From: Bradyrhizobium quebecense
GTDB lineage: Bacteria; Pseudomonadota; Alphaproteobacteria; Rhizobiales; Xanthobacteraceae
Reading direction: 5' to 3'
Assembly (NCBI RefSeq): GCF_013373795.3
Contig: NZ_CP088022.1
Span: 7,316,001-7,380,000, forward strand
Length of the DNA: 64,000 bases
Shown here: positions 1-64,000 of the stretch, one piece after another
Layout: each line of letters opens with the position of its first letter
Numbering within the stretch: position 1 is the stretch's first letter
Program-made: the position numbers and the translations under genes
Notes under the pieces: model-generated
Databases searched by the model: none
What the model was told of the DNA's origin: nothing
Seen by the model: only the letters and a program-made list of their open reading frames with translations

Positions 1-383
1 TTCGTCAGGCGCAGGCGGAATTCGCGGCGGTCGTCGGCGTTCTCGACGCGCTCGACGATCTCGCGCTCCATCAGCGCCGAGACCGCGCGGCTGATGGTGG
101 ATTTGTGCGTGCGGGTGCAATGCGCGATGTATTGCGCGCTGCAGGGATCGCTGCGGAAGCCCAGCGTCGCGAGCACGCGCCATTCCGGAATGTCGAGGCC
201 GTACCGCTCCTGGTATTCGCTCGACAGCGCCGAGGACACCTCGGCCGCCAGCCGGTTCAGGCGGAACGGCATGAAGTGGAAGAGATCGAGGCGCTTCTTG
301 GTTGGCGCGACATTGTCGCGCGCGTCCGCTTCCACGGCGCCGCGTGGCCGCATCGGAGGCTGGCTTGCAGAGGTCCTGGCCAA
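1..383 (-). CDS. MarR-family transcriptional regulator (C-terminus cut by window edge)
   Basis: Read on the minus strand, the protein has the winged-helix DNA-binding core of MarR repressors: a DIPEWRVLATLG helix, then THKSTISRAVSALMERE as the recognition helix, then the wing sequence VENADDRREFRL. It is still open at base 1. I prefer the TTG start at 383 because GGAGG lies five bases upstream (389-393); an in-frame ATG at 353 is the alternative but has no clear ribosome site. It is divergent from the hydroxylase-hmgA-fahA genes, so it is probably their ligand-responsive repressor, with an aromatic acid as effector. That role is inferred from position, since MarR proteins beside hmg or hpa genes often do this. 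Confidence 0.85.
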   Translation of the reverse strand, partial: MARTSASQPPMRPRGAVEADARDNVAPTKKRLDLFHFMPFRLNRLAAEVSSALSSEYQERYGLDIPEWRVLATLGFRSDPCSAQYIAHCTRTHKSTISRAVSALMEREIVERVENADDRREFRLRLT

Positions 384-580
384 AAATTCCTCCAATTTGA
401 GTTGACGGCGGGCCCGACTGGGAGTTTAAGATAGTTGCAAGTGAGACTAATTTAGCAAGGTCGCGGCCGGCTCGCAAGGTTTTGTCGCAAAAGGTCCTGG
501 TCGCAAACCAGCTGCACAAGCCGCAGCCAAAAGCCGACGGCACCAGGGAACATCCAGGGTCACGCAATCAGGGTCACGCA
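384..580. promoter_or_regulatory. Divergent control region between MarR gene and aromatic hydroxylase operon
   Basis: About 200 bases separate the two divergent starts. The most AT-rich part is 424-458. It contains TTGCAA near 435 and GCAA near 455, which could be arms of a loose inverted repeat for the MarR protein. I cannot identify a convincing -35/-10 pair by eye, so the operator proposal is weak. Confidence 0.35.
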
Positions 581-582
581 AT
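555..582 (+). repeat. Perfect tandem duplication of 14 bases at the hydroxylase start
   Basis: The unit CAGGGTCACGCAAT occurs twice back to back, and the second copy runs into the ATG chosen as the start of the hydroxylase (581). It duplicates the weak AGGG ribosome-site-like sequence. It may be a slippage product. An in-frame TTG at 482 would place the repeat inside a longer N-terminus, which is less likely. Confidence 0.8.
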
Positions 583-2206
583 GGCACAAGCCAATACGGC
601 ACAGGCCAAAACCCAGTTCGGCTATCGCCGTCATCTCGACCAGGAGCGGTCGGGCACCAACGTCGCGGAGCATCCGGTCGTGGTGGTCGGCGCCGGACCG
701 GTGGGATTGTCGCTCGCGATCGATCTCGCGCAGCGCGGCCAGCGCGTGCTGCTGCTCGACGATGCCGACCGGATCGGCGAGGGTTCCCGCGCGATCTGCT
801 TCTCGAAACGCTCGCTGGAATTCTGGGATCGCCTCGGTGTCGGCGACCGCATGGTCGAGAAGGGCGTGGTGTGGAGCGTCGGCAAGATCTTCCACGGCGC
901 CTCGCAGCTCTACCAGTTCAATTTGCTTCCCGAGGAAGGTCACAAGCGGCCCGCCTTCATCAACCTGCAGCAGTTCTATGCCGAGGCCTATCTGGTCGAC
1001 CGGGTCGAGCAGCTGCCTGAAATCGATCTGCGCTGGCGCAACAAGGTGATCGCGCTGGAGAGCCGCAACGATGGCGTTGCGTTGACCATCGCGACCCCGG
1101 AAGGCACGTATCAGGTGCACGCGTCGTTTGTCGTCGCCTGCGACGGCGCCCGGTCCTCGCTGCGGCAGATGGTCGGTGCGGACTTTGCGGGGCAGGTGTT
1201 CGAGGACCAGTTCCTGATCGCCGACGTCAAGATGACCGCGGCATTCCCGACCGAGCGCTGGTTCTGGTTCGATCCGCCGTTCCACGCTGGACGCTCGGCG
1301 CTGCTGCACAAGCAGCCGGACGACATCTGGCGGATCGACCTGCAGCTCAATCCGGATGCCGATCCGGTGGCCGAGAAGCAGCCCGAGAATGTCCGGCCGC
1401 GGATCGAGCGCATGCTCGGGCACGACAAGTTCGAGTTCGAATGGATCTCGCTCTACAAGTTCCAGTGCCGCCGGATGGCCAGGTTTATCCATGGCCGCGT
1501 GATCTTTGCCGGCGATTCCGCGCACCAGGTCTCGCCGTTCGGTGCGCGCGGCGCCAATTCCGGGCTCGAGGATGCCGAGAATCTGGCGTGGAAGCTCGAT
1601 CGCGTGTTGCGCCGGCTGTCGCCGGAAGGCCTGCTCGAGACCTATCACATCGAGCGCAGTGCGGCGGCGGATGAGAACATCCGCGAATCCACCCGCTCGA
1701 CCGATTTCATGGCGCCGGTGACGAAACAGGAGGCGCGGCTGCGCCAGGCGGTGCTGTCGCTCGCCAAGGATACCGAGTTCGGCAAACGCATGGTCAATGG
1801 CGGCCGGCTGTCGGTGCCGTCGGTCTACGACACGCCGCTGTCGACCAGCGATCGCGACGACTGGCGCGGCGGCCCGCGGCCGGGCGCCTCGATGCTGGAT
1901 GCGCCGGTGACCGAGCAGGGCGGTTCCAGCTATCTGACCGACGTTTTCATCAGGCAGGGAACGCGTTTCACGCTGCTGGAGTTTGGCAATGGCGCGGCTG
2001 CCGATGTGCCTGACGGCGTCGGCACGATCCGGGTCGGTGGCGAGGGCGGGCTGGTCGACGCGCAAGGCCTTGCCGGCAAGCGCTACGATGCCGAGCCCGG
2101 TACCGCCTATCTGCTGCGGCCGGACGGCTATGTCGCGGCACGCTTCCGCAACGTCACGCGGCCGGCACTCGATGCGGCGCTGGCGCGCGCAGCCGGCCTG
2201 AACTGA
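581..2206 (+). CDS. FAD-dependent aromatic monooxygenase (3-hydroxyphenylacetate/propionate hydroxylase type, MhaA/MhpA-like)
   Basis: This is a class A flavoprotein hydroxylase of about 541 residues. Visible motifs are the FAD-binding VVGAGPVGLSLA near residues 35-46, the DG motif ACDGARSSLR near 188 and the GD motif AGDSAHQVSPFGARG near 310, followed by a C-terminal thioredoxin-like tail typical of the phenol hydroxylase group. It should use NAD(P)H and O2 to hydroxylate a phenolic acid. It precedes a small protein and homogentisate dioxygenase, and in Pseudomonas putida U the pair MhaA (flavoprotein) and MhaB (small coupling protein) turns 3-hydroxyphenylacetate into homogentisate. I therefore infer an MhaA-like role; substrate is not provable from sequence. 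The start at 581 is preferred over TTG 482 because the conserved family sequence begins shortly after it. Confidence 0.85.
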   Translation: MAQANTAQAKTQFGYRRHLDQERSGTNVAEHPVVVVGAGPVGLSLAIDLAQRGQRVLLLDDADRIGEGSRAICFSKRSLEFWDRLGVGDRMVEKGVVWSVGKIFHGASQLYQFNLLPEEGHKRPAFINLQQFYAEAYLVDRVEQLPEIDLRWRNKVIALESRNDGVALTIATPEGTYQVHASFVVACDGARSSLRQMVGADFAGQVFEDQFLIADVKMTAAFPTERWFWFDPPFHAGRSALLHKQPDDIWRIDLQLNPDADPVAEKQPENVRPRIERMLGHDKFEFEWISLYKFQCRRMARFIHGRVIFAGDSAHQVSPFGARGANSGLEDAENLAWKLDRVLRRLSPEGLLETYHIERSAAADENIRESTRSTDFMAPVTKQEARLRQAVLSLAKDTEFGKRMVNGGRLSVPSVYDTPLSTSDRDDWRGGPRPGASMLDAPVTEQGGSSYLTDVFIRQGTRFTLLEFGNGAAADVPDGVGTIRVGGEGGLVDAQGLAGKRYDAEPGTAYLLRPDGYVAARFRNVTRPALDAALARAAGLN

Positions 2207-2215
2207 GGAGCGGTC

Positions 2216-2443
2216 ATGGCTCTGTCGACGAGTTCGAACTTCGTCAGTCCCGACGACGCCTTCCGCGCCATCGTCGAGGCGCATCGCGGCCTCACAGAGT
2301 CGCAGAGCGCCGATCTCGATGCCGCCCTGGTGCTGGTGCTCGCCAACCATATCGGCGATCTCGACGTGCTGCGGGAGGCGATCGCGCTGGCGAAGCTGCG
2401 CACGCTGGATGCGAGCCAGCAGCAACAACAGCAACAACAATAG
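2216..2443 (+). CDS. DUF2783-type small protein with poly-glutamine tail, possible MhaB-like coupling protein
   Basis: A 75-residue acidic helical protein starts nine bases after the hydroxylase stop. The body (about residues 10-65) resembles DUF2783, a family seen beside homogentisate-type hydroxylases in rhizobia. The chain ends in eight glutamines coded by a CAG/CAA microsatellite at 2417-2440, directly before the stop. There is no signal peptide or membrane segment. Size and position match MhaB, the small coupling protein of 3-hydroxyphenylacetate hydroxylase, so an accessory role for the preceding enzyme is plausible but inferred. Confidence 0.75.
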   Translation: MALSTSSNFVSPDDAFRAIVEAHRGLTESQSADLDAALVLVLANHIGDLDVLREAIALAKLRTLDASQQQQQQQQ

Positions 2444-2471
2444 CACTGATCAAACGGACAGGATTGAACTG

Positions 2472-3428
2472 ATGGCCAAAGGTTTTGCATCGACCACGGA
2501 TCTCGCGGAGAAGAAGGTCACCTTCTCCGAGATCGGCACCGATCTCTACGCCTTCACCGCCGAGGGCGATCCCAACACCGCTGTCATCGTCGGTGACGAT
2601 GGCTGCCTGGTGTTCGACGCGCAGGCGACGCCGGCGATGGCGAACAAGGTGATCGAGCGGGTCAAGGCCGTGACCGACAAGCCGATCAAATATGTCGTGC
2701 TGTCGCACTATCATGCGGTGCGCGTGCTTGGCGCCTCGGCCTATCACGCACAGGGCATCGTCGCCTCGCAGGAGACCTATCGCCTGATCCAGGAGCGCGG
2801 CCAGCAGGACTGGGATTCCGAATATGGCCGCTTCCCACGGCTGTTTCAGGATGCCGCGAGCATTCCCGGCCTGACCTGGCCGACGCTGACCTTCGAAGGC
2901 GAAATGTCGATCTATCTCGGCAAGCGCGAGGTGCGGCTGATGCAGCTCGGCGCCGGCCACACCTCGGGCGATATCGTCGCCTGGGTGCCGGATGCCGAGG
3001 TGATGTTCTCCGGCGACCTGATCGAGTATCACTCGGCCTGCTATTGCGGCGATGCGCATTTGCGCGAATGGCCGATGACCTTGAACGAAATCCGCGCCTT
3101 CAATCCGAAGGCGATCGCGCCGGGCCGCGGCGATGCGCTGAAGGGTTTCGAGACCGGACGCGATGCGATCGCGATGACCCGCGATTTCGTCACCACGCTC
3201 TATGGCGCCGCCGAATCGTCTGTTGCCAAGGGCCGCAGCTTGAAGGAATCGATGGCGGCGACGCGCGAGGTGATGGACCCGAAATTCTCGAAGTTTGCGA
3301 TCTACGAACACTGCCTGCCGTTCAACGTTTCGCGTGCCTACGACGAGGCGTCCGGGATCGACGATCCCGTGATCTGGACCGACAAGCGCGACCAGGAAAT
3401 GTGGGCCGCCCTGCAAGGAGGATCATGA
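2472..3428 (+). CDS. MBL-fold metallo-hydrolase with degenerate metal motif
   Basis: A 318-residue metallo-beta-lactamase fold protein. The usual HxHxDH signature is reduced: H79 and H81 are present (SHYHAVRV) but the Asp-His pair is replaced by Val83-Arg84. Later family landmarks remain: GAGHTSGD near residue 160 and the [15 protein letters not shown] segment with extra Cys and His. It probably binds one metal or an altered site. It lies between the small DUF2783 gene and hmgA, and its TGA overlaps the hmgA ATG by one base, so it is translated with the homogentisate genes. Its substrate is unknown; hydrolysis of a pathway thioester or lactone is possible but unproved. Confidence 0.8.
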
Positions 3429-4774
3429 TGAACATCAATACCTCGCCTGATCAGATCGTTCGCAGCTCGGGGCAAGTCACGCCGGGCTACATGTCCGGCT
3501 TCGGCAACAGTTTCGAGACCGAGGCACTCCCCGGCGCGCTGCCGATGGGGCGCAACTCGCCGCAGCGCTGCGCCTACGGGCTCTATGCCGAACAGCTTTC
3601 CGGCTCGCCGTTCACGGCGCCGCGCGGCACCAATGAACGCTCCTGGCTCTACCGCATCCGTCCGTCGGTGCGGCATTCCGGCCGCTTCGCCAAGGCGGAT
3701 GCCGGGCTGTGGCGCACCGCGCCGTGTCACGAATACGACATGCCGATCGCGCAGCTGCGCTGGGACCCGGCGCCGATCCCGAAGCAGGACATGACCTTCC
3801 TGCAGGGCGTGCAGACCATGACCACGGCCGGTGATGCCAATACGCAAGCCGGCATGGCGGCGCACATCTATCTGATCACCAAATCGATGGTCGATCAGCA
3901 TTTCTACAATGCCGATGGCGAGATGATGTTCGTGCTGCAGCAGGGCAATCTGCGCCTCGTCACCGAGTTCGGCCGCATCGATGCCGAACCGGGCGAGATC
4001 GTGGTGATCCCGCGCGGCGTCAAATTCCGCGTCGAGATTCCGAATGGCCCGGCGCGCGGCTATCTCTGCGAGAACTACGGCGGCGCCTTCACGCTGCCGG
4101 AGCGCGGCCCGATCGGCGCCAATTGCCTGGCCAATTCGCGCGACTTCCTGACGCCGGTGGCTAGCTACGAGGACAAAGACACCCCGACCGAGCTCTACGT
4201 GAAGTGGGGCGGCGCGCTGTTCAAGACCACGTTGCCGCATTCGCCGATCGACGTCGTCGCCTGGCACGGCAATTATGCGCCGTACAAATACGATTTGCGC
4301 ACTTTCTCGCCGGTCGGCGCGATCGCGTTCGATCATCCGGATCCGTCGATCTTCACGGTGCTGACCTCGCCGTCGGAGACGGCCGGCACCGCGAACATCG
4401 ACTTCGTGATCTTCCCGGAACGCTGGATGGTGGCCGACAACACCTTCCGTCCGCCGTGGTACCACATGAACATCATGTCCGAGTTCATGGGTCTGATCTA
4501 CGGCGTCTACGACGCCAAGCCGCAAGGCTTCGTGCCCGGCGGCATCTCGCTGCACAACATGATGCTGCCGCATGGCCCTGATCGTGAAGCCTTCGAGCAT
4601 GCCAGCAATGGCGAGCTCAAGCCCGTGAAGCTGACCGGCACCATGGCCTTCATGTTCGAGACGCGCTACCCACAGCGGGTCACGCAGCATGCCGCGACCT
4701 CGACGACGCTGCAGGACGACTACGCGGATTGCTGGAAGGGGTTGGAGAAGAAGTTCGACCCGAACAAGCCGTGA
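3428..4774 (+). CDS. hmgA: Homogentisate 1,2-dioxygenase
   Basis: The 448-residue protein opens the ring of homogentisate with O2 to give maleylacetoacetate, in the cytoplasm. It has the family opening [20 protein letters not shown] and the iron-ligand region: His and Glu of [12 protein letters not shown] and the His of [12 protein letters not shown], matching the two-His one-Glu ligands known for the human enzyme. AAGGAGG at 3415-3421 is six bases from ATG 3428, which is why I prefer it to the ATG at 3425. It overlaps the MBL gene and is followed by a repeat element and fahA, giving a continuous lower pathway. Confidence 0.97.
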
Positions 4775-4781
4775 CGCCTCC

Positions 4782-4941
4782 ACCCTCCCCTGGAGGGGGA
4801 GGGTCGGTTCGCATGCAGCGAAGCGGAATGCGAAACGGGGGTGGGGTGATCTCTCAACCGGGCGATGTGTTCGCGGATAGACCGTCACCCCACCCCGCCG
4901 CTCATTTCATTCGCGTCGACCCTCCCCCTCCAGGGGAGGGT
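4782..4941. repeat. 160-bp palindromic intergenic element with perfect 25-bp terminal inverted repeats
   Basis: The left arm (4782-4806) and right arm (4917-4941) are exact reverse complements over 25 bases. Each arm is itself a purine/pyrimidine hairpin of CCCTCCCC against GGGGAGGG. Inner arms also pair (a G-rich run near 4836-4852 with TCACCCCACCCC near 4886). It has no coding content and sits between hmgA and fahA, which it would place on one transcript as a very strong hairpin. It looks like a MITE-like or RNA-structure repeat of Bradyrhizobium type. Confidence 0.85.
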
Positions 4942-4984
4942 AAAGAAGATCAGCTGTTGCACTTGATTGCACATCGGAACCCCC

Positions 4985-6256
4985 ATGCCCCACCCCAACG
5001 ACCCAAAGCTCCGCTCCTTCATCGACATCGCGCCCACTTCGGACTTCCCGATCCAGAACCTGCCCTACGGCGTGTTTTCGTCGAAGGACGGCCTTGCGCC
5101 ACGCGTCGGCGTCGCGATCGGCGACTATGTGCTCGACCTCTGGGAGCTCGAACAGGACGCGCGGCTCGATGTCGGGCCACTCGGCGTGTTCTCGCAGCCG
5201 TCGCTCAATGCCTTCATGGCGCTCGGGCCGAAGGTCTGGTCGGCGACGCGGGTGCGGATCAGCGAGCTGTTGCGCGCCGATCATCCCGAGCTGCGCGACA
5301 ACAGGGAATTGCGGGCGCGGGCGCTGGTGCCGATGGCGGACGTCCGGCTGCACATGCCTTTCGCCGTCTCGGGCTATACCGATTTCTATTCGTCGAAGGA
5401 GCACGCCACCAATGTCGGCGTCATGTTCCGCGGCAAGGACAATGCGCTGCAGCCGAACTGGCTGCACATGCCGATCGGCTACAACGGCCGCGCCTCGACC
5501 GTGGTGGTTGGCGGCACCAAGGTGCGGCGGCCGCGCGGGCAGCTGAAGCCGCTGACCGCAGACGTGCCGAGCTTCGGCGCCTGCAAGCGGCTCGACTTCG
5601 AGCTCGAGATGGGCGTCGTGGTTGGCCAGGCCTCGCCGATGGGCGAGATGCTCACCGAGAAGCAGGCCGAAGAGATGATCTTCGGCTTCGTCATCCTCAA
5701 CGATTGGAGCGCGCGCGACATCCAGCAATGGGAGTATGTGCCGCTCGGCCCGTTCCAGGCCAAAGCGTTCGCGACCTCGATCAGCCCGTGGGTGGTGACG
5801 CGCGAGGCGCTCGAGCCGTTCCGCATGCAGGGCCCGGCGCAGCAGCCGGAGCCGCTCGCTTATCTCAAGCAGGCGCAGCCGAACAATTACGACTTGCAGC
5901 TCGACGTCGCGCTGCGCGCCGGAGCGATGAACGAAGCGAAGACGATCTGCAGCACCAACTTCAAATACATGTACTGGTCGTCGGTGCAGCAGCTCGTGCA
6001 CCATGCTTCCAGCGGCTGCGCGATGAATGTCGGCGACCTCCTCGGCAGCGGCACGATCTCCGGTCCCGAAAAGCATCAGCGCGGCAGCCTCCTGGAAATC
6101 AGCTGGAACGGCACCGAGCCGGTCGAGCTTGCCAGCGGCGTCACGCGCTCGTTCCTGGAGGACGGCGATTCACTCGTCATGCGCGGCTGGTGCCAGGGCG
6201 ACGGCTATCGCATAGGCTTTGGCGAGGTCGAGGGTACGATCGTCGCGGCGGAGTAG
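4985..6256 (+). CDS. fahA: Fumarylacetoacetase
   Basis: A 423-residue enzyme that hydrolyses fumarylacetoacetate to fumarate and acetoacetate, the last step of the homogentisate route. The N-terminal SH3-like domain is followed by the catalytic FAH domain, with landmarks SGYTDFYSSKEHATNVG, a DFELEMGVVVG metal-binding stretch and the highly conserved FGFVILNDWSARDIQQWEY. ATG 4985 (MPHPNDPKLRSF) is chosen; an in-frame TTG at 4967 adds only six unconserved residues. No maleylacetoacetate isomerase gene is visible nearby, so that step must be encoded elsewhere or occur without it. Confidence 0.96.
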   Translation: MPHPNDPKLRSFIDIAPTSDFPIQNLPYGVFSSKDGLAPRVGVAIGDYVLDLWELEQDARLDVGPLGVFSQPSLNAFMALGPKVWSATRVRISELLRADHPELRDNRELRARALVPMADVRLHMPFAVSGYTDFYSSKEHATNVGVMFRGKDNALQPNWLHMPIGYNGRASTVVVGGTKVRRPRGQLKPLTADVPSFGACKRLDFELEMGVVVGQASPMGEMLTEKQAEEMIFGFVILNDWSARDIQQWEYVPLGPFQAKAFATSISPWVVTREALEPFRMQGPAQQPEPLAYLKQAQPNNYDLQLDVALRAGAMNEAKTICSTNFKYMYWSSVQQLVHHASSGCAMNVGDLLGSGTISGPEKHQRGSLLEISWNGTEPVELASGVTRSFLEDGDSLVMRGWCQGDGYRIGFGEVEGTIVAAE

Positions 6257-6280
6257 CTGTTGGCCGTCTTGCGCTGCTCC

Positions 6281-6402
6281 ACCTCCCCTTGAAAAGGGGA
6301 GGTCGGTTTGCGCAGCAAGCCGGGTGCGGATCTGCTCTCTCCACCAACGCCAGCGCTCGCGGCTTGACCCCCCATCCCACCTTCCCCCTTTCAGGGGGAA
6401 GG
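6281..6402. repeat. Paired GC-rich hairpins downstream of fahA
   Basis: Two perfect hairpins with 10-base stems and 3-base loops lie at 6281-6303 (ACCTCCCCTT/AAGGGGAGGT) and 6380-6402 (CCTTCCCCCT/AGGGGGAAGG). They lie between the convergent fahA and DUF1272 genes. Neither is followed by a clear T run, but the unit could end transcription in both directions. It resembles a diverged relative of the element at 4782-4941. Confidence 0.65.
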
Positions 6403-6423
6403 AGCCCGACAAGCCGTGCAGCC

Positions 6424-6735
6424 TCACCGCTCCTCCGGCCTGACATCCCTCAGCCGCGCCGTATTCGCCGCGCAGTCCTCGAGGCTGTATTTCAGATGCA
6501 CCCGCTTGTCCGACGGCGGCTGGTTCACGGTGCAGACACCCGCCCGCCACGGCTTGGCCGGGCGGATCGGCCGCGGTGCAAAACCGCCGCCGCAGTTCGG
6601 GCAAACATTGCCGAGCTTGTTCTCCGCGCAATCCGCACAGAACGTGCATTCGTACGAGCAGATCCGCGCCTCCAGCGCGCTGGGTGGCAGGTCCTTGTCG
6701 CAATACTCGCAGTTCGGTCGCAGCTGCAGCGCCAT
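6424..6735 (-). CDS. DUF1272 cysteine-rich small protein
   Basis: A 103-residue protein with many CxxC knuckles: CEYCDKDL, CSYECTFCADC and VCPNCGG within the first 50 residues, the pattern of DUF1272 zinc-binding proteins. The C-terminal third is basic and has no known motif. ATG 6735 has AGAGGA just upstream. It is convergent with fahA. Function is unknown; a zinc-ribbon protein is all that can be supported. Confidence 0.85.
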   Translation of the reverse strand: MALQLRPNCEYCDKDLPPSALEARICSYECTFCADCAENKLGNVCPNCGGGFAPRPIRPAKPWRAGVCTVNQPPSDKRVHLKYSLEDCAANTARLRDVRPEER

Positions 6736-6895
6736 GGCTTTCCTCTGATTCTTGGATGCCGCGTACACCGCTGCACGTCTCGCGCAAGGGGAGAGGGAGC
6801 CCACCGCCGATGCCGCGGCATCGAGCCAATTCATGCGAATGATCGCAAATCGGGCCGGGAAAGCGAATGACGGAATTCCCTCGATTTGCGCCAGG

Positions 6896-7387
6896 TTAGG
6901 TCGGTAACGCCTTCAGCGGCAGCTTGGTGCTCTCCTTCAGGCGGTCGAGCACGATCGAGGAGCGCACATGCGCCACGCTCTGGTGCGGCATCAGCACGTT
7001 GTTGACGATGTCGGACAGGCTCTTCAGGTCGCGCAGCATCACCTTCAGCACGTAATCGGCATCGCCGGTCAGTGCATAGGCCTCCTGGATGTCGTCGACG
7101 CGGTTGACCAGTTCGCGAAACCGCTTGGCGTTGTCGGGCGAATGGGTCGCGAGCGTAATGTGGATGAAGGCGATCAGGCCGAAGCCGAGCGCCTCGCCGG
7201 CGAGGTCGGCGTGATAGCCGGAAATCACCTTCTCCTCCTCCAGCCGCATCCGCCGCCGCGAGCATTGCGAGGCGGAGAGCCCGACCAGGTCGGCGAGCTG
7301 CTGGTTGGTCAACCGCCCGTCGTCCTGCAACGCGGCGAGCATCTTGAGGTCGAAAGCGTCAACGTCAGACATGCGCGGATGGTCCAT
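6896..7387 (-). CDS. Lrp/AsnC-family transcriptional regulator, likely regulator of hppD
   Basis: The N-terminal helix-turn-helix (LTNQQLADLVGLSASQCSRRRMRLEEE) is followed by the RAM effector-binding domain (GFGLIAFIHITLATH, then GDADYVLKVMLRD). Length, about 163 residues, is standard. It is divergent from hppD with about 108 bases between starts, so it probably senses an aromatic amino acid and controls hppD. Starts at 7396, 7387 and 7372 are all possible; none has a strong ribosome site, and the conserved domain begins after 7372. Confidence 0.88.
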   Translation of the reverse strand: MDHPRMSDVDAFDLKMLAALQDDGRLTNQQLADLVGLSASQCSRRRMRLEEEKVISGYHADLAGEALGFGLIAFIHITLATHSPDNAKRFRELVNRVDDIQEAYALTGDADYVLKVMLRDLKSLSDIVNNVLMPHQSVAHVRSSIVLDRLKESTKLPLKALPT

Positions 7388-7495
7388 TTCATGCACAGAT
7401 CGTGCGCGATTATAGCAAATCAGGGGTCATTTTGCACGCACGTTGCGCAGCAGGTGACGGAAACTGATCTCCAGACAAATCAAGGAGTTACCGTC

Positions 7496-8614
7496 ATGGG
7501 TCCGTTTCCGCACGATGCGCCGCCGGCCGAAATCAGCATCGAGAACCCGATGGGCACCGACGGTTTCGAGTTCGTCGAATATGCCCACCCCAGTCCCGGC
7601 GAGCTACACGCATTGTTCAAGCTGATGGGCTTTGTCGCGGTGGCCCGCCACAAGACCAAGACCATCACGGTCTATCGCCAGGGCGACATCAACTATCTCG
7701 TCAACGAAGAGCCGGGTACTCACGGCTGCAACTTCGTTGCCGCGCACGGCCCCTGTGCGCCGTCGATGGCGTTCCGCGTGGTCGACGCGAAGCACGCCTA
7801 TGAGCGCGCGATCGCGCTCGGCGCGGAGCCGGCGGATGTGTCGTCCGCGGAGAAGACGCTCGATGTGCCTGCGATCAAGGGCATCGGCGGCAGCCTGCTG
7901 TATTTCGTCGACCGCTACGGCGCCAAGGGTTCGGCCTATGATGCCGAGTTCGAGTGGCTCGGAGAGAACAATCCGCGTCCCGCAGGCTCAGGCCTTTATT
8001 ACATCGATCATCTCACCCATAACGTCCATCGCGGCCGCATGGATGTTTGGACCGGCTTCTATGCCAAGCTGTTCAACTTCCGCCAGATCCGCTTCTTCGA
8101 CATTGAGGGCCGCGCGTCCGGCCTGTTCTCGCGCGCGCTGACCAGCCCGGACGGCAAGATCCGGATCCCGATCAACGAGGATGCCGGCGATTCCGGGCAG
8201 ATCGAGGAATATCTCAACACCTATCAAGGCGAGGGCATCCAGCACATCGCCTGTGGCGCGAGCGACATCTATTCGACCGTCGAGACGCTGCGCGCGGACG
8301 GCCTGCCGTTCATGCCGTCGCCGCCCGACACCTATTTCGAGCGGATCGACGCCCGCCTGCCCAAACATGGCGAGGACCTCGCGCGGCTCAAGAGCAACGG
8401 CATCCTGATCGACGGCGAGGGCGTGGTCGCCGGCGGCCAGACCAAGGTGCTGCTGCAAATCTTCTCGGCGAATGCGATCGGGCCGATCTTCTTCGAATTC
8501 ATCCAGCGCAAGGGCGACGACGGTTTCGGCGAAGGCAACTTCAAGGCGCTGTTCGAATCGATCGAGGAAGACCAGATCCGCCGCGGCGTGCTGAAGGTCG
8601 ATCACGCGGCTTGA
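7496..8614 (+). CDS. hppD: 4-Hydroxyphenylpyruvate dioxygenase
   Basis: The 372-residue Fe(II) enzyme converts 4-hydroxyphenylpyruvate to homogentisate, feeding hmgA and fahA. Two VOC (vicinal oxygen chelate) domains are visible. The three iron ligands are recognisable as His in YIDHLTHNV, His in IQHIACGASDI and Glu in FFEFIQRKG. AAGGAG at 7482-7487 fits the ATG at 7496. Its divergent Lrp-type neighbour is the likely regulator. Confidence 0.97.
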   Translation: MGPFPHDAPPAEISIENPMGTDGFEFVEYAHPSPGELHALFKLMGFVAVARHKTKTITVYRQGDINYLVNEEPGTHGCNFVAAHGPCAPSMAFRVVDAKHAYERAIALGAEPADVSSAEKTLDVPAIKGIGGSLLYFVDRYGAKGSAYDAEFEWLGENNPRPAGSGLYYIDHLTHNVHRGRMDVWTGFYAKLFNFRQIRFFDIEGRASGLFSRALTSPDGKIRIPINEDAGDSGQIEEYLNTYQGEGIQHIACGASDIYSTVETLRADGLPFMPSPPDTYFERIDARLPKHGEDLARLKSNGILIDGEGVVAGGQTKVLLQIFSANAIGPIFFEFIQRKGDDGFGEGNFKALFESIEEDQIRRGVLKVDHAA

Positions 8615-8652
8615 GTAGCGCAAGGGGAGTTCGCCGGCGCAAGGTCGAAGGT

Positions 8653-8780
8653 GTCGTCCCGGCGAAAGCCGGGACCCATACCGCGGAATCTATCGCGTGT
8701 GTCAGGTGATCGTCCCGCGGTAGGGGCGGGCGCAACAACTTCATTCAGTGGTTATGGGTCCGGGCTTTCGCCGGGACGAC
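8653..8780. repeat. Dispersed intergenic repeat with long terminal inverted repeats (type TCGTCCCGGCGAAAGCC)
   Basis: The left end (TCGTCCCGGCGAAAGCCGGG followed by ACCCATA) is the near-exact inverse of the right end (TATGGGTCCGGGCTTTCGCC then GGGACGAC). Each end is also a small hairpin. There is no coding potential. It lies between convergent hppD and the CoA-transferase gene. A related copy is at 24062-24178. Sequences of this form are abundant between genes in Bradyrhizobium and Rhodopseudomonas. Confidence 0.85.
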
Positions 8781-8787
8781 AGCGAGG

Positions 8788-9900
8788 CTATTTTCCCGCC
8801 TTCCACGCGTTCGTCACGTCACCGATGCTGGCCAGCTCCGGCTCGCGGATCGCCGACGGCGTGCGCGAGAAGCGCGGCGCGGGGGCGGGCTGGATGACGC
8901 CGTGGCGCTCGACGAACACCTGGCGGGCCGCCATGTGCGGATGCTTCGGGGCCTCTTCCATGGTCAGGATCGGCGCGAAGCAGATGTCGGTGCCTTCCAT
9001 GATTGTGCACCAGTCGGCGCGCGACTTGCTCTTGAACACCTTGGTCAGCTTCTCCTTCAGCGCCGGCCAGGCCTTGCGGTCCATCTGGGCGTCGAAGTCG
9101 GCGTCGGTCAGGTCGGCATGCTTGCGCAACAGCGCATAGAACTGCGGTTCGATCGAGCCGATCGAGATGAAGTTGCCGCAGGAGCATTCGTAGACGCCGT
9201 AGAAATGCGCGCCGCCGTCCAGGAAGTTCTGGTCGCGGCCGCCGCTCCAGCGGCCCTGCGCGCGCATGTCGTAGAACATCGACATCAGCGAGGCCGCGCC
9301 GTCGCACATCGCGGTATCGACCACCTGGCCCTTGCCGGACTTCTGCGCTTCCAGGAGCGCTGCGAGCACGCCGACTACAAGGTAAAGCGCGCCGCCGCCG
9401 AAATCGCCGACCAGGTTGAGCGGCGGCACCGGCTTCTCCTTAGGTCCGATCGCAGCGAGTGCGCCGGTGATCGAGATGTAGTTGATGTCGTGGCCGGCGG
9501 CGTTCGCCAGCGGGCCTTCCTGGCCCCAGCCGGTCATGCGGCCGAAGACCAGCTTCGGATTGCGCGCGAGCACGACGTCGGGGCCGAGACCGAGACGCTC
9601 CATCACGCCGGGACGGAAGCCTTCAATCAGTGCATCGGCATGGCTGAGCAGGTCGAGCACTTCAGCAATCGCCGCCTTGTTCTTGAGGTCGAGCTCGATG
9701 ACTTTGCGGCCACGGGTTGCCACCGCCTTCAAATTCTTGCCGGCGCCGACCCGATCGAGGGTGATGACCTCGGCGCCCATGTCGGCGAGCAGCATGCAGG
9801 CGAACGGGCCGGGGCCGATGCCGGCGAATTCGACGATGCGGAAGCCGGCGAGCGGGCCCGAAATGCGAGCGGCGGTTTGGGAGGCAGGTTTATCGAGCAC
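8788..9900 (-). CDS. CaiB/BaiF CoA-transferase family protein (alpha-methylacyl-CoA racemase-like)
   Basis: A 370-residue class III CoA-transferase fold. The start [31 protein letters not shown] is the family N-terminus, [24 protein letters not shown] is the signature with the aspartate and histidine expected at the racemase/transferase site, and the C-terminus ([23 protein letters not shown]) is typical. The [15 protein letters not shown] variant and conserved GHDINY favour racemase (AMACR-like) over transferase. The start is GTG at 9900. It lies downstream of the cox genes but 250 bases away, probably with its own promoter in the AT-rich patch at 9998-10025. It could help degrade branched acyl-CoAs. 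Confidence 0.88.
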
Positions 9901-10149
9901 GTTGTTATCCGTTCGTTGTGGGGCGTTAAGCGGCTGAGGTGTTTGCGGCTGGCTTGGTGCCGAATGTCATGCCTTCTCCCAGCCGTCCGTGGGACGGTAT
10001 TTTTAATTAGCTGATTAGCTAAATTGTCTCGCCGAACGCGCGATGAGGCAAGCGTCTTTTGCCCCGACGTGCCGGTAAAACGAGGCGCCGGTAGAACGCG
10101 AACGGCGCGCATCGCTGCGCGCCGCCGCTCGACTTGTGTTTAGGCGCTA

Positions 10150-10950
10150 TCAGCCGGCGGCAGTCACCGCCCGCTGTCCCATCACCTTCACCAGATTCGC
10201 GCGGTAGTCCGCCGAGCCGTGGATGTCGGCGAGCAGGCCGCTCGCCGCGATCGTGACGCTATCGAGCGCCGAGGCCGCCCAGTTCGCCTTCAGCGCCTGT
10301 TCGATCGGCCCCACCCGCATGACGCCGCTTTGCGATGCACCGGTCGCGGTGACGCGGACGTCACCCGACTTGGTCTTGGCGACAAACACGCCAGTCAGGG
10401 CGAAGCGCGAGGCCGGGTTCGGAAACTTGGCATAACCCGCCTTGGCCGGGATCGGGAACGTGACCTGCGTGATGATCTCGCCATCCTCAAGCGCCGTCGT
10501 GAACAGGCCCTTGAAGAAGTCATCCGCCGGGATCGAGCGCTTGTTGGTCTTGACCGTCGCGCCGAGCGCCAGCACCGCCGCCGGATAATCCGCCGCCGGG
10601 TCGTTGTTGGCGAGCGAGCCGCCGATCGTGCCGCGATAGCGCACGGCGGGATCGCCGATCATCGACGCCAGATTGGCGAGCGCCGGGATCGCCTTCCTGA
10701 CCGCATCGCTTTGCGCCACATCGTAATGCGGCGTTGCGGCCTTGATGGTGACGGTGTCGCTCGAAACCTCGATGCCGATCATCTCCTGCACCTTGGAAAG
10801 GTCGATCACGTCGGACGGGGCGGCGAGACGCTGCTTCATCACGGGGAGCAGGGTTTGTCCGCCGGCAAGGAATTTTGATTCCGTGCCCTTGGCAAACGTG
10901 GCTGCGGCGTCGGCGACCGAGGAAGCGCGGTGATAATTTGTCTCGTACAT
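10150..10950 (-). CDS. coxM: CO dehydrogenase/xanthine dehydrogenase family FAD subunit (CoxM-like)
   Basis: A 266-residue medium subunit of the molybdenum hydroxylase family. FAD-binding motifs are KFLAGGQTLLPVMK near residue 26 and TIGGSLANNDPAADYPA near 108. It accepts electrons from the Fe-S subunit. It follows coxL with 13 bases between them, so the order of transcription is small-large-medium (coxS, coxL, coxM), unlike the M-S-L order of classical form I operons. Confidence 0.92.
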   Translation of the reverse strand: MYETNYHRASSVADAAATFAKGTESKFLAGGQTLLPVMKQRLAAPSDVIDLSKVQEMIGIEVSSDTVTIKAATPHYDVAQSDAVRKAIPALANLASMIGDPAVRYRGTIGGSLANNDPAADYPAAVLALGATVKTNKRSIPADDFFKGLFTTALEDGEIITQVTFPIPAKAGYAKFPNPASRFALTGVFVAKTKSGDVRVTATGASQSGVMRVGPIEQALKANWAASALDSVTIAASGLLADIHGSADYRANLVKVMGQRAVTAAG

Positions 10951-10963
10951 GGCTCTTCCTCCC

Positions 10964-13303
<2,340 letters not shown>

Positions 13304-13393
13304 AGTCTAGTCCTCCCGACGGAGATTCGATTTGCCGCCGTTTCCATCGAGACCGGCGGTGATGAGCTTGATCGTGTGTACTGCGTGGGCCGG

Positions 13394-13879
13394 CTATTCG
13401 GCGGCCTGCGCGACCTTCATGCGGCCGGCTGCATCGAGCACCGCCTTGACGATGTTATGGTAGCCGGTGCAGCGGCAGATGTTGCCTTCGAGCTCGTGGC
13501 GAACCGTTTCCTCGTCGAGCTTGCCGCCATGGCGGTGCACGATATCGACCGCGGACATGATCATGCCGGGGGTGCAATAGCCGCACTGCAGGCCGTGATT
13601 GTCGCGGAACGCCGCCTGCATCGGGTGCAGCTCGTCGCCCTTGGCGAGGCCTTCGATCGTGGTGACGTTGGAGCCCGCGGCCTGGCCGGCCAGCATGGTG
13701 CAGGATTTGACCGCCCGCCCATCGACATGGACGACGCAGGCGCCGCACTGGCTGGTATCGCAGCCGACATGGGTGCCGGTGAGGTTGAGGTTTTCGCGCA
13801 AGAGATGCACGAGGAGGGTCCGGTCCTCGACGTCGACCGAAACCGCCCTGCCGTTTACCGTCAGTTTGACTGTAGACAC
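13394..13879 (-). CDS. coxS: 2Fe-2S subunit of form II CO-dehydrogenase-like enzyme (CoxS-like)
   Basis: A 161-residue iron-sulfur subunit with two [2Fe-2S] domains: plant-ferredoxin type ([15 protein letters not shown] with a later C, residues about 39-60) and the helical domain (QCGYCTPGM and CRCTGY, residues about 98-138). It is the first gene of the minus-strand coxS-coxL-coxM set and passes electrons from molybdenum to FAD. Ninety bases separate it from coxL. Confidence 0.94.
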
Positions 13880-14283
13880 GCGTTTCTCCCAATAGCTTCG
13901 TTATGGGCCCAGTAGACCACGCTTCATATGGGACGTAACCGCGATCAAAGTCGTAGGTGCGGCCCTGTCGTGAAGGCGCCGGGCTGTACTTTCGATCCTA
14001 GCAGGCAGCCGTTCAATGAGCAATTTGCAAGCTGCCGGGAGCACGCTCCGGCGCGATGAAATCACCCCGCAGTGCAAGCGGTTTTCCGCAGATCAATGGC
14101 GCCTGCGGCGCGTCAAAATCGCCGCCGCGAGTGCTACTACCTTCCGCCTATAACGGCGCAATAGCGTTGCTGTCATTTTCATCGCCGACGCAGCGACAGA
14201 AGATCGCTGGTTCATGAAATTGCGTATCGATCCGCGCGCGCGATGCATCCATCGCGGCAACGAAACCATATTGGAGGAAGCCA
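13880..14283. promoter_or_regulatory. 404-base divergent intergenic region between coxS and the PQQ dehydrogenase
   Basis: No open reading frame with coding character is present. It must carry the promoters of both divergent transcription units. A GGAGG at 14273-14277 serves the PQQ dehydrogenase start. I see no certain -35/-10 pair, and no obvious riboswitch. Confidence 0.5.
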
Positions 14284-15999
14284 ATGAAGCTGAGGAGCGG
14301 GATTTTCTTTGCCGGTGTGTCGCTGGTCGCCATGGTGATGGCAAGCATTGGCGCGTCGAAAGCGAATGATTCCGTCGTGAAGGCGGCGTCCGATCCGAAC
14401 GGATGGGCAATCGCCGGCCACGACTACGGCAATACGCGCTTCAGCCCGCTGAAGCAGATCAATTCCGAGAATGCGGGCAAGCTGCAGCTGGTCTATTCGC
14501 TGTCGCTGGCCTCGCTGCGCTCCAACGAGTCGTCGCCGCTGGTGATCGGCAAGACGCTGTATGTGTCGACGTCGTGGGGGCCGAAATACGTCTATGCAGT
14601 CGATGCCGCGACCGGCGCGCGCAAATGGACCTGGCAGCCCGATATTCCCGATGATGTGCTGCAATATGCCTGCTGCGACGTCAATAATCGCGGCGTGTCC
14701 TATGCCGACGGCAAGCTCTTCGTCGGCCGGCTCGACGGCAAGCTGACCGCGCTCGATGCCGAGAGCGGCAAGGAGCTCTGGACCTCGACCGTCGTGGACT
14801 ACAAGCAGGGCTCGGTCATCACCTCGCCGCCGCTCATCGTCCGCGACAAGGTGATCACCGGCTTCGGCGGCGGCGAATATGGCGTCCGCGGCTCGTTGCA
14901 GGCCTTCTCACTCAAGGACGGCAAGCTGCTCTGGCAGACCTACACGGTGCCGGCGCCGGGCGAACCCGGCAGCGACACCTGGAAGGGCGACACCGGACTG
15001 CATGGCGGCGGCGCCGCCTGGCTGGTCGGCTCCTACGATGCCAAGTCCGACACGGTCTACTGGGGTACCAGCAATCCGGGACCGTGGAATACCGGCGTGC
15101 GCTCCACCGGCGACGGCAATTTCGGCAAGCTGACCAACCTCTACACGGCCTCGACGCTGGCGATCGATCCCAACACCGGCAAGATCAAGTGGCACATCCA
15201 GGGCACGCCGGCCGACGCCTGGGATTATGACGGCGTCAACGAGCTCTTGCTCGCCGACCTCAAGATCAAGGGCGCCGAGACGCCGGTCCTGATGAAGGCG
15301 GATCGTAACGGCTTTTTCTTCGTGGCCAACCGCGAGACCGGCAAGATGATCTCGGCCGAGAAATACGTCTTCGCCAACTGGGCCAAGAAGTGGGACATCA
15401 ACACGATGCGGGCGGAAGAGGATCCGGACAAGCGTCCCGGCCCCGGCCATCCCGCCAAGGACATCTGCCCGAACCTGATCGGCGGCAAGAACTGGCAGCC
15501 GATGTCGTTCAACCCGCAGACCGGCCTCGTCTACATCCCGAGCAACAATGTGTGCATGGACTGGTCGGTCTCTGACGTGAACTACAAGCGCGGCGTGTTC
15601 TATCTCGGCGCCGAATTCCCCACCAAGCCGGGCCCCGGCGGCTTCCTCGGCGAACTCGTGGCCTGGGATCCGATCGCCAATAAGAAGGTGTGGAGCATCA
15701 AGGAAGACCTGCCCTTCAACGGCGGTACGCTGACGACCGGCGGCAATCTGGTGTTCTCCGGCAACCTGCATGGCGACTTCCGCGCCATCGATGCCAAGAA
15801 CGGCAAGGTGCTGTGGAGCAAGAACCTCGGCAGCGGCATCGGCGCCGGTCCCGTGACCTATTCGGTCGACGGCAAGCAGTATGTCGCGATCGTGGTCGGA
15901 CGCACCGCGGCGCTGCCGGCCTTCCTCGGTGACATCGGCAAGAAGATGGTCGCCGCGGCGCCGGAAGGCGGCTCGCTGTTCGTGTTCGCCCTGCAATAA
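14284..15999 (+). CDS. xoxF: Lanthanide-type PQQ-dependent alcohol dehydrogenase (XoxF-like)
   Basis: A 571-residue eight-bladed propeller quinoprotein with a Sec signal peptide (cleavage near residue 27, after SKA), so it acts in the periplasm. Adjacent cysteines C130-C131 (YACCDVNNRG) form the vicinal disulfide over PQQ. The catalytic motif reads WDYDGVNE with D314 and D316; calcium MxaF enzymes have Ala at the second position (WDYAGVN), while XoxF and other lanthanide enzymes have Asp. I infer a rare-earth-dependent methanol or short-chain alcohol dehydrogenase. It is followed by a XoxJ-cytochrome fusion and two-component genes. Assignment to an exact XoxF clade cannot be made by eye; related PQQ ethanol dehydrogenases are the alternative. 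Confidence 0.88.
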   Translation: MKLRSGIFFAGVSLVAMVMASIGASKANDSVVKAASDPNGWAIAGHDYGNTRFSPLKQINSENAGKLQLVYSLSLASLRSNESSPLVIGKTLYVSTSWGPKYVYAVDAATGARKWTWQPDIPDDVLQYACCDVNNRGVSYADGKLFVGRLDGKLTALDAESGKELWTSTVVDYKQGSVITSPPLIVRDKVITGFGGGEYGVRGSLQAFSLKDGKLLWQTYTVPAPGEPGSDTWKGDTGLHGGGAAWLVGSYDAKSDTVYWGTSNPGPWNTGVRSTGDGNFGKLTNLYTASTLAIDPNTGKIKWHIQGTPADAWDYDGVNELLLADLKIKGAETPVLMKADRNGFFFVANRETGKMISAEKYVFANWAKKWDINTMRAEEDPDKRPGPGHPAKDICPNLIGGKNWQPMSFNPQTGLVYIPSNNVCMDWSVSDVNYKRGVFYLGAEFPTKPGPGGFLGELVAWDPIANKKVWSIKEDLPFNGGTLTTGGNLVFSGNLHGDFRAIDAKNGKVLWSKNLGSGIGAGPVTYSVDGKQYVAIVVGRTAALPAFLGDIGKKMVAAAPEGGSLFVFALQ

Positions 16000-16019
16000 C
16001 GATCGTCAAGGAGGCAGCA

Positions 16020-17228
16020 TTGTCCGTGTCCTGCATCGCCCGAAACGAACTGCGCACCCCCTCGCGCAACACGCGGTTGGAACATGCAATCCGGACCGTG
16101 CTGCTCTCCGCCCTGCTTATGGTGCCGGCCCTGGCGGCCGGCGCCGACGAGACAAAGCCGCCGCTGCGGCTCTGCGCCGACCCGACCAACCTGCCGTTCT
16201 CGAGCGACGACCCGGGCAAGCCCGGCCTCTATCTCGAGATCGGCCAGGCGGTGGCGCAAAAGCTCGGCCGCACGGTGAGCACCAACTGGTACAAGTCCTA
16301 TTTCGGCAAGCGCACCGTGCGGGAGACGCTGCTCAGCAAGCAGTGCGACGCCATGATCGGCCTGCCGCTGGTCGACGATTTCATGGGCCCGGCTGTGATC
16401 TTCTCGAAGCCGATCGCCCATGAAGGCTATGCGCTGGTCGGCGCCAGGGATCGCAAACTGGCCGGCATCGACGACCTCAAGGGATTGCGGGTTGCGGTGC
16501 AGTATCAGTCGACGCCGCAAAATCTATTGGCGCTGCGTGACGACATCGAGAAGGTCACCGTGCTCAGCCCGGCGGAGGGCATGGCGGCCCTCGAACAGGG
16601 CAAAGTCGATATCGCCTTCATCTGGGCGCCGGTGGCGGGGTGGCTCAACAAGACCACTTATGGCGACAAGTACCAGATCGTGTCGGCCGAGGGCGACGGC
16701 CTGCTCTGGGCGACCGCGATCGGCTTCGCCAAGGCGTCCGGCGCGCTGCGCGATGAGGTCGACGGGGTGCTGCCGTCGCTGCAGCCGGAGATTTCCGCCC
16801 TGTTTGCCAAATACGGCGTGCCGAACGGCGCTCCGGTGAAGTTCGGCGAGGCAAACCGGGCGACGACGTCGTCTGCCGGAGCCAGCGAACCGGTCACGGT
16901 CGGGCAGGCGGCTTCGGCGGAGAAACCGGTCCAGACCGCTGCGACCGCCGGAGATGCCAAGGGAGACGCCACGGCGGGGCGGGAGGTCTTCAACGGCACC
17001 TGCGCCCATTGCCACGGTCCGGACGCGGTGCAGGCCGAGCGAAAGATCGATCTCAGGTTGCTCAAGAAGCGCTATGCTGATGACATGGAATCGACCTTCT
17101 GGAAGACGGTCCATGACGGGCGGCCAGCCAAGGGCATGCCGGCCTGGAAGGACGTCTTCAGCGACGACGAGCTCAGAAACGTATATGCCTATCTGCAGAG
17201 TGTGCAGGATACCGGCGGGTCGAACTAG
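16020..17228 (+). CDS. Fusion of XoxJ-like periplasmic binding protein with C-terminal cytochrome c domain (XoxJ-XoxG type)
   Basis: The start is TTG 16020, five bases after AAGGAGG. After a signal peptide (VLLSALLMVPALAAGA) comes a solute-binding-protein fold (about residues 45-280; LRLCADPTNLPFSSDD, RDRKLAGIDDLKGLRVAV) of the MxaJ/XoxJ group. A Thr/Ala-rich linker (about 280-320) leads to a single haem domain with C328-A-H-C331-H332 and a distal Met in GMPAWKDVFSDDEL. XoxJ is thought to help assemble the dehydrogenase and XoxG is its electron acceptor; here one chain could do both. It lies 20 bases after the dehydrogenase gene, clearly in the same operon. Confidence 0.88.
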   Translation: MSVSCIARNELRTPSRNTRLEHAIRTVLLSALLMVPALAAGADETKPPLRLCADPTNLPFSSDDPGKPGLYLEIGQAVAQKLGRTVSTNWYKSYFGKRTVRETLLSKQCDAMIGLPLVDDFMGPAVIFSKPIAHEGYALVGARDRKLAGIDDLKGLRVAVQYQSTPQNLLALRDDIEKVTVLSPAEGMAALEQGKVDIAFIWAPVAGWLNKTTYGDKYQIVSAEGDGLLWATAIGFAKASGALRDEVDGVLPSLQPEISALFAKYGVPNGAPVKFGEANRATTSSAGASEPVTVGQAASAEKPVQTAATAGDAKGDATAGREVFNGTCAHCHGPDAVQAERKIDLRLLKKRYADDMESTFWKTVHDGRPAKGMPAWKDVFSDDELRNVYAYLQSVQDTGGSN

Positions 17229-17247
17229 CTGCCGCGATCCGCAATAG

Positions 17248-17347
17248 AAGCGTTTCCGAGCGAAGTGGATACCGGTTCGCGTGAAGAAAACGCATCAGAA
17301 CATGAATCGAGAGCCCCGTTCCGATTCAATCGGAACGGAAACGGCTC
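17248..17347. repeat. About 100-bp dispersed repeat, copy A (forward)
   Basis: It contains GAGCGAAGTGGATACCGGTT, GTGAAGAAAACGC and a palindrome of CCGTTCCGATT facing AATCGGAACGG. Copy B at 18908-19006 is its reverse complement with few differences. The palindrome could act as a terminator for the XoxF operon. Confidence 0.85.
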
Positions 17348-17366
17348 GAGCAGTGCGAGGTTCCTC

Positions 17367-18047
17367 ATGATGGGGTTCCTGATCATCGACGATCACCCCC
17401 TGTTTGGGGAGGCGCTTGGCAACGCCATCCGCATCTCGCATCCCGATGCCCGGATTTATGAGGCCACCTCGATCAAGGGGGCCCTTGGCATCCTCGCCAG
17501 CGAGCCGAATATCGACCTCGCGCTGCTCGATCTGCTGCTGCCCGACGTGGTCGGCTTCTCCGGCTTTCAGAAGATCAGGGATCGCTATCCGCGGCTGCCA
17601 ATCGCCATCGTCTCGAGCGAGGAGGACAAGCACACCATCCGCGAGGCGCTGGAAATGGGTGCGGTCGGCTATCTGCCCAAATCGACCTCGCTCGGCGAGC
17701 TCTCGCAGGCGATCGCGCGCGTGCTGAGCGGATCGGTCTCGGCGCCGCGGGACTTCGTCGCGGTCGGCGCGCTGGAACAGTCCGAGACGGCGCGGACGCT
17801 GCGCGAGCGGATCCAGAAGCTGACGCCGCAGCAAATCCGCGTGCTTCACTTGATCATCCGCGGCCTGCAGAACCGCGAAATCGCCGCCGAGCTCAAGCTC
17901 GCGGAATCCACCGTGAAGGCGCATGTCACCGAGATCCTGCGCAAGCTGAAGCTGTTCAGCCGCAACAAGGCGATCATCGAGCTCGGCAAGATTCCGCTTC
18001 CCGTCCTTGAAGCCAGCTCGGGTGCGAAGGCAGAGAAGGCGCCCTAG
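17367..18047 (+). CDS. LuxR/NarL-type response regulator
   Basis: A 226-residue protein with an N-terminal receiver domain (acidic pair DDH at residues 8-10, phospho-acceptor D55 in ALLDLLLPD, conserved Lys in YLPKSTS) and a C-terminal LuxR helix-turn-helix (LTPQQIRVLHLIIRGLQNREIAAELKLAESTVKAHV). ATG 17367 follows GCGAGG. It lies just after the XoxF operon and near a hybrid kinase, an arrangement like that of the AgmR/ErbR-type regulators beside PQQ alcohol dehydrogenases in Pseudomonas, so control of alcohol oxidation is likely but inferred. Confidence 0.9.
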   Translation: MMGFLIIDDHPLFGEALGNAIRISHPDARIYEATSIKGALGILASEPNIDLALLDLLLPDVVGFSGFQKIRDRYPRLPIAIVSSEEDKHTIREALEMGAVGYLPKSTSLGELSQAIARVLSGSVSAPRDFVAVGALEQSETARTLRERIQKLTPQQIRVLHLIIRGLQNREIAAELKLAESTVKAHVTEILRKLKLFSRNKAIIELGKIPLPVLEASSGAKAEKAP

Positions 18048-18128
18048 GTTTGCTGCGCTGCAAGGCGAACGCATCCGGGGTGCTACCTATAGGCTGCCGC
18101 CCGGCTTTGAGATAACGTCGTCCGAACA

Positions 18129-18908
18129 ATGGCTGTCATCAGCGATCCGAGGGAGGACGGCGCAGCATTGACCACGACCGCGCCCCTGGCGGACGAGCCG
18201 CCGCTCGATAAGGCGGGTGCGCCTCGACTGCTGATCGTCGAGGACCACCCGCTGTTCCGTGCCGCCCTGATCGGCGTGATCGGGGCCGAGTTTCCCGACG
18301 CCGAGGTGCTGCAAGCGACCTCGATCGATGGCGCGCTCGACGTGATCGTCGCGCGCGACGGCCTCGATCTGATCCTGCTCGATCTGTCGATGCCGGGAAC
18401 CACGGGCCTGCTCGGAGCCTACCGGGTGCGGGCCGCGGCGCCGCGTAGCGCGCTCGTGATCGTGTCGGCGCATGACGATTCCCGGATCATCGGCAGCGCG
18501 ATCGCGCTCGGCATTTCCGGATTCATTCCGAAGTCGACGGCGAAGGTCGAGCTGGCGCGCCTGCTGCGCGGCATTCTCGAAGGCGAGGTGTGCCTGCCGA
18601 CGCGTTTCCGCGATTCGGCTGCCGCACGGAAGGGCCAGGCCGACACCAAGCAACTGGTGCAGCAGCTCGGCCAGTTCACCGCGCAGCAGCTTCGCGTGCT
18701 CGACATGATCTGCCGCGGGCTGCAGAACAAGCACATCGCCTATCAGCTCGATATCTCGGTCACCACCGTGAAGGTGCACGTCTCCGAGATCCTGCGGAAG
18801 CTCGGCGTGCGCAGCCGGACCGAGGCCATCATCGCGCTGTCGAAACTGGATTTCGGCAAGCACGATCATGCGCCGGTGACGGTCTCGCCGCCGTCGCATG
18901 GCGACTAG
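18129..18908 (+). CDS. Second LuxR/NarL-type response regulator, paralogue of its neighbour
   Basis: A 259-residue protein with a receiver domain (EDH at 38-40, D85 in LILLDLSMPG, Lys in FIPKSTAK) and a LuxR DNA-binding domain (FTAQQLRVLDMICRGLQNKHIAYQLDISVTTVKVHV). It closely resembles the preceding regulator, including the RGLQN signature, so the pair probably arose by duplication; this copy has about 30 extra N-terminal residues. Both regulators are enclosed by inverted repeats. It is convergent with the hybrid kinase, the likely phosphodonor. Confidence 0.9.
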   Translation: MAVISDPREDGAALTTTAPLADEPPLDKAGAPRLLIVEDHPLFRAALIGVIGAEFPDAEVLQATSIDGALDVIVARDGLDLILLDLSMPGTTGLLGAYRVRAAAPRSALVIVSAHDDSRIIGSAIALGISGFIPKSTAKVELARLLRGILEGEVCLPTRFRDSAAARKGQADTKQLVQQLGQFTAQQLRVLDMICRGLQNKHIAYQLDISVTTVKVHVSEILRKLGVRSRTEAIIALSKLDFGKHDHAPVTVSPPSHGD

Positions 18909-19006
18909 AGCCTTTCCCGTTCCGATGGAATCGGAACGGGGCTCCAGGTTCTTGTCTTGACGCGTTTTCTTCACGCGAACCGGTATCCACTTCGCTCGAA
19001 AGCGCT
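18908..19006. repeat. About 100-bp dispersed repeat, copy B (inverted)
   Basis: This is the reverse complement of the element at 17248-17347. It keeps CGTTCCGATGGAATCGGAACG, TTTTCTTCACGCGAACCGG and TATCCACTTCGCTCG. It lies between the convergent second regulator and the hybrid kinase, and its palindrome may terminate both. Confidence 0.85.
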
Positions 19007-19010
19007 CTGA

Positions 19011-20384
19011 TCATAGCCGCGCGCTCGACTGCTCCGCCGCCAGCAGGAACGACAGCAGCGAGCGCATCTCGGCGGGCTTGATCGGCTTCTTCAGCAATTC
19101 GTGGCCGAAGGCCGAGACGTCGGAGGCGGCCTTGGCCGAGTAGTCGGCGGTCACGATGATCGCCGGAACCTTGGCGTTGATCTCGCCGCGGATCACGTCG
19201 ACGGCCTGGATGCCGGTCTCGCCATTGTCGAGGTGCAGGTCGGCGATGATGGCGTCGGGGATGCCGTCCAGTGCGTGGATGCGCTCGAGCGCCTCGGTCT
19301 TGGAGATCGTCACGGCGACGTCGCAGCCCCATTTCTCCAGCAGATGGGCGAGGCCCTCGGCGCTCGAGAGGTCGTTCTCGATCAGCAGGATCTTCGCGCC
19401 CTCCATGCCGCCATAGCGATAGTCGACGCTGGCCTGCTCGCGCACGGGGATCGCAACCGGATCGAGGGTGCGCGGCACGGTGACCGAGAACAGCGAGCCC
19501 TTGCCGGCGCGTGAACTCAGCCTGATGTCATGACCGAGCAGGTCGGCAAACCGGCGCACGATCGAAAGGCCAAGCCCGATGCCGGCCTTGTCGCTTGCGC
19601 CGGCGTCCCCGCGCTGAAACTCGACGAAGATGGCTTCGCGCTGGGCTTCCGGGATGCCCGGCCCGGTGTCATGCACCTCGATGCAGATGTCGTCGCCCTT
19701 GAGGCGGCATCCCATCAGCACCGTGCCGCGCTGGGTGTAGCGCAGCGCGTTGGCCACGAGGTTTTGCAGGATCCGGCGCAGCATCAGCGGGTCGGAGCGA
19801 ACCACCGCGGACGACGGCATGATCTTGAAGCCGAGGTTGCGCTTGGCGGCGGTCGCCACAAATTCCTGCTCCAGCGGCTCGAACAGCGAGGCGATTGCGA
19901 CTGGACCGAATTCGGGCCTGAGCACGCCGGCGTCGAGCTTCGAGATGTCGAGCAGCGTGCGCAGCATGTCCTCGAGCGTCGCCAGCGAACGGTCGATCTG
20001 GTCGGTCAGCGCGACGCTCTTGGGCTCGCTGGCCATCTCGGTCAGTGCGGACAGCGTCAGCCGCGCTGCATTGAGCGGCTGCAACAGGTCGTGCGTCACC
20101 GAAACCAGCACCGATGATTTCAGCGAGCTTGCCGCCTCGGCCTGCTGCTTGGCCTGCAGCAGGCGTCCGTTGGTCTTTTCCAGCGATTGCAGCGCCTGCT
20201 TGAGCTGCTGGGTGCGGTCACGCACCTGCTGGTCCAGCGCGATGGCCGTCTCGAACAGCGAGAAGGCATTGAGCTGCTGGTCGGTCGAACGTTCGACGCG
20301 CGACATCAGCGCCGCGTTGATCTTGCGCAGCTTCTCGGCTTCGCGTTCAAGGGCCGCAATGCGCGTGGTCGTGCTGTCGGTCAT
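19011..20384 (-). CDS. Hybrid histidine kinase with C-terminal receiver (NahK/ErcS'-like)
   Basis: A 457-residue cytoplasmic kinase with no membrane segment. An N-terminal coiled coil (about 8-85) precedes the HisKA helix with H98 in VSVTHDLLQPLNAARLTL, an ATPase domain (NLVANALRYT; DTGPGIP; GIGLGLSIVRR) and a receiver (about 335-450, Asp in IADLHLDNGETG, KKPIKPAEM). The HDLLQPLNAAR form is shared with NahK/ErcS' kinases of Pseudomonas. Its ATG overlaps the stop of the FIST gene (ATGA), so it is translationally coupled to that sensor. It probably feeds the two nearby LuxR regulators. Confidence 0.9.
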   Translation of the reverse strand: MTDSTTTRIAALEREAEKLRKINAALMSRVERSTDQQLNAFSLFETAIALDQQVRDRTQQLKQALQSLEKTNGRLLQAKQQAEAASSLKSSVLVSVTHDLLQPLNAARLTLSALTEMASEPKSVALTDQIDRSLATLEDMLRTLLDISKLDAGVLRPEFGPVAIASLFEPLEQEFVATAAKRNLGFKIMPSSAVVRSDPLMLRRILQNLVANALRYTQRGTVLMGCRLKGDDICIEVHDTGPGIPEAQREAIFVEFQRGDAGASDKAGIGLGLSIVRRFADLLGHDIRLSSRAGKGSLFSVTVPRTLDPVAIPVREQASVDYRYGGMEGAKILLIENDLSSAEGLAHLLEKWGCDVAVTISKTEALERIHALDGIPDAIIADLHLDNGETGIQAVDVIRGEINAKVPAIIVTADYSAKAASDVSAFGHELLKKPIKPAEMRSLLSFLLAAEQSSARL

Positions 20385-21553
20385 TGCGGGGCGACAGCCC
20401 GCTTGCCGATGGCGATGCCGGTCAGCGTCTGGTTGACATGCATGGAGCGATACTGCTCGCCATAGGTCTGAAAGCCAATCACTTTGTTGCGGCGATAGAG
20501 CTCCGACATCTCCCGCGACAGCTGGCGTTGCTCGACGTCGAGCCGGCGCAGCACGCATTCGAAGCCGATGAACATCGAGACCTCGCCGAGATCCTCGGTC
20601 AGCTCCTGGAGCAGGCGGCTCGTCACGTCGATCGGATCACGTTCGCGCGCCACCGTCAGCACCATGCCCTCGTCGATGGCGCAGAAGAATTGGAGCGACC
20701 CGTCCGGATTGGTGCGCTGGATCGACCGCGCGTAATAGGCGCCGCCGACGCGCACCAGGACCGGATGCGCGGCGAACGAGAACAGTTCGAGCTTGCTGTC
20801 GCTGAGGCCGACGGCACGGGAATATTCCAGCGCGGCGGGCTCCGCATTCAATTCCTTGACGATACGGTGCTCGATGTCGGCCTCGGTCACCACCATCTTG
20901 GTCGAGGTCGGCTCGAAATGGTCGCATTTGAAGGTGCGGAACGGCAGCCGCGTCCGGATCAGGATCAGGACGGCAGCGTCGGTAAAGGCTTCGCCGCCGT
21001 AGAAGATCCACGACTTCTCGAAGCGCAGGCCGTCGCCGGCGGAGCCGCCGACCACCGGAATGTCGCCGAGCGACGCGTAGATCGCCGACATGATGGTTTC
21101 CTCGCGCTGGCACATGCCGTCGATGAAGAGCAGCCCGAAGGAATCGTCGGTGTGATCGCAATGCTCGGTGCGTTGCGCGAATTCGTTCTGCAACTCGGTG
21201 CACATCGAGCGGCCGTGATCGACCCGGAACGTCGCGAGATCGAACAGCGGCCGGGCCGCGATGACGAAATCGGCGGCGTTGAAGCCCATCGCGACGACGC
21301 TGTCCTCATCCCAGCCGCCGGGCGACAATTCGCCCGCCGTGGTGCAGCCGAAGATCGGAACGTCGGGCATCTGCCTCGACAGTTCGGCAATGAATTCCTT
21401 CGGGTCATAGAACGGCGACACGAACACCACGAGCATGGCGAGATCAGCCGCCGCCAACTGGCGCGCGATCTCGTCGGCGGCTTCCTGCGGCCCGTTGGTC
21501 TTTGCCTGCACCACGACAATACTGTCGGTGGCGCTGCCGTTCTGCTTCGCCAA
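20381..21553 (-). CDS. FIST-domain sensor protein (NosP-like)
   Basis: A 390-residue protein with FIST_N (about 10-215; VPIFGCTTAGELSPGGWDEDSVVAMG, LLFIDGMCQREETIMSAIYASLGDIPVVGGSAGDG) and FIST_C (about 225-365) domains. NosP proteins are haem-binding FIST proteins that sense nitric oxide and regulate a co-transcribed NahK-type kinase. Here the gene directly precedes and overlaps such a kinase. In Pseudomonas aeruginosa the nosP-nahK pair lies next to the ethanol-oxidation regulators and PQQ dehydrogenase genes, matching this layout. Ligand and haem binding are inferred. Confidence 0.88.
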   Translation of the reverse strand: MAKQNGSATDSIVVVQAKTNGPQEAADEIARQLAAADLAMLVVFVSPFYDPKEFIAELSRQMPDVPIFGCTTAGELSPGGWDEDSVVAMGFNAADFVIAARPLFDLATFRVDHGRSMCTELQNEFAQRTEHCDHTDDSFGLLFIDGMCQREETIMSAIYASLGDIPVVGGSAGDGLRFEKSWIFYGGEAFTDAAVLILIRTRLPFRTFKCDHFEPTSTKMVVTEADIEHRIVKELNAEPAALEYSRAVGLSDSKLELFSFAAHPVLVRVGGAYYARSIQRTNPDGSLQFFCAIDEGMVLTVARERDPIDVTSRLLQELTEDLGEVSMFIGFECVLRRLDVEQRQLSREMSELYRRNKVIGFQTYGEQYRSMHVNQTLTGIAIGKRAVAPQ

Positions 21554-22016
21554 AGGCGTTCTCCCTGACCAGAATTTTTTGCTTTTCTTGGCGCGGCCGG
21601 TTGAAGCCGCGCGGGCCGTAAGGGCATCCGGGCCAAGCCGCGATGGTTCGCGGTCCGCCCTGTCTTTATACTCTAGGTCGTGAGGGGGATGTCATGGGCC
21701 GCGCGGCTTCGCCGGCAGCTACGCTCGCCGCAAGCGCCAGCGGCGCCGACCGACGCGATGACATGGGACACCTCCCGATGTGTTCTCCTGGCCCGGGCAG
21801 GGACAGGTTTGATCGGTTCTAAACTATCGGGCCGGACCCGCGCGTCAATCACCTTGCCCACCCCCCTGGGCAGACCAAGGTAGTACCGGGCCGATACGGG
21901 CGCGGCGCTGCCCATTTACCGGGCCTTATTGATTCTGCCTTAGTTTTGCCCTCCGGGGGCTGGGGCGGGTTGCTGCCGGACCCCGCGTGGTTTTCAGAAT
22001 GAAGACGGGGGTTGGA
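21554..22016. promoter_or_regulatory. Divergent intergenic region between FIST gene and chemoreceptor
   Basis: About 460 bases lie between divergent genes. Short frames here lack coding character. Promoters of both units must be inside; I cannot place them with confidence. A GC-rich imperfect repeat (GGGCCGGACCCG near 21830 and CCGGGCCGATACGGGCG near 21887) is the only structure noted. Confidence 0.4.
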
Positions 22017-24050
22017 ATGCCGGGACTCAAGCGATCGCTGTCGATCAGATTCCCAACCCTCAGATTTCAAGCCAAGATCATGCTCGGCTTTGCCGTCACG
22101 CTGGCGCTGTCGGCGGCCACCATGGGCTTTGCCTATATGGGCTTCGAGCGGGTCTCCGCCGGTGTCGGCTCCTACCGCCAGAGTGTCGCGGAAGCCGACC
22201 TCGCCCGCAACATCGATCGCGAATTGATCTCCTACCGTTCGCTGGCGCGCTACTACGTCGCCACCGGCAAGGAGGACGACGCCAAGGCCGGGCTCGCCGC
22301 CGAGGCCAGCCTGAAGGACGCCATCGTTGCGTCGATGAAGGGCACCAGCAATCCGGCCCGCCTCGAGCAGGTCACCAAGCTGGAGCGCGAATTCCGCACC
22401 TTCACGAAGATTTTTGCCGAGATCGTCCGCATCAAGGACGAGAGCGCGCAGACCGCGCAGAACAGGCTGGTCCGCAGTGCGACCTCGATGCGCTACAAGC
22501 TCGACGATCTGCCGAGCAATGCCGACGATTCCGAGCTGCAATCGATCCAGTTCGGCGCCAAGAAGGTCGCCGACCAGCTGCAGTCGATCACCGGCGCCGT
22601 CAACACGTTCGTCGTCAACGGCGACAAGACGGTCGCCTCCAGCGCGCTCGCCCGGCTGAAATTCGCCGACAATCTCGTGAAGGGGGTCACCTCGAAGAAC
22701 GAGCGGATCGCCCAGGGCGTGAAGGACATTACCGCCCTGCTTGAAGAGTACCGCGAGGCGCTGGCCAAGCTGATCGCGAATGCGAAGTCGATCGACGAAT
22801 TGACCGTCGAGATGACGGAATCCGCGGCCGCCATCAGCCAGGGTGCGGCGGCGATGAAGTCCGACCTGCTCGCCGACCAGAAGCGGCTCGAGAACGAATC
22901 GCATTCCATGATCGGCGAAACCGAGCAGCTGATCCTGATGCTTGCCGCGGGCAGCTTCGTGCTCGGGCTGGTGTGGGCATTCCTGCTCGGCAAGGGCATT
23001 TCGCGCCCGATCGCGGCGATGTGTGCGGCGATGCGTGAGCTGGCAGCCGGCAATTTCGACGTGGTGCTGCCGGGCCTCGGCCGGCGCGACGAGCTCGGCG
23101 AGATGGCCGGCGCCGTGGAGGAGTTCAAGGTCCAGGCGGTCGCCAAGGCCGAGCGCGATGCCGCGACCCAGGAAGCGCAGAACAAGGCGAGCGCGGCCGC
23201 TCGGCGCACCGAGTTGATTCGCTTCGCCGACGAATTCGAATCCGCCGTCGGCTCGATCGTCTCCAATGTGTCGGCTTCCGCCGTGCAGCTCGAATCCGCG
23301 GCAGGCACGCTGACCCGCACTGCCGAGACCACGCAGAACCTGTCGAGCCAGGTCGCAGGCGCCTCCGAGGAAGCCTCCAGCAACATGCAGTCGGTTGCTT
23401 CCGCGACCGAGGAGCTGTCGGCGTCGGTCGACGAGATCGGCCGCCGCGCCAAGGAATCCAGCCAGATCGCCGATTCCGCCGTGCGTCAGGCCGAGCAGAC
23501 TGACGCCCGGATCGGCAAGCTCTCGCGCGCCGCGCAGGAGATCGGCGACGTGGTCAAGCTGATCACGGCGATCGCCGAGCAGACCAATCTCTTGGCGCTG
23601 AACGCCACCATCGAGGCTGCGCGCGCCGGCGATGCGGGCCGCGGCTTCGCGGTGGTCGCCGCCGAGGTGAAGTCGCTGGCGAGCCAGACCGCGAGAGCCA
23701 CCGACGAGATCTCGACCCACATCTCAGGCATGCAGGCAGCGACGCAGGAATCGGTTGCCGCGATCAAGGAGATCGGCGGCACGATCGGGCAGATCTCCGG
23801 GATCGCGACCAACATCGCGAGCTCGGTCGAGCAGCAGAGCGCGGCAACGCAGGAGATCGCGCGCAGCGTGCAGAACGTCGCGCAAGGCACCCAGGAAGCC
23901 GCTTCCAGCGTTACCCAGGTCAACCGCGGCGCCACCGAGACCGGAGTCGCTTCCGAAGAGGTGCTGAACTCGGCCCGCTCGCTGTCGGTCGAGAGTTCGC
24001 GGCTGCGCGAGGAGCTTGACCGCTTCATGGCGAACATCCGCGCGGCGTAG
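22017..24050 (+). CDS. Methyl-accepting chemotaxis protein
   Basis: A transmembrane chemoreceptor of about 677 residues. The first membrane helix lies near residues 20-42 ([20 protein letters not shown]) and the second near 300-320 ([21 protein letters not shown]). Between them is a long helical periplasmic sensor of about 255 residues. HAMP follows ([21 protein letters not shown]), then the signalling domain with the conserved hairpin [20 protein letters not shown] start at ATG 22017; ATG 21999 and GTG 21987 are in frame upstream. No CheR-binding pentapeptide is seen. The ligand is unknown; the preceding sensor and alcohol genes do not by themselves define it. Confidence 0.93.
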
Positions 24051-24061
24051 ACCCACAAGTG

Positions 24062-24178
24062 CCGTCCCGGCGCCGGCCGGGGCCCATAACCACCAGCGTT
24101 CGTTGGCGTGCGGATAACTCGCCGCTTGCCCTTTCCGATGGCCGCGGCGTATGAGTCCCAGCCTGCGCCGGGACGACG
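24062..24178. repeat. Diverged copy of the TCGTCCCGGC-type dispersed repeat
   Basis: It begins GCCGTCCCGGCGCCGGCCGG then GGCCCATA and ends TATGAGTCCCAGC followed by GCGCCGGGACGAC, so the ends are imperfect inverted repeats related to 8653-8780. It lies between convergent genes. Confidence 0.7.
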
Positions 24179-24202
24179 CCGTTAGTCGACGAGACGGCGG
24201 GG

Positions 24203-24595
24203 CTAATCCCGTCCGAACTGGTGCTTCAATTCGACCTTGGCGCGCTCCAGCCGTGAGCGCTCGGTCTTGGGCAGCGTCTTGCCGGCGCGGTTGATATAGA
24301 AGGTGAGCATCGACAACGCGGAACGATAGGCGCCGCTCTTGCGGCGCGTGCTTTGCTCGGCGGATGTTTTCAGCGATGATGCAATCTTCTTCGCGCTCGT
24401 CTGTTTGAACACGCCGCGCTTGAGGTCGAGCGCATCGCTCTCCCTCGTGACCCGCTGCGACCAGCGCTTCGTCGTCGTCTTGCTCGCTCCGCGCTTGCGG
24501 CGTGCCATGCTGGCGGATCGTGCGGCCGATCTCCTTGCTGGTTTTCCCGTTGATTTTCTTGCCGTCTTGCGCGTGGTTTTCTTGTGTGCGGCCAT
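24203..24595 (-). CDS. DUF3175 basic protein
   Basis: A 130-residue, strongly basic protein. The first 45 residues are a Lys/Arg/Thr/Ala-rich tail, and the rest (KRWSQRVTRESDALDLKRGVF, then RKSGAYRSALSMLTFYINRAG) matches the DUF3175 pattern. The tail suggests nucleic-acid binding, but no function is established. ATG 24595 is chosen. It is divergent from the MFS transporter. Confidence 0.82.
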   Translation of the reverse strand: MAAHKKTTRKTARKSTGKPARRSAARSASMARRKRGASKTTTKRWSQRVTRESDALDLKRGVFKQTSAKKIASSLKTSAEQSTRRKSGAYRSALSMLTFYINRAGKTLPKTERSRLERAKVELKHQFGRD

Positions 24596-24779
24596 CAATG
24601 CCTCCGTGGCTGTCGAGCCGAAAACCGTCCGCCGCAATCGTGGTTCCTATGCCGCATTGCGGGAACCCTTGCCCGACTGCGGCGTTGACATCGCGTGGCG
24701 GGCACTCCGTTTGCCGCAATCCTGGGAAAGAGAGCCTTGGAACACACCGTTCCGGGGTCTTTCTCGTTGGTCGATTCTG

Positions 24780-26270
24780 ATGACGCTGCAGCGGACACAG
24801 TTGAGCTCTGCGACCACGCACGAGGCGGCTGCTCCAGTCGCGCCAAATGACGACCGCATCATCGAGACCTCGATCCCGGTTCGGCTCGACAATCTCAGCT
24901 GGAGCGGCTTCCACACCCGCGTCGTGCTGGCGCTCGGCATCACCTGGATTCTCGACGGGCTCGAAGTGACGCTCGCCGGTGCGCTGTCGGGCGCGCTGAA
25001 GGAGAGCCCGACGATGAGCTTTTCCAACGCCGATGTCGGGCTCGCCAGCAGCGCCTATCTCGCCGGCGCCGTGCTTGGCGCGCTCGGTTTCGGCTGGCTC
25101 ACCGACCGGATCGGCCGCAAGAAGCTGTTCTTCATCACGCTCGCGCTCTATCTCTCGGCGACGGCCGCGACCGCGCTGTCGTGGAATGTCGCGAGCTACG
25201 CGCTGTTTCGCTTCCTCACCGGCGCCGGCATCGGCGGCGAATACACCGCGATCAATTCGACCATCCAGGAGCTGGTGCCGGCGCGCTATCGCGGCTGGAC
25301 CGATCTTGTCATCAACGGCAGCTTCTGGATCGGCGCCGCGATCGGTGCGGTGAGCGCGATCGTCCTGCTCGATCCTGCGTTGCTTGCGCCGGATCACGGC
25401 TGGCGGATCGCCTATTTCACCGGCGCGGTGCTCGGCCTCGTCGTGCTGTTGATGCGGATGTGGATTCCGGAAAGCCCGCGCTGGCTGATGATCCATGGAC
25501 GCCCCGAAGAAGCCCACAAGATCGTTGCCGATATCGAGACCTCCGTGCTCGGTCACGAACAGCCGAGCGAGAGCTTCGAGAAGATCAAACTGCGAATGCG
25601 CCATCATACGCCGCTGCGCGAGGTCGCGGTGACCTTGTTCTCCACCTACCGGCAGCGCTCGCTGGTCGGGCTCGCGCTGATGGCCGCGCAGGCATTCTTC
25701 TACAACGCGATCTTCTTCACCTTCGCGCTGATCCTGACCGATTTCTTCGGCATCGCCGCCAGCATTGTCGGTTGGTACATCCTGCCGTTCGCCGCCGGCA
25801 ACTTCCTCGGGCCGCTGCTGCTCGGCCGCCTGTTCGACACGCTGGGCCGCCGCACCATGATCGCGTTGACCTATGGCGTCTCGGGCGTGCTGCTGGCGCT
25901 GTCCGGCTATCTGTTCTCGATCGGCGCGCTCAGCGCGCAGACCCAGACCATCGCCTGGATGGTGATCTTCTTCTTCGCCTCGCCGGCGGCGAGCGCCGCC
26001 TACCTCACCGTCAGCGAGACGTTTCCGTTGGAGGTCCGCGCGCTTGCGATCGCGGTCTTCTATGCTGTCGGCACCGGCATCGGCGGCGTGATTGGACCGG
26101 CGTTGTTCGGCGTGCTGATCGACACCGGATCGCGCAACAGCGTTTTCGCCGGCTACCTTCTGGGGTCGGCACTCATGATGATCGCCGCAGCCGTTGCATG
26201 GCGCTATGCCATCGCGGCCGAGCGAAAATCGCTCGAATCTGTCGCGCGACCGTTGGCATTTGTGGAGTAG
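24780..26270 (+). CDS. MFS transporter (sugar/metabolite-type, 12 helices)
   Basis: A 496-residue major facilitator. The family loop after helix 2 reads GWLTDRIGRKKLFF, its repeat in the second half is GRLFDTLGRRTMIA, and the sugar-porter-like PESPRWLMIHGR and PARYRGWTD motifs are present. Start ATG 24780 follows from the conserved region; the frame remains open upstream without coding character. It ends three bases before otsB, so it is probably co-transcribed with the trehalose genes. That suggests transport of a sugar or compatible solute, but the substrate cannot be read from sequence. Confidence 0.9.
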   Translation: MTLQRTQLSSATTHEAAAPVAPNDDRIIETSIPVRLDNLSWSGFHTRVVLALGITWILDGLEVTLAGALSGALKESPTMSFSNADVGLASSAYLAGAVLGALGFGWLTDRIGRKKLFFITLALYLSATAATALSWNVASYALFRFLTGAGIGGEYTAINSTIQELVPARYRGWTDLVINGSFWIGAAIGAVSAIVLLDPALLAPDHGWRIAYFTGAVLGLVVLLMRMWIPESPRWLMIHGRPEEAHKIVADIETSVLGHEQPSESFEKIKLRMRHHTPLREVAVTLFSTYRQRSLVGLALMAAQAFFYNAIFFTFALILTDFFGIAASIVGWYILPFAAGNFLGPLLLGRLFDTLGRRTMIALTYGVSGVLLALSGYLFSIGALSAQTQTIAWMVIFFFASPAASAAYLTVSETFPLEVRALAIAVFYAVGTGIGGVIGPALFGVLIDTGSRNSVFAGYLLGSALMMIAAAVAWRYAIAAERKSLESVARPLAFVE

Positions 26271-26273
26271 ACT

Positions 26274-27107
26274 ATGACGAAGCATGAATTGGCCGAAATG
26301 CCCCTGGATGATGACATCGCCCCCAATGCTACGACCGGCAGCATGCCGGCGCCGGCATCGCTGATTCCGCCGCTGGATCGCACCGCGGTGCTGCTCGACA
26401 TCGACGGCACGTTGCTCGATTTCGCACCGACGCCGCGCGAGGTCTGGGTGCCGCCGGAACTCGCGACCACGCTGAAGCAATTGCATGATCGCACCAACGG
26501 CGCGCTGGCGCTGGTCAGCGGCCGTTCGCTCAACGACATCGACCTGATCTTCGCGCCGGAGCAGTTTCCCGCGGTCGGCGGCCATGGCGCCGAGATGCGG
26601 CTGCAGCCGGACAGCGAGGCGGTCGCGGCGCACGCGCCGCCGCTGGACAAGGAATTGAAGCGCCGCCTCGCCGCGATCGCCAAGCTCAGCCCCGGCATTC
26701 TGCTCGAGGACAAGGGCTATTCCCTGGCGCTGCACTATCGGCTGGCGCCGCAGGCGGAGAGGGCGATCTATGAGGCGGTGTCGCTGATCCGCGCCGAGCT
26801 GCCGAATGCGCCGATCGAGGTGCTGCCGGGCAAGAGCGTCTGCGAGATCAAGCATTCCGGCTTCACCAAGGCAACCGGCGTGCGCGAGCTGATGACGCAT
26901 GAGCCCTTCAAGGGACGCCGCCCGTTCTTCATTGGCGACGACGTCACCGACGAGACCGTGTTCGCGATCATGCCGGGTTTCAACGGTCTCGCGTTCTCCG
27001 TCGGCCGCCGCGCCACCGGCGTCGCCGGACATTTCGACGGGCCGAGCGATGTGCGCGAGTTTCTCGCGCAACTGCTCGACGACGATAGGGACGGCAGCCT
27101 GTCCTAA
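26274..27107 (+). CDS. otsB: Trehalose-6-phosphate phosphatase
   Basis: A 277-residue HAD-family phosphatase. Motif I is LLDIDGTLLDF (nucleophile and acid Asp pair), motif II LVSGRSLNDI, the cap region contains GHGAEMRL, and motifs III/IV are KATGVRELM and FIGDDVTDETVF. It removes phosphate from trehalose-6-phosphate. It starts three bases after the MFS gene and precedes otsA by 200 bases, so trehalose synthesis is complete here. Confidence 0.96.
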   Translation: MTKHELAEMPLDDDIAPNATTGSMPAPASLIPPLDRTAVLLDIDGTLLDFAPTPREVWVPPELATTLKQLHDRTNGALALVSGRSLNDIDLIFAPEQFPAVGGHGAEMRLQPDSEAVAAHAPPLDKELKRRLAAIAKLSPGILLEDKGYSLALHYRLAPQAERAIYEAVSLIRAELPNAPIEVLPGKSVCEIKHSGFTKATGVRELMTHEPFKGRRPFFIGDDVTDETVFAIMPGFNGLAFSVGRRATGVAGHFDGPSDVREFLAQLLDDDRDGSLS

Positions 27108-27308
27108 CGAGTCAGATTCATCGCGACCGATTCGAATGCGGTGCTTTTGCGTCGTGTGAGCGATCTCGCATGAATTTTTCTTTTCGCGAGTTCCCGCGAG
27201 TTCCTTCGCGCTCCGCCAGAATTTGGTTTCAATTGGGAGATTCTTTGATCCGGAACCATCTTGATGAATGGTTGTTAATACGCGAGTTGACCAACAGGAG
27301 GGGACCGG

Positions 27309-28760
27309 GTGAACCTCGTCGTCGTATCGAACCGCGTCTCGCGCGGAAAACCCAATGAACCCATGACGGGGGGGCTGGCTGCGGCATTGTTGCCGGTAGT
27401 GGAAAAAACAGGGGCAATCTGGGTTGGTTCCAGCGGACGCGTCCGCGACGGGAACTTGAAGGAACCTTTTGCAGAGGTCGAAGCTCTCGGTGCGGGCGCG
27501 CTGGCGATGCTCGATCTGCCGGCCGCGCACTATGGCGGCTACTACGAGGGCTTTGCCAACTCGGCGCTGTGGCCCGCGATGCATTCGCGCGCCGATCTGA
27601 TTCGTGCGTCGCACGAGGACTACGCGAGCTATCGCGAAGTGAATGCGTTCATGGCGCGCGCGCTGCTGCGCTTCCGCAAGCCTGATTCCGTGTTCTGGAT
27701 CCAGGACTATCATTTTCTCGCGCTCGGCGCCGAGCTGCGCGATCTCGGCGTGACGCAGCCGATCGGCTTCTTCCTGCACACGCCGTGGCCGGCGCGCGCG
27801 GTGATCGCGGGTGTGCCCAATCATCGCGAGCTGATCGAGGCGATGCTGTCCTATGATCTGATCGGCTTCCAGACCGATGAGGACTGCGAGAACTTCCTGA
27901 GCTACGTGCAGAATGATCTCGATTTTGCAGTGCGCAACGGCGTGATCAATTCGTCGTTCGGCCGCACCCGCGCTGCGGTGTTTCCGATCGGGATCGATCC
28001 CGGGAAGTTCGCGCAGCAGGCGACCAAGGCGATGATGCATCCCGACGTGACGCGGCTGCGGCGTAGCCTCAACGGCGAGAAGCTCGCGATCGGCGTCGAC
28101 CGGCTCGATTATTCCAAGGGTCTCGTCAACCGCATCAAGGCGTTCGACAAGATGTGGACGCTGCATCCGAACCTGAAGCGTTCAGTATCGCTGCTGCAGA
28201 TCGCAACGCCGTCGCGCGGCGCGATCGAGGCCTACGGCAATCTCGCAAGCGAGGTGGCGAAGCTCGTCACCGACGTGAACGGCGTGCATGGCGAGGTCGA
28301 CTGGACGCCGATCCGCTACCTCAACAAGGGCTTCGGCCAGGGCGTGCTCGCAGGGCTCTACCGCACCGCGCAGGTCGGCGTGGTGACGCCGCTGCAGGAC
28401 GGCATGAATCTTGTCGCCAAGGAATACGTCGCGGCCCAGAACCCGGCCGACCCCGGCGTGCTGGTGCTGTCGAAATTCGCCGGTGCGGCGAACGAGCTCG
28501 ACGCCGCGTTGCTGGTCAATCCGCACGACATCGACGGCATGGCGCGCACCTTGGCGACGGCGCTCGCGATGCCGCTGACCGAGCGGCGGATGCGCTGGGA
28601 AGCCATGATGGAGAAGCTCAACAGCGGCACCATCCAGCAATGGTTCGCCGATTTCATCGAGGCGCTGCAGGATACGCACAGTGCGGGAAACGCGGCGCTG
28701 CCGGAGCCACCAAGCCTGTGGCCGCGCCGCACGGCGGATCTTGCCGCGCGATATCACTAG
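27309..28760 (+). CDS. otsA: Trehalose-6-phosphate synthase (UDP-forming)
   Basis: A 483-residue GT20 glycosyltransferase that joins UDP-glucose and glucose-6-phosphate. It starts with GTG 27309 after AGGAGGGG. Landmarks are VVSNRVSRG near the N-terminus, the GGLAAALLP loop, WIQDYHF, IGFFLHTPWPA, the GVDRLDYSKGL substrate loop and PLQDGMNLVAKEYVA. A 200-base gap from otsB may hold a separate promoter for stress control. The downstream side ends in a repeat and an IS30 remnant. Confidence 0.97.
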   Translation: MNLVVVSNRVSRGKPNEPMTGGLAAALLPVVEKTGAIWVGSSGRVRDGNLKEPFAEVEALGAGALAMLDLPAAHYGGYYEGFANSALWPAMHSRADLIRASHEDYASYREVNAFMARALLRFRKPDSVFWIQDYHFLALGAELRDLGVTQPIGFFLHTPWPARAVIAGVPNHRELIEAMLSYDLIGFQTDEDCENFLSYVQNDLDFAVRNGVINSSFGRTRAAVFPIGIDPGKFAQQATKAMMHPDVTRLRRSLNGEKLAIGVDRLDYSKGLVNRIKAFDKMWTLHPNLKRSVSLLQIATPSRGAIEAYGNLASEVAKLVTDVNGVHGEVDWTPIRYLNKGFGQGVLAGLYRTAQVGVVTPLQDGMNLVAKEYVAAQNPADPGVLVLSKFAGAANELDAALLVNPHDIDGMARTLATALAMPLTERRMRWEAMMEKLNSGTIQQWFADFIEALQDTHSAGNAALPEPPSLWPRRTADLAARYH

Positions 28761-28830
28761 TCGCATCGCATAGCAGGATGGGCACGCCTGCTTTGCCCGT
28801 CCTCGTGCATCGTTGTCTTCCGATTCACCT

Positions 28831-28892
28831 GTCAAAACAGCCCCTCGGGGTCATCACCCGCGCATGCGAGTGATCCAGTATTCCAGAGACGC
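28831..28892. repeat. Short dispersed-type intergenic repeat after otsA
   Basis: CAGCCCCTCGGGGTCATCAC, CCGCGCATGCGAGTGATCC and CAGTATTCCAGAGACGCC occur in series. The CCCCTCGGGG hairpin could end otsA transcription. The stretch resembles a third kind of dispersed rhizobial element, recognised by style only. Confidence 0.4.
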
Positions 28893-28930
28893 CGAGTCCA
28901 ATCTGATAGGCCGCGGCGTACTGGGCGGTT

Positions 28931-30153
28931 TCAACCGGTCGTCGCAACACTTTTGCTCGCACTGAGCAGTTCGTTGAGAGTTTCGGCCGGCGTTTTCCAG
29001 CCGAGGGTTTTTCGAGGCCTGGCGTTGAGTGCGAGAGCCACGGCCTCAAGGTCGTCGGCATTATGTATGCCGAGATCGGTGCCTTTTGGGAAGTACCGGC
29101 GCAGCAATCCATTGGTGTTCTCGTTGGTGCCGTGTTGCCATGGGCTGTGAGGATCGCAAAAGTAGACCTGCACGCCCGCATCGATCTTCAATCGTGCGTG
29201 CTGAGCCAGTTCAGCCCCTTGATCCCATGTCAGCGACCGCCGCAATTGTTCAGGCAAGGTGAAGATCGCGCGGGTAATCGCGTCGCGCACGGCCTCAGCA
29301 CCATGACCGGCGAGCGCAGATCCTTTCTTCACATGAACTCCTTCCGCCAGGCGCGGCAGATGCAGCAGAATGGTGAAGCGTGTCGTGCGTTCCACCAAGG
29401 TGCCGATCGCCGAACTGCCAAGGCCCAGAATGAGATCGCCTTCCCAGTGGCCCGGCACGGCTCGATCGGCTACCTCCGCCGGGCGTTGGCTGATCATGAT
29501 CTCGGAAGGAATGAAGCTCCTGCCTTTAAGTATGCGCGCTCTCGGCATCCGCAGCGCCCGCCCAGTGCGCAGGCAAGCCGTCAGTTCGCGGCGCAAAGCT
29601 CCACGACCTTGCACATAAAGTGCCTGATAGATGGCCTCGTGACTAATGCGCATCGTCTCATCCCCGGGAAAGTCGAGCCGAAGACGGCGAGAAATCTGTT
29701 CCGGGTTCCACGCCGTCGCCCAGCGCCGATTCTGTCGATGCACGGCCCCGGCGCCCCTTCCACACGACCTTCGGGCCGGCGAGGGACGCCCCGTCCACGG
29801 TAGCGATCATACCGGCAAGCCTGGCCTGCACATAATCTCGCAGAGTAGGATTCTGCGCCAACTTCGCCGGCCTTGGCCGCCGGGCGGATTGATCAGCGTG
29901 CCATTGTGCCGCCGTAGCTCGGTATTCTGGAGCGCCGTGGCGGCGCGCCACGTTGCGCTGAAGTTCACGAGAGATCGTGCAGGGAGGGCGACCGAGCTGA
30001 CGAGCGATGGCTCGTACCCCCCTGGCCCTGTGCACGCAAGATCGCGATCTCCTCTCGTTCGGCGAATGAAAGGTAGCGCCCTGATGGCGGTTTTGACGAC
30101 CGCGAAGCGCCCCTCGACCGGGTGAGACGGGCAAACCATACACCGAGTTGCAT
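28931..30153 (-). pseudogene. IS30-family transposase, inactivated by two frameshifts
   Basis: Three consecutive frames make one IS30 transposase. The N-terminus (from ATG 30153; RYLSFAEREEIAILRAQG) shifts at a run of six C on the plus strand (30018-30023) into RAIARQLGRPPCTISREL, and shifts again near 29745 into QNRRWATAWNPEQISRRL. The catalytic core is otherwise complete: HWEGDLILG, TWDQGAELAQH and the DDE region ending SPWQHGTNENTNGLLRRYFPKG. Terminal inverted repeats could not be set by eye. Either frameshift alone would prevent full-length product unless programmed slippage occurs. Confidence 0.85.
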
Positions 30154-30544
30154 TTCGGATAAAGCGAAATATGAGGATTGACAGGTTTTACTGAGTTGCC
30201 CGTCGGGTTGTTTTGTCGCGCCTCGCTCGCCGTCATTCCCCGGCGCATCTCCTGGCGCGAGCCCGAATCCATCAGGCCGCAACACCGTGGTGAGGTGCAT
30301 TCCGCGCCTGATGTTTCGCGTGCCGCGGCATAACCGGAGGGCGGCCCGATCAGTGCGTCCGGTGATTTGCACCGGTCCCGGACCAGCCTCCGGCCAAAAT
30401 CGCGCGCCGTTGCAAGCAAGGCCGCTGGACGGGGCTGCGGACGCCGCCAATTTATCCAATATTTTCAATCCATTGGGGAAATTTCGCGGTCCGGCCCCGC
30501 GCTCCCTTGCAAAATCCGCCTCAGCCCTTCAAGAGAGGCCTCCC
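30154..30544. other. Intergenic stretch between IS30 remnant and tRNA-Ser
   Basis: No coding sequence is supported. The part next to the IS30 start (about 30160-30225) is AT-richer and may include the IS end. The segment 30440-30540 carries a TTATCCAATATTTTCAAT patch that could be the tRNA promoter region. Confidence 0.4.
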
Positions 30545-30634
30545 GGAGAGATGGCCGAGTGGCTTAAGGCGCACGCTTGGAAAGCGTGTGTGCGGGAAAC
30601 CGTACCGTGGGTTCGAATCCCACTCTCTCCGCCA
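30545..30634 (+). tRNA. tRNA-Ser (anticodon GGA)
   Basis: A 90-base class II tRNA. The acceptor arms GGAGAGA and TCTCTCC pair perfectly, the discriminator is G, and CCA is encoded. The anticodon stem-loop is ACGCT-TGGAAA-GCGT with anticodon GGA, and the long variable arm follows. The T arm reads GTGGGTTCGAATCCCAC. It marks the left edge of the accessory island; its 3' end is a typical integration target. Confidence 0.97.
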
Positions 30635-31242
30635 CTTTGCCCCGAAATTTCGTACTTCTAACGGAGACAGGCTCGAAAACTCGGCCGTTTTCGTGAAATT
30701 TTCTGCCCTGGAGAATGCCGGCCGTACTACAAACGATCGCCGAATGGGGCTGGAGAACGCGTTTTTCTCCGAATCCTAGAACGTCGGGAATCGGTACAGT
30801 ACGGCATTTCGGCGAAAAACAAGGTCCTCATGGCGGCCGGTTTTGAATCTCTCTCGCTCAACCGATGGCAACGAGTTCTTCCTATTCGAACGACGGGCTC
30901 TGAATTGCGGGTTCGATCGGCCCCTGCGTGTAGCACCGCGGTGCGCTTGCGCTGGTTCAAGCGAAGCTGATCAGTCCAAAGGCGCACACGCACTTCCCCT
31001 AGGCAAGGCATGTGGCGTTACTGGCAAATGACGTACAATCACGCGCAGAATCAAGGACAAGACCTTCGGTTTGGTCAATCTCCGCCGCCTACATTTCCGA
31101 AGGCTGGGCGGGCCGTAGGTTTTTCGTTATAGACAGCATCGCTCCAGGCGATACACCTTCAGCGCGTTGGAGGGTGATGGGCTGCGTTCACTTGTCGCCG
31201 CATCGATTACGTTATTCGCACCACTCCAAGAGCGGACAAACC
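30635..31242. other. Island left junction, no supported gene
   Basis: About 600 bases between the tRNA and the KAP ATPase. Open frames here are short and lack coding character. An upstream in-frame ATG at 31177 with GGAGGG immediately before it could extend the ATPase gene. No integrase remnant is recognised. Confidence 0.5.
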
Positions 31243-33063
31243 GTGCCAACCGAGAGCAACAAGCAGGTATGGGACTACCTAACCTACTACATCGACCTCG
31301 CCCATGCTCCAGGATTTGCGGTGTTGGTTTCGGGGCGATGGGGCGTCGGAAAAACGTATCTTCTGAAAGACTTTCTGAAGGTGACGTTCGATGAAGATGC
31401 CGCCAACTATGTCTATGTGAGCCTCTATGGGCTTTCGAGCATCGAGGAGATCGATGACGCGCTGTTTCAGGCCGCATTTCCCGTGATGACCGGAACGGCC
31501 GCAAAGGTTGCTGGCCGGATTGCCAAAGCGGGTCTGAAGTTTCTCAAGGTCGAGCCGGGTGACTGGAACATCAAGGAATTCCTGAACAAGTTCAGGGCGA
31601 AGGTTTATGTCTTCGATGACCTTGAGCGGTGTGAGGCGCCGATCAACAAGGTGCTCGGATACATCAACCAATTTGTCGAACACGGCGGCGCGAAAGTCAT
31701 CATTCTTGCGAACGAGCAAGAAATCGGCGCCGACGAGGATTATGCCCGGCGCCGGGAAAAGCTCATTGGAAAGACCCTACAAGTCAGGTCGGTCTTCGAC
31801 GAAGCGTTTAAGCATTTCGTCTCGAACATTGACCATGCGGGAGCGCGCGGATTCATCGAAGTGGCGGCCAGTGACATCGCGACCATCTATGGCCAGGCCG
31901 ATCTTGATAACTTGCGTATCTTGCAGCAGACGATGTGGGATTTTGAGCGCTTCTTCGCGGCGCTTTTGCCGGAGCACACGGCTAACAAGGAGGCCGTGAC
32001 GACGCTTTTGCGGCTCCTTTTTGTGTTGTCCTTTGAATTCAAGGGGGCGCGCGCCTCCGAAGAGGACATCCTCACGGGCCGCGGCATGACGGCGGCGATC
32101 ATGGACCAGTTTGATAAGGAAGCGCCACGGAGGCCGCTTGCCGTTGCGGGTGAGCGGTATCCGATGGTTGATATCGACGACAACGTGCTCTCCAATGAGC
32201 TTCTCGTAGATTACCTTGTCCGAGGCGTCGTTGACGCAGACGCCATTCGCGAGGAGCTGAACGCGAGCCGGTTTTTCGTAAGCGTTGCCAATGAACCGGC
32301 CTGGCGCACCGTGTGGCACTGGTATGAGCGTTCGGATGCAGAATTTGACGCCGCTCTCGCTAAGATGGAGACGCAATTCAAGCAGCGTGCCTTCACGATC
32401 GACGGCGAGATACTCCACGTTTGTGGCCTTCGGCTTTTCCTTGCCGACAAGGGAATATTGAAACTATCGAAAGCGGACGTCGTTGCGGAATGCAAGCAAT
32501 ACGTTGATGATCTTTATGCAGCGAAGAAATTGGAGACGGGCGCCGCCGACGATCCCCGCGAGATAAGATTTCAGGGATGGGGCGGTCTTGGTATTTGTGA
32601 GAGTGACACGGCGGAATACAAAGCGATCTTCAAGCATCTGATTTCAACGATACAGCAGTCGGTCGTGGACAGTTACCCTGATCGGGCAAAACAGCTTCTA
32701 TCACTCATGATATCCGAGGTAGATGCCTTCTATCGGCAGGTCTCGCTGAGCCATGCGGACGCGAGTAAATACGTTCGTTCTCCCGTCCTTGCCAAAATGC
32801 CGGTTGATGATTTCGTAAATGCTTATCTTGCTCTTCACCCCAGCGAACAGCGCGTCGTCATGATGGCGCTCAAAGGTCGTTACGAGTACGGTCGGCTGGA
32901 TCAGCAGTTGAAAGAGGAAAAGCCGTGGATCGTTGCGGTGCATGCCGCCTTGACTAAGCGCTTGCAGGAGCTGAGCCCCATTTCGCAGCGACGTGTCGGA
33001 ATGCATCTTGAATGGTACGATGAGATCGTCAAAACGAGCAAAGAACTAGCGACGCCCGCTTAG
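31243..33063 (+). CDS. KAP-type P-loop NTPase
   Basis: A protein of about 606 residues. Walker A is SGRWGVGKTYL (about residues 30-40) and Walker B is KVYVFDDLERC (about 120-130); the DDLER form is characteristic of the KAP branch of STAND-like NTPases. The rest is a long helical region without membrane segments, unlike KAP members that carry inserted membrane helices. KAP ATPases occur in many phage-defence and conflict loci as the switch component. GTG 31243 (MPTESNKQVWDYL) is preferred because conserved sequence starts there; ATG 31177 is possible. Its 3' end overlaps the convergent nuclease-like frame. Role in defence is inferred from family and island context. Confidence 0.8.
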   Translation: MPTESNKQVWDYLTYYIDLAHAPGFAVLVSGRWGVGKTYLLKDFLKVTFDEDAANYVYVSLYGLSSIEEIDDALFQAAFPVMTGTAAKVAGRIAKAGLKFLKVEPGDWNIKEFLNKFRAKVYVFDDLERCEAPINKVLGYINQFVEHGGAKVIILANEQEIGADEDYARRREKLIGKTLQVRSVFDEAFKHFVSNIDHAGARGFIEVAASDIATIYGQADLDNLRILQQTMWDFERFFAALLPEHTANKEAVTTLLRLLFVLSFEFKGARASEEDILTGRGMTAAIMDQFDKEAPRRPLAVAGERYPMVDIDDNVLSNELLVDYLVRGVVDADAIREELNASRFFVSVANEPAWRTVWHWYERSDAEFDAALAKMETQFKQRAFTIDGEILHVCGLRLFLADKGILKLSKADVVAECKQYVDDLYAAKKLETGAADDPREIRFQGWGGLGICESDTAEYKAIFKHLISTIQQSVVDSYPDRAKQLLSLMISEVDAFYRQVSLSHADASKYVRSPVLAKMPVDDFVNAYLALHPSEQRVVMMALKGRYEYGRLDQQLKEEKPWIVAVHAALTKRLQELSPISQRRVGMHLEWYDEIVKTSKELATPA

Positions 33064-34453
33064 CGACCCTTGGACGGAGTGGTCTGCTGCCCGCCGTAGA
33101 CATGCCGTCAGCGAGCCTTAGGAGACGAGGCTGTGGACCGAAGTTTCTGCGCCACCGGGGCGCGCACGGCAATGGGGGTGCTCCTGATGCAGGCCAGCAG
33201 ACCGGCTGAAAAACGCAGGCCTTGCAGCACAGATAGGTTTCAAACGCTTCAATAAGGCATTTTTCTGCGCGTAAATCGTGTATGTCGATATGGGCGCAGT
33301 GGTGAGTTGATCCCGATACAAAATAGGACTTAGGGTCGACACTGGAATTCAAGACCGCCGGCGCGAGGACTTGCTTACCCGTGGCATGGCATGTCATCCA
33401 ATCATGTCCGGGGCAGTGTGGAAACTCAGAGTCGGCCAAAATAAAGTGCGTATGCTCGCCGGTGACGATCACGAATTCGCCTGGGCGCTCGTCAACCGTC
33501 TTTACATATGAGGGTCTGTCCGGTGCGTCTTTTGGCGCAAGTGAGCTAAGCGATCCACGAATGACGATCGGAGGGAAGCCTCGAAATGCCGACAGCGGCG
33601 AAACGCTTCGCTGCTGTCCCAGGCACGACAGGATGTCGTCGCGCAGCCGTTCGCTGCACGATTGCACTTCGTCGCGATGCTCGGGCAACTCCCCCACTTT
33701 GGTTGGTACAACGCTATGACCGAGGCTCCCTTCAGCGAACACCAAGAGCTTCGCATCGGACCGTTCGATTACGAAGGCGGGATAGAGCAGGATGCGGGGG
33801 AACGTATCCAACAACGTTGGAGAACCCGACGACTCCCAACGAACCAAGAGGGCGTGAAACATGTGCCGGATTGTCTTGGCCGGAGCATAGGTCGTGATCT
33901 GAGACGGTCGCAGCGGAAAAGGTATGTGGTCCGAAAGCTGAGAATGAGAGAGCTGGCCGTAGATCTGATCCGACTGCGCGACGTAGTTGTCGATTTCGAA
34001 GACGAGAATATTGCGGGAATTAACGTCGGCGGCGGTGATGAAGGCGTCGGCCGGGTCGGTGAAGATAACGAGCCACTGGCCTGACGATATGGCGACCTTG
34101 CCGACGAGCGCGCCACTTTGTTTCTTTAAGGTCTGGACGTAGTCGACGAGCTTCTGCAGCCATTCGGTCCACTCGGCCAGGATCGGCGCGTTCTCCGGGC
34201 GTTTGGCTTTTATGCAGCCAAGGGATTTTGCGATGAGTTGTTCGGCCGGCACCCCGCCGTCGCGGGCATTCTTGGCGCGCGGGGGCGGCTTTTCCCAAGC
34301 TTTAGCCTCAAACAACAGATGCGGTGTGCGCTGCTCGAGATGAACGCCGAGATAGTCAAGGAACAGCGTATTCTCGGCTTGAAGACGCGCTTCTTCGGCG
34401 ATTGCGTGTGTTTCGGCATGGAATAAGGACCCCCGTTTCGGGGTGATCGGCAT
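33029..34453 (-). CDS. PD-(D/E)XK nuclease-like protein with C-terminal Cys/His cluster, 5' end replaced by IS21
   Basis: The readable frame has 474 residues. Near the N-terminus FLDYLGVHLEQ (D33) and HLLFEAKAW (E49, K51) match the D...ExK core of restriction-type nucleases. The C-terminal part has a metal-binding-like cluster: FPHCPGHDWMTCH, HHCAHIDIH, EKCLIEAF and CCKACVFQPVC. The first 15 codons lie inside the IS21 end, so the original start and the upstream helix carrying further active-site residues are missing. The last 50 residues look unconserved and overlap the KAP gene end. It may be dead or expressed from an IS promoter. Function as a DNA-targeting effector is inferred. Confidence 0.6.
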   Translation of the reverse strand: MPITPKRGSLFHAETHAIAEEARLQAENTLFLDYLGVHLEQRTPHLLFEAKAWEKPPPRAKNARDGGVPAEQLIAKSLGCIKAKRPENAPILAEWTEWLQKLVDYVQTLKKQSGALVGKVAISSGQWLVIFTDPADAFITAADVNSRNILVFEIDNYVAQSDQIYGQLSHSQLSDHIPFPLRPSQITTYAPAKTIRHMFHALLVRWESSGSPTLLDTFPRILLYPAFVIERSDAKLLVFAEGSLGHSVVPTKVGELPEHRDEVQSCSERLRDDILSCLGQQRSVSPLSAFRGFPPIVIRGSLSSLAPKDAPDRPSYVKTVDERPGEFVIVTGEHTHFILADSEFPHCPGHDWMTCHATGKQVLAPAVLNSSVDPKSYFVSGSTHHCAHIDIHDLRAEKCLIEAFETYLCCKACVFQPVCWPASGAPPLPCAPRWRRNFGPQPRLLRLADGMSTAGSRPLRPRVAKRASLVLCSF

Positions 34454-34500
34454 CCAATCGGGACCCCGGGATAAGGGTCCACAGTGGCTTCCATCGAGTC

Positions 34501-36018
34501 ATGGAAGCCGAGGTTGGGATGCTGGTGGTGGAGACGATTGGTAAGATCCGTCGCGCCTACTTTGTTGATGGTCGTCCGATCAAGGCGATCTGCCGAGAAC
34601 TTGGCGTATCGCGGAAGGTGGTTCGCAAGGTCATTCGTTCTCAAGCGACGGAGTTCCGGTACGAGCGCGAGACGCAGCCGCTCCCGAAGATGGGTGCCTG
34701 GAGTGCCGAGCTTGATCGGTTGCTGGCAGGGAATGAGAGCAAGGCGGCGCGGGAACGGCTGACGCTGATCCGGCTATTCGAGGAACTCCGCGGCCTGGGT
34801 TATGCCGGCGGCTATGATGCGGTTCGTCGATACGCCCGACGGTGGACCAAGGAACGCGGCACCTCGACAGCGTCGGCTTATGTGCCGCTGAGCTTTGCAC
34901 CAGGCGAAGCCTACCAGTTCGACTGGAGCCACGAGGTGGTCCTGCTGAGCGGCACCACGGTGATGGTGAAGGCTGCTCATGTTCGGCTCTGTCACAGTCG
35001 CATGCTGTTCGTGCGGGCCTATCCGCGGGAGACGCAGGAGATGGTGTTCGACGCCCACGACCGGGCATTCGCCCTGTTCAAAGGCACCTGCACCCGCGGC
35101 ATCTACGACAACATGAAGACCGCGGTGGAGACGATCTTTGTCGGTAAAGGCCGTCTCTACAATCGCCGCTTCCTGCAGATGTGCAGCCACTATCTGGTCG
35201 ATCCGGTCGCCTGTACGCCAGCGTCGGGCTGGGAGAAGGGGCAGGTCGAGAACCAGGTCGGGCTGGTCCGGGAGCGCTTCTTCACGCCGCGGCTGCGGTT
35301 CAAAAACCTCGACGAGTTAAACGCCTGGCTGCTCGACAAGTGCATCGCCTACGCCAAGGCTCATCGCCATCCGGAGCTGGTCGATCAGACGATCTGGGAC
35401 GTGTTCGAAGCCGAACGCCCCAAACTCGTTCCCTATGCCGGCCGCTTCGACGGCTTCCATGCGGTGACAGCATCGGTCTCGAAGACCTGCCTGGTGCGCT
35501 TCGACAACAACAAGTACTCGGTCGCAGCCAGTGCAGTCGGACGACCGGTCGAGGTTCAAGCCTATGCCGATCGCATCGTGATCCGTCAGGATGGACGTAT
35601 CGTTGCCGAGCACCCGCGATCCTTTGGCCGCGGCGATACCGTCTACGACCCCTGGCATTATGTGCCGGTGCTCGCCCGCAAACCCGGCGCCTTGCGCAAC
35701 GGTGCTCCCTTCAAAGACTGGGTGCTGCCGGCCGCGATCGAGCGGATCCGGCGCAAGCTGGCCAGCACCGACGATGGCAATCGGCAGATGGTCGACATCC
35801 TCACCGCGGTGCTGACTGACGGTCTGTCCGCGGTGGAAGCGGCTTGTGCCGAAGCGCTCAGTCACAGCGTCCATTCCGCCGATGTCGTTCTCAATATCCT
35901 GGCCCGTCAACGTGAACCCGCCCCACCGGCCAACATCATGACGCCGGCCGCACTGACGCTCCGTCATGCACCGATCGCCGATTGTGCCCGCTACGACAAC
36001 CTCCGGAGGACCATCTGA
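34501..36018 (+). CDS. istA: IS21 transposase IstA
   Basis: A 505-residue DDE transposase. The N-terminal helix-turn-helix ([22 protein letters not shown]) precedes the integrase core with [24 protein letters not shown] and [12 protein letters not shown], which contain the expected Asp-Asp-Glu. An alternative start at 34519 ([15 protein letters not shown]) removes six residues. The TGA overlaps the istB ATG. Confidence 0.95.
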
Positions 36019-36881
36019 TGGAACGAACCCAAATCTTCGACCTCATGGGCGAACTTAAGCTCTACGGCATGAAGGCTGCCTTCGACGAGATCATGGCAAC
36101 TGCCGTCAAGCGCCAGCACGAGCCTCAACGCATTGTCGGCGACCTGCTCAACGCCGAGATCAACGAGAAGCAAGCCAGGTCGATCAAATACCAGCTCACC
36201 ATTGCCAAGCTGCCGCTCGCCAAGGACATCGCCGACTTCCAGTTCGACGGCACGCCGATCAATCAGACTCTCGTCAATGATCTCGCTGGCGGCGGCTTCA
36301 TCGCCCAACAACGCAACGTCGTGCTGGTTGGCGGCACCGGTACAGGCAAAACCCACCTGGCCATTGCCATCGCCAGAAGTTGCATCCGCGATGGCGCCAG
36401 AGGACGCTTCTACAACGTAGTCGACCTCGTCAACCGGCTCGAGACCGAGACCCGCAACGGTCGGCAGGGACGGCTCGCCGAGCATCTGACCCGCATGGAC
36501 TTCATCGTTCTCGACGAGCTGGGCTATCTGCCGTTCGCGCAATCCGGCGGTCAGCTCCTGTTCCATCTCATCAGCCGGCTCTACGAGCGCACCTCCATCA
36601 TTGTCACCACCAATCTTGCGTTCGGCGAATGGCCCAGTGTGTTCGGTGATGCCAAAATGACCACCGCGCTACTCGACCGATTGACCCATCACTGCGACAT
36701 CGTCGAGACCGGCAACGACAGCTGGCGATTCAAAAGCCGCGACGATGTTCAAACAACCCGCGCTCGCGCCGTCTCCGCAACCCCGACCAGCTCCGACGAC
36801 CCGAGCGCTACCAGCAGAGCACGCCGATCAAAGGGGTCCCTTTTGGATGCCGATAGGGGGTCCCAGTCGAACGCCGATTGA
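36018..36881 (+). CDS. istB: IS21 transposition ATPase IstB
   Basis: An AAA+ helper ATPase of 287 residues for target selection by IstA. Walker A is [11 protein letters not shown], Walker B is [12 protein letters not shown], and the IstB signature [30 protein letters not shown] is complete. GGAGGA at 36005-36010 serves ATG 36018. The last 40 residues run into the IS end and are low-complexity, so the frame extends further than usual family members. Confidence 0.94.
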
Positions 36882-36883
36882 CA

Positions 36884-37247
36884 CTTTGGCCGGAGAACAA
36901 AAAGCTGGAGTCCCTTTGGGTTCCGAACCACGCACTTCATCGTAAGCCGGCAAATCAACCGTCGCCACGCTGTCTTTTCGCGACAGGTCCCGCTCGGACT
37001 TCCCCTCAAGCTGAACCGGGATGAACGCCGGGCGTGAGGACGGCGGCAGCGACCTGGTCGCGCTGTGCTTCTTGATCCACTTCCGAAGGAGGTTCGCGTT
37101 GACCCCATGTTCGAGTGCAAGCCTCGATACCGAAACCCCAGGCTCAAGGCAGGCCGCGACAAGACGCTCTTTCGATGCCGCCTCGTAGCGCCGGCGACCG
37201 TTCCGGCCGACAAGCCTGACCCGCAGTTTCTGATCATCGTCGCTCAT
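36884..37247 (-). pseudogene. IS66-type TnpA fragment, cut by IS21
   Basis: From ATG 37247 the frame reads a typical small helix-turn-helix orfA: RRRYEAASKERLVAACLEPG then VSVSRLALEHGVNANLLRKW and a FIPVQL segment. After about residue 120 it enters the IS21 end, so the C-terminus and the rest of the element (tnpB, tnpC) are missing. Only this 5' remnant is left. Confidence 0.75.
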
Positions 37248-37251
37248 CACA

Positions 37252-37279
37252 AGGTGTCCACCTATTTTGGTGGACACCT
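37252..37279. repeat. Perfect 11-bp-stem hairpin at the IS66 remnant/sensor junction
   Basis: AGGTGTCCACC, loop TATTTT, then GGTGGACACCT. It lies upstream of the orfA remnant start and just before the PAS/GAF gene. It may mark the end of the old insertion element or act as an operator for its transposase. Confidence 0.6.
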
Positions 37280-37336
37280 CATGCATCAGGACTCTCAAAA
37301 GCAAAAGGTGCGGAGAAATTCGCGCTTACAGCTGAA

Positions 37337-39793
37337 GTGCGGCGGGCCATTGCTGAACGACCGCGTCAGCTTTACGATCTTGACCTCGAAGTGTCGAGTG
37401 GAGCAGTGCCGGTCCTGGCCGAATTTGGCGAAGTCGAGAGCGGTGCCAAGGGCAGCGGCTATGCTCTTTTGGTAGACATGTCCAATATCGTGGATGCGGA
37501 GCACAAAGCTCTTGAGGCCGCTCCCTTTGGAATGCTTAAGCTCGACGCACATTTGCGCATTCTCTTCGCCACGCAAAAGGCGGTGAACCTTCTTGGGTTG
37601 ACGCGCGAGGAACTGATTGGCCGAAGCGCTCGCGAATTCCTTGCCGACAAGAAAAGCCGAGAAACAGTCCGACGGCAGAGTGTCCAGCGTCAACGTGGTG
37701 TTGGCGGCGATTTCAACATCAATATCAGAACGCGAACTGATCAGGTAATTGAGCTTCGCGTAACGAGCACACCCAGCTTTGATCAGAGTGGTGCATTTTC
37801 TGGATCAATCTTGCAAGTCCAGCCGATCGGGTTCGATCTCGCTAGGAAGCAACTTGGCACGCTGATCGCGACCGTCTCGGACCACAATGACATCTACGAC
37901 GGGATCCTAAAGGTCCTGAGAAACTTTATCGAGTTCGATTGGGCGAATCTGTTCATTTATTCGCCGAAGCGCGACTATTCGCGCATCATCCTGACACGTG
38001 GCGAACCGATCGATTTCGTCTCGCGTTGGTTCACAACGCCGAACGGTTATGTCGACTGGCTCAAACAGCCAGTCACCTGGATGGACGACTTGGAGGAGCA
38101 GATGTCGACGACCGCGCCCGAGTATCTTGAGCGCGTTGATACCCAAGCAGCCATCAGGGCAGGAATGAAGGCATTGGTCTGCCTGCCTATTCGGTCGGGT
38201 AAGCGAATCATTGGGGGCTTCTGCTTGGCGTCGAAGAGCAAGCAGACCTACAACGCCGCTTCGCGGGGTATTTTGGAGGACCTCAATCTCGAACAAGCGC
38301 TACTGCCTTTGTTCGGCATCGTTGAAGGTCTGGAACGTGAATTTGTCAGCGAGCTAGTCCAGGATATCGCCCGTCTAGAAGACATGCAACTCGTTGCTGA
38401 GCGCGTGGTGCGAGGCCTAGCAGAGTTCTACAAGTATGAGAATGTATCGATCTTCAAAATCAACGCGTTGCGCGGGCAAATCCAGCTATTGGCGCAAGCG
38501 GTCGGAAAGCACGGTGGCACGCCGATGCCGAGCGGGCACTCGCAATCGGTGGATGAGGGCGTTCTCGGCCTTTGCCTTCGTCGTAGAAATTGCGTGATCC
38601 TGAAGGACAAAGACGACGGGAGCAAAGAAGCGCAGGCCTTTCTCCAAGTAGCAAAGGAAACGCGGTCCGAATTGTGCATCCCGATAAGGTTATTCGGTCG
38701 TATCTTATGGATTTTGAATTTTGAAGATGGCCTAGCTGACACGTTCTCGCCAGTCGAGATCGGTAAGCTTCAGAGCCTCATCCAGCAAATGCAAGCGACC
38801 CTAGAGCGGGTCTTCCAAGGCCTCATTCTCGTCAAGCTCCTCGACGTATGCCCGGCGGCGATAATCGTCACCGATCAGAAGTTTCGTATTGTTCGTTCGA
38901 ATCGGCTAGCGCAGCTCCTAATGCAGAAGGCTTCTCCCTCTCTTGATGATAATCTCCAGGAGTTCCTCGATGTGTCGCCCGCGGCGCTCACCGGTGAGCC
39001 GGTCGCGGTGAAGCTCTTTGGCAAGCAGGGCAGGAAGACTGAGGTCTTCGCCTCGAAGCATACGTTGGAGGAAGAGTACGATCACGCAGTTTTCATGCTG
39101 CAGAATATCGCGGACATGGAGTGGACAGCCAAGGTCGAAACGTTGCGAGCCGCGTTGGCCGAGACGACCGCACAGGTACGTGTACCAGTATCGCTCGTTT
39201 CAAGCTACGTTCACCTGATCGACCAGGAAGCGCGTGATGACCGATTGCGCGATTTGGCTAAGAAGGCGGCGCGCCAGCTCGGACGCATCGAATTGACCTA
39301 CGATCGCGTGCTCGCGGCGTATGAGACGCAAGCTCTCCCCGCGAAGCGGGCTGTAACGGTCGATATAAAGGAAGCATTGCGGTTCATCCTCGACGAACTG
39401 CCGAAGCGAGAGTATGACGCGGTCAGTGTGATGCACGGCTCGTCCTCCTTGTCCGTCTTCGCTGACCCCTATCGCGTGTTTTTCGCGCTGAGTTCTATGC
39501 TGTCTTATCTGCTGCGCTCTCGAGCCGGCACGGAGCCCATCGAAATATCGACGGCAACCCGAGGTGGTGTAGTCACGATCTCGATGGCCGCCGTGGTACC
39601 CAAAGCGATCGAGACGCACGAACTGGCGGCGGTGATCGAGGCAACCCGAGCTGAGATTGCGCTCGGAGAGAACCTCTTGGACCGGATCGCCAGGGAGATG
39701 AGTGGTGATTTCAAGCTTCAGCGCGAGAAGAAGGGGCGCGAGCGTCTAACCTTGCGGCTCAAGGCGCCGGCTGTGATGAGGAGACGATCATGA
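37337..39793 (+). CDS. PAS-GAF-GAF-PAS sensor with degenerate histidine-kinase core (pseudo-kinase), possibly 5'-truncated
   Basis: An 818-residue cytoplasmic protein. A PAS domain (about 55-165; EAAPFGMLKLDAHLRILFA), a GAF domain (about 175-325), a second GAF (about 335-490; DEGVLGLCLRRRNCVILKD) and another PAS (about 500-590; DVCPAAIIVTDQKFRIV) precede a dimerisation-helix-like stretch (about 600-660). There AQVRVPVSLVSSYVHLI replaces the HELRTPL pattern, so the phospho-accepting His is absent. The ATPase-like end (about 690-815; VFADPYRVFFALSSMLSYLL) lacks the N-box Asn. It cannot be a normal kinase and more likely senses and relays by contact. It overlaps the CHAT gene by four bases. Coding character continues upstream of GTG 37337 (AEKFALTAE), so the N-terminus may have been cut by the IS66 element. 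Confidence 0.8.
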   Translation: MRRAIAERPRQLYDLDLEVSSGAVPVLAEFGEVESGAKGSGYALLVDMSNIVDAEHKALEAAPFGMLKLDAHLRILFATQKAVNLLGLTREELIGRSAREFLADKKSRETVRRQSVQRQRGVGGDFNINIRTRTDQVIELRVTSTPSFDQSGAFSGSILQVQPIGFDLARKQLGTLIATVSDHNDIYDGILKVLRNFIEFDWANLFIYSPKRDYSRIILTRGEPIDFVSRWFTTPNGYVDWLKQPVTWMDDLEEQMSTTAPEYLERVDTQAAIRAGMKALVCLPIRSGKRIIGGFCLASKSKQTYNAASRGILEDLNLEQALLPLFGIVEGLEREFVSELVQDIARLEDMQLVAERVVRGLAEFYKYENVSIFKINALRGQIQLLAQAVGKHGGTPMPSGHSQSVDEGVLGLCLRRRNCVILKDKDDGSKEAQAFLQVAKETRSELCIPIRLFGRILWILNFEDGLADTFSPVEIGKLQSLIQQMQATLERVFQGLILVKLLDVCPAAIIVTDQKFRIVRSNRLAQLLMQKASPSLDDNLQEFLDVSPAALTGEPVAVKLFGKQGRKTEVFASKHTLEEEYDHAVFMLQNIADMEWTAKVETLRAALAETTAQVRVPVSLVSSYVHLIDQEARDDRLRDLAKKAARQLGRIELTYDRVLAAYETQALPAKRAVTVDIKEALRFILDELPKREYDAVSVMHGSSSLSVFADPYRVFFALSSMLSYLLRSRAGTEPIEISTATRGGVVTISMAAVVPKAIETHELAAVIEATRAEIALGENLLDRIAREMSGDFKLQREKKGRERLTLRLKAPAVMRRRS

Positions 39794-41562
39794 ATATCGT
39801 TGTCGCGAGCGGCGATGCCGGTCAATTGGAACTGCTGGAAAGCGGCGCGACGCTGGTCGGTCAGCAGATGCGACCGCGGGTCCCGGTAACTATACGGTCC
39901 GTGGCGTCAATGCAGGATGCCCGAAAAAGGATCGATCGGGAGACCGCGTTGCTCGTCATTGCATCTTCCTGGACCGGTACTGTCGAAACGGATCCTGGGC
40001 TCGACCTGATCAAGTCACTCGCGTCAAAGCCGTCGTCGCCCGCCTGTATCTTGGTTGGCCGCCTCGAGCTTCTGCTGTCGGTTCAGCCGATCAAGCGATG
40101 CGAACTTCTCGTCGTCGACTGTACGACAGATTACGTTCGGCAGTGCGTTATTCTCGCGCGACGGCTCGACGTCATTCAGGACGAGTCCCGCGAAGTGCGC
40201 TTCGAGGATGATGCATTTCGAACAACGCACAGCGCGATCGCTGAGACCTCGGGACCAAGGAAGGAGCCTAGCTTTGCGATATTGGAAGTCGATTTGCGAC
40301 GCGACATCATTTACAGCCGGGTGCATCTCAACATTCACAAGCCGACCGGCGTACTTCGTCGAGAGCCTGAGCCTCTGGTGCTGAAGGAAGATGAACTCGT
40401 CGAATTCATAAGGGATAGCAAGAACCTCAAAAAGAACTTGGCCAAATGGCACCAGAATGCCAGCAGAAGGGGGCACTACACAAAATGGCATGCCGAATAT
40501 CGTCAGCTCGGCGAGCGCGTGAGTCGGATGCTTTGGGGTAGCAGGGCGTTCAACAGATACTATGATTTTGCTCAGGAAGCGACGCGCGACAAGGATGTTG
40601 CGCCGCAGGGGCACGTCAGATTGCGCTTCAACCTGGAACAGCCGTGGTTTGACGGTCTTTGGGAGGCGATCGCCGACGAGCAGGACGGCCGACACTTGAT
40701 ACTCGATAATACCGTCGCACGTAGATATCTGTTGCCAAATAAGATCGACGCCTTTGGCAGTCGCGACGGACAGATTGAGACGGACGACGGCAATCTCAAC
40801 GTACTTGTTCTGCGATCGCACGTGCCGGCGGGTTCCGTGCCGGACGGACCGAATGATGGGCTGTGGAGAAAGTATTGGAAGAGCTATAATGGGGTCTTGC
40901 CCGCGCTTCCTCATCTGGACCAGGAAGTTGACGAGATCCGGAAACTTGAAAAGTCGAAGCAGAAAAACGAGAGCAGAGCGACAATCAAGATCAATGTTAC
41001 GGTACTCCCCAAAAAGGACGCTGCGGCGGGCGAGGCCTGGTCGTTGGTGGATGAACTCAAGGAGCATCTGACGAATGGAAGTAGACGCTATGATGTGGTC
41101 CATTTTGCCGGACACGCCCTGTTTGCCGATGGTATCGATGGAGACGAAAGGGGTTATCTAATCTTTTCAGGCTTCCCGAACCCACGAGCAGTACCGATCG
41201 CAGCCGTCGCTCCGTTGCTCAAGGAAGCGAATGTCCAACTTGTCTATCTCAGCTGCTGCCGCAGTAGCGCATCTGCTGCAGCTCTAGAATTCTCGCGCAA
41301 CGATATCCCGATGACGATCGGATTTCATTGGGACCTTGATGACAGCAAGGCCCCCGTATTTGCGAAGGAATTCTACAGGGAATTGCTGGAGAATGACCTC
41401 AGAGTGTGCCGTGCCACGAGCAAGGCGCGAAAGTCGCTGTTTGTTGAGCACGACAAGGGGGATCCGATTTGGGCATCGCCCGTTCTGATTGCGCAGCCCA
41501 TGGATTGGCTGCAGGTCGAGGGTGTACTTAAGCTTTCGGCCCATCGTTCCCAGGTAGCCTGA
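39790..41562 (+). CDS. CHAT-domain (caspase-like) peptidase with receiver-like N-terminus
   Basis: A 590-residue protein without signal peptide. The C-terminal CHAT domain (about 270-575) has the catalytic pair: H442 in VVHFAGHALF and C490 in VQLVYLSCCRSS, with the expected preceding FNLEQPWFDGLWEAIAD segment. The N-terminus (about 1-130; MNIVVASGDA, LLVIASSWTG, ACILVGRLELLL) alternates strands and helices like a receiver but lacks the phospho-Asp pattern. The gene overlaps the pseudo-kinase gene (ATGA), so the two are made together. Bacterial CHAT peptidases are known effectors or activators in defence, for example the TPR-CHAT partner of gRAMP and those paired with gasdermins. The target here is unknown. 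Confidence 0.88.
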   Translation: MNIVVASGDAGQLELLESGATLVGQQMRPRVPVTIRSVASMQDARKRIDRETALLVIASSWTGTVETDPGLDLIKSLASKPSSPACILVGRLELLLSVQPIKRCELLVVDCTTDYVRQCVILARRLDVIQDESREVRFEDDAFRTTHSAIAETSGPRKEPSFAILEVDLRRDIIYSRVHLNIHKPTGVLRREPEPLVLKEDELVEFIRDSKNLKKNLAKWHQNASRRGHYTKWHAEYRQLGERVSRMLWGSRAFNRYYDFAQEATRDKDVAPQGHVRLRFNLEQPWFDGLWEAIADEQDGRHLILDNTVARRYLLPNKIDAFGSRDGQIETDDGNLNVLVLRSHVPAGSVPDGPNDGLWRKYWKSYNGVLPALPHLDQEVDEIRKLEKSKQKNESRATIKINVTVLPKKDAAAGEAWSLVDELKEHLTNGSRRYDVVHFAGHALFADGIDGDERGYLIFSGFPNPRAVPIAAVAPLLKEANVQLVYLSCCRSSASAAALEFSRNDIPMTIGFHWDLDDSKAPVFAKEFYRELLENDLRVCRATSKARKSLFVEHDKGDPIWASPVLIAQPMDWLQVEGVLKLSAHRSQVA

Positions 41563-41589
41563 AGAAAGCGACGCGGCTCGCAGCAAACG

Positions 41590-42696
41590 TCAGTCCGCCA
41601 GCGTAACGACATGCTCATGCATTCCCGGCTTCAGGATTGTGAGCGTATAGCCGGATGTTGTGGGATCGAACTTGTCGACAAGCAGTCGTGTGCTCTTGGT
41701 TTCGTTGGTGACCACCAGAGTGATCGGCTCTTGGCGGTCTCTTGCAGCCGACACGATCCACTGTAGCGTTTCGAGGTCCGGATTGTCGTACTTTCCGTTG
41801 GCCGAAATCACATAGGTATCCGCGGTAATTGCGCGGAAAAACTTCTCGTCCACGTTGCGGCTGCTTCCATGATGTTGGACTTTCAGTACGTTGACGTGAA
41901 TTGTGCCCTTCTGCGCGAGGCCGGCTTTAGTTAGGCCCGCTAAAATATGATCACCACGCGCGTCGCCAGTAAGCAAAACCGTTTTTTTGTTGCACGTCGC
42001 CAGGAGGACGACGCTGCTAAGATTTGGAACACTGCGGTCCATCATGGCGGCGGTGCTTGGCTGCGTCGCTACTCGCCGCGAGGTCTCCGCAAGCCATTCC
42101 AACCATTTCTTACGAAGTGCCCTAAGGTTGGCTTGACTGGGCCCCGCGATCCTCAAGCTTAGCGGTCCGAAGAGGATGGGCTCCAACGCGGTGTCGACCA
42201 TGATGAGGTCGTTCTTGAAGCCCCTGTTCCGCTCGATCTTGAGTTTTTGCGCGGCCAGTCGCAGGCGGTTGCCCTCGCGGACTCCAAGAAAGGCGTCTGT
42301 GGCGAGTGGCATCGCGAAGTTCGCGGCGCTGGCCATGCTCATGATTGCCTGCAATTGTTGCGTGATCGCGCCGTCTGGATCGAGTGTCTTTTCAAACGAA
42401 TTGTGCCAAAGTTGGTCGATCCGAAGACGCGCTTGACGGTCACTAACCTGATCGTATTCGAGATCAGCCAGCAAATCCAGAACGCCCACAATGTGATCAT
42501 TGTCGATATGGCTCATTACAAGCAGATCGAGCTTGCCGCCGATGCCAACAATGTGCTCGAGCGCGGCGCGCAAGTCGGCTTCGTAATTGCCCGGCGGTCC
42601 TCCGTCGATCAGGATATAGCGAGGTTTGCCGGCGCTGCCAAACTCAAGAAGGAGGCTATCACCGAATTGCGCTTGAATGACATGGAGTTTGAACAT
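41590..42696 (-). CDS. ComEC/Rec2-like MBL-fold hydrolase
   Basis: A 368-residue stand-alone metallo-beta-lactamase domain of the ComEC-type. The metal motif is SHIDNDH (H63, D65, D67, H68), with TGDARGDHI later, and VQHHGSSRNVD near the C-terminus; all are typical. Unlike ComEC it has no membrane helices. It starts nine bases after the subtilisin stop, forming a two-gene operon. Related MBL proteins are found beside proteases in predicted prokaryotic conflict modules and may act on nucleic acid or a nucleotide signal; that is inference. Confidence 0.85.
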   Translation of the reverse strand: MFKLHVIQAQFGDSLLLEFGSAGKPRYILIDGGPPGNYEADLRAALEHIVGIGGKLDLLVMSHIDNDHIVGVLDLLADLEYDQVSDRQARLRIDQLWHNSFEKTLDPDGAITQQLQAIMSMASAANFAMPLATDAFLGVREGNRLRLAAQKLKIERNRGFKNDLIMVDTALEPILFGPLSLRIAGPSQANLRALRKKWLEWLAETSRRVATQPSTAAMMDRSVPNLSSVVLLATCNKKTVLLTGDARGDHILAGLTKAGLAQKGTIHVNVLKVQHHGSSRNVDEKFFRAITADTYVISANGKYDNPDLETLQWIVSAARDRQEPITLVVTNETKSTRLLVDKFDPTTSGYTLTILKPGMHEHVVTLAD

Positions 42697-42705
42697 GTAC
42701 GAGGC

Positions 42706-45030
42706 TCAAGGAACAGGCGACAACGAGGATTGGAGATCGCCTGTTACGACTAGTGCAAAGGCCTGCGGCGGCTGCAGCAGGTTGGTTGCCGTAACGACGA
42801 TCGTGAAGGTCCCAGGGCTAACCTTGTCCACTCGGATGATTTGAACGTTGTTGTTCGGATCGGCGATCATGCCGGAAATCTTGAGGGTGGCTGCAGCATT
42901 GCTGTTGCCGCTGAACTTCTTACCGTTCTCGTCATCCAGCAACAAGAACAACTGGTTCTGTAAACCGCGCAGAGGGACATCAGTCCACGCGAGGCAGGCC
43001 CGAAGGGGCAGCTTGTCGCCAGCCTTGATCTGCCAACGGAACCGTTGCCCGGTCTTTCCGAAAATTTGTGGTGTCTTCCAACTATCAACATAGACGAGCT
43101 TGAGATCCGGCGACAACGGACTTGGAATGCTATTCGCCATGTCGACTCTGCCAAAGCCCTGGTGGAAATTTGGCTCACCGTTCAGTGCCGCAACGGCGTC
43201 ATAGCCGGCCAGCCGCTTCGTGCCGTTTATCAGCGTCGCCTTTAGCAGCGCTGCGCTGGGTGTGGCCCAGCCGGCTTGCTTGATAAAATATTCACGAAGG
43301 AGTGCCGCGCAGCCGGCGACGTATGGGGCGGCCATGCTAGTGCCGCCCATGTATGCGTACTTGGAATTATTCGGGTACGGACCCCAGAACTTATACAACG
43401 GAGCTGTGCTCGAACGTGCTGCCGCGATATCGGTACCGGGAGCCACCACGTCTGGCTTGATCCGCTGATCGTCCGATGGACCCCGGCTGCTGAAGGCCGC
43501 TAAGCAATCTGGATTGCCCGAAACGAAGTCGTCAGCGGTCGGCGCATTCGGGTATCGATCGTTCCAGGCTTGACCGAACGTTAGCTTCGCATACCCCCCT
43601 TCCGAGCGGCAGCTTCGGCTCGCTCCGACCGTCAGGCCGTTCTTTGCCGTGGCGGGTGCTGCAACACTGGGCCAATCCACGAAGCCGGCCTTTGAATTGG
43701 TTTTTGTACCACGAACGCGTGGCGTTGAGAGCCCGTCGTTGCCCGCAGCGATAACGATCAGCATATCAGGGTGAGCGGCAGCAAAACGGTCGACGTCGAG
43801 TGACGTTGCCGAATAGCGGGCGTAACCGAACGCTCCCCAGCTGTTGTTGTGTACGCGTACGCCGGCCTGATAGGCCTCATCAAAGAGCTGGCCTAGATCC
43901 AACGGTAGGCCGCCTAGGCCTCCGTTCTCATCAAGGATGGACTGAAAGAACAGCTTGGCCTTTGGAGCTGCCCCCTTCACCTCGCCGTTCGAATTTCGGC
44001 CATCGCCCAGCGCACAGCCGGCCACATGCGTGCCGTGGCCTTCCGGATCGCTGGTGTCCGCTGGTGGCCCGATCCGGCCTTTCGCGACAATTTGAACAAT
44101 TCGGCCCTCGAAGTCCGGGTGGCGTTCGTCCAATCCCGTATCGGCGATACCGATGATTTGGCCTTCGCCCTCAAAGCCGAGCGATTGACCCTTGTCCTCA
44201 AGACGCAGAATGCCGCGTGCCAGACTGTCAAGTGGCCGTGCGGGGAAGATCTCTTCGATGCTCGCCACTTCTGGAAGTTTAGCGAGTTCGGCGACTTCCG
44301 ATCCGCCCTGAGAAAGAGCAACGCCAATCACATCGCCTTTCTCCCAAAGCGGGCTCACGTTGATCCGGCGTAGCCAGACTACCACAGTAGCGATGTCCTC
44401 CGCGCGATGGAGTCGGACAGCGTGGACGACGGTGAAATTTACGCCGTTTGCGGCTGTGCTACGGCTCACACCGACAGACTTATTGTTAGTTGCCGATAGC
44501 GTGTCCTCCTCGGAATAGAGGCGGATCGAATCGACAAATGGTTGGCTGGCAAGCTTTTCCACCTCGTCCTTCGCAAGGCGGGCGGTGTACTTGTTGTTGC
44601 TGAGACGTTCGAGCAAGGATACCCCCGTGTCCCTGAGGGCGTCACGTCGCATTTCGGTCAGGGGTCCATTGAGACGCACAACGTAAAATTGTGGAGACTG
44701 CGTGATGACGGATCGGATTTTGGCAGCCAGACTTTTATCGACACTGGACGTCCCGAGCGGCCTTGTTCCCTGTTTTCGTGCTAACAATGAGGCCGAACGC
44801 ACTGAGCGGGATGGCGGCAGTTTAGGATCATCTGTCTGCTCCAGCATTTCGATCGGCGTGATTACCAATCCGTCGTTCATCAGTTCGGGTATCTTCGCTT
44901 CCTCGACTATTCCAATCAGATAGCCGTCAGTCCATTCGATGTTGGCGATCGTCCCTACACTAGCAGCCTGCGCTGCGGCCGCGCGCTCTCGCTCGTGCAT
45001 GAAGAAAGCTTTTACGCGGAATTTTGTCAC
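42706..45030 (-). CDS. Cytoplasmic subtilisin-like serine protease (S8, Kp43-like)
   Basis: A 774-residue protease without signal peptide. The N-terminal 290 residues contain two I9-propeptide-like modules (about 112-175 and 195-265). The catalytic triad is D297 (GIADTGLD), H332 (GHGTHVAG) and S565 (GGTSMAAPYVAG), with oxyanion Asn in IAAGND. A C-terminal jelly-roll-like domain (about 650-765; LRACLAWTDVPL) is as in Kp43-type subtilases. The start is GTG 45030 after GGGAGA. Intracellular location and an MBL partner suggest a regulated protease, not a secreted digestive enzyme. It is convergent with the CHAT operon. Confidence 0.9.
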   Translation of the reverse strand: MTKFRVKAFFMHERERAAAAQAASVGTIANIEWTDGYLIGIVEEAKIPELMNDGLVITPIEMLEQTDDPKLPPSRSVRSASLLARKQGTRPLGTSSVDKSLAAKIRSVITQSPQFYVVRLNGPLTEMRRDALRDTGVSLLERLSNNKYTARLAKDEVEKLASQPFVDSIRLYSEEDTLSATNNKSVGVSRSTAANGVNFTVVHAVRLHRAEDIATVVVWLRRINVSPLWEKGDVIGVALSQGGSEVAELAKLPEVASIEEIFPARPLDSLARGILRLEDKGQSLGFEGEGQIIGIADTGLDERHPDFEGRIVQIVAKGRIGPPADTSDPEGHGTHVAGCALGDGRNSNGEVKGAAPKAKLFFQSILDENGGLGGLPLDLGQLFDEAYQAGVRVHNNSWGAFGYARYSATSLDVDRFAAAHPDMLIVIAAGNDGLSTPRVRGTKTNSKAGFVDWPSVAAPATAKNGLTVGASRSCRSEGGYAKLTFGQAWNDRYPNAPTADDFVSGNPDCLAAFSSRGPSDDQRIKPDVVAPGTDIAAARSSTAPLYKFWGPYPNNSKYAYMGGTSMAAPYVAGCAALLREYFIKQAGWATPSAALLKATLINGTKRLAGYDAVAALNGEPNFHQGFGRVDMANSIPSPLSPDLKLVYVDSWKTPQIFGKTGQRFRWQIKAGDKLPLRACLAWTDVPLRGLQNQLFLLLDDENGKKFSGNSNAAATLKISGMIADPNNNVQIIRVDKVSPGTFTIVVTATNLLQPPQAFALVVTGDLQSSLSPVP

Positions 45031-45861
45031 GTTGCTCTCCCTTGTCTTTCTGCGGCAAAGTGGCGGCGCAGAACGGAAAGAACGACTAAAAAGCTGATCA
45101 GCAACTTCGATGTGCGGGATCGAGCCCGCCTAAAGACTTATCGTTAGCTCAAAACGGCGATCAAACCCGAGCGAGGATAGAGCACCTTTGTCAATATCAC
45201 AATCAAAAATTGTAATATTGTAGCATGGCAAGTCAAAAACGGTTCCATTCTGTGAGCGCGATAGCGGGTTATGTTGTAAACACAATATTGAAGTGTGCTC
45301 TTTCCTTCTGAACGTAATGGGCAGCGCTCGGCCAGCCTTGAGCAACTGATTGATCTTGAGAGGAGAGCGTCAATGACATCGACTGCTCCCAAGTTTCGGG
45401 CCGGAAAGTAGGTTCGCCCAAGTTTGCGAGCGGCCAATCGTCGCAGCAAAATTCAACGGATATCCAAATTGAATTCTAGGAGATGGCCGCCGAAGTCCAC
45501 AGGACGGGAAGAGCAGTTCTACGACTTCCAGAGGCTTTAGGGTCGAGCGACTAACCCTCAGGTGGGCGGGTTCGGGCCAGTTTGCATGGCCTACGTAATA
45601 CGGAGAGCCCTGGAGATCGGGAATTCTCCCCTAGCGAGAAGATCTGAGCTGCAGCAGACGAGCAATTCTTTTTCTAGATTCTCTCCCTCCGCCATTTGCA
45701 AGATTTTGTACGCCAAACTACGATTTCGAACTATTTCGCGCGCAGCGCGCTGTTAGGCCCTCGATCCTTGCGCGGGCCCATTTGTCCAGGAGTTAATAAT
45801 CGCACCGCTACGTCGGCCCGGCCTTAGATCGTAGCCGTGCCGTCCAGTCTTGCTTCAGGCG
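45031..45861. other. Island right flank, no supported gene
   Basis: Over 800 bases with no coding frame I can support; frames of 60-100 codons here lack recognisable sequence. The AT-rich part 45185-45320 (CAATCAAAAATTGTAATATT) may carry the promoter of the minus-strand protease operon. The tRNA-like 23 bases at 45672-45694 lie within it. Confidence 0.5.
45672..45694. repeat. Imperfect copy of the tRNA-Ser 3' end, candidate right attachment site
   Basis: Aligned without gaps to the last 23 bases of the tRNA (30612-30634), 16 of 23 bases match, including the final CTCCGCCA. The similarity continues as TTTGC in both flanks after a one-base shift. A decayed att site is plausible; chance cannot be excluded because the match is short. 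Confidence 0.4.
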
Positions 45862-46641
45862 TTATCTCGATACAGAGAGTGTTTCCTCGCATCGTGCGGC
45901 GAATACCATGAGGTACTCGCCGATCTCTCTGCCAAGGGCTTCGGTGGGTTCGATGTCTTGCAGGCTCATGTTGAGCGCGTAAATCGGCAGACCGTCGAGG
46001 ACGATCGGAGTGGCGACGGCGAGTACGCCGGGCTGCCAGGAGACCGCACAGTAGCCGTCGCGCCTGACGGAGCGGATTGATTTCTGCACCTCGGCGATCA
46101 GCGCCTTGGTGGCGGCGGCATTACGTCGCCGGAATTGCACGAGCAGCGTGTCGCGGGCCGCGTCCGGGATCCCCGCGAGATAGGCGCGCCCAAGCGAGGT
46201 CAATTCCATCGGTACCTGTTGACCGGCCACAATGCTGCGCAGCGTCGGGCGCGGGCTGTAGCGAATGGATTCCAGGTAGACCATCATTGTACGATCCGCC
46301 GTTGCGAGACCGACGTTCAGCCGGCGCCGCGTGGATTCAGCCCGCATCAGCGGGCTGAGCACCTTGAGCACCGGCGATCCCATGCGGACGGCGTGGCCGA
46401 GGCTGAGTACGGCGGCGGCAAGCCGATAGTTTCGCTCGGTCCGGACTTCGTCGAGCATGCCGAACTCGACCAAGGTCTTGGTCAGTCGGCTGACGGTAGA
46501 GCGAGCCAGGCCGGTGCGCTCGGCGATCTCGCCGTTGCCGAGCGTATCGACGCCGGGCCGGAAGGCACGCAGGATCTCGATGCCCCGCTCCAGCGACCGG
46601 TTTCCATTTGCGCCACCAGAATATTGCCGCGCTGAAGCCAT
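45862..46641 (-). CDS. IclR-family transcriptional regulator
   Basis: A 259-residue regulator. The winged helix (SLERGIEILRAF, then NGEIAERTGLARSTVSRLTKTL) is followed by the effector domain (YRLAAAVLSLGHAV; GYCAVSWQPGVLAVATPI). ATG 46641 has GGAG six bases upstream; the frame is open much further but without coding character. It is divergent from the enoyl-CoA hydratase, acyl-CoA synthetase and SLC13 genes, so it probably controls that set in response to an organic acid. Confidence 0.9.
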   Translation of the reverse strand: MASARQYSGGANGNRSLERGIEILRAFRPGVDTLGNGEIAERTGLARSTVSRLTKTLVEFGMLDEVRTERNYRLAAAVLSLGHAVRMGSPVLKVLSPLMRAESTRRRLNVGLATADRTMMVYLESIRYSPRPTLRSIVAGQQVPMELTSLGRAYLAGIPDAARDTLLVQFRRRNAAATKALIAEVQKSIRSVRRDGYCAVSWQPGVLAVATPIVLDGLPIYALNMSLQDIEPTEALGREIGEYLMVFAARCEETLSVSR

Positions 46642-46971
46642 GCCGCGCTCCGTCCGACCCATTCCACTAAATGGAAATGGAGGATATCCGCTTTTATGAC
46701 AACTCAGTATACAAGCAAGCAATAAAACAAAGCGCAAAGCATCTCGGGAGCATGAAACGCAATGTCTAACATTCCTATTGGGTAATAGTCCGGCGTGGTC
46801 CGGTTCGTCGACTTGGACGCGACGGGCGCCGGCTTGAAATCGATACATCGTTGGTCCCTCGGCGCAGGCGCGCCGAGATGTCCGGGTCGGCATCCGCCGG
46901 CGCGGCCGGAGTGATGCGTCTTCCGCGATGAAAATCTGCGCAAGTGCCAAACCACAATCGAAGGTATGCAC
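46642..46971. promoter_or_regulatory. Divergent control region of the IclR and enoyl-CoA hydratase units
   Basis: About 330 bases. The AT-rich part at 46662-46745 contains CCATTCCACTAAATGGAAATGG, an inverted-repeat-like stretch (TTCCA..TGGAA) just upstream of the regulator start. This is a reasonable IclR operator candidate for autoregulation. Confidence 0.45.
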
Positions 46972-47763
46972 ATGACCTATAAGCTGATCGAGTTCTCAGT
47001 CGATGCCGGCGTCGCCACCATCGCCCTCAACAGGCCCGACCGTCGAAATGCCATGAGCGACGACATGCGCTCGGAATTTGTGGACGCGCTCCAGGCGGTC
47101 ACGGGCGACAAGTCGATCCGGGCGCTGGTTTTGACGGGGCGCGGCAGTGCGTTCTGCGCGGGCGGCGATATCAGCGGCATGAAGCGGCGCCTGGAAGCTC
47201 CGCAAGGCGAAGTCGCATTCAACGGCTGGAGCAGGCAGCAGGGCGTGCATCGGGTTCAATCCATGCTGCTCAACCTGCCTAAGCCGACCATCGCCGCGGT
47301 GAACGGTGCCGCGGCCGGTCTCGGCGCCGATACCGCGCTCGCTTGCGATTTTCTGATTGGCTCGGAGCGTTCGAAATTCAGCTGGTCCTACATCAAGCGC
47401 GGACTGATTTCCGATGGTGGCGGCTCCTACTATCTTCCACGACGTGTCGGACTTCCCAAGGCAAAGGAGCTGATCCTCACCGGGCGTATGGTCGAGGCCG
47501 ACGAGGCTCTCGCGCTCGGCATTCTCGATCGCAAGGTGACCTCCGGCGAGCTTCTTTCGGCCGCGCAGGCATGGGCCGTCGAACTCGCGCAGGGATCACC
47601 GACCGCGCTCGCACTGGGTAAGAAAATCCTGAACCAGACCTTCGAGCATTCGGCACACGAGATCTTTGATCTTGGCAGTCAGGCGCAAGCCATCTGCTAC
47701 ACCAGCGCCGAGCACCGCGAAGCGGTGATGGCGTTCCTCGCAAAGTCGTCCTCGAAGGAGTGA
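46972..47763 (+). CDS. Enoyl-CoA hydratase/isomerase family protein
   Basis: A 263-residue crotonase-fold enzyme. The oxyanion-hole segments are SAFCAGGDISGMK and NGAAAGLGADTALACDFLIG; the C-terminal part ends in the usual trimerisation helix. In place of the second catalytic Glu of classical hydratases, the region reads IKRGLISDGGGSYYLPRRVG, with Asp at that position, more like isomerase or other crotonase subtypes. ATG 46972 has CGAAGG seven bases upstream; ATG 46966 is an alternative. It is first in an operon with the acyl-CoA synthetase four bases downstream. Confidence 0.9.
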   Translation: MTYKLIEFSVDAGVATIALNRPDRRNAMSDDMRSEFVDALQAVTGDKSIRALVLTGRGSAFCAGGDISGMKRRLEAPQGEVAFNGWSRQQGVHRVQSMLLNLPKPTIAAVNGAAAGLGADTALACDFLIGSERSKFSWSYIKRGLISDGGGSYYLPRRVGLPKAKELILTGRMVEADEALALGILDRKVTSGELLSAAQAWAVELAQGSPTALALGKKILNQTFEHSAHEIFDLGSQAQAICYTSAEHREAVMAFLAKSSSKE

Positions 47764-47767
47764 TGCC

Positions 47768-49864
47768 ATGAACGCCATCGCACGCCTCGTTCGACCGCGG
47801 AGTGTCGCCGTCATCGGCGCTTCCGCCGATCCAGACAAGACCTCTGGACGGCCGGTGGCATTCCTGCAAAAGCACGGCTTCTCGGGCACGATTTATCCGG
47901 TCAACCCGAAGGTCGAACGCATCGGTGAACTCACCTGCTATCCCGATGTTGGGGCGCTACCGGCGGTGCCCGATGTTGGGATCGTCCTCCTGGGCGCGGA
48001 GCGCGCGCATCTCGCGGTGCGGGAGTTGTCGAAACGCGGCGCCGCCGCAGCGATCGTCCTTGCGAGCGGCTATACCGAAACCGGCGAGGAGGGGGCTTTG
48101 CGCCAGAGGCAGCTTCTGGAAGCTGCCGGTTCGATGCGGATCCTTGGCCCCAACACGATTGGCCTCGTCAACCTGACGGACAATATCGTGCTGTCGGCCT
48201 CGGGCGCACTGGCGATGGATCACTTCCCCGCAGGCCCAATCGGGCTCGTGTCGCAGAGCGGCGGAATCCTTGGGGCACTGCTCTCCCGCGCGGCAGCGCG
48301 TGGCATCGGGTTGTCGAAGCTCGTGTCCACGAGCAACGAAGCCGACCTCGAGCTTTCGGACTTCATCGAATTTCTTGCAGCGGACGAAGCCACCAAGGTG
48401 ATTGCGCTGTACGTCGAGGCGATCCGGCATCCGGTCCGTTTCCGCGAAGCAGTCCGAAAAGCGCGGTTGGCCGGCAAGCCGGTGGTGGCTTTCAAGATCG
48501 GCCGTTCGGAGGCCGGAGCCAAGGCAGCCGTCTCGCATACCGGCGCGCTCGCCGGCTCGGATCGCATGTACGATGCGCTGTTCAGGCAGCTCGGTGTGAT
48601 CCGGGCGAAGACATTCGAGGACCTGCTCGACATTCCGGCCGCTCTCGCTGCGGGGCGGAAGCTTTGCGGAAAGCGCGTGGCGATCCTCACTTCTACTGGA
48701 GGCGCCGGAACAATCGTTTCCGACAGTCTCGGCGTCGCCGGTTTCGAGACGCCCACGCCGGATGCCGAGACCGCGGCTCGTCTTGCGTTGCTGCAATCCG
48801 GCTCCCATGCCAACCTCGACCGCAATCCGGTCGACCTGACGCTGGCCGGCCTGCATCCGGACATCCTGCGGGGTGCGATCCGCGCTCTGCTTGCCAGCCC
48901 GTCTTATGATGCCCTGGTGATAATTGCAGGGTCGTCTGCCGTCGGATCTCCGGCGCTTCTTGCAGATGCTGTTCGCGACTGCCTGCCGGACTCCGACAAG
49001 CCGGTCATCGCTTATGTCAGCCCGTACGCGCCGGACGTCGGCGCGGTTCTCACGGCGCGCGGCGTGCCGGCCTACACGTCAGCCGAAAGCTGCGCGTCTG
49101 CATTCGCTGGCTTGCTCCTGGCGGCCCAGTGTTCGCAGCGCGAAGTTGCTTTGTCGGTCGAACGGCAGGTCGACATCAGCGAATTTTCCAAGGGCTCACT
49201 CGACGAGGCCCAGGCCAAGGCACTCTTCACCCGGTTCGGCATTCGCGCGGTGGCCGAGCGGATCGTCGAGACATCGGCGGAAGCGGAAGCCGCGGCGCAC
49301 GGCCTTGGCGAGAAAGTGGTCCTGAAGGTCCTGTCCGGCAGGATCACGCACAAGAGCGATGTGGGTGGCGTCGCGATCAATCTGACGCCGGATACGATCG
49401 GCGGACGGCTTATCACCATGGCGAATGATGTAGAGAAGGCGACCGGCGAGCGTCCGCAACGCTTCCTGGTTCAGGAGATGGTCGCGGGCGGCACCGAGTT
49501 GATCCTGGGCATGCACCGCGATGCGCTCGGCACAGCGATTCTGCTCGGCATGGGCGGCGTCACCGCGGAACTCTTCAAGGATACAACCATGCGTCTCCTG
49601 CCGCCGCAGGGTGGCCTCAGCCGCGATGACGCGCTCTCGATGCTGCATGACCTGATCACCTGGCCGTTGCTGGACGGATTTCGCGGACGGCCGAAGGCGG
49701 ACGTCGAGGCGCTGGTGTCCACGATCGTGGCCTTCTCGCTGATGGCGGCACAGCTCGGCGAGCGCCTGATCGAGGCCGAGATCAATCCCGTCGTCGTCTT
49801 GCCGGCCGGTCAAGGCGTGCGCGCCGCGGATGGCGTCGTGGTGCTGGGAGCGGCCGCCGACTGA
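47768..49864 (+). CDS. NDP-forming acyl-CoA synthetase (acetyl/acyl-CoA ligase)
   Basis: A 698-residue single-chain enzyme of the succinyl-CoA-synthetase-like superfamily. It has a CoA-binding Rossmann domain (RPRSVAVIGASADPDKTSGRP), a ligase domain with the phospho-histidine loop SHTGALAGSD, and a C-terminal ATP-grasp domain (AKALFTRFGI; VLKVLSGRITHKSDVGGV; FLVQEMVAGGTELILGM). It forms an acyl-CoA from a carboxylic acid with release of NDP and phosphate. With an upstream crotonase and a downstream SLC13 carrier it suggests uptake, activation and beta-oxidation-like processing of one organic acid; the identity of the acid is unknown. Confidence 0.92.
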   Translation: MNAIARLVRPRSVAVIGASADPDKTSGRPVAFLQKHGFSGTIYPVNPKVERIGELTCYPDVGALPAVPDVGIVLLGAERAHLAVRELSKRGAAAAIVLASGYTETGEEGALRQRQLLEAAGSMRILGPNTIGLVNLTDNIVLSASGALAMDHFPAGPIGLVSQSGGILGALLSRAAARGIGLSKLVSTSNEADLELSDFIEFLAADEATKVIALYVEAIRHPVRFREAVRKARLAGKPVVAFKIGRSEAGAKAAVSHTGALAGSDRMYDALFRQLGVIRAKTFEDLLDIPAALAAGRKLCGKRVAILTSTGGAGTIVSDSLGVAGFETPTPDAETAARLALLQSGSHANLDRNPVDLTLAGLHPDILRGAIRALLASPSYDALVIIAGSSAVGSPALLADAVRDCLPDSDKPVIAYVSPYAPDVGAVLTARGVPAYTSAESCASAFAGLLLAAQCSQREVALSVERQVDISEFSKGSLDEAQAKALFTRFGIRAVAERIVETSAEAEAAAHGLGEKVVLKVLSGRITHKSDVGGVAINLTPDTIGGRLITMANDVEKATGERPQRFLVQEMVAGGTELILGMHRDALGTAILLGMGGVTAELFKDTTMRLLPPQGGLSRDDALSMLHDLITWPLLDGFRGRPKADVEALVSTIVAFSLMAAQLGERLIEAEINPVVVLPAGQGVRAADGVVVLGAAAD

Positions 49865-49983
49865 GCAGGCTCCGCTCGGTCCGGCATAGGCATCATCGAA
49901 CGGTCTGACGAAGGTCTGGCCGCAACGAACATAGAAAAGCATCGGCATTTCGCCGGTCGCCAAAATCAAAACGGAGGATACGC

Positions 49984-51480
49984 ATGTCGACGCTGGTTCA
50001 TGCTGCGTCCGATTCAACCGGAGTGAGCACGAGGAAATTCCTGACCGTGCTGATTGCGCTGGGGATCATGATCGCAATCATCATGGCGCCATCGCCGGCT
50101 GGTCTGTCGCCGGCGGGACAGCGCGTCATCGCCGTGATGACCTTCGTGGTGCTGATGTGGATCACCGAAGCAATTCCCTACGGAGTAAGCGCGGTCGCGC
50201 TCATATTCCTCTTGATCTTGGCGCTCGGTTTCTCGCCCGCCGGGAACGACCCAGGCACGATTCTTGGAACCGCAAAGGCTATCCCGCTCGCGCTCAGCGG
50301 CTTCTCGAACAGCGGCTGGCTGTTTGTCGCGGCGGGCCTCGCCATGGCGGCTTCGATCACGAGCACCGGGCTCGAGAAGCGGGTGGCCTATCTGATCCTC
50401 AAGCTGGTCGGCACCAACACCCATGCGATCATGTTCGGCATCATCCTGACCGCCTTCGCGTTGACCTTCTTCATTCCCTCGGTGATCGCGCGAGCGGCGA
50501 CGCTCGTTCCGATCGTGATCGGACTGATCGAGGCATTTGGCCTTCCGCGCAGCAGCCAGATTGGCAAGGCCATGCTCCTTCTTGCGGGCATTCTGCCATC
50601 GGTGACCGGCGTGGGAGTGCTCACGGGAGCCGCGCCCAATCCGGTGATTGTCAGTTTCCTGACAGGAGCAGGCCAAGCCCAACTCGGCTATGTCGACTGG
50701 CTGGTCTATTTGCTTCCCTACACTGTCCTTTTTTCCATCGGCCTCTATTTTCTCGCGACCCGGCTCTTCAGATTTGAATTTGCAGAATTGCCTGGGGGAA
50801 GCGAGTACATCACCGCACGCCTCGCGGAATTGGGGCCGATGTCCGCGACCGAGAAGCGGGCGTCGTTCATCATGGTGCTAACGATCCTCCTCTGGGCGAC
50901 CGACAAGATCCACCATGTCGAGGCATCCGCCATTTCGGTGCTTTGCGTGCTGCTGCTCGTGATGCCGGGTGTCGGGATCATCACCTGCAATGATCTCTAC
51001 AAGCGAATTGACTGGAATTCGGTTCTGCTGTTTGGCGCGGGAATTTCGATGGCGGAGATGCTGACCAGGACCGGTGGGGCGGCGTGGCTGTCGAAGGTGG
51101 CGTTCGTCGAGTCCGGGATGGGACGCCTGTCGGTCACGGCACTGGCGATCATGATCTTCGTTGTCGTGTTCTTCGTACGCTTCTGCTTCACCAGCATCAC
51201 GTCCTGCCTGACCGCGATCACGCCAGCGATCATCGGTTTTCTGGTCTCCCTGCACAATCCGGACCTGCCGATCGTCGGAATCGTACTTGGCGTGGCTCTC
51301 ATTGCCCAATGTTTGTCGATCATTCCGGTGACGTCCGCCCCCGCCATGATCGCATACGGCGCCGGCGGCTTCACGACGCGGGACATGATGCGTCTGGGGC
51401 TGCCGCTCGCGACGGTCATGTACGGCGTCATCGTGCTGTTCATGTTCACCTACTGGCCGCTCGTGGGTCTCTGGAAGTGA
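49984..51480 (+). CDS. SLC13 (DASS)-family anion symporter
   Basis: A 498-residue membrane protein with about 12 hydrophobic segments. The fingerprints of divalent-anion/sodium symporters are present: VLMWITEAIPYGVSAVALI near residue 57, LTFFIPSVIARAATLVPIV and TGVGVLTGAAPNPVIV in the first half, and FTSITSCLTAITPAII and IPVTSAPAMIAYGAGGF in the second. It probably imports a dicarboxylate or similar anion for the acyl-CoA synthetase encoded upstream. Confidence 0.92.
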   Translation: MSTLVHAASDSTGVSTRKFLTVLIALGIMIAIIMAPSPAGLSPAGQRVIAVMTFVVLMWITEAIPYGVSAVALIFLLILALGFSPAGNDPGTILGTAKAIPLALSGFSNSGWLFVAAGLAMAASITSTGLEKRVAYLILKLVGTNTHAIMFGIILTAFALTFFIPSVIARAATLVPIVIGLIEAFGLPRSSQIGKAMLLLAGILPSVTGVGVLTGAAPNPVIVSFLTGAGQAQLGYVDWLVYLLPYTVLFSIGLYFLATRLFRFEFAELPGGSEYITARLAELGPMSATEKRASFIMVLTILLWATDKIHHVEASAISVLCVLLLVMPGVGIITCNDLYKRIDWNSVLLFGAGISMAEMLTRTGGAAWLSKVAFVESGMGRLSVTALAIMIFVVVFFVRFCFTSITSCLTAITPAIIGFLVSLHNPDLPIVGIVLGVALIAQCLSIIPVTSAPAMIAYGAGGFTTRDMMRLGLPLATVMYGVIVLFMFTYWPLVGLWK

Positions 51481-51494
51481 ACGGGAGAGCGCGC

Positions 51495-52268
51495 ATGGAT
51501 CGGAGGAGAACGCGCTGCCCTTGGTGGTATGTCGTCGGCGTGGTGGCTGCGCTCCTGGCCGGGTTTCCTCGGGTCGTCGTGGCCGACGAGATCCGAATTC
51601 TGGCATCGAATGCCGTTCGCGAGGCATATAGCGAGTTGCTGCCCGCCTTCGAGAAAGAAACCGGACATCATGTTTCCGTCGAATGGGGTGGAACGGTCGA
51701 TATTCTCCGGCGCGCAGGCGCGGGGGAGAATATTGATGTTGTGGTCGTGCCTGCGGGGCGCGTCGACAGTTTGATCACGCGCGGCATTGCCGTGAAACGA
51801 ACGGATTTGGCGGCGTCCGCCATCGGTGTCGCGGTGAGGGTCGACCGCCCACGGCCAAATATAGCAACCGCGGAGGCTCTCTCTCGCGCACTACGCGATT
51901 GCCGGACAATCGTCATTTCGTCGGGGCCCAGCAGTGAGCATATGCGTGCTCTCTTCGAAAGATTGGGTGTTGCCGGCGAGATTGAGGGGAAGATCCTGCA
52001 ACTGGCTCCCGGCCTGTCGGTTGGAGAGGCTCTTGCGGAGGGCCACGGGGATATCGGCTTCACGCAGATCAGCGAGTTGCTCGCCATCAAGGGCATTTCC
52101 TATGTCGGGCCTCTCCCAGCCGAGATTCAGTCGGTCACGGCTTTCTCAGCGGGCCTGCTGAAGCCGTCGGCATCGCCTGAGCCGGCTCGGGCCTTGCTCA
52201 TCTTTCTCTCGGGGCCGAATGCGGCGGTTGTCTTGAAGAAGCATGGGCTGGAGCCCGGCAGTCCATGA
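51495..52268 (+). CDS. ModA-like periplasmic substrate-binding protein (orphan 1)
   Basis: A 257-residue secreted binding protein: hydrophobic leader VVGVVAALLAGFPRVVVA, then IRILASNAVREAYSELLPAFEKETGHHV, the typical ModA/molybdate-type opening. The SSEHMRALFERLGV and GHGDIGFTQISELLAI segments are also family-like. It starts 14 bases after the SLC13 gene, but no ABC permease or ATPase is encoded nearby, so it may work as a binding or sensory protein. Such orphan ModA-like proteins are common in Bradyrhizobium. Confidence 0.88.
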   Translation: MDRRRTRCPWWYVVGVVAALLAGFPRVVVADEIRILASNAVREAYSELLPAFEKETGHHVSVEWGGTVDILRRAGAGENIDVVVVPAGRVDSLITRGIAVKRTDLAASAIGVAVRVDRPRPNIATAEALSRALRDCRTIVISSGPSSEHMRALFERLGVAGEIEGKILQLAPGLSVGEALAEGHGDIGFTQISELLAIKGISYVGPLPAEIQSVTAFSAGLLKPSASPEPARALLIFLSGPNAAVVLKKHGLEPGSP

Positions 52269-52326
52269 TCTCTAGCCGGTCTACGATCTGTAGCTCGCAC
52301 CGAGCTGCACAAAAAAGGAATTCAGC

Positions 52327-52859
52327 TTGAGAAAGATTTTGCTGATCGTCACCATCTCGTGGTCGGTCGCGTGCGCGCCGTTCGCGCTGGCCCAAACCTC
52401 GATCAGGCTCCCGACCGTGGCCGCCGAGCGAGCATTCTCTTACGTCGGCGGACGCTGCGTTGGCGAACCCGGTAAGGAGCTTATGCATGGCCAGATGTAT
52501 GTGGAGTATCTGGCGCCGGAGACAATCACGCAGAAGTATCCGCTGATATTGATTCACGGCGCGATGCAGACGGCGACCAACTGGATGATGACACCGGATG
52601 GTCGGAAGGGCTGGGCAGAGTATTTCCTCGAGCAGGGTTACGCGGTCTATTTGGTCGATCAGCCCGCTCGTGGTTGTTCGGCTTGGCACTCAAACGTTGA
52701 CGGGGCTCTGCGGAGTTTTACCGCGCCGGCGTATCGGTTCAGACCATGCGACTGGAGGACAGTGGTATCCATGGGAACGTGCACATGGTGATGCTGGAGC
52801 TCAACAATCTCGAAGTGGCGGCGGCACTGGCCGCTTGGTTAAAGGAAAACGCGAAATAG
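52327..52859 (+). pseudogene. Alpha/beta hydrolase with large internal deletion
   Basis: The N-terminus is intact: signal peptide (ILLIVTISWSVACAPFALA), FSYVGGRCVGEPGKE, YPLILIHGAMQTATNWM and VYLVDQPARGCSAWH. After about residue 126 family similarity stops. The family C-terminus reappears in another frame from 52746 (LEDSGIHGNVHMVMLELNN, ending at TAG 52859). The middle, including the catalytic Ser elbow expected around residues 170-200, is missing. A deletion of roughly half the gene with frame change is the simplest reading. Confidence 0.78.
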
Positions 52860-52994
52860 GAGCTGCTCAAAACGTCAGCGCCTCCTTGTTGAAGAACTCG
52901 TCGCTCCATTCAAGTATCGGTTGAACCGAACCTCGCTTGCCAAGCGAAGTTCGGTGGTTGGCGCTTTTGGACAATGCGGGTCGTTCATGTGGGG

Positions 52995-53789
52995 CTATGG
53001 TTTTGCGTCCGGTAGGTCCAAGCCGCTCTTCTTCATCGATTCCGCTGACGCGGGCGACGTCAGATACGCCAGAAACTGCATCGCAGCTTCCATATCGGTT
53101 GCCTCGGAAGAGACGGCGGCAGAAACTACGCTTTTCTTCTGCAACTCTTCGGGCAACGGGCCGACTACGGTGATTCCCGGCTCCAGGCGCAACTCGCTGA
53201 TCTGTTGGAGCCCGAGTTCGACCTCACCGCTGGCGATCGCTTCGCCAACAAATTTCCGGCCCAGAACAACGTGGCTCTTGCCTGCGACCTGATCGACGAT
53301 GCCTAATTTCTTGAGAAGAACGGTGGCAACATACGTTCCGCTGGCTCCCTCGGAATAGCCGATCGAGGTGGCGTCCAAAAGTGTCTGGCGTAGTGCTGCT
53401 TCCGTCGAAATGTCCGGCATCTTGTGTCCGGTCTTCACCGCAACACCGATCTTGGAGACCGCGACGTCCTTTCGCTCGACGGGAGTGAAGTATCCGCCCT
53501 TGACTAGTTCGTCCATGCCGGTGTTGACCATGATCAGCACGTCTACATGTTCACCACTCTTCACGCGGACTTGGCTGGCTTCGGGCGAATTGCCGGATGA
53601 TGGTCCCCACGACATGATGACCTTACGGCCGGTCTCTTGTTCGAAGCGAGTGGCGATCTCCTTGAACGAGCCCTTCAGAATACCGGTGGTCAGGACTTTG
53701 AGGTCTGCCGCGCGGGCTGTGCTCACCAACATCAACACGGCGGCGACCGAGGTCATGCTTCTCGCGATAAGTGCTGATAATTTTGCCAT
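52995..53789 (-). CDS. ModA-like periplasmic substrate-binding protein (orphan 2)
   Basis: A 264-residue secreted binding protein: leader MTSVAAVLMLVSTARAA, then LKVLTTGILKGSFKEIATRFEQETG, SEGASGTYVATVLLKKLGI and GEVELGLQQISELRLEPGITVVGPLPEELQ. It is a distant paralogue of the protein at 51495-52268, with which it shares the QISEL and VGPLP segments. It is convergent with the hydrolase remnant. No transport partners are present. Confidence 0.88.
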   Translation of the reverse strand: MAKLSALIARSMTSVAAVLMLVSTARAADLKVLTTGILKGSFKEIATRFEQETGRKVIMSWGPSSGNSPEASQVRVKSGEHVDVLIMVNTGMDELVKGGYFTPVERKDVAVSKIGVAVKTGHKMPDISTEAALRQTLLDATSIGYSEGASGTYVATVLLKKLGIVDQVAGKSHVVLGRKFVGEAIASGEVELGLQQISELRLEPGITVVGPLPEELQKKSVVSAAVSSEATDMEAAMQFLAYLTSPASAESMKKSGLDLPDAKP

Positions 53790-54361
53790 TTAGCGGCGTC
53801 CCCCTAAGTTTTTCATGCTTGGGGATGCCTATAGCCGCGCTGACGCGAGCATTAAAGGTCCGACTTTCACTAGGTGGAATGGACGATTGCCGGGACAGCT
53901 TAAACGGAGGCCTGTCTTTTGCGGGGCTTCAAGATAAAGGGATACTCGGTCGTGATCTGCCGGCGAAAGCCGCTAACGAGGCGACTGTGAAGCTGGCGCG
54001 GGGAATTGCACCGAGTGAGCGATACCAAGAGGTAGAATCAGAAGATGCCGCCCAGTTCAAGGAGCGCGTGCTCCACTATGGCGCCTCGGGGCATGCCTCC
54101 GCAGCATTTCGTGCAGCGGTTGTTCGAGGTTGTCGTTGGAAGCGCCCATGGTCATTGTCGCCAGGTTCATGTGCTCATATCGGGACGGAAAGGTGCAAAC
54201 GGGCCGTTTCAGGAGTTATATTGGGACATCGGTACGCCCGGCTTGCCTGATTTGGCTCCTGCGTGCAGGACAGGCGGAAAACGCGCTGCGATCCCCGCAA
54301 GGTGGTTGTGGCGAAGTCTGGACTTCGGATTGAGTGAACGATCTGCACGAGGAACACCAAG
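53790..54361. other. Unassigned 570-base region before the GNAT gene
   Basis: One plus-strand frame (53880-54120; SFAGLQDKGILGRDLPAKAA, IAPSERYQEVESEDAAQF) has a protein-like composition but no start with a ribosome site and no family I recognise. It may be a gene relic. The remainder probably holds the promoters of the flanking genes. Confidence 0.35.
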
Positions 54362-54940
54362 ATGCGATCCTATCCGCGTCGCGTCAACTTCGAGAGCGGG
54401 GACGTCGAGTTTCGGTTGATGGGGCCTGCCGACGAGGCCGCCGTTCTGGAGTTTGCCAACGCGCTTGCCGTGCACGACATGCTGTTCCTGCCGCGGAATA
54501 TCCGCGAGCCGAAGGTGCTCTCGGCATGGATCAAGGAGATCGAGCGCGGCTCGATCGTCAGCCTGCTGGTGGTCAAGGACGACATCGTGGTGGGGTGCGG
54601 CACGATCGTGCGGGACCCCATGTCGTGGTCGGCTCATGTCGGTGAGATCAGGACCGTGATCTCCTCGCATGTGCGCGGCACCGGCATCGGGCGGGCTCTT
54701 TCCAATGAGGCGTTTGACCTCGCGCTGTCGATGGGCCTTGAACGCCTGACCGTACAGATGACGTCTGACCAGACCCGCGCGATCGCGATTTTCGAAGCAC
54801 TCGGCTTCCGCGCCGAGGCCCTGTTGCGCGACCAGGTGAAAGACCTTCAGGGCAAGACGCACGACATCGTGGTGCTTGGCGTCAACGTGGCGGATGTGCA
54901 GAAGCTCGAACCGGGCGGCTCGTCCGGAGCGATCGACTAG
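54362..54940 (+). CDS. GNAT-family acetyltransferase
   Basis: A 192-residue protein. The acetyl-CoA-binding motif A is HVGEIRTVISSHVRGTGIGRALSNEAF, with the R/QxxGxG/A loop as RGTGIG, followed by the motif B end ALGFRAEALLRDQV. The acceptor is unknown. It is followed by 244 bases without a gene and then a membrane-protein operon, so it seems to be a single unit. Confidence 0.88.
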   Translation: MRSYPRRVNFESGDVEFRLMGPADEAAVLEFANALAVHDMLFLPRNIREPKVLSAWIKEIERGSIVSLLVVKDDIVVGCGTIVRDPMSWSAHVGEIRTVISSHVRGTGIGRALSNEAFDLALSMGLERLTVQMTSDQTRAIAIFEALGFRAEALLRDQVKDLQGKTHDIVVLGVNVADVQKLEPGGSSGAID

Positions 54941-55184
54941 CACGGGGGACTGGCCGAGGAACGGCTTCGCCGTCCTCGCGCCGTTCGCATCGATAACGGT
55001 AACGTCGCGGTCATGCCGGCTTTCGCGGGCTGGATCTTCGTTCCGCCAGTGTTGCAAAAAATGCAACAGAAACTGGACGACACGATCATTGATGCAAGAT
55101 GCTTTCTCCCCGATGCTGCGCGGGCAAGTTGGTTCACCGTTCACCGCATTGCCCCGCAATCATTTTCTGGAGGTGTCCAGCATC

Positions 55185-56534
55185 ATGACGTCGACCTCTT
55201 CGCCTTCCGCAGACCTGGCCGCCCCGGCGGTCAATCCCGCAAGCACAGGCAAGCTCACGCTGTTCGTTGCCGTTCTGATCATCGTTGCCGTCGCCGAGAC
55301 GGTCGGGATCGTCCAGTTCCAGATCGGACCGGGCAAGGTGCTCCTTCAACCGATGGTGTGGGCGCTGCTGATCGCGGCCGCATGGGGCCTCTCAGCGCGT
55401 TATCTGCCTGCCGCCGCGCGGATCGGGCCCGGCCTGCAGACCTATGCGGGACAACTGCTCAACGCGGGCCTGCTGCTGTTCGTGATCAAGATGGCTTTCA
55501 CTGTAAGCGGCGCGCTGCCGGAGGTGCAGAAGGCCGGCTGGGCGTTAATCTTCCAGGAGCTCGGGCACACCTTTGGCACGCTCGTCCTCGGCCTGCCGAT
55601 TGCGCTCCTGCTCGGGGTCAAGCGCGAAGCGGTCGGCGCGACCTTCTCGATCGGCCGTGAAGGCAACATGGTGATCATCGGCGAGAAATACGGCATGAAC
55701 TCCGCCGAAGGGCGCGGCGTGCTGGCCGAGTACATCACCGGCACCGTGCTCGGCGCGCTGTTCATCGCGCTGCTGGCCGGCTTTGTCGCCAGTTTGCACA
55801 TCTTCGATCCGCGGTCGCTCGCGATGGGCGCCGGCGTCGGCTCGGGCAGCATGATGGCGGCCGCGATCGGCACCATCAACGGCCACAGTCCGCCCGAGAT
55901 GGCGAAGGAGCTGATTGCGATCGCCTCGGCGGCGAACCTGATGACCGCCGTTCTCGGCTTCTACTTCGCCTTGTTCTTCTCGCTGCCGGTGTGCTCCTGG
56001 CTGTATGACAGGCTGGAGCCCGTGCTCGGCCGGTTCTCGAACTTCTCGTCGGGAAACCTCGGGCCCTCGATCGCCAGCGCCGGCGAGACAAAGCACGCAA
56101 CGTTCGGCTTCTCCGACTCGCTGCTCGCCTGGATTGCCGTTGCGAGCGGCGTCCTGATCGGCAATTCGCTCACCTACAAGGTTCCGCTGCTGGAATCGGG
56201 CGCAGGCCTCCTGGTCGTGCTCGCGGTCGTGCTGCTGGTCGACCTCCTTGCCCGTCTGCTGTCGAAAGTGCCGCACATCCTGATCCTGGTCGTGGTCACC
56301 ACCGTGCTCGGTATTCCCGGCCTGCTGCCGTTCTCCAACGCGATGATCGGCTCGGTCGACAAGCTGAACTTCCTGGCTTTCACGACCCCCGTGCTGACGC
56401 TCGCCGGCTTCTCCGTCGCCAAGGATCTTCCGATCTTCAGGAAGCTGAGCTGGCGTATCGTGGTGGTCTCGCTGACGGCCGCTTCGGGCACATTCCTCGG
56501 TGCGACATTGATCGCCGAATTCTTCCATCGCTAA
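55185..56534 (+). CDS. DUF3100 integral membrane protein, probable transporter
   Basis: A 449-residue protein with about 11 hydrophobic segments after a short cytoplasmic tail. Conserved-looking motifs are VGATFSIGREGNMVIIGEKYG, GVLAEYITGTVLGALF and GAGVGSGSMMAAAIGTINGHSP. The pattern matches DUF3100 membrane proteins. ATG 55185 has GGAGGTG about ten bases upstream. It precedes an M20 amidohydrolase by 22 bases and serine dehydratase after that, so it may import the N-acylated amino acid that they degrade. Confidence 0.82.
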   Translation: MTSTSSPSADLAAPAVNPASTGKLTLFVAVLIIVAVAETVGIVQFQIGPGKVLLQPMVWALLIAAAWGLSARYLPAAARIGPGLQTYAGQLLNAGLLLFVIKMAFTVSGALPEVQKAGWALIFQELGHTFGTLVLGLPIALLLGVKREAVGATFSIGREGNMVIIGEKYGMNSAEGRGVLAEYITGTVLGALFIALLAGFVASLHIFDPRSLAMGAGVGSGSMMAAAIGTINGHSPPEMAKELIAIASAANLMTAVLGFYFALFFSLPVCSWLYDRLEPVLGRFSNFSSGNLGPSIASAGETKHATFGFSDSLLAWIAVASGVLIGNSLTYKVPLLESGAGLLVVLAVVLLVDLLARLLSKVPHILILVVVTTVLGIPGLLPFSNAMIGSVDKLNFLAFTTPVLTLAGFSVAKDLPIFRKLSWRIVVVSLTAASGTFLGATLIAEFFHR

Positions 56535-56556
56535 CCAACGACAGGTGGACCAACGC

Positions 56557-57726
56557 ATGTCAAAGAAGTTTGGAATCGCCGACGATATCTGTGCCCGGAT
56601 GCTGGATTGGCGTCATGATATCCACGCCAACCCGGAAACCGCGTTCCAGGAGCACCGCACGGCCCAGCTCGTGGCCGATGCGCTGATGGAGATGCAGATC
56701 CCGCTCCATCGCGGCCTCGGCGGAACCGGCGTGGTCGGAACGCTGAAGAATGGCGAAGGCCCGACGATCGCGCTGCGCGCCGATATGGATGCGCTTGATC
56801 TCCAGGAACTCGGGGACCGCGTCCACAAGTCAACCCGCGCCGGCAAGATGCACGGCTGTGGCCATGATGGCCACACCACAATGCTGCTTGGGGCTGCCGT
56901 GCAGCTCGCCCGTCACCGGCCGTTCCGCGGCACTGTCCATTTCGTTTTCCAGCCCGCCGAGGAGAATGAAGGCGGCGGCAAGAAGATGGTCGAGGAGGGC
57001 TTGTTCAAGATGTTTCCCGCCGACGCGGTCTACGGGATGCACAACGTCCCGAATATCCCGCGCGGAAAATTCGCGATCCGGACCGGCATTGCGACGGCCT
57101 TTCTCGATACCTTTGAGATCGTGGTGACCGGGAGCGGTTGTCATGCCGCGACGCCGGAGAAGGGCATCGACCCGATCCTGGTTTCGGCCGATCTCGTCTC
57201 CGCTCTACAAGGCATCGTGAGCCGCCGCATCGGCGCAATGGACGCCGCTGTCGTGAGCGTTACCCAGATCCATGGCGGCGACACCTGGAACGTGGTGCCC
57301 GAAACCGTTACATTGCGTGGCACGGTGAGAACGCTGGACGCCGAGATACAGAATCAAGTCGGGGCCGCCATGAAGCAGGTCTGCGCCGGCGTGGCGCAAA
57401 CCCATGGCGCAAAGATCGATCTGAGCTACATGCGAGGTTATCCGGGGGTGATCAACACGCCCGCGGAAACCGATGCCGCCGCGTCGGCAGCCGCAAACCT
57501 CGTCGGCGTCGAACAGGTGCAAACCGACATCAAGCCGGCGATGGGATCGGAGGATTTCGCCTTCATGCTGCAAGAGCGCCCGGGCGCTTACATCTGCATC
57601 GGTGCGGGCGAGACCGCCAATGATCCGCCGTTGCACAATCCATACTACGATTTCAATGACGCCATCCTGCCGCTCGGCGCCGCCTATTGGGTCGAGCTGG
57701 TAAAGCAACAACTGCCTGCTGCCTGA
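56557..57726 (+). CDS. M20-family amidohydrolase (hippurate hydrolase/N-acyl-amino-acid type)
   Basis: A 389-residue zinc hydrolase. Metal-site landmarks are [38 protein letters not shown] with the catalytic Glu pair, and [11 protein letters not shown]; the lid domain includes the [15 protein letters not shown] segment. It removes an acyl group from an N-acyl amino acid or a related amide. ATG 56557 is preferred over GTG 56545. Its stop overlaps the sdaA start (TGATG), so the released product may be serine; that link is inferred. Confidence 0.92.
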
Positions 57727-59123
57727 TGCTCTCGGTCTTCGACATATTCAAGATCGGCATCGGCCCTTCGAGTTCGCATACGGTGGGGCCGATGCGCGCG
57801 GCCGGGCAATTCGTCCGCGCGCTCGAGCGCGATGGCCTTCTTTCGAGCACGGCGCAGGTCCGCGCCGACCTCTATGGCTCGCTGGGCGCGACCGGGCGAG
57901 GGCATGCGACCGATCTCGGCGTGATCCTCGGCCTGCTCGGCGAAAAGCCCGATACGGTCGATCCGGCCCAGGTGGCGCCGCAGCTTGCGGAGATCCGGCG
58001 CTCCGGCGAGTTGCGGCTGCTCAATGTTCACCCGGTCCCGTTCCGGCGCGGGCGCGATATCATCTTCCAGCCCGACAGCGCGTTGCCGGAACACCCCAAC
58101 GGGATTCGTCTTGTGGCGTTCACGGCCGATGGCAGTCTGCTGGCGGAACGCTATTACTTCTCGATCGGCGGCGGGTTCGTGATCGAACGTGGCTTGGGCG
58201 ACGTGGCTGGCGGCGCAGGCGGCGAGCTCCCGGTTTGGCCGTATCCGTTCGGAACCGGCGCCGAGCTGGTCGCACGCGCGCAGTCGAGCGGGCGCTCGAT
58301 CGCCGACATGGTGCTGGGCAATGAGTGCGTGCATCGCACCGACGCTGACGTCCGTGCCGGCCTCCTGAAGATCTGGGAGACGATGAAGCAATGCGTCGAC
58401 CGCGGCTTCGGGATCGGCAATGCGGGCGCGGCTGAACCGCTGCCTGGGCCGCTGAACATTCGCCGTCGCGCGCCGGCTCTCTATCGCGAACTGTCGGCCC
58501 GCAACAGCGACACCGAGAGCGTCGACCCGCTGGCTGCGATGGATTGGGTCAACGCCTTCGCGATGGCGGTAAACGAGGAGAATGCCGCGCGCGGACGGAT
58601 CGTGACCGCGCCGACCAACGGCGCCGCCGGCGTGATCCCGGCGGTGCTGCACTACTACGTCAAGTTCTGTCCGGGCGCGACCGATGACGGCGTCGTTACC
58701 TTCCTGCTCACCGCGGCCGCAATCGGCATGCTCTACAAGGCGAATGCCTCGATCTCCGGCGCGGAAGTCGGGTGTCAGGGCGAGGTCGGCGTCGCTTGCT
58801 CGATGGCCGCAGGCGGCCTGACGGCCGTGCTCGGCGGTGCGCCGGCCCAGGTCGAGAACGCCGCCGAGATCGGGATGGAGCACAATCTCGGTCTCACTTG
58901 CGATCCGGTTGGGGGCCTCGTGCAAATCCCTTGCATCGAGCGCAATGCGATGGGGGCCGTCAAGGCCATCAACGCCGCCCGACTGGCGCTGCGTGGCGAC
59001 GGCAAGCACTATGTCTCGCTTGATGCCGTCATCAAGACGATGTTGCAGACCGGCGAAGACATGAAGTCCAAATACAAGGAGACGTCGCTGGGCGGGCTCG
59101 CGGTGAATGTTGTGGAGTGCTGA
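57726..59123 (+). CDS. sdaA: L-serine ammonia-lyase (iron-sulfur type)
   Basis: A 465-residue single-chain serine dehydratase giving pyruvate and ammonia. The N-terminal [19 protein letters not shown] and the Fe-S cysteine regions [16 protein letters not shown] and [20 protein letters not shown] are complete. It is translationally coupled to the M20 gene (TGATG at 57724-57728), which is unusual for a housekeeping sdaA and marks it as part of a substrate-specific operon. Confidence 0.96.
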
Positions 59124-59295
59124 CCAGAAGCACGGCGGCGCCGACGAAATACCTCGCGACCGAATTCGGCATCACCGGATGCGGTCCGCGTGCGCGCTGC
59201 CCGTTGCTGGGGATAGGGGTAGCCGGCCGGCTGCCGCCAGCATTGCGAATGATTTCGATTTAAGCAAGACTCCAAGCCTAGGGAGGAATACGACC

Positions 59296-59625
59296 ATGAG
59301 CGCTGGAAGGCGTCTGCGAGACGCCGTGCCGGAATGTCAATTGCCGCCGGATTTCGACCAGCATGTGTATTCGGCGCAGTTGATTGCTGCCATCATCGCC
59401 GAGCTCGGCAGGCAACAGGTTCGATCGTCCGTGGCGCTGGCGGGCACCGGCTTCAAGCCGTTCAAGCTCGAAGAGCTGCAGGCGTTCCTGAAGGACAAGC
59501 TCGGCAAGCACGAGATGGTGCAGGCGCTCGAGATCCGCGCCGAACTGCCGAAGACCGCGGTCGGCAAGCTTTCTAAGAAGGAGCTGTACGACGAGGAAGA
59601 GCGCGCGGCCCGGGCGCAGGCCTGA
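59296..59625 (+). pseudogene. Deletion-fusion relic: regulator-like N-terminus joined to acyl-CoA ligase C-terminus
   Basis: A 109-codon open frame made of two unrelated parts. Residues 1-52 (FDQHVYSAQLIAAIIAELG, then VRSSVALAGTGF) resemble the N-terminus of AraC-type regulators. Residues 56-109 (LEELQAFLKDKLGKHEMVQA, then LPKTAVGKLSKKEL) are the C-terminal cap of AMP-forming acyl-CoA synthetases, including the catalytic Lys of the GKL motif. The simplest explanation is one in-frame deletion that removed the ends of both genes. The product is unlikely to be active. It precedes a wax-ester synthase, where an acyl-CoA ligase would be expected. Confidence 0.75.
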
Positions 59626-59761
59626 GAGCGCCTGCGTGAACCGGATCGGCAGCGGCGGAGAGGTGTCAGGCCCGACCGCAATGCAGTGACCGCGACGCGC
59701 GAGATATCGGCATACGGTCATCAAGACGGCGGTCGCCGCCACAACGTCATGGGAGGGAAGA

Positions 59762-61315
59762 ATGGATCAACTCAGCAGCATGGATGCATCGTTCCTGCAT
59801 CTCGAAACCCCGGAGACGCCGATGCATGTCGGCAGCCTCATGATCTTCGATCTCCCAGAGGGCCATCACGGCGATTACTACGAGGATGTCAAGGAGATGC
59901 TCGGCAAGCGTCTCCATCTCTCGGCATTGCTGAACCGCAAACTGGCGCAGATGCCCTTCCAGCTCGCGGAACCGGTCTGGATCGAGGACGATGATATCGA
60001 ACTCGATTATCATGTGCGGACCGTCACCTTGCGGCGGCCAGGCACCATGGCGCAGCTCGAGCAACTCGTTGCGCGGCTGCACGCTTCGCTGCTCGACCGC
60101 AGCCGTCCGCTGTGGGAGATGTATGTCATCGATGGCCTCGAGAACGGCCAGGTCGCGTTCTACACCAAGGCGCATCACAGCGGCGTCGACGGCAAGGCCG
60201 GTGTCGAACTCGCCAAGGTGCTCTATGATGTCTCGCCCAAGATGCGCGAGGTGCCGCCGCCACGGCGCAAGCACGCCGCCGTGCAATACCAGCTCGGCGT
60301 GACCGAGCTATTGCAGGCGGCGGCCAACAACGCGGCCCAGCAATATCGCAAGCTCGCGGAGCTCCTGCCGACGGCGGCCAAGGCGCTCGGCACGGCCGCG
60401 AGCGTGGTGGCCAGCCAGCGGTCGCAAAAGGGGGAGCGCTCGCTCAGCCTTGGGTTGGCCCCGAAGACGGTGTTCAACGACTCCATCACCAATCAGCGCT
60501 CCTACAGTACGATGTCGTTGCCGCTTGCCGACATCAAGGTCCTGGGCAAGCGTGTCGGCGGCACCGTCAATACCATCGTTATGGCGATGTGCAGCATCGC
60601 GCTGCAACGCTTCCTCGCCGAGCGTGGCCTGCTGCCTAAGGAGGCCCTGATCGCGATGGTGCCGGTTAGCCTGCGTGCCGAAGGCGACAAGGCGATGAAC
60701 AACCAGGTCTCCGCGGTACGCGTCGACCTGGCGACCGATATCGATGATCTGCCGACCCGCTTCAAGGCGATCCACGCATCATCCGAAGCGGCCAAGGCGG
60801 TTGTGCGCGAACTCAAGCCGGTGCTCGGTGTCGATGTGCCGATCACAGGTTCGCCGTGGCTGATGACTGGGCTCGCCTCACTGCTTGGGCGCTCCAACCT
60901 CGCCAGCCGCATGCCGGCAGCGGGCAACGTGCTGATCTCCAATGTACCGGGACCGGGGCAGCATCTCTACATGGCCGGCGCACGGATGGTGCATTACTTC
61001 CCGGTCTCGATTCCCTATCACGGCAGCGCGCTGAACATCACGGTGCACAGCTATGCGGGCCTGCTCGAATTCGGTCTGACCGCATGCCGGCGTGTACTCA
61101 CGCAGGACGAGTCCTACGAGATGATCGAGCATCTCCGGGCGGCCTTGCGCGCGATCGAAGCCCTGCCGCCGGTCGAGGCCGAGATCGTCGAGTTGACAAC
61201 GCAGGCTGCGGCTCAATCGAAGGCGGCATCGGCGGTCGCGGCGTCGGTGACGGTCATCCAGGCAGACGAGGTGCCGCCGGCTGCCGCAAACGACAAGGCG
61301 AGCCGGGCCAGCTAG
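59762..61315 (+). CDS. Wax ester synthase/diacylglycerol acyltransferase (WS/DGAT)
   Basis: A 517-residue acyltransferase. The catalytic HHxxxDG motif is H138-H139-S-G-V-D143-G, preceded by SRPLWEMYVIDGL. Later landmarks are VMAMCSIALQRFL, VPVSLRAEGD, NQVSAVRVDLATD and VLISNVPGPGQHLYMAGA. It uses acyl-CoA to make wax esters or triacylglycerol as storage lipid. The last 50 residues are Ala/Ser-rich and unconserved. Confidence 0.94.
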   Translation: MDQLSSMDASFLHLETPETPMHVGSLMIFDLPEGHHGDYYEDVKEMLGKRLHLSALLNRKLAQMPFQLAEPVWIEDDDIELDYHVRTVTLRRPGTMAQLEQLVARLHASLLDRSRPLWEMYVIDGLENGQVAFYTKAHHSGVDGKAGVELAKVLYDVSPKMREVPPPRRKHAAVQYQLGVTELLQAAANNAAQQYRKLAELLPTAAKALGTAASVVASQRSQKGERSLSLGLAPKTVFNDSITNQRSYSTMSLPLADIKVLGKRVGGTVNTIVMAMCSIALQRFLAERGLLPKEALIAMVPVSLRAEGDKAMNNQVSAVRVDLATDIDDLPTRFKAIHASSEAAKAVVRELKPVLGVDVPITGSPWLMTGLASLLGRSNLASRMPAAGNVLISNVPGPGQHLYMAGARMVHYFPVSIPYHGSALNITVHSYAGLLEFGLTACRRVLTQDESYEMIEHLRAALRAIEALPPVEAEIVELTTQAAAQSKAASAVAASVTVIQADEVPPAAANDKASRAS

Positions 61316-61413
61316 GCGCCCGGGCCCTCGACGCTTCACATCGCCGGAGCGGGGACGCCACCGCGGTCCCCCGCTCGGCGTCGGAATCAAAAGAACATTT
61401 GGAGGACACCAGG

Positions 61414-62847
61414 ATGCACCCACCCGCCGCAAAGGGATCTCTGCCGGTATTGGAAAGCCCGGCGCACAAATCCCTGTTCTCGAAGATCGATTGGCGCCTG
61501 ATCCCGCTTTTGTTGATCGCCTATATGATCGCCTATCTCGACCGCATCAATATCGGCTACGCACAGCTGCAGATGAAGCAGACGCTGCCGTTCGACGATG
61601 CGGTCTACGGTCTCGGCGCAGGCATCTTTTTCGTCGGATATTTTCTGTTCGAGGTGCCGAGCAACCTGCTCCTGGAGCGGATCGGCGCGCGCAAGACCCT
61701 GCTGCGCATCATGGTGCTATGGGGGCTCGCGGCAGCCGCCATGATGTTCGTGTCGACGCCGTTCCAGTTCTATCTCGTCCGGTTCCTGCTCGGTGTATTC
61801 GAGGCCGGCTTCTTTCCCGGCGTGATCCTGTACTTCACCTATTGGTATCCGTCGGCGCGGCGGGGACAGGTGATCGCCACCTTCATGTCGGCGACGACGA
61901 TCGTGTCTGTGATCGCCGGCCCGCTGTGTGGCTCGATCCTGAAATACCTCGACGGTGCCGGCGGCCTTCATGGCTGGCAGTGGCTGTTCCTCGTCCAGGG
62001 CCTGCCGGCGCTGATTCTTGGCATCCTGGTTTACGCCTTGCTCGAGGACAAGCCCGAGCGGGCCGCGTGGCTCTCGAAGGACGAGAAAGCCTTGCTCGAA
62101 GACGCCTTCCGGCGCGATGAGAAAGACATCGCGAGCGAACCCTCGGGAACGTTCGGGCAGATGCTGAAGGACCCCAAGGTCTATGTGCTGTCGTTCGTCT
62201 ATCTGCTCCTGCTCGGCGCGACCTATACGATGGTGTTCTGGATGCCGACCCTGATCCAGAGTTGGGGTGTCAAGGATCTGTTCCTTGTCGGCGTCTATGC
62301 TGCGATCCCGAATGCCGCCGGCGTCATTGGCATGATCCTGATCGGCCGACACTCCGACAAGTGGCACGAGCGTCGCTGGCACTACGCCGCCTGCGTCGCG
62401 ATCGCCGCTTTCGGCCTGTTCAGCACGACGATGCTGCAAGGCAACCTCGTCGGATCAATCCTTGCGCTGTCCTTTGCGGTGATCGGAATTGCGTCGGCGA
62501 CGCCGCTGTTCTTCGCGCTGACCAGCGAATATCTTTCCACCGGCGCCGCCGCCGGAGGGCTTGCGCTGATCAGCAGTCTCGGCAACCTCGGCCCGGCGAT
62601 CAGCCCTTCGATCAATGGACTGATCGTGCGAGGCACCGGCGACAACATCTACAGCATGTACTTCGTGATGGCGCTCTACGTGTTGTCGGGATTGCTGTTG
62701 CTGCTGTCGATGCGGCACTGCTCCCAGTGCGCGGCTCGCGATGGCGTGACGACAATTCGAGCGGCCTGGTTCGTACGGAGCCGGGTCGCTCGACGCTCCG
62801 TCGGAAAGCTGCCGGTGATCAAGCGAATATCGGGACACATGCGATGA
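61414..62847 (+). CDS. MFS transporter (anion:cation symporter type) with unusual C-terminus
   Basis: A 477-residue carrier of the ACS branch: KIDWRLIPLLLIAYMIAYLDR at helix 1, FFVGYFLFEVPSNLLLERIGARKT, GVFEAGFFPGVILYFTYWYP and SDKWHERRWHY are typical. GGAGGA at 61401-61406 serves ATG 61414. After the last helix (LLLLLSMRHC) about 45 residues of Arg-rich, unconserved sequence follow and overlap the adk start by four bases. A lost stop or late frameshift may have extended the gene. The substrate may be a tricarboxylate or aromatic acid. Confidence 0.9.
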   Translation: MHPPAAKGSLPVLESPAHKSLFSKIDWRLIPLLLIAYMIAYLDRINIGYAQLQMKQTLPFDDAVYGLGAGIFFVGYFLFEVPSNLLLERIGARKTLLRIMVLWGLAAAAMMFVSTPFQFYLVRFLLGVFEAGFFPGVILYFTYWYPSARRGQVIATFMSATTIVSVIAGPLCGSILKYLDGAGGLHGWQWLFLVQGLPALILGILVYALLEDKPERAAWLSKDEKALLEDAFRRDEKDIASEPSGTFGQMLKDPKVYVLSFVYLLLLGATYTMVFWMPTLIQSWGVKDLFLVGVYAAIPNAAGVIGMILIGRHSDKWHERRWHYAACVAIAAFGLFSTTMLQGNLVGSILALSFAVIGIASATPLFFALTSEYLSTGAAAGGLALISSLGNLGPAISPSINGLIVRGTGDNIYSMYFVMALYVLSGLLLLLSMRHCSQCAARDGVTTIRAAWFVRSRVARRSVGKLPVIKRISGHMR

Positions 62848-63440
62848 GGATCGTTCTGCTGGGGCCGCCCGGTGCGGGCAAGGGAACGCAGGCGAGGCGC
62901 CTGGTCGAGGAGTACGACATACCGCACCTTTCGACAGGCGACATGCTGCGTGCTGCGGTCGACGCGGACACCGGCATCGGACGGAAGGTCAAGGATATCA
63001 TGGTGAGTGGCGGGCTCGTTCCGGATCAGCTCGTGATCGCCGCGGTGATCGAACGCATCTCGCAAGCGGATGCCGAGCGTGGCTTTGTGCTCGACGGTTT
63101 CCCGCGGACGATGGCACAGGCGGTCAGATTCGACGATCTGCTCGATACCGAAGGTCTTGCGATCGACCACGTCGTTGAGCTCCAGGCCGACGAGACGGCG
63201 TTGCTGGACCGGATCGAGGCGCGGGCCCGCGAGGCGCGAGAGCAGGGCGGCGCGGTGCGCGCCGACGACAATCACAAAACGCTCAAGCTGCGCATCGACG
63301 CCTACAACGAGCAGACCGCGCCGCTGGTCGACTACTATCGATCGCGGAACATCCTCAGAACCGTCGACGGGCTGCAGCCAGTCGAGGCCGTCGCCCTCGA
63401 CGTCGTCAGGGCGATCGGCCAAGATCGTTCGGTGACGTGA
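62844..63440 (+). CDS. adk: Adenylate kinase, short type, probably an accessory copy
   Basis: A 198-residue enzyme that balances ATP + AMP with 2 ADP. The P-loop is GPPGAGKGTQ (residues 7-16), then STGDMLRAA and FVLDGFPRTMAQA. The LID domain is the short form without the zinc cysteines. In alphaproteobacteria the housekeeping adk usually sits in the ribosomal-protein operon beside secY; here it lies among lipid genes, so this is likely a second copy. Recycling AMP from an acyl-CoA ligase is a possible job. Confidence 0.93.
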   Translation: MRIVLLGPPGAGKGTQARRLVEEYDIPHLSTGDMLRAAVDADTGIGRKVKDIMVSGGLVPDQLVIAAVIERISQADAERGFVLDGFPRTMAQAVRFDDLLDTEGLAIDHVVELQADETALLDRIEARAREAREQGGAVRADDNHKTLKLRIDAYNEQTAPLVDYYRSRNILRTVDGLQPVEAVALDVVRAIGQDRSVT

Positions 63441-63757
63441 TGCCGGCCACGCAAAGCCGCGATCCGCAGGCCCGACTGTCGGGCCATGTCGACCGGATCG
63501 AGGTGCTGGAGCCGTTGCGCAGGTCGCTTGGCGAGGTGAAGGAAACGGCCGATCAATTCGAGCAGGCCCAGGCGCTGCTGCGGGCGATCGAACGGTTCTC
63601 CCGCACATATGCTGCCGACCGGAAGTGCGCCGGCACGCCTGCCGGGCTGGCGCAGCGCGACGAACGTCGGCTGGCGCGGGGTCGGCTTGTTGCGCGCGCC
63701 GTTCGTGGATTGCGCAGAACCGTTCTGGCAGCGAAGGGAGGCGCCTCATGTCGGTGA
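63440..63757 (+). CDS. Small protein of unknown function
   Basis: A 105-residue Arg/Ala-rich protein whose ATG overlaps the adk stop (TGATG) and whose end overlaps the following SDR start by ten bases. The middle (VLEPLRRSLGEVKETADQFE) looks like a coiled coil, and the C-terminus is strongly basic. I recognise no family. Tight coupling on both sides supports that it is translated. Confidence 0.6.
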   Translation: MPATQSRDPQARLSGHVDRIEVLEPLRRSLGEVKETADQFEQAQALLRAIERFSRTYAADRKCAGTPAGLAQRDERRLARGRLVARAVRGLRRTVLAAKGGASCR

Positions 63758-64000
63758 GCGGAGATGAAGGCCAATGCGCGCTGGTGACCGGCGCATCGGG
63801 CGGCATTGGGCTCGAGCTCGCGCGCGTGCTCGCGGCCAATCGCTTCAGCCTCGTGCTGCTCGCGCGCAGCCGCGACAAGCTGCAGGAGCTCGCCCGCGAG
63901 CTCAAGGCCGATCATGGCACCAAGGTGACCATCGTTGCCGCCGATCTGAGCGAGCCGGCGGCGCCGCAGGCGGTGTTCGATTCGCTGGAGGACGCCGGCG
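63748..64000 (+). CDS. Short-chain dehydrogenase/reductase (cut by right edge)
   Basis: The N-terminal 84 residues are present. The NAD(P)-binding TGASGGIGLELARVLA glycine motif, the second-strand ending FSLVLLARSRDKL (Arg suggests NADP) and VAADLSEP are typical of SDR oxidoreductases. AAGGGAGG precedes ATG 63748. It may act on acyl chains or ketones in this lipid cluster; the catalytic Ser-Tyr-Lys lies beyond the window. Confidence 0.88.
   Translation, partial: MSVSGDEGQCALVTGASGGIGLELARVLAANRFSLVLLARSRDKLQELARELKADHGTKVTIVAADLSEPAAPQAVFDSLEDAG

Follow-up and report, generated by a model that had tools for sequence, protein, structure and literature searches.

A truncated pseudo-histidine-kinase sensor paired with a receiver-CHAT protease in Bradyrhizobium quebecense: a possible four-gene protease relay, damaged in this genome

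We analyzed a 64,000-nucleotide stretch of the Bradyrhizobium quebecense genome (contig NZ_CP088022.1, positions 7,316,001 to 7,380,000; hereafter the window) that carries an open reading frame (ORF) for an 818 aa multidomain sensor at 37337–39793, followed on the same strand by an ORF for a 590 aa peptidase at 39790–41562. The two share an ATGA at 39790–39793, the four-base overlap from which the original prediction had read them as a coupled pair. Two further genes, encoding a metallo-beta-lactamase-fold (MBL) hydrolase and a stand-alone S8 subtilase, run convergent to the sensor-CHAT pair and are not in the same operon. The pair is bordered on its left by insertion sequences and two candidate defence genes (Table 1).

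Table 1. Genes, domains and mobile elements at the locus, numbered from the first letter of the window.
Feature	Position	Strand	Remarks
tRNA-Ser	30545–30634	+	Left edge of the gene stretch
KAP P-loop NTPase, PDC-S49 candidate defence protein	31012–33063	+	Pfam, PADLOC
PDC-M54B candidate defence protein	33029–34453	-	PADLOC 1.1e-138; profile matched only from position 67
IS21-type element inside the IS66-type copy	34425–36881	+	Left end approximate; inverted arms 34446–34467/36833–36854
End piece of IS66-type element	36882–37329	-	HTH_Tnp_1 protein; cuts the sensor gene
Pseudo-histidine-kinase sensor	37330–39793	+	5'-truncated by the IS66-type element; frame open from the junction
PAS domain of sensor	37508–37828	+	Residues 58–164
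GAF-1 of sensor	37823–38350	+	Residues 163–338
GAF-2 of sensor	38381–38791	+	Residues 349–485
DHp-like two-helix region of sensor	39107–39322	+	Phospho-His column is Ala612; AF2 helices, ZraS/KinB profile match
Degenerate CA (HATPase-like) domain of sensor	39353–39763	+	Presumed N-box Asn positions are Ser720/Tyr724
Receiver-CHAT protease, 590 aa	39790–41562	+	4-bp overlap with sensor; PF12770
Receiver-fold domain of CHAT protein	39790–40182	+	Residues 1–131; lacks phospho-Asp, Ala58 here
Separase/CHAT-type caspase-like region	40267–41532	+	Residues 160–581; His442 at 41113–41115, Cys490 at 41257–41259
MBL-fold hydrolase, LmuA/Avs1a-like predicted pro-nuclease	41590–42696	-	PADLOC LmuA 4.4e-55, Avs1a 5.1e-37
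S8 subtilase, 774 aa	42706–45030	-	PF00082 5.3e-51 at 288–627; ~285 aa before the catalytic domain

Pfam (E≤1) identified a PAS domain and two GAF stretches in the sensor, in line with its description as a PAS/GAF protein, and no HisKA or HATPase_c match. The ORF is not the whole gene: full-length relatives measure ~967 aa and, in an alignment read by eye, carry an additional PAS-like region N-terminal to the two PAS domains first described. In the DHp-CA region, the AF2 model of the sensor (pLDDT of 54–90 by block there) shows helices at 591–631 and 635–662, at pLDDT 54–75, followed by an alpha/beta domain. Phytochromes head the Foldseek list for this model, and the PAS/GAF tandem resembles phytochrome and fRMsr-type sensors. 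The 50 matches listed in the structure alignment were all of GAF/PAS type; we attach no weight to the lack of histidine kinases among them and used a sequence profile for the DHp-CA region instead. A profile built from 13 loci identified this region as a relative of histidine kinases (ZraS, 2e-10; Sporulation kinase B, 3.9e-9), and against the PDB it matched 31 sequences at E≤10, all of them histidine kinases, sensor proteins, RetS or DivL by name. The maximal 19-residue hydropathy, 1.96, falls in a helix-strand stretch and other values are below 1.4, giving no clear membrane segment by this measure.

The DHp-CA profile aligned the family motif A/Q-Q-x-R-x-P-L over H-E-I-R-N-P-L of ZraS, and this alignment was used to place the phospho-His column. 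Across 90 sensors (the window's own copy, 74 relatives and 15 loci), the column held Ala in 45, Ser in 21, Arg in 7, Gly in 5, Gln in 4, Thr in 2, Asn in 1 and Cys in 1, with 4 gaps; none of the 86 rows with letters had His. The two columns that we take to be those of the N-box, from the usual form of the motif, held Ser (84), Thr (1) or Val (1) and Tyr (78), His (4), Ser (3) or Arg (1), with 4 gaps each and no Asn. A smaller alignment of 83 sensors gave the same result at all of these columns. One sensor has a His one column past the phospho-His position and, in the 83-row alignment, three have one at column 615, while scaffold positions near the site are kept (Arg615 in 78/83 and Pro617 in 77/83 sensors). 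The loss of both the phospho-His and the N-box Asn, predicted for this copy, thus extends to every aligned homologue with a letter there, and by these alignments the sensor is a pseudo-kinase throughout the family, a histidine-kinase scaffold lacking the phosphotransfer residues.

The peptidase matched CHAT in Pfam (PF12770, E 2.3e-15) with its dyad, H442 and C490, intact as originally read. Its C-terminal part has a separase/CHAT fold, and its N-terminus, thought from the start to be receiver-like, has a receiver fold. The pair therefore has the folds of a canonical two-component system, DHp-CA and receiver, but not the phospho-His, the N-box Asn or the receiver phospho-Asp (Ala58 here). Neither protein matched any of 5027 PADLOC models at E≤0.1.

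We considered whether phosphate might still enter this pathway, with another kinase phosphorylating the CHAT receiver and the pseudo-kinase serving only as a scaffold. An Asp is present at the acceptor column in 12 of 90 CHAT proteins (11 of 101 in a fuller tally), in six others it sits one or two columns further along, and the CHAT proteins of two relatives (L006 and L008) have weak PF00072 matches. Another donor might phosphorylate those CHAT receivers that retain the Asp; the large majority, the window's included, lack it, and we regard such a disguised phosphorelay as quite improbable for the family. The first tally, of 83 sensors and 90 CHAT proteins, omitted 26 of 102 CHAT hits (the window's own copy, all six fusions to trypsin, six full-length proteins and 13 fragments). 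The fuller one covered each of the other 101 CHAT hits, together with the other 74 family sensors and the loci. Weak sensor matches of a different architecture (P0178–P0184) were excluded from all tallies.

Among the CHAT relatives, six are fused to a V8-like trypsin (P0071, P0081, P0083, P0087, P0100 and P0102), and in three of these (P0083, P0087 and P0102) Tyr replaces the His442 of CHAT; of the two column tallies, only the fuller one contains these rows. These three look as if the trypsin had taken over from CHAT. One further relative, P0011, has Arg at the Cys490 position.

The window copy of the sensor gene is damaged. Homology to relatives extends past the GTG at 37337 without a change of frame, upstream to ~37330, and the GTG corresponds to an internal Val codon of the sensor family. 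Directly upstream lies the end of an element that we take to be of IS66 type. This 448-bp piece is present at 11 places in the genome, its own included, with 10 copies on the main contig and one on contig 3 and a reported identity of 100%, and the element has probably been active recently. The three other copies compared stay identical up to precisely 37329 in one direction and 36882 in the other; at the latter point an IS21-type element has entered the window copy, and the two ORFs of this element, read by eye, are presumably istA and istB. This second element has apparently cut the 5' end of the PDC-M54B gene. The PDC-M54B and PDC-S49 candidate defence genes (31012–34453) sit between the tRNA-Ser and the insertion sequences. 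No repeat of the tRNA-Ser end was reported and no clean insertion site is demonstrable; in three relatives that share the flank on the IclR side, similarity to the window does not resume on the far side, where a tRNA-Arg lies.

The simplest history would have the IS66-type element enter the sensor gene and the IS21-type element enter the first, followed by a deletion that took ~150 codons from the start of the sensor gene, together with the shared upstream region and with the 5' end of the PDC-M54B gene. On this account the locus is a decaying remnant with the rest carried along, which we think quite likely. The exact IS66-type boundary and the loss of 5' ends from both flanking genes favor it, as does the failure to find the N-terminal sensor piece elsewhere in the genome, in a search run without a positive control. 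Against it, 818 sensor codons and the CHAT, MBL and S8 genes still read through without interruption and the catalytic residues are kept, which points either to a recent event or to a persisting rump function. A remnant explains the state of this copy rather than the nature of the system, and is compatible with a four-gene relay. The observation first made at the locus is confirmed, with the correction that the sensor is truncated by the IS66-type element, and the interpretation offered with it is supported in part. The finding is stronger than first described as a family and weaker as a locus.

The sensor was present in all six contig loci with a CHAT match above 300 bits and in none of 74 others, whose CHAT matches reached at most 80 bits and of which 18 are under 8 kb and 23 are 8–15 kb. 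This count drew on 80 of 99 tblastn-positive contig loci, and most of the six (L003–L008) are also rows of the profiles used. In Bradyrhizobium, at least 13 of 265 genomes match the sensor profile, and an adjacent CHAT gene was found by profile in 10 of the 13 (both counts include the window's own genome). Of the remaining three, one (L111) has a shortened CHAT-like ORF and two encode ~1,800 aa proteins (L106:5342–10789 and L107:4952–10360) in which two receiver stretches are combined with GAFs, an acylphosphatase and a sub-threshold match to caspase C14. The GAF-GAF cassette of the window sensor recurs in these large proteins (37% identity over 329 aa and 31% over 323 aa), which may be single-chain versions of the same logic. 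In addition, the sensor and CHAT genes overlap by 4 bp in three annotated plasmid records (L117–L119).

The sensor family is rare, present in at least 2 of 385 genomes of a class sample, own included, and at least 2 of 297 in another count; these figures, like the Bradyrhizobium one, are lower bounds because only two or three candidates were scored per genome. Some relatives are on conjugative or mobilizable plasmids. A phage or plasmid origin was considered and rejected: viral contigs yielded one weak CHAT match, and a plasmid collection yielded three CHATs (E≤1e-5) and two sensors (E≤1e-20).

We then considered the two convergent neighbors. The MBL protein also matches RTasMBL in PADLOC, and the residues that we presume to bind metal (H63, D65, D67, H68, D245 and H276) are intact, with 97–100% conservation at the six positions across 119 aligned rows. 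The presumed triad of the subtilase (D297, H332 and S565) is likewise intact and is invariant in five aligned sequences, own included. One MBL relative, P0214 (251 aa), is 99% identical to the window protein and diverges past residue 238 as if frameshifted. The order of sensor and CHAT followed by convergent MBL and S8 genes is identical in the window, Mesorhizobium WSM3860 (L003) and Rhodopseudomonas rhenobacensis (L004), three genera in all, among which the MBL proteins are 55–62% and the subtilases ~61% identical, both more conserved than the sensor and CHAT proteins. As indirect evidence of linkage, 22 of 120 listed MBL relatives are on contigs of exactly the same size as that of a CHAT or sensor relative, where 0.76 were expected; one of these contigs (2468 b) could not hold both genes, and the count is better taken as 21. 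The same measure places 33 of the 75 family sensors (own included) on contigs that match a CHAT relative's in size (~0.27 expected).

The four genes might instead be two independent modules, a sensor-CHAT pair with its own target and an MBL-S8 nuclease-protease pair that travels in the same islands. The convergent orientation and the higher conservation of MBL and S8 would fit such an arrangement. Most of the 2121 MBL relatives (E≤0.001) lack demonstrated nearness to a sensor-CHAT pair, and phmmer detected no CHAT, sensor or MBL in the flanks examined around the S8 relatives of two genomes (G203 and G330) and of an Azospirillum plasmid. Moreover, the distant pairs (L005–L008, L100–L105 and L108–L110) have other neighbors, with no MBL or S8 in the flanks examined (phmmer, E≤1e-4). 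However, separate modules would leave unaccounted for the identical gene order in three genera, the excess of shared contig sizes and the recurrence of proteases as partners of the pair elsewhere, and we consider them somewhat unlikely.

The partners of distant pairs vary. Beside the pair lie an LCAT-like hydrolase and a TCAD7-CHAT protein in B. murdochi (L005), a weakly lysozyme-like protein and a 1120 aa CHAT protein in L006 (with ORFs of similar size in L008), and, upstream, a 1243 aa DUF7379/DUF7363/CHAT protein in L007. A family of 416–451 aa proteins is encoded downstream of the pair in L101, L103, L108–L110, Rhizobium TH2 and, by eye, L111 (e.g., L101:6492–7742(-), L108:4900–6183(-), L110:4806–6161(-) and L118:10054–11337); its members had no Pfam match above the cut-off (L101, L108, L110 and L111) and no PADLOC match (L101 and L108). 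An Azospirillum relative has a pentapeptide protein and a TIR gene nearby. On S. meliloti pCpl, the pair lies among genes for a trypsin-NucA protein, an alpha/beta-hydrolase-like ORF recognized by eye, an S8, an EAD1-trypsin protein and one more protein that matches EAD1 below threshold. This set resembles System 3 of Kaur et al. (2020), described as trypsin with NucA, S8 and EAD1, mostly from alphaproteobacteria (PMC7159879), with the sensor-CHAT pair added. That source reports no histidine kinase domains among the vWA-associated effectors, and a term search of it does not return 'CHAT' (PMC7159879). Neither NucA nor trypsin, the System 3 core, was found by Pfam in the nine window proteins scanned. 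In relatives the sensor-CHAT switch would instead drive EAD1-trypsin and NucA, a lipase-like hydrolase with a second CHAT, or the 416–451 aa family.

A regulatory device outside defence, in which redox or metabolic signals lead CHAT to clip a regulator without killing the cell, would suit a sensor that resembles phytochrome and fRMsr-type proteins and has no clear membrane segment. We judge it improbable, as the patchy, rare distribution, the conjugative or mobilizable plasmids, the PDC-S49 and PDC-M54B neighbors and the effector-like partners (NucA, TIR and the LmuA-like MBL) fit conflict systems better.

Several known systems share parts with this one. Detocs comprises three genes, one of them for a further receiver protein, with a receiver-bearing effector, classically a PNP, and phosphotransfer from a functional histidine kinase to receivers. 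Both it, a defensive two-component system (PMC11249213), and the present pair have two-component parts and a receiver-bearing effector, but here there is no phospho-His and a protease takes the effector role; membership in Detocs was rejected because the phosphotransfer residues are gone across the sensor family. The combination of PAS/GAF domains with a kinase scaffold recalls plant phytochromes, DivL and RetS, the latter two being among the PDB profile matches. All three are atypical or pseudo-kinases, and we know of no caspase-like response regulator for any of them. The CHAT/separase fold is in common with the TPR-CHAT protease of Craspase (Csx29, bound to a Cas7-11 effector) and the SAVED-CHAT protein of type III CRISPR systems, which are activated by an RNA effector or cA3, whereas here the partner is a pseudo-kinase and the N-terminus a receiver. 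SAVED-CHAT provides immunity via a proteolysis cascade (PMC11229360).

The closest parallels for the MBL-S8 pair are MBL pro-nucleases that are opened by partner proteases in Hachiman and Avs, with a caspase version in canu, according to Tuck et al. (2025; PMC12799240). The MBL-protease pairs of Hachiman (HamM), Avs1, Lamassu and DRT described there involve the same MBL profile families (LmuA, Avs1a and RTasMBL) with an adjoining protease gene, moved between unrelated sensing modules. In those systems the protease is a trypsin fused to a defence enzyme (PMC12799240), whereas here it is a free-standing S8; sensing here falls to a pseudo-kinase and a receiver-CHAT protein, and the gating loops and cut sites of the MBL are only putative. 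Canu (CanABC) likewise links a caspase-superfamily protease, a caspase with an Ig-like fold, to an MBL nuclease (PMC12799240), but the protease here is CHAT/separase-like with a receiver, the gene order differs, and the subtilase and pseudo-kinase are additions of the present locus.

The explanation that we favor, at a little short of an even chance in our estimate, is that the four genes form a protease-relay system that is damaged in this genome. Beyond the anatomy, we infer each step. The PAS/GAF tandem would bind a cytosolic signal of infection or damage, which would shift the DHp helices. The CHAT protein, its receiver docked there like a response regulator on its kinase, would have this domain released or aligned without phosphate, and the CHAT protease would thereby be freed or dimerized. 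CHAT might then cut either the pro-nuclease or the subtilase, which has a long N-terminal region and may be a zymogen. Removal of the loops gating the MBL would free a nuclease to destroy DNA, with cell death or arrest as the outcome.

The relay is favored by the shared convergent order in the window, L003 and L004, by the excess of shared contig sizes, by the linkage of sensor and CHAT gene in the six close loci and in 10 of 13 Bradyrhizobium genomes, by the loss of kinase residues while protease residues are kept, and by the presence of receiver and separase/CHAT folds together with a kinase scaffold. It also accords with the pCpl pair among protease genes, the existence of CHAT-trypsin fusions, the GAF-GAF cassette in receiver-GAF-caspase proteins and the precedent of MBL pro-nucleases activated by partner proteases (PMC12799240). 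Standing against it are the Tyr at His442 in three of the six trypsin-fused CHATs and the Arg at Cys490 in P0011, the convergence of MBL and S8 and their presence elsewhere, and the distant pairs with neither gene in the flanks examined. The low confidence of the modelled DHp helices, the Asp kept in some CHAT receivers, the indirect nature of the contig-size matches, the rarity of the family and the truncation of the window copy weigh on the same side.

A broader proposal, which we hold more loosely than the relay itself and regard as possible but doubtful, is that this is a two-component pathway without phosphate. Contact between sensor and regulator would fire a caspase-like initiator protease, setting off a death cascade from subtilase to gated nuclease, and in many bacteria the pair would serve as a general switch for different proteolytic effectors, akin to an initiator-caspase platform assembled from two-component parts. 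No paper on a pair of a pseudo-histidine kinase with a CHAT or caspase protein was found among the matches listed in open-licence PMC and, as far as that collection shows, the four genes of this soil bacterium look like a self-destruct or antivirus circuit without a published name.

How bacterial pseudo-receivers are switched remains a mystery, according to PMC12632262. If our reading is right, the family would offer a natural test of kinase-receiver docking as signaling without phosphate, the point at which work on pseudo-receivers is stuck. The MBL nuclease-protease effectors known from Avs, Lamassu and Hachiman would also gain a sensing front end of a new type and a further class of protease, and the family would represent caspase-like initiator logic built from two-component domains.
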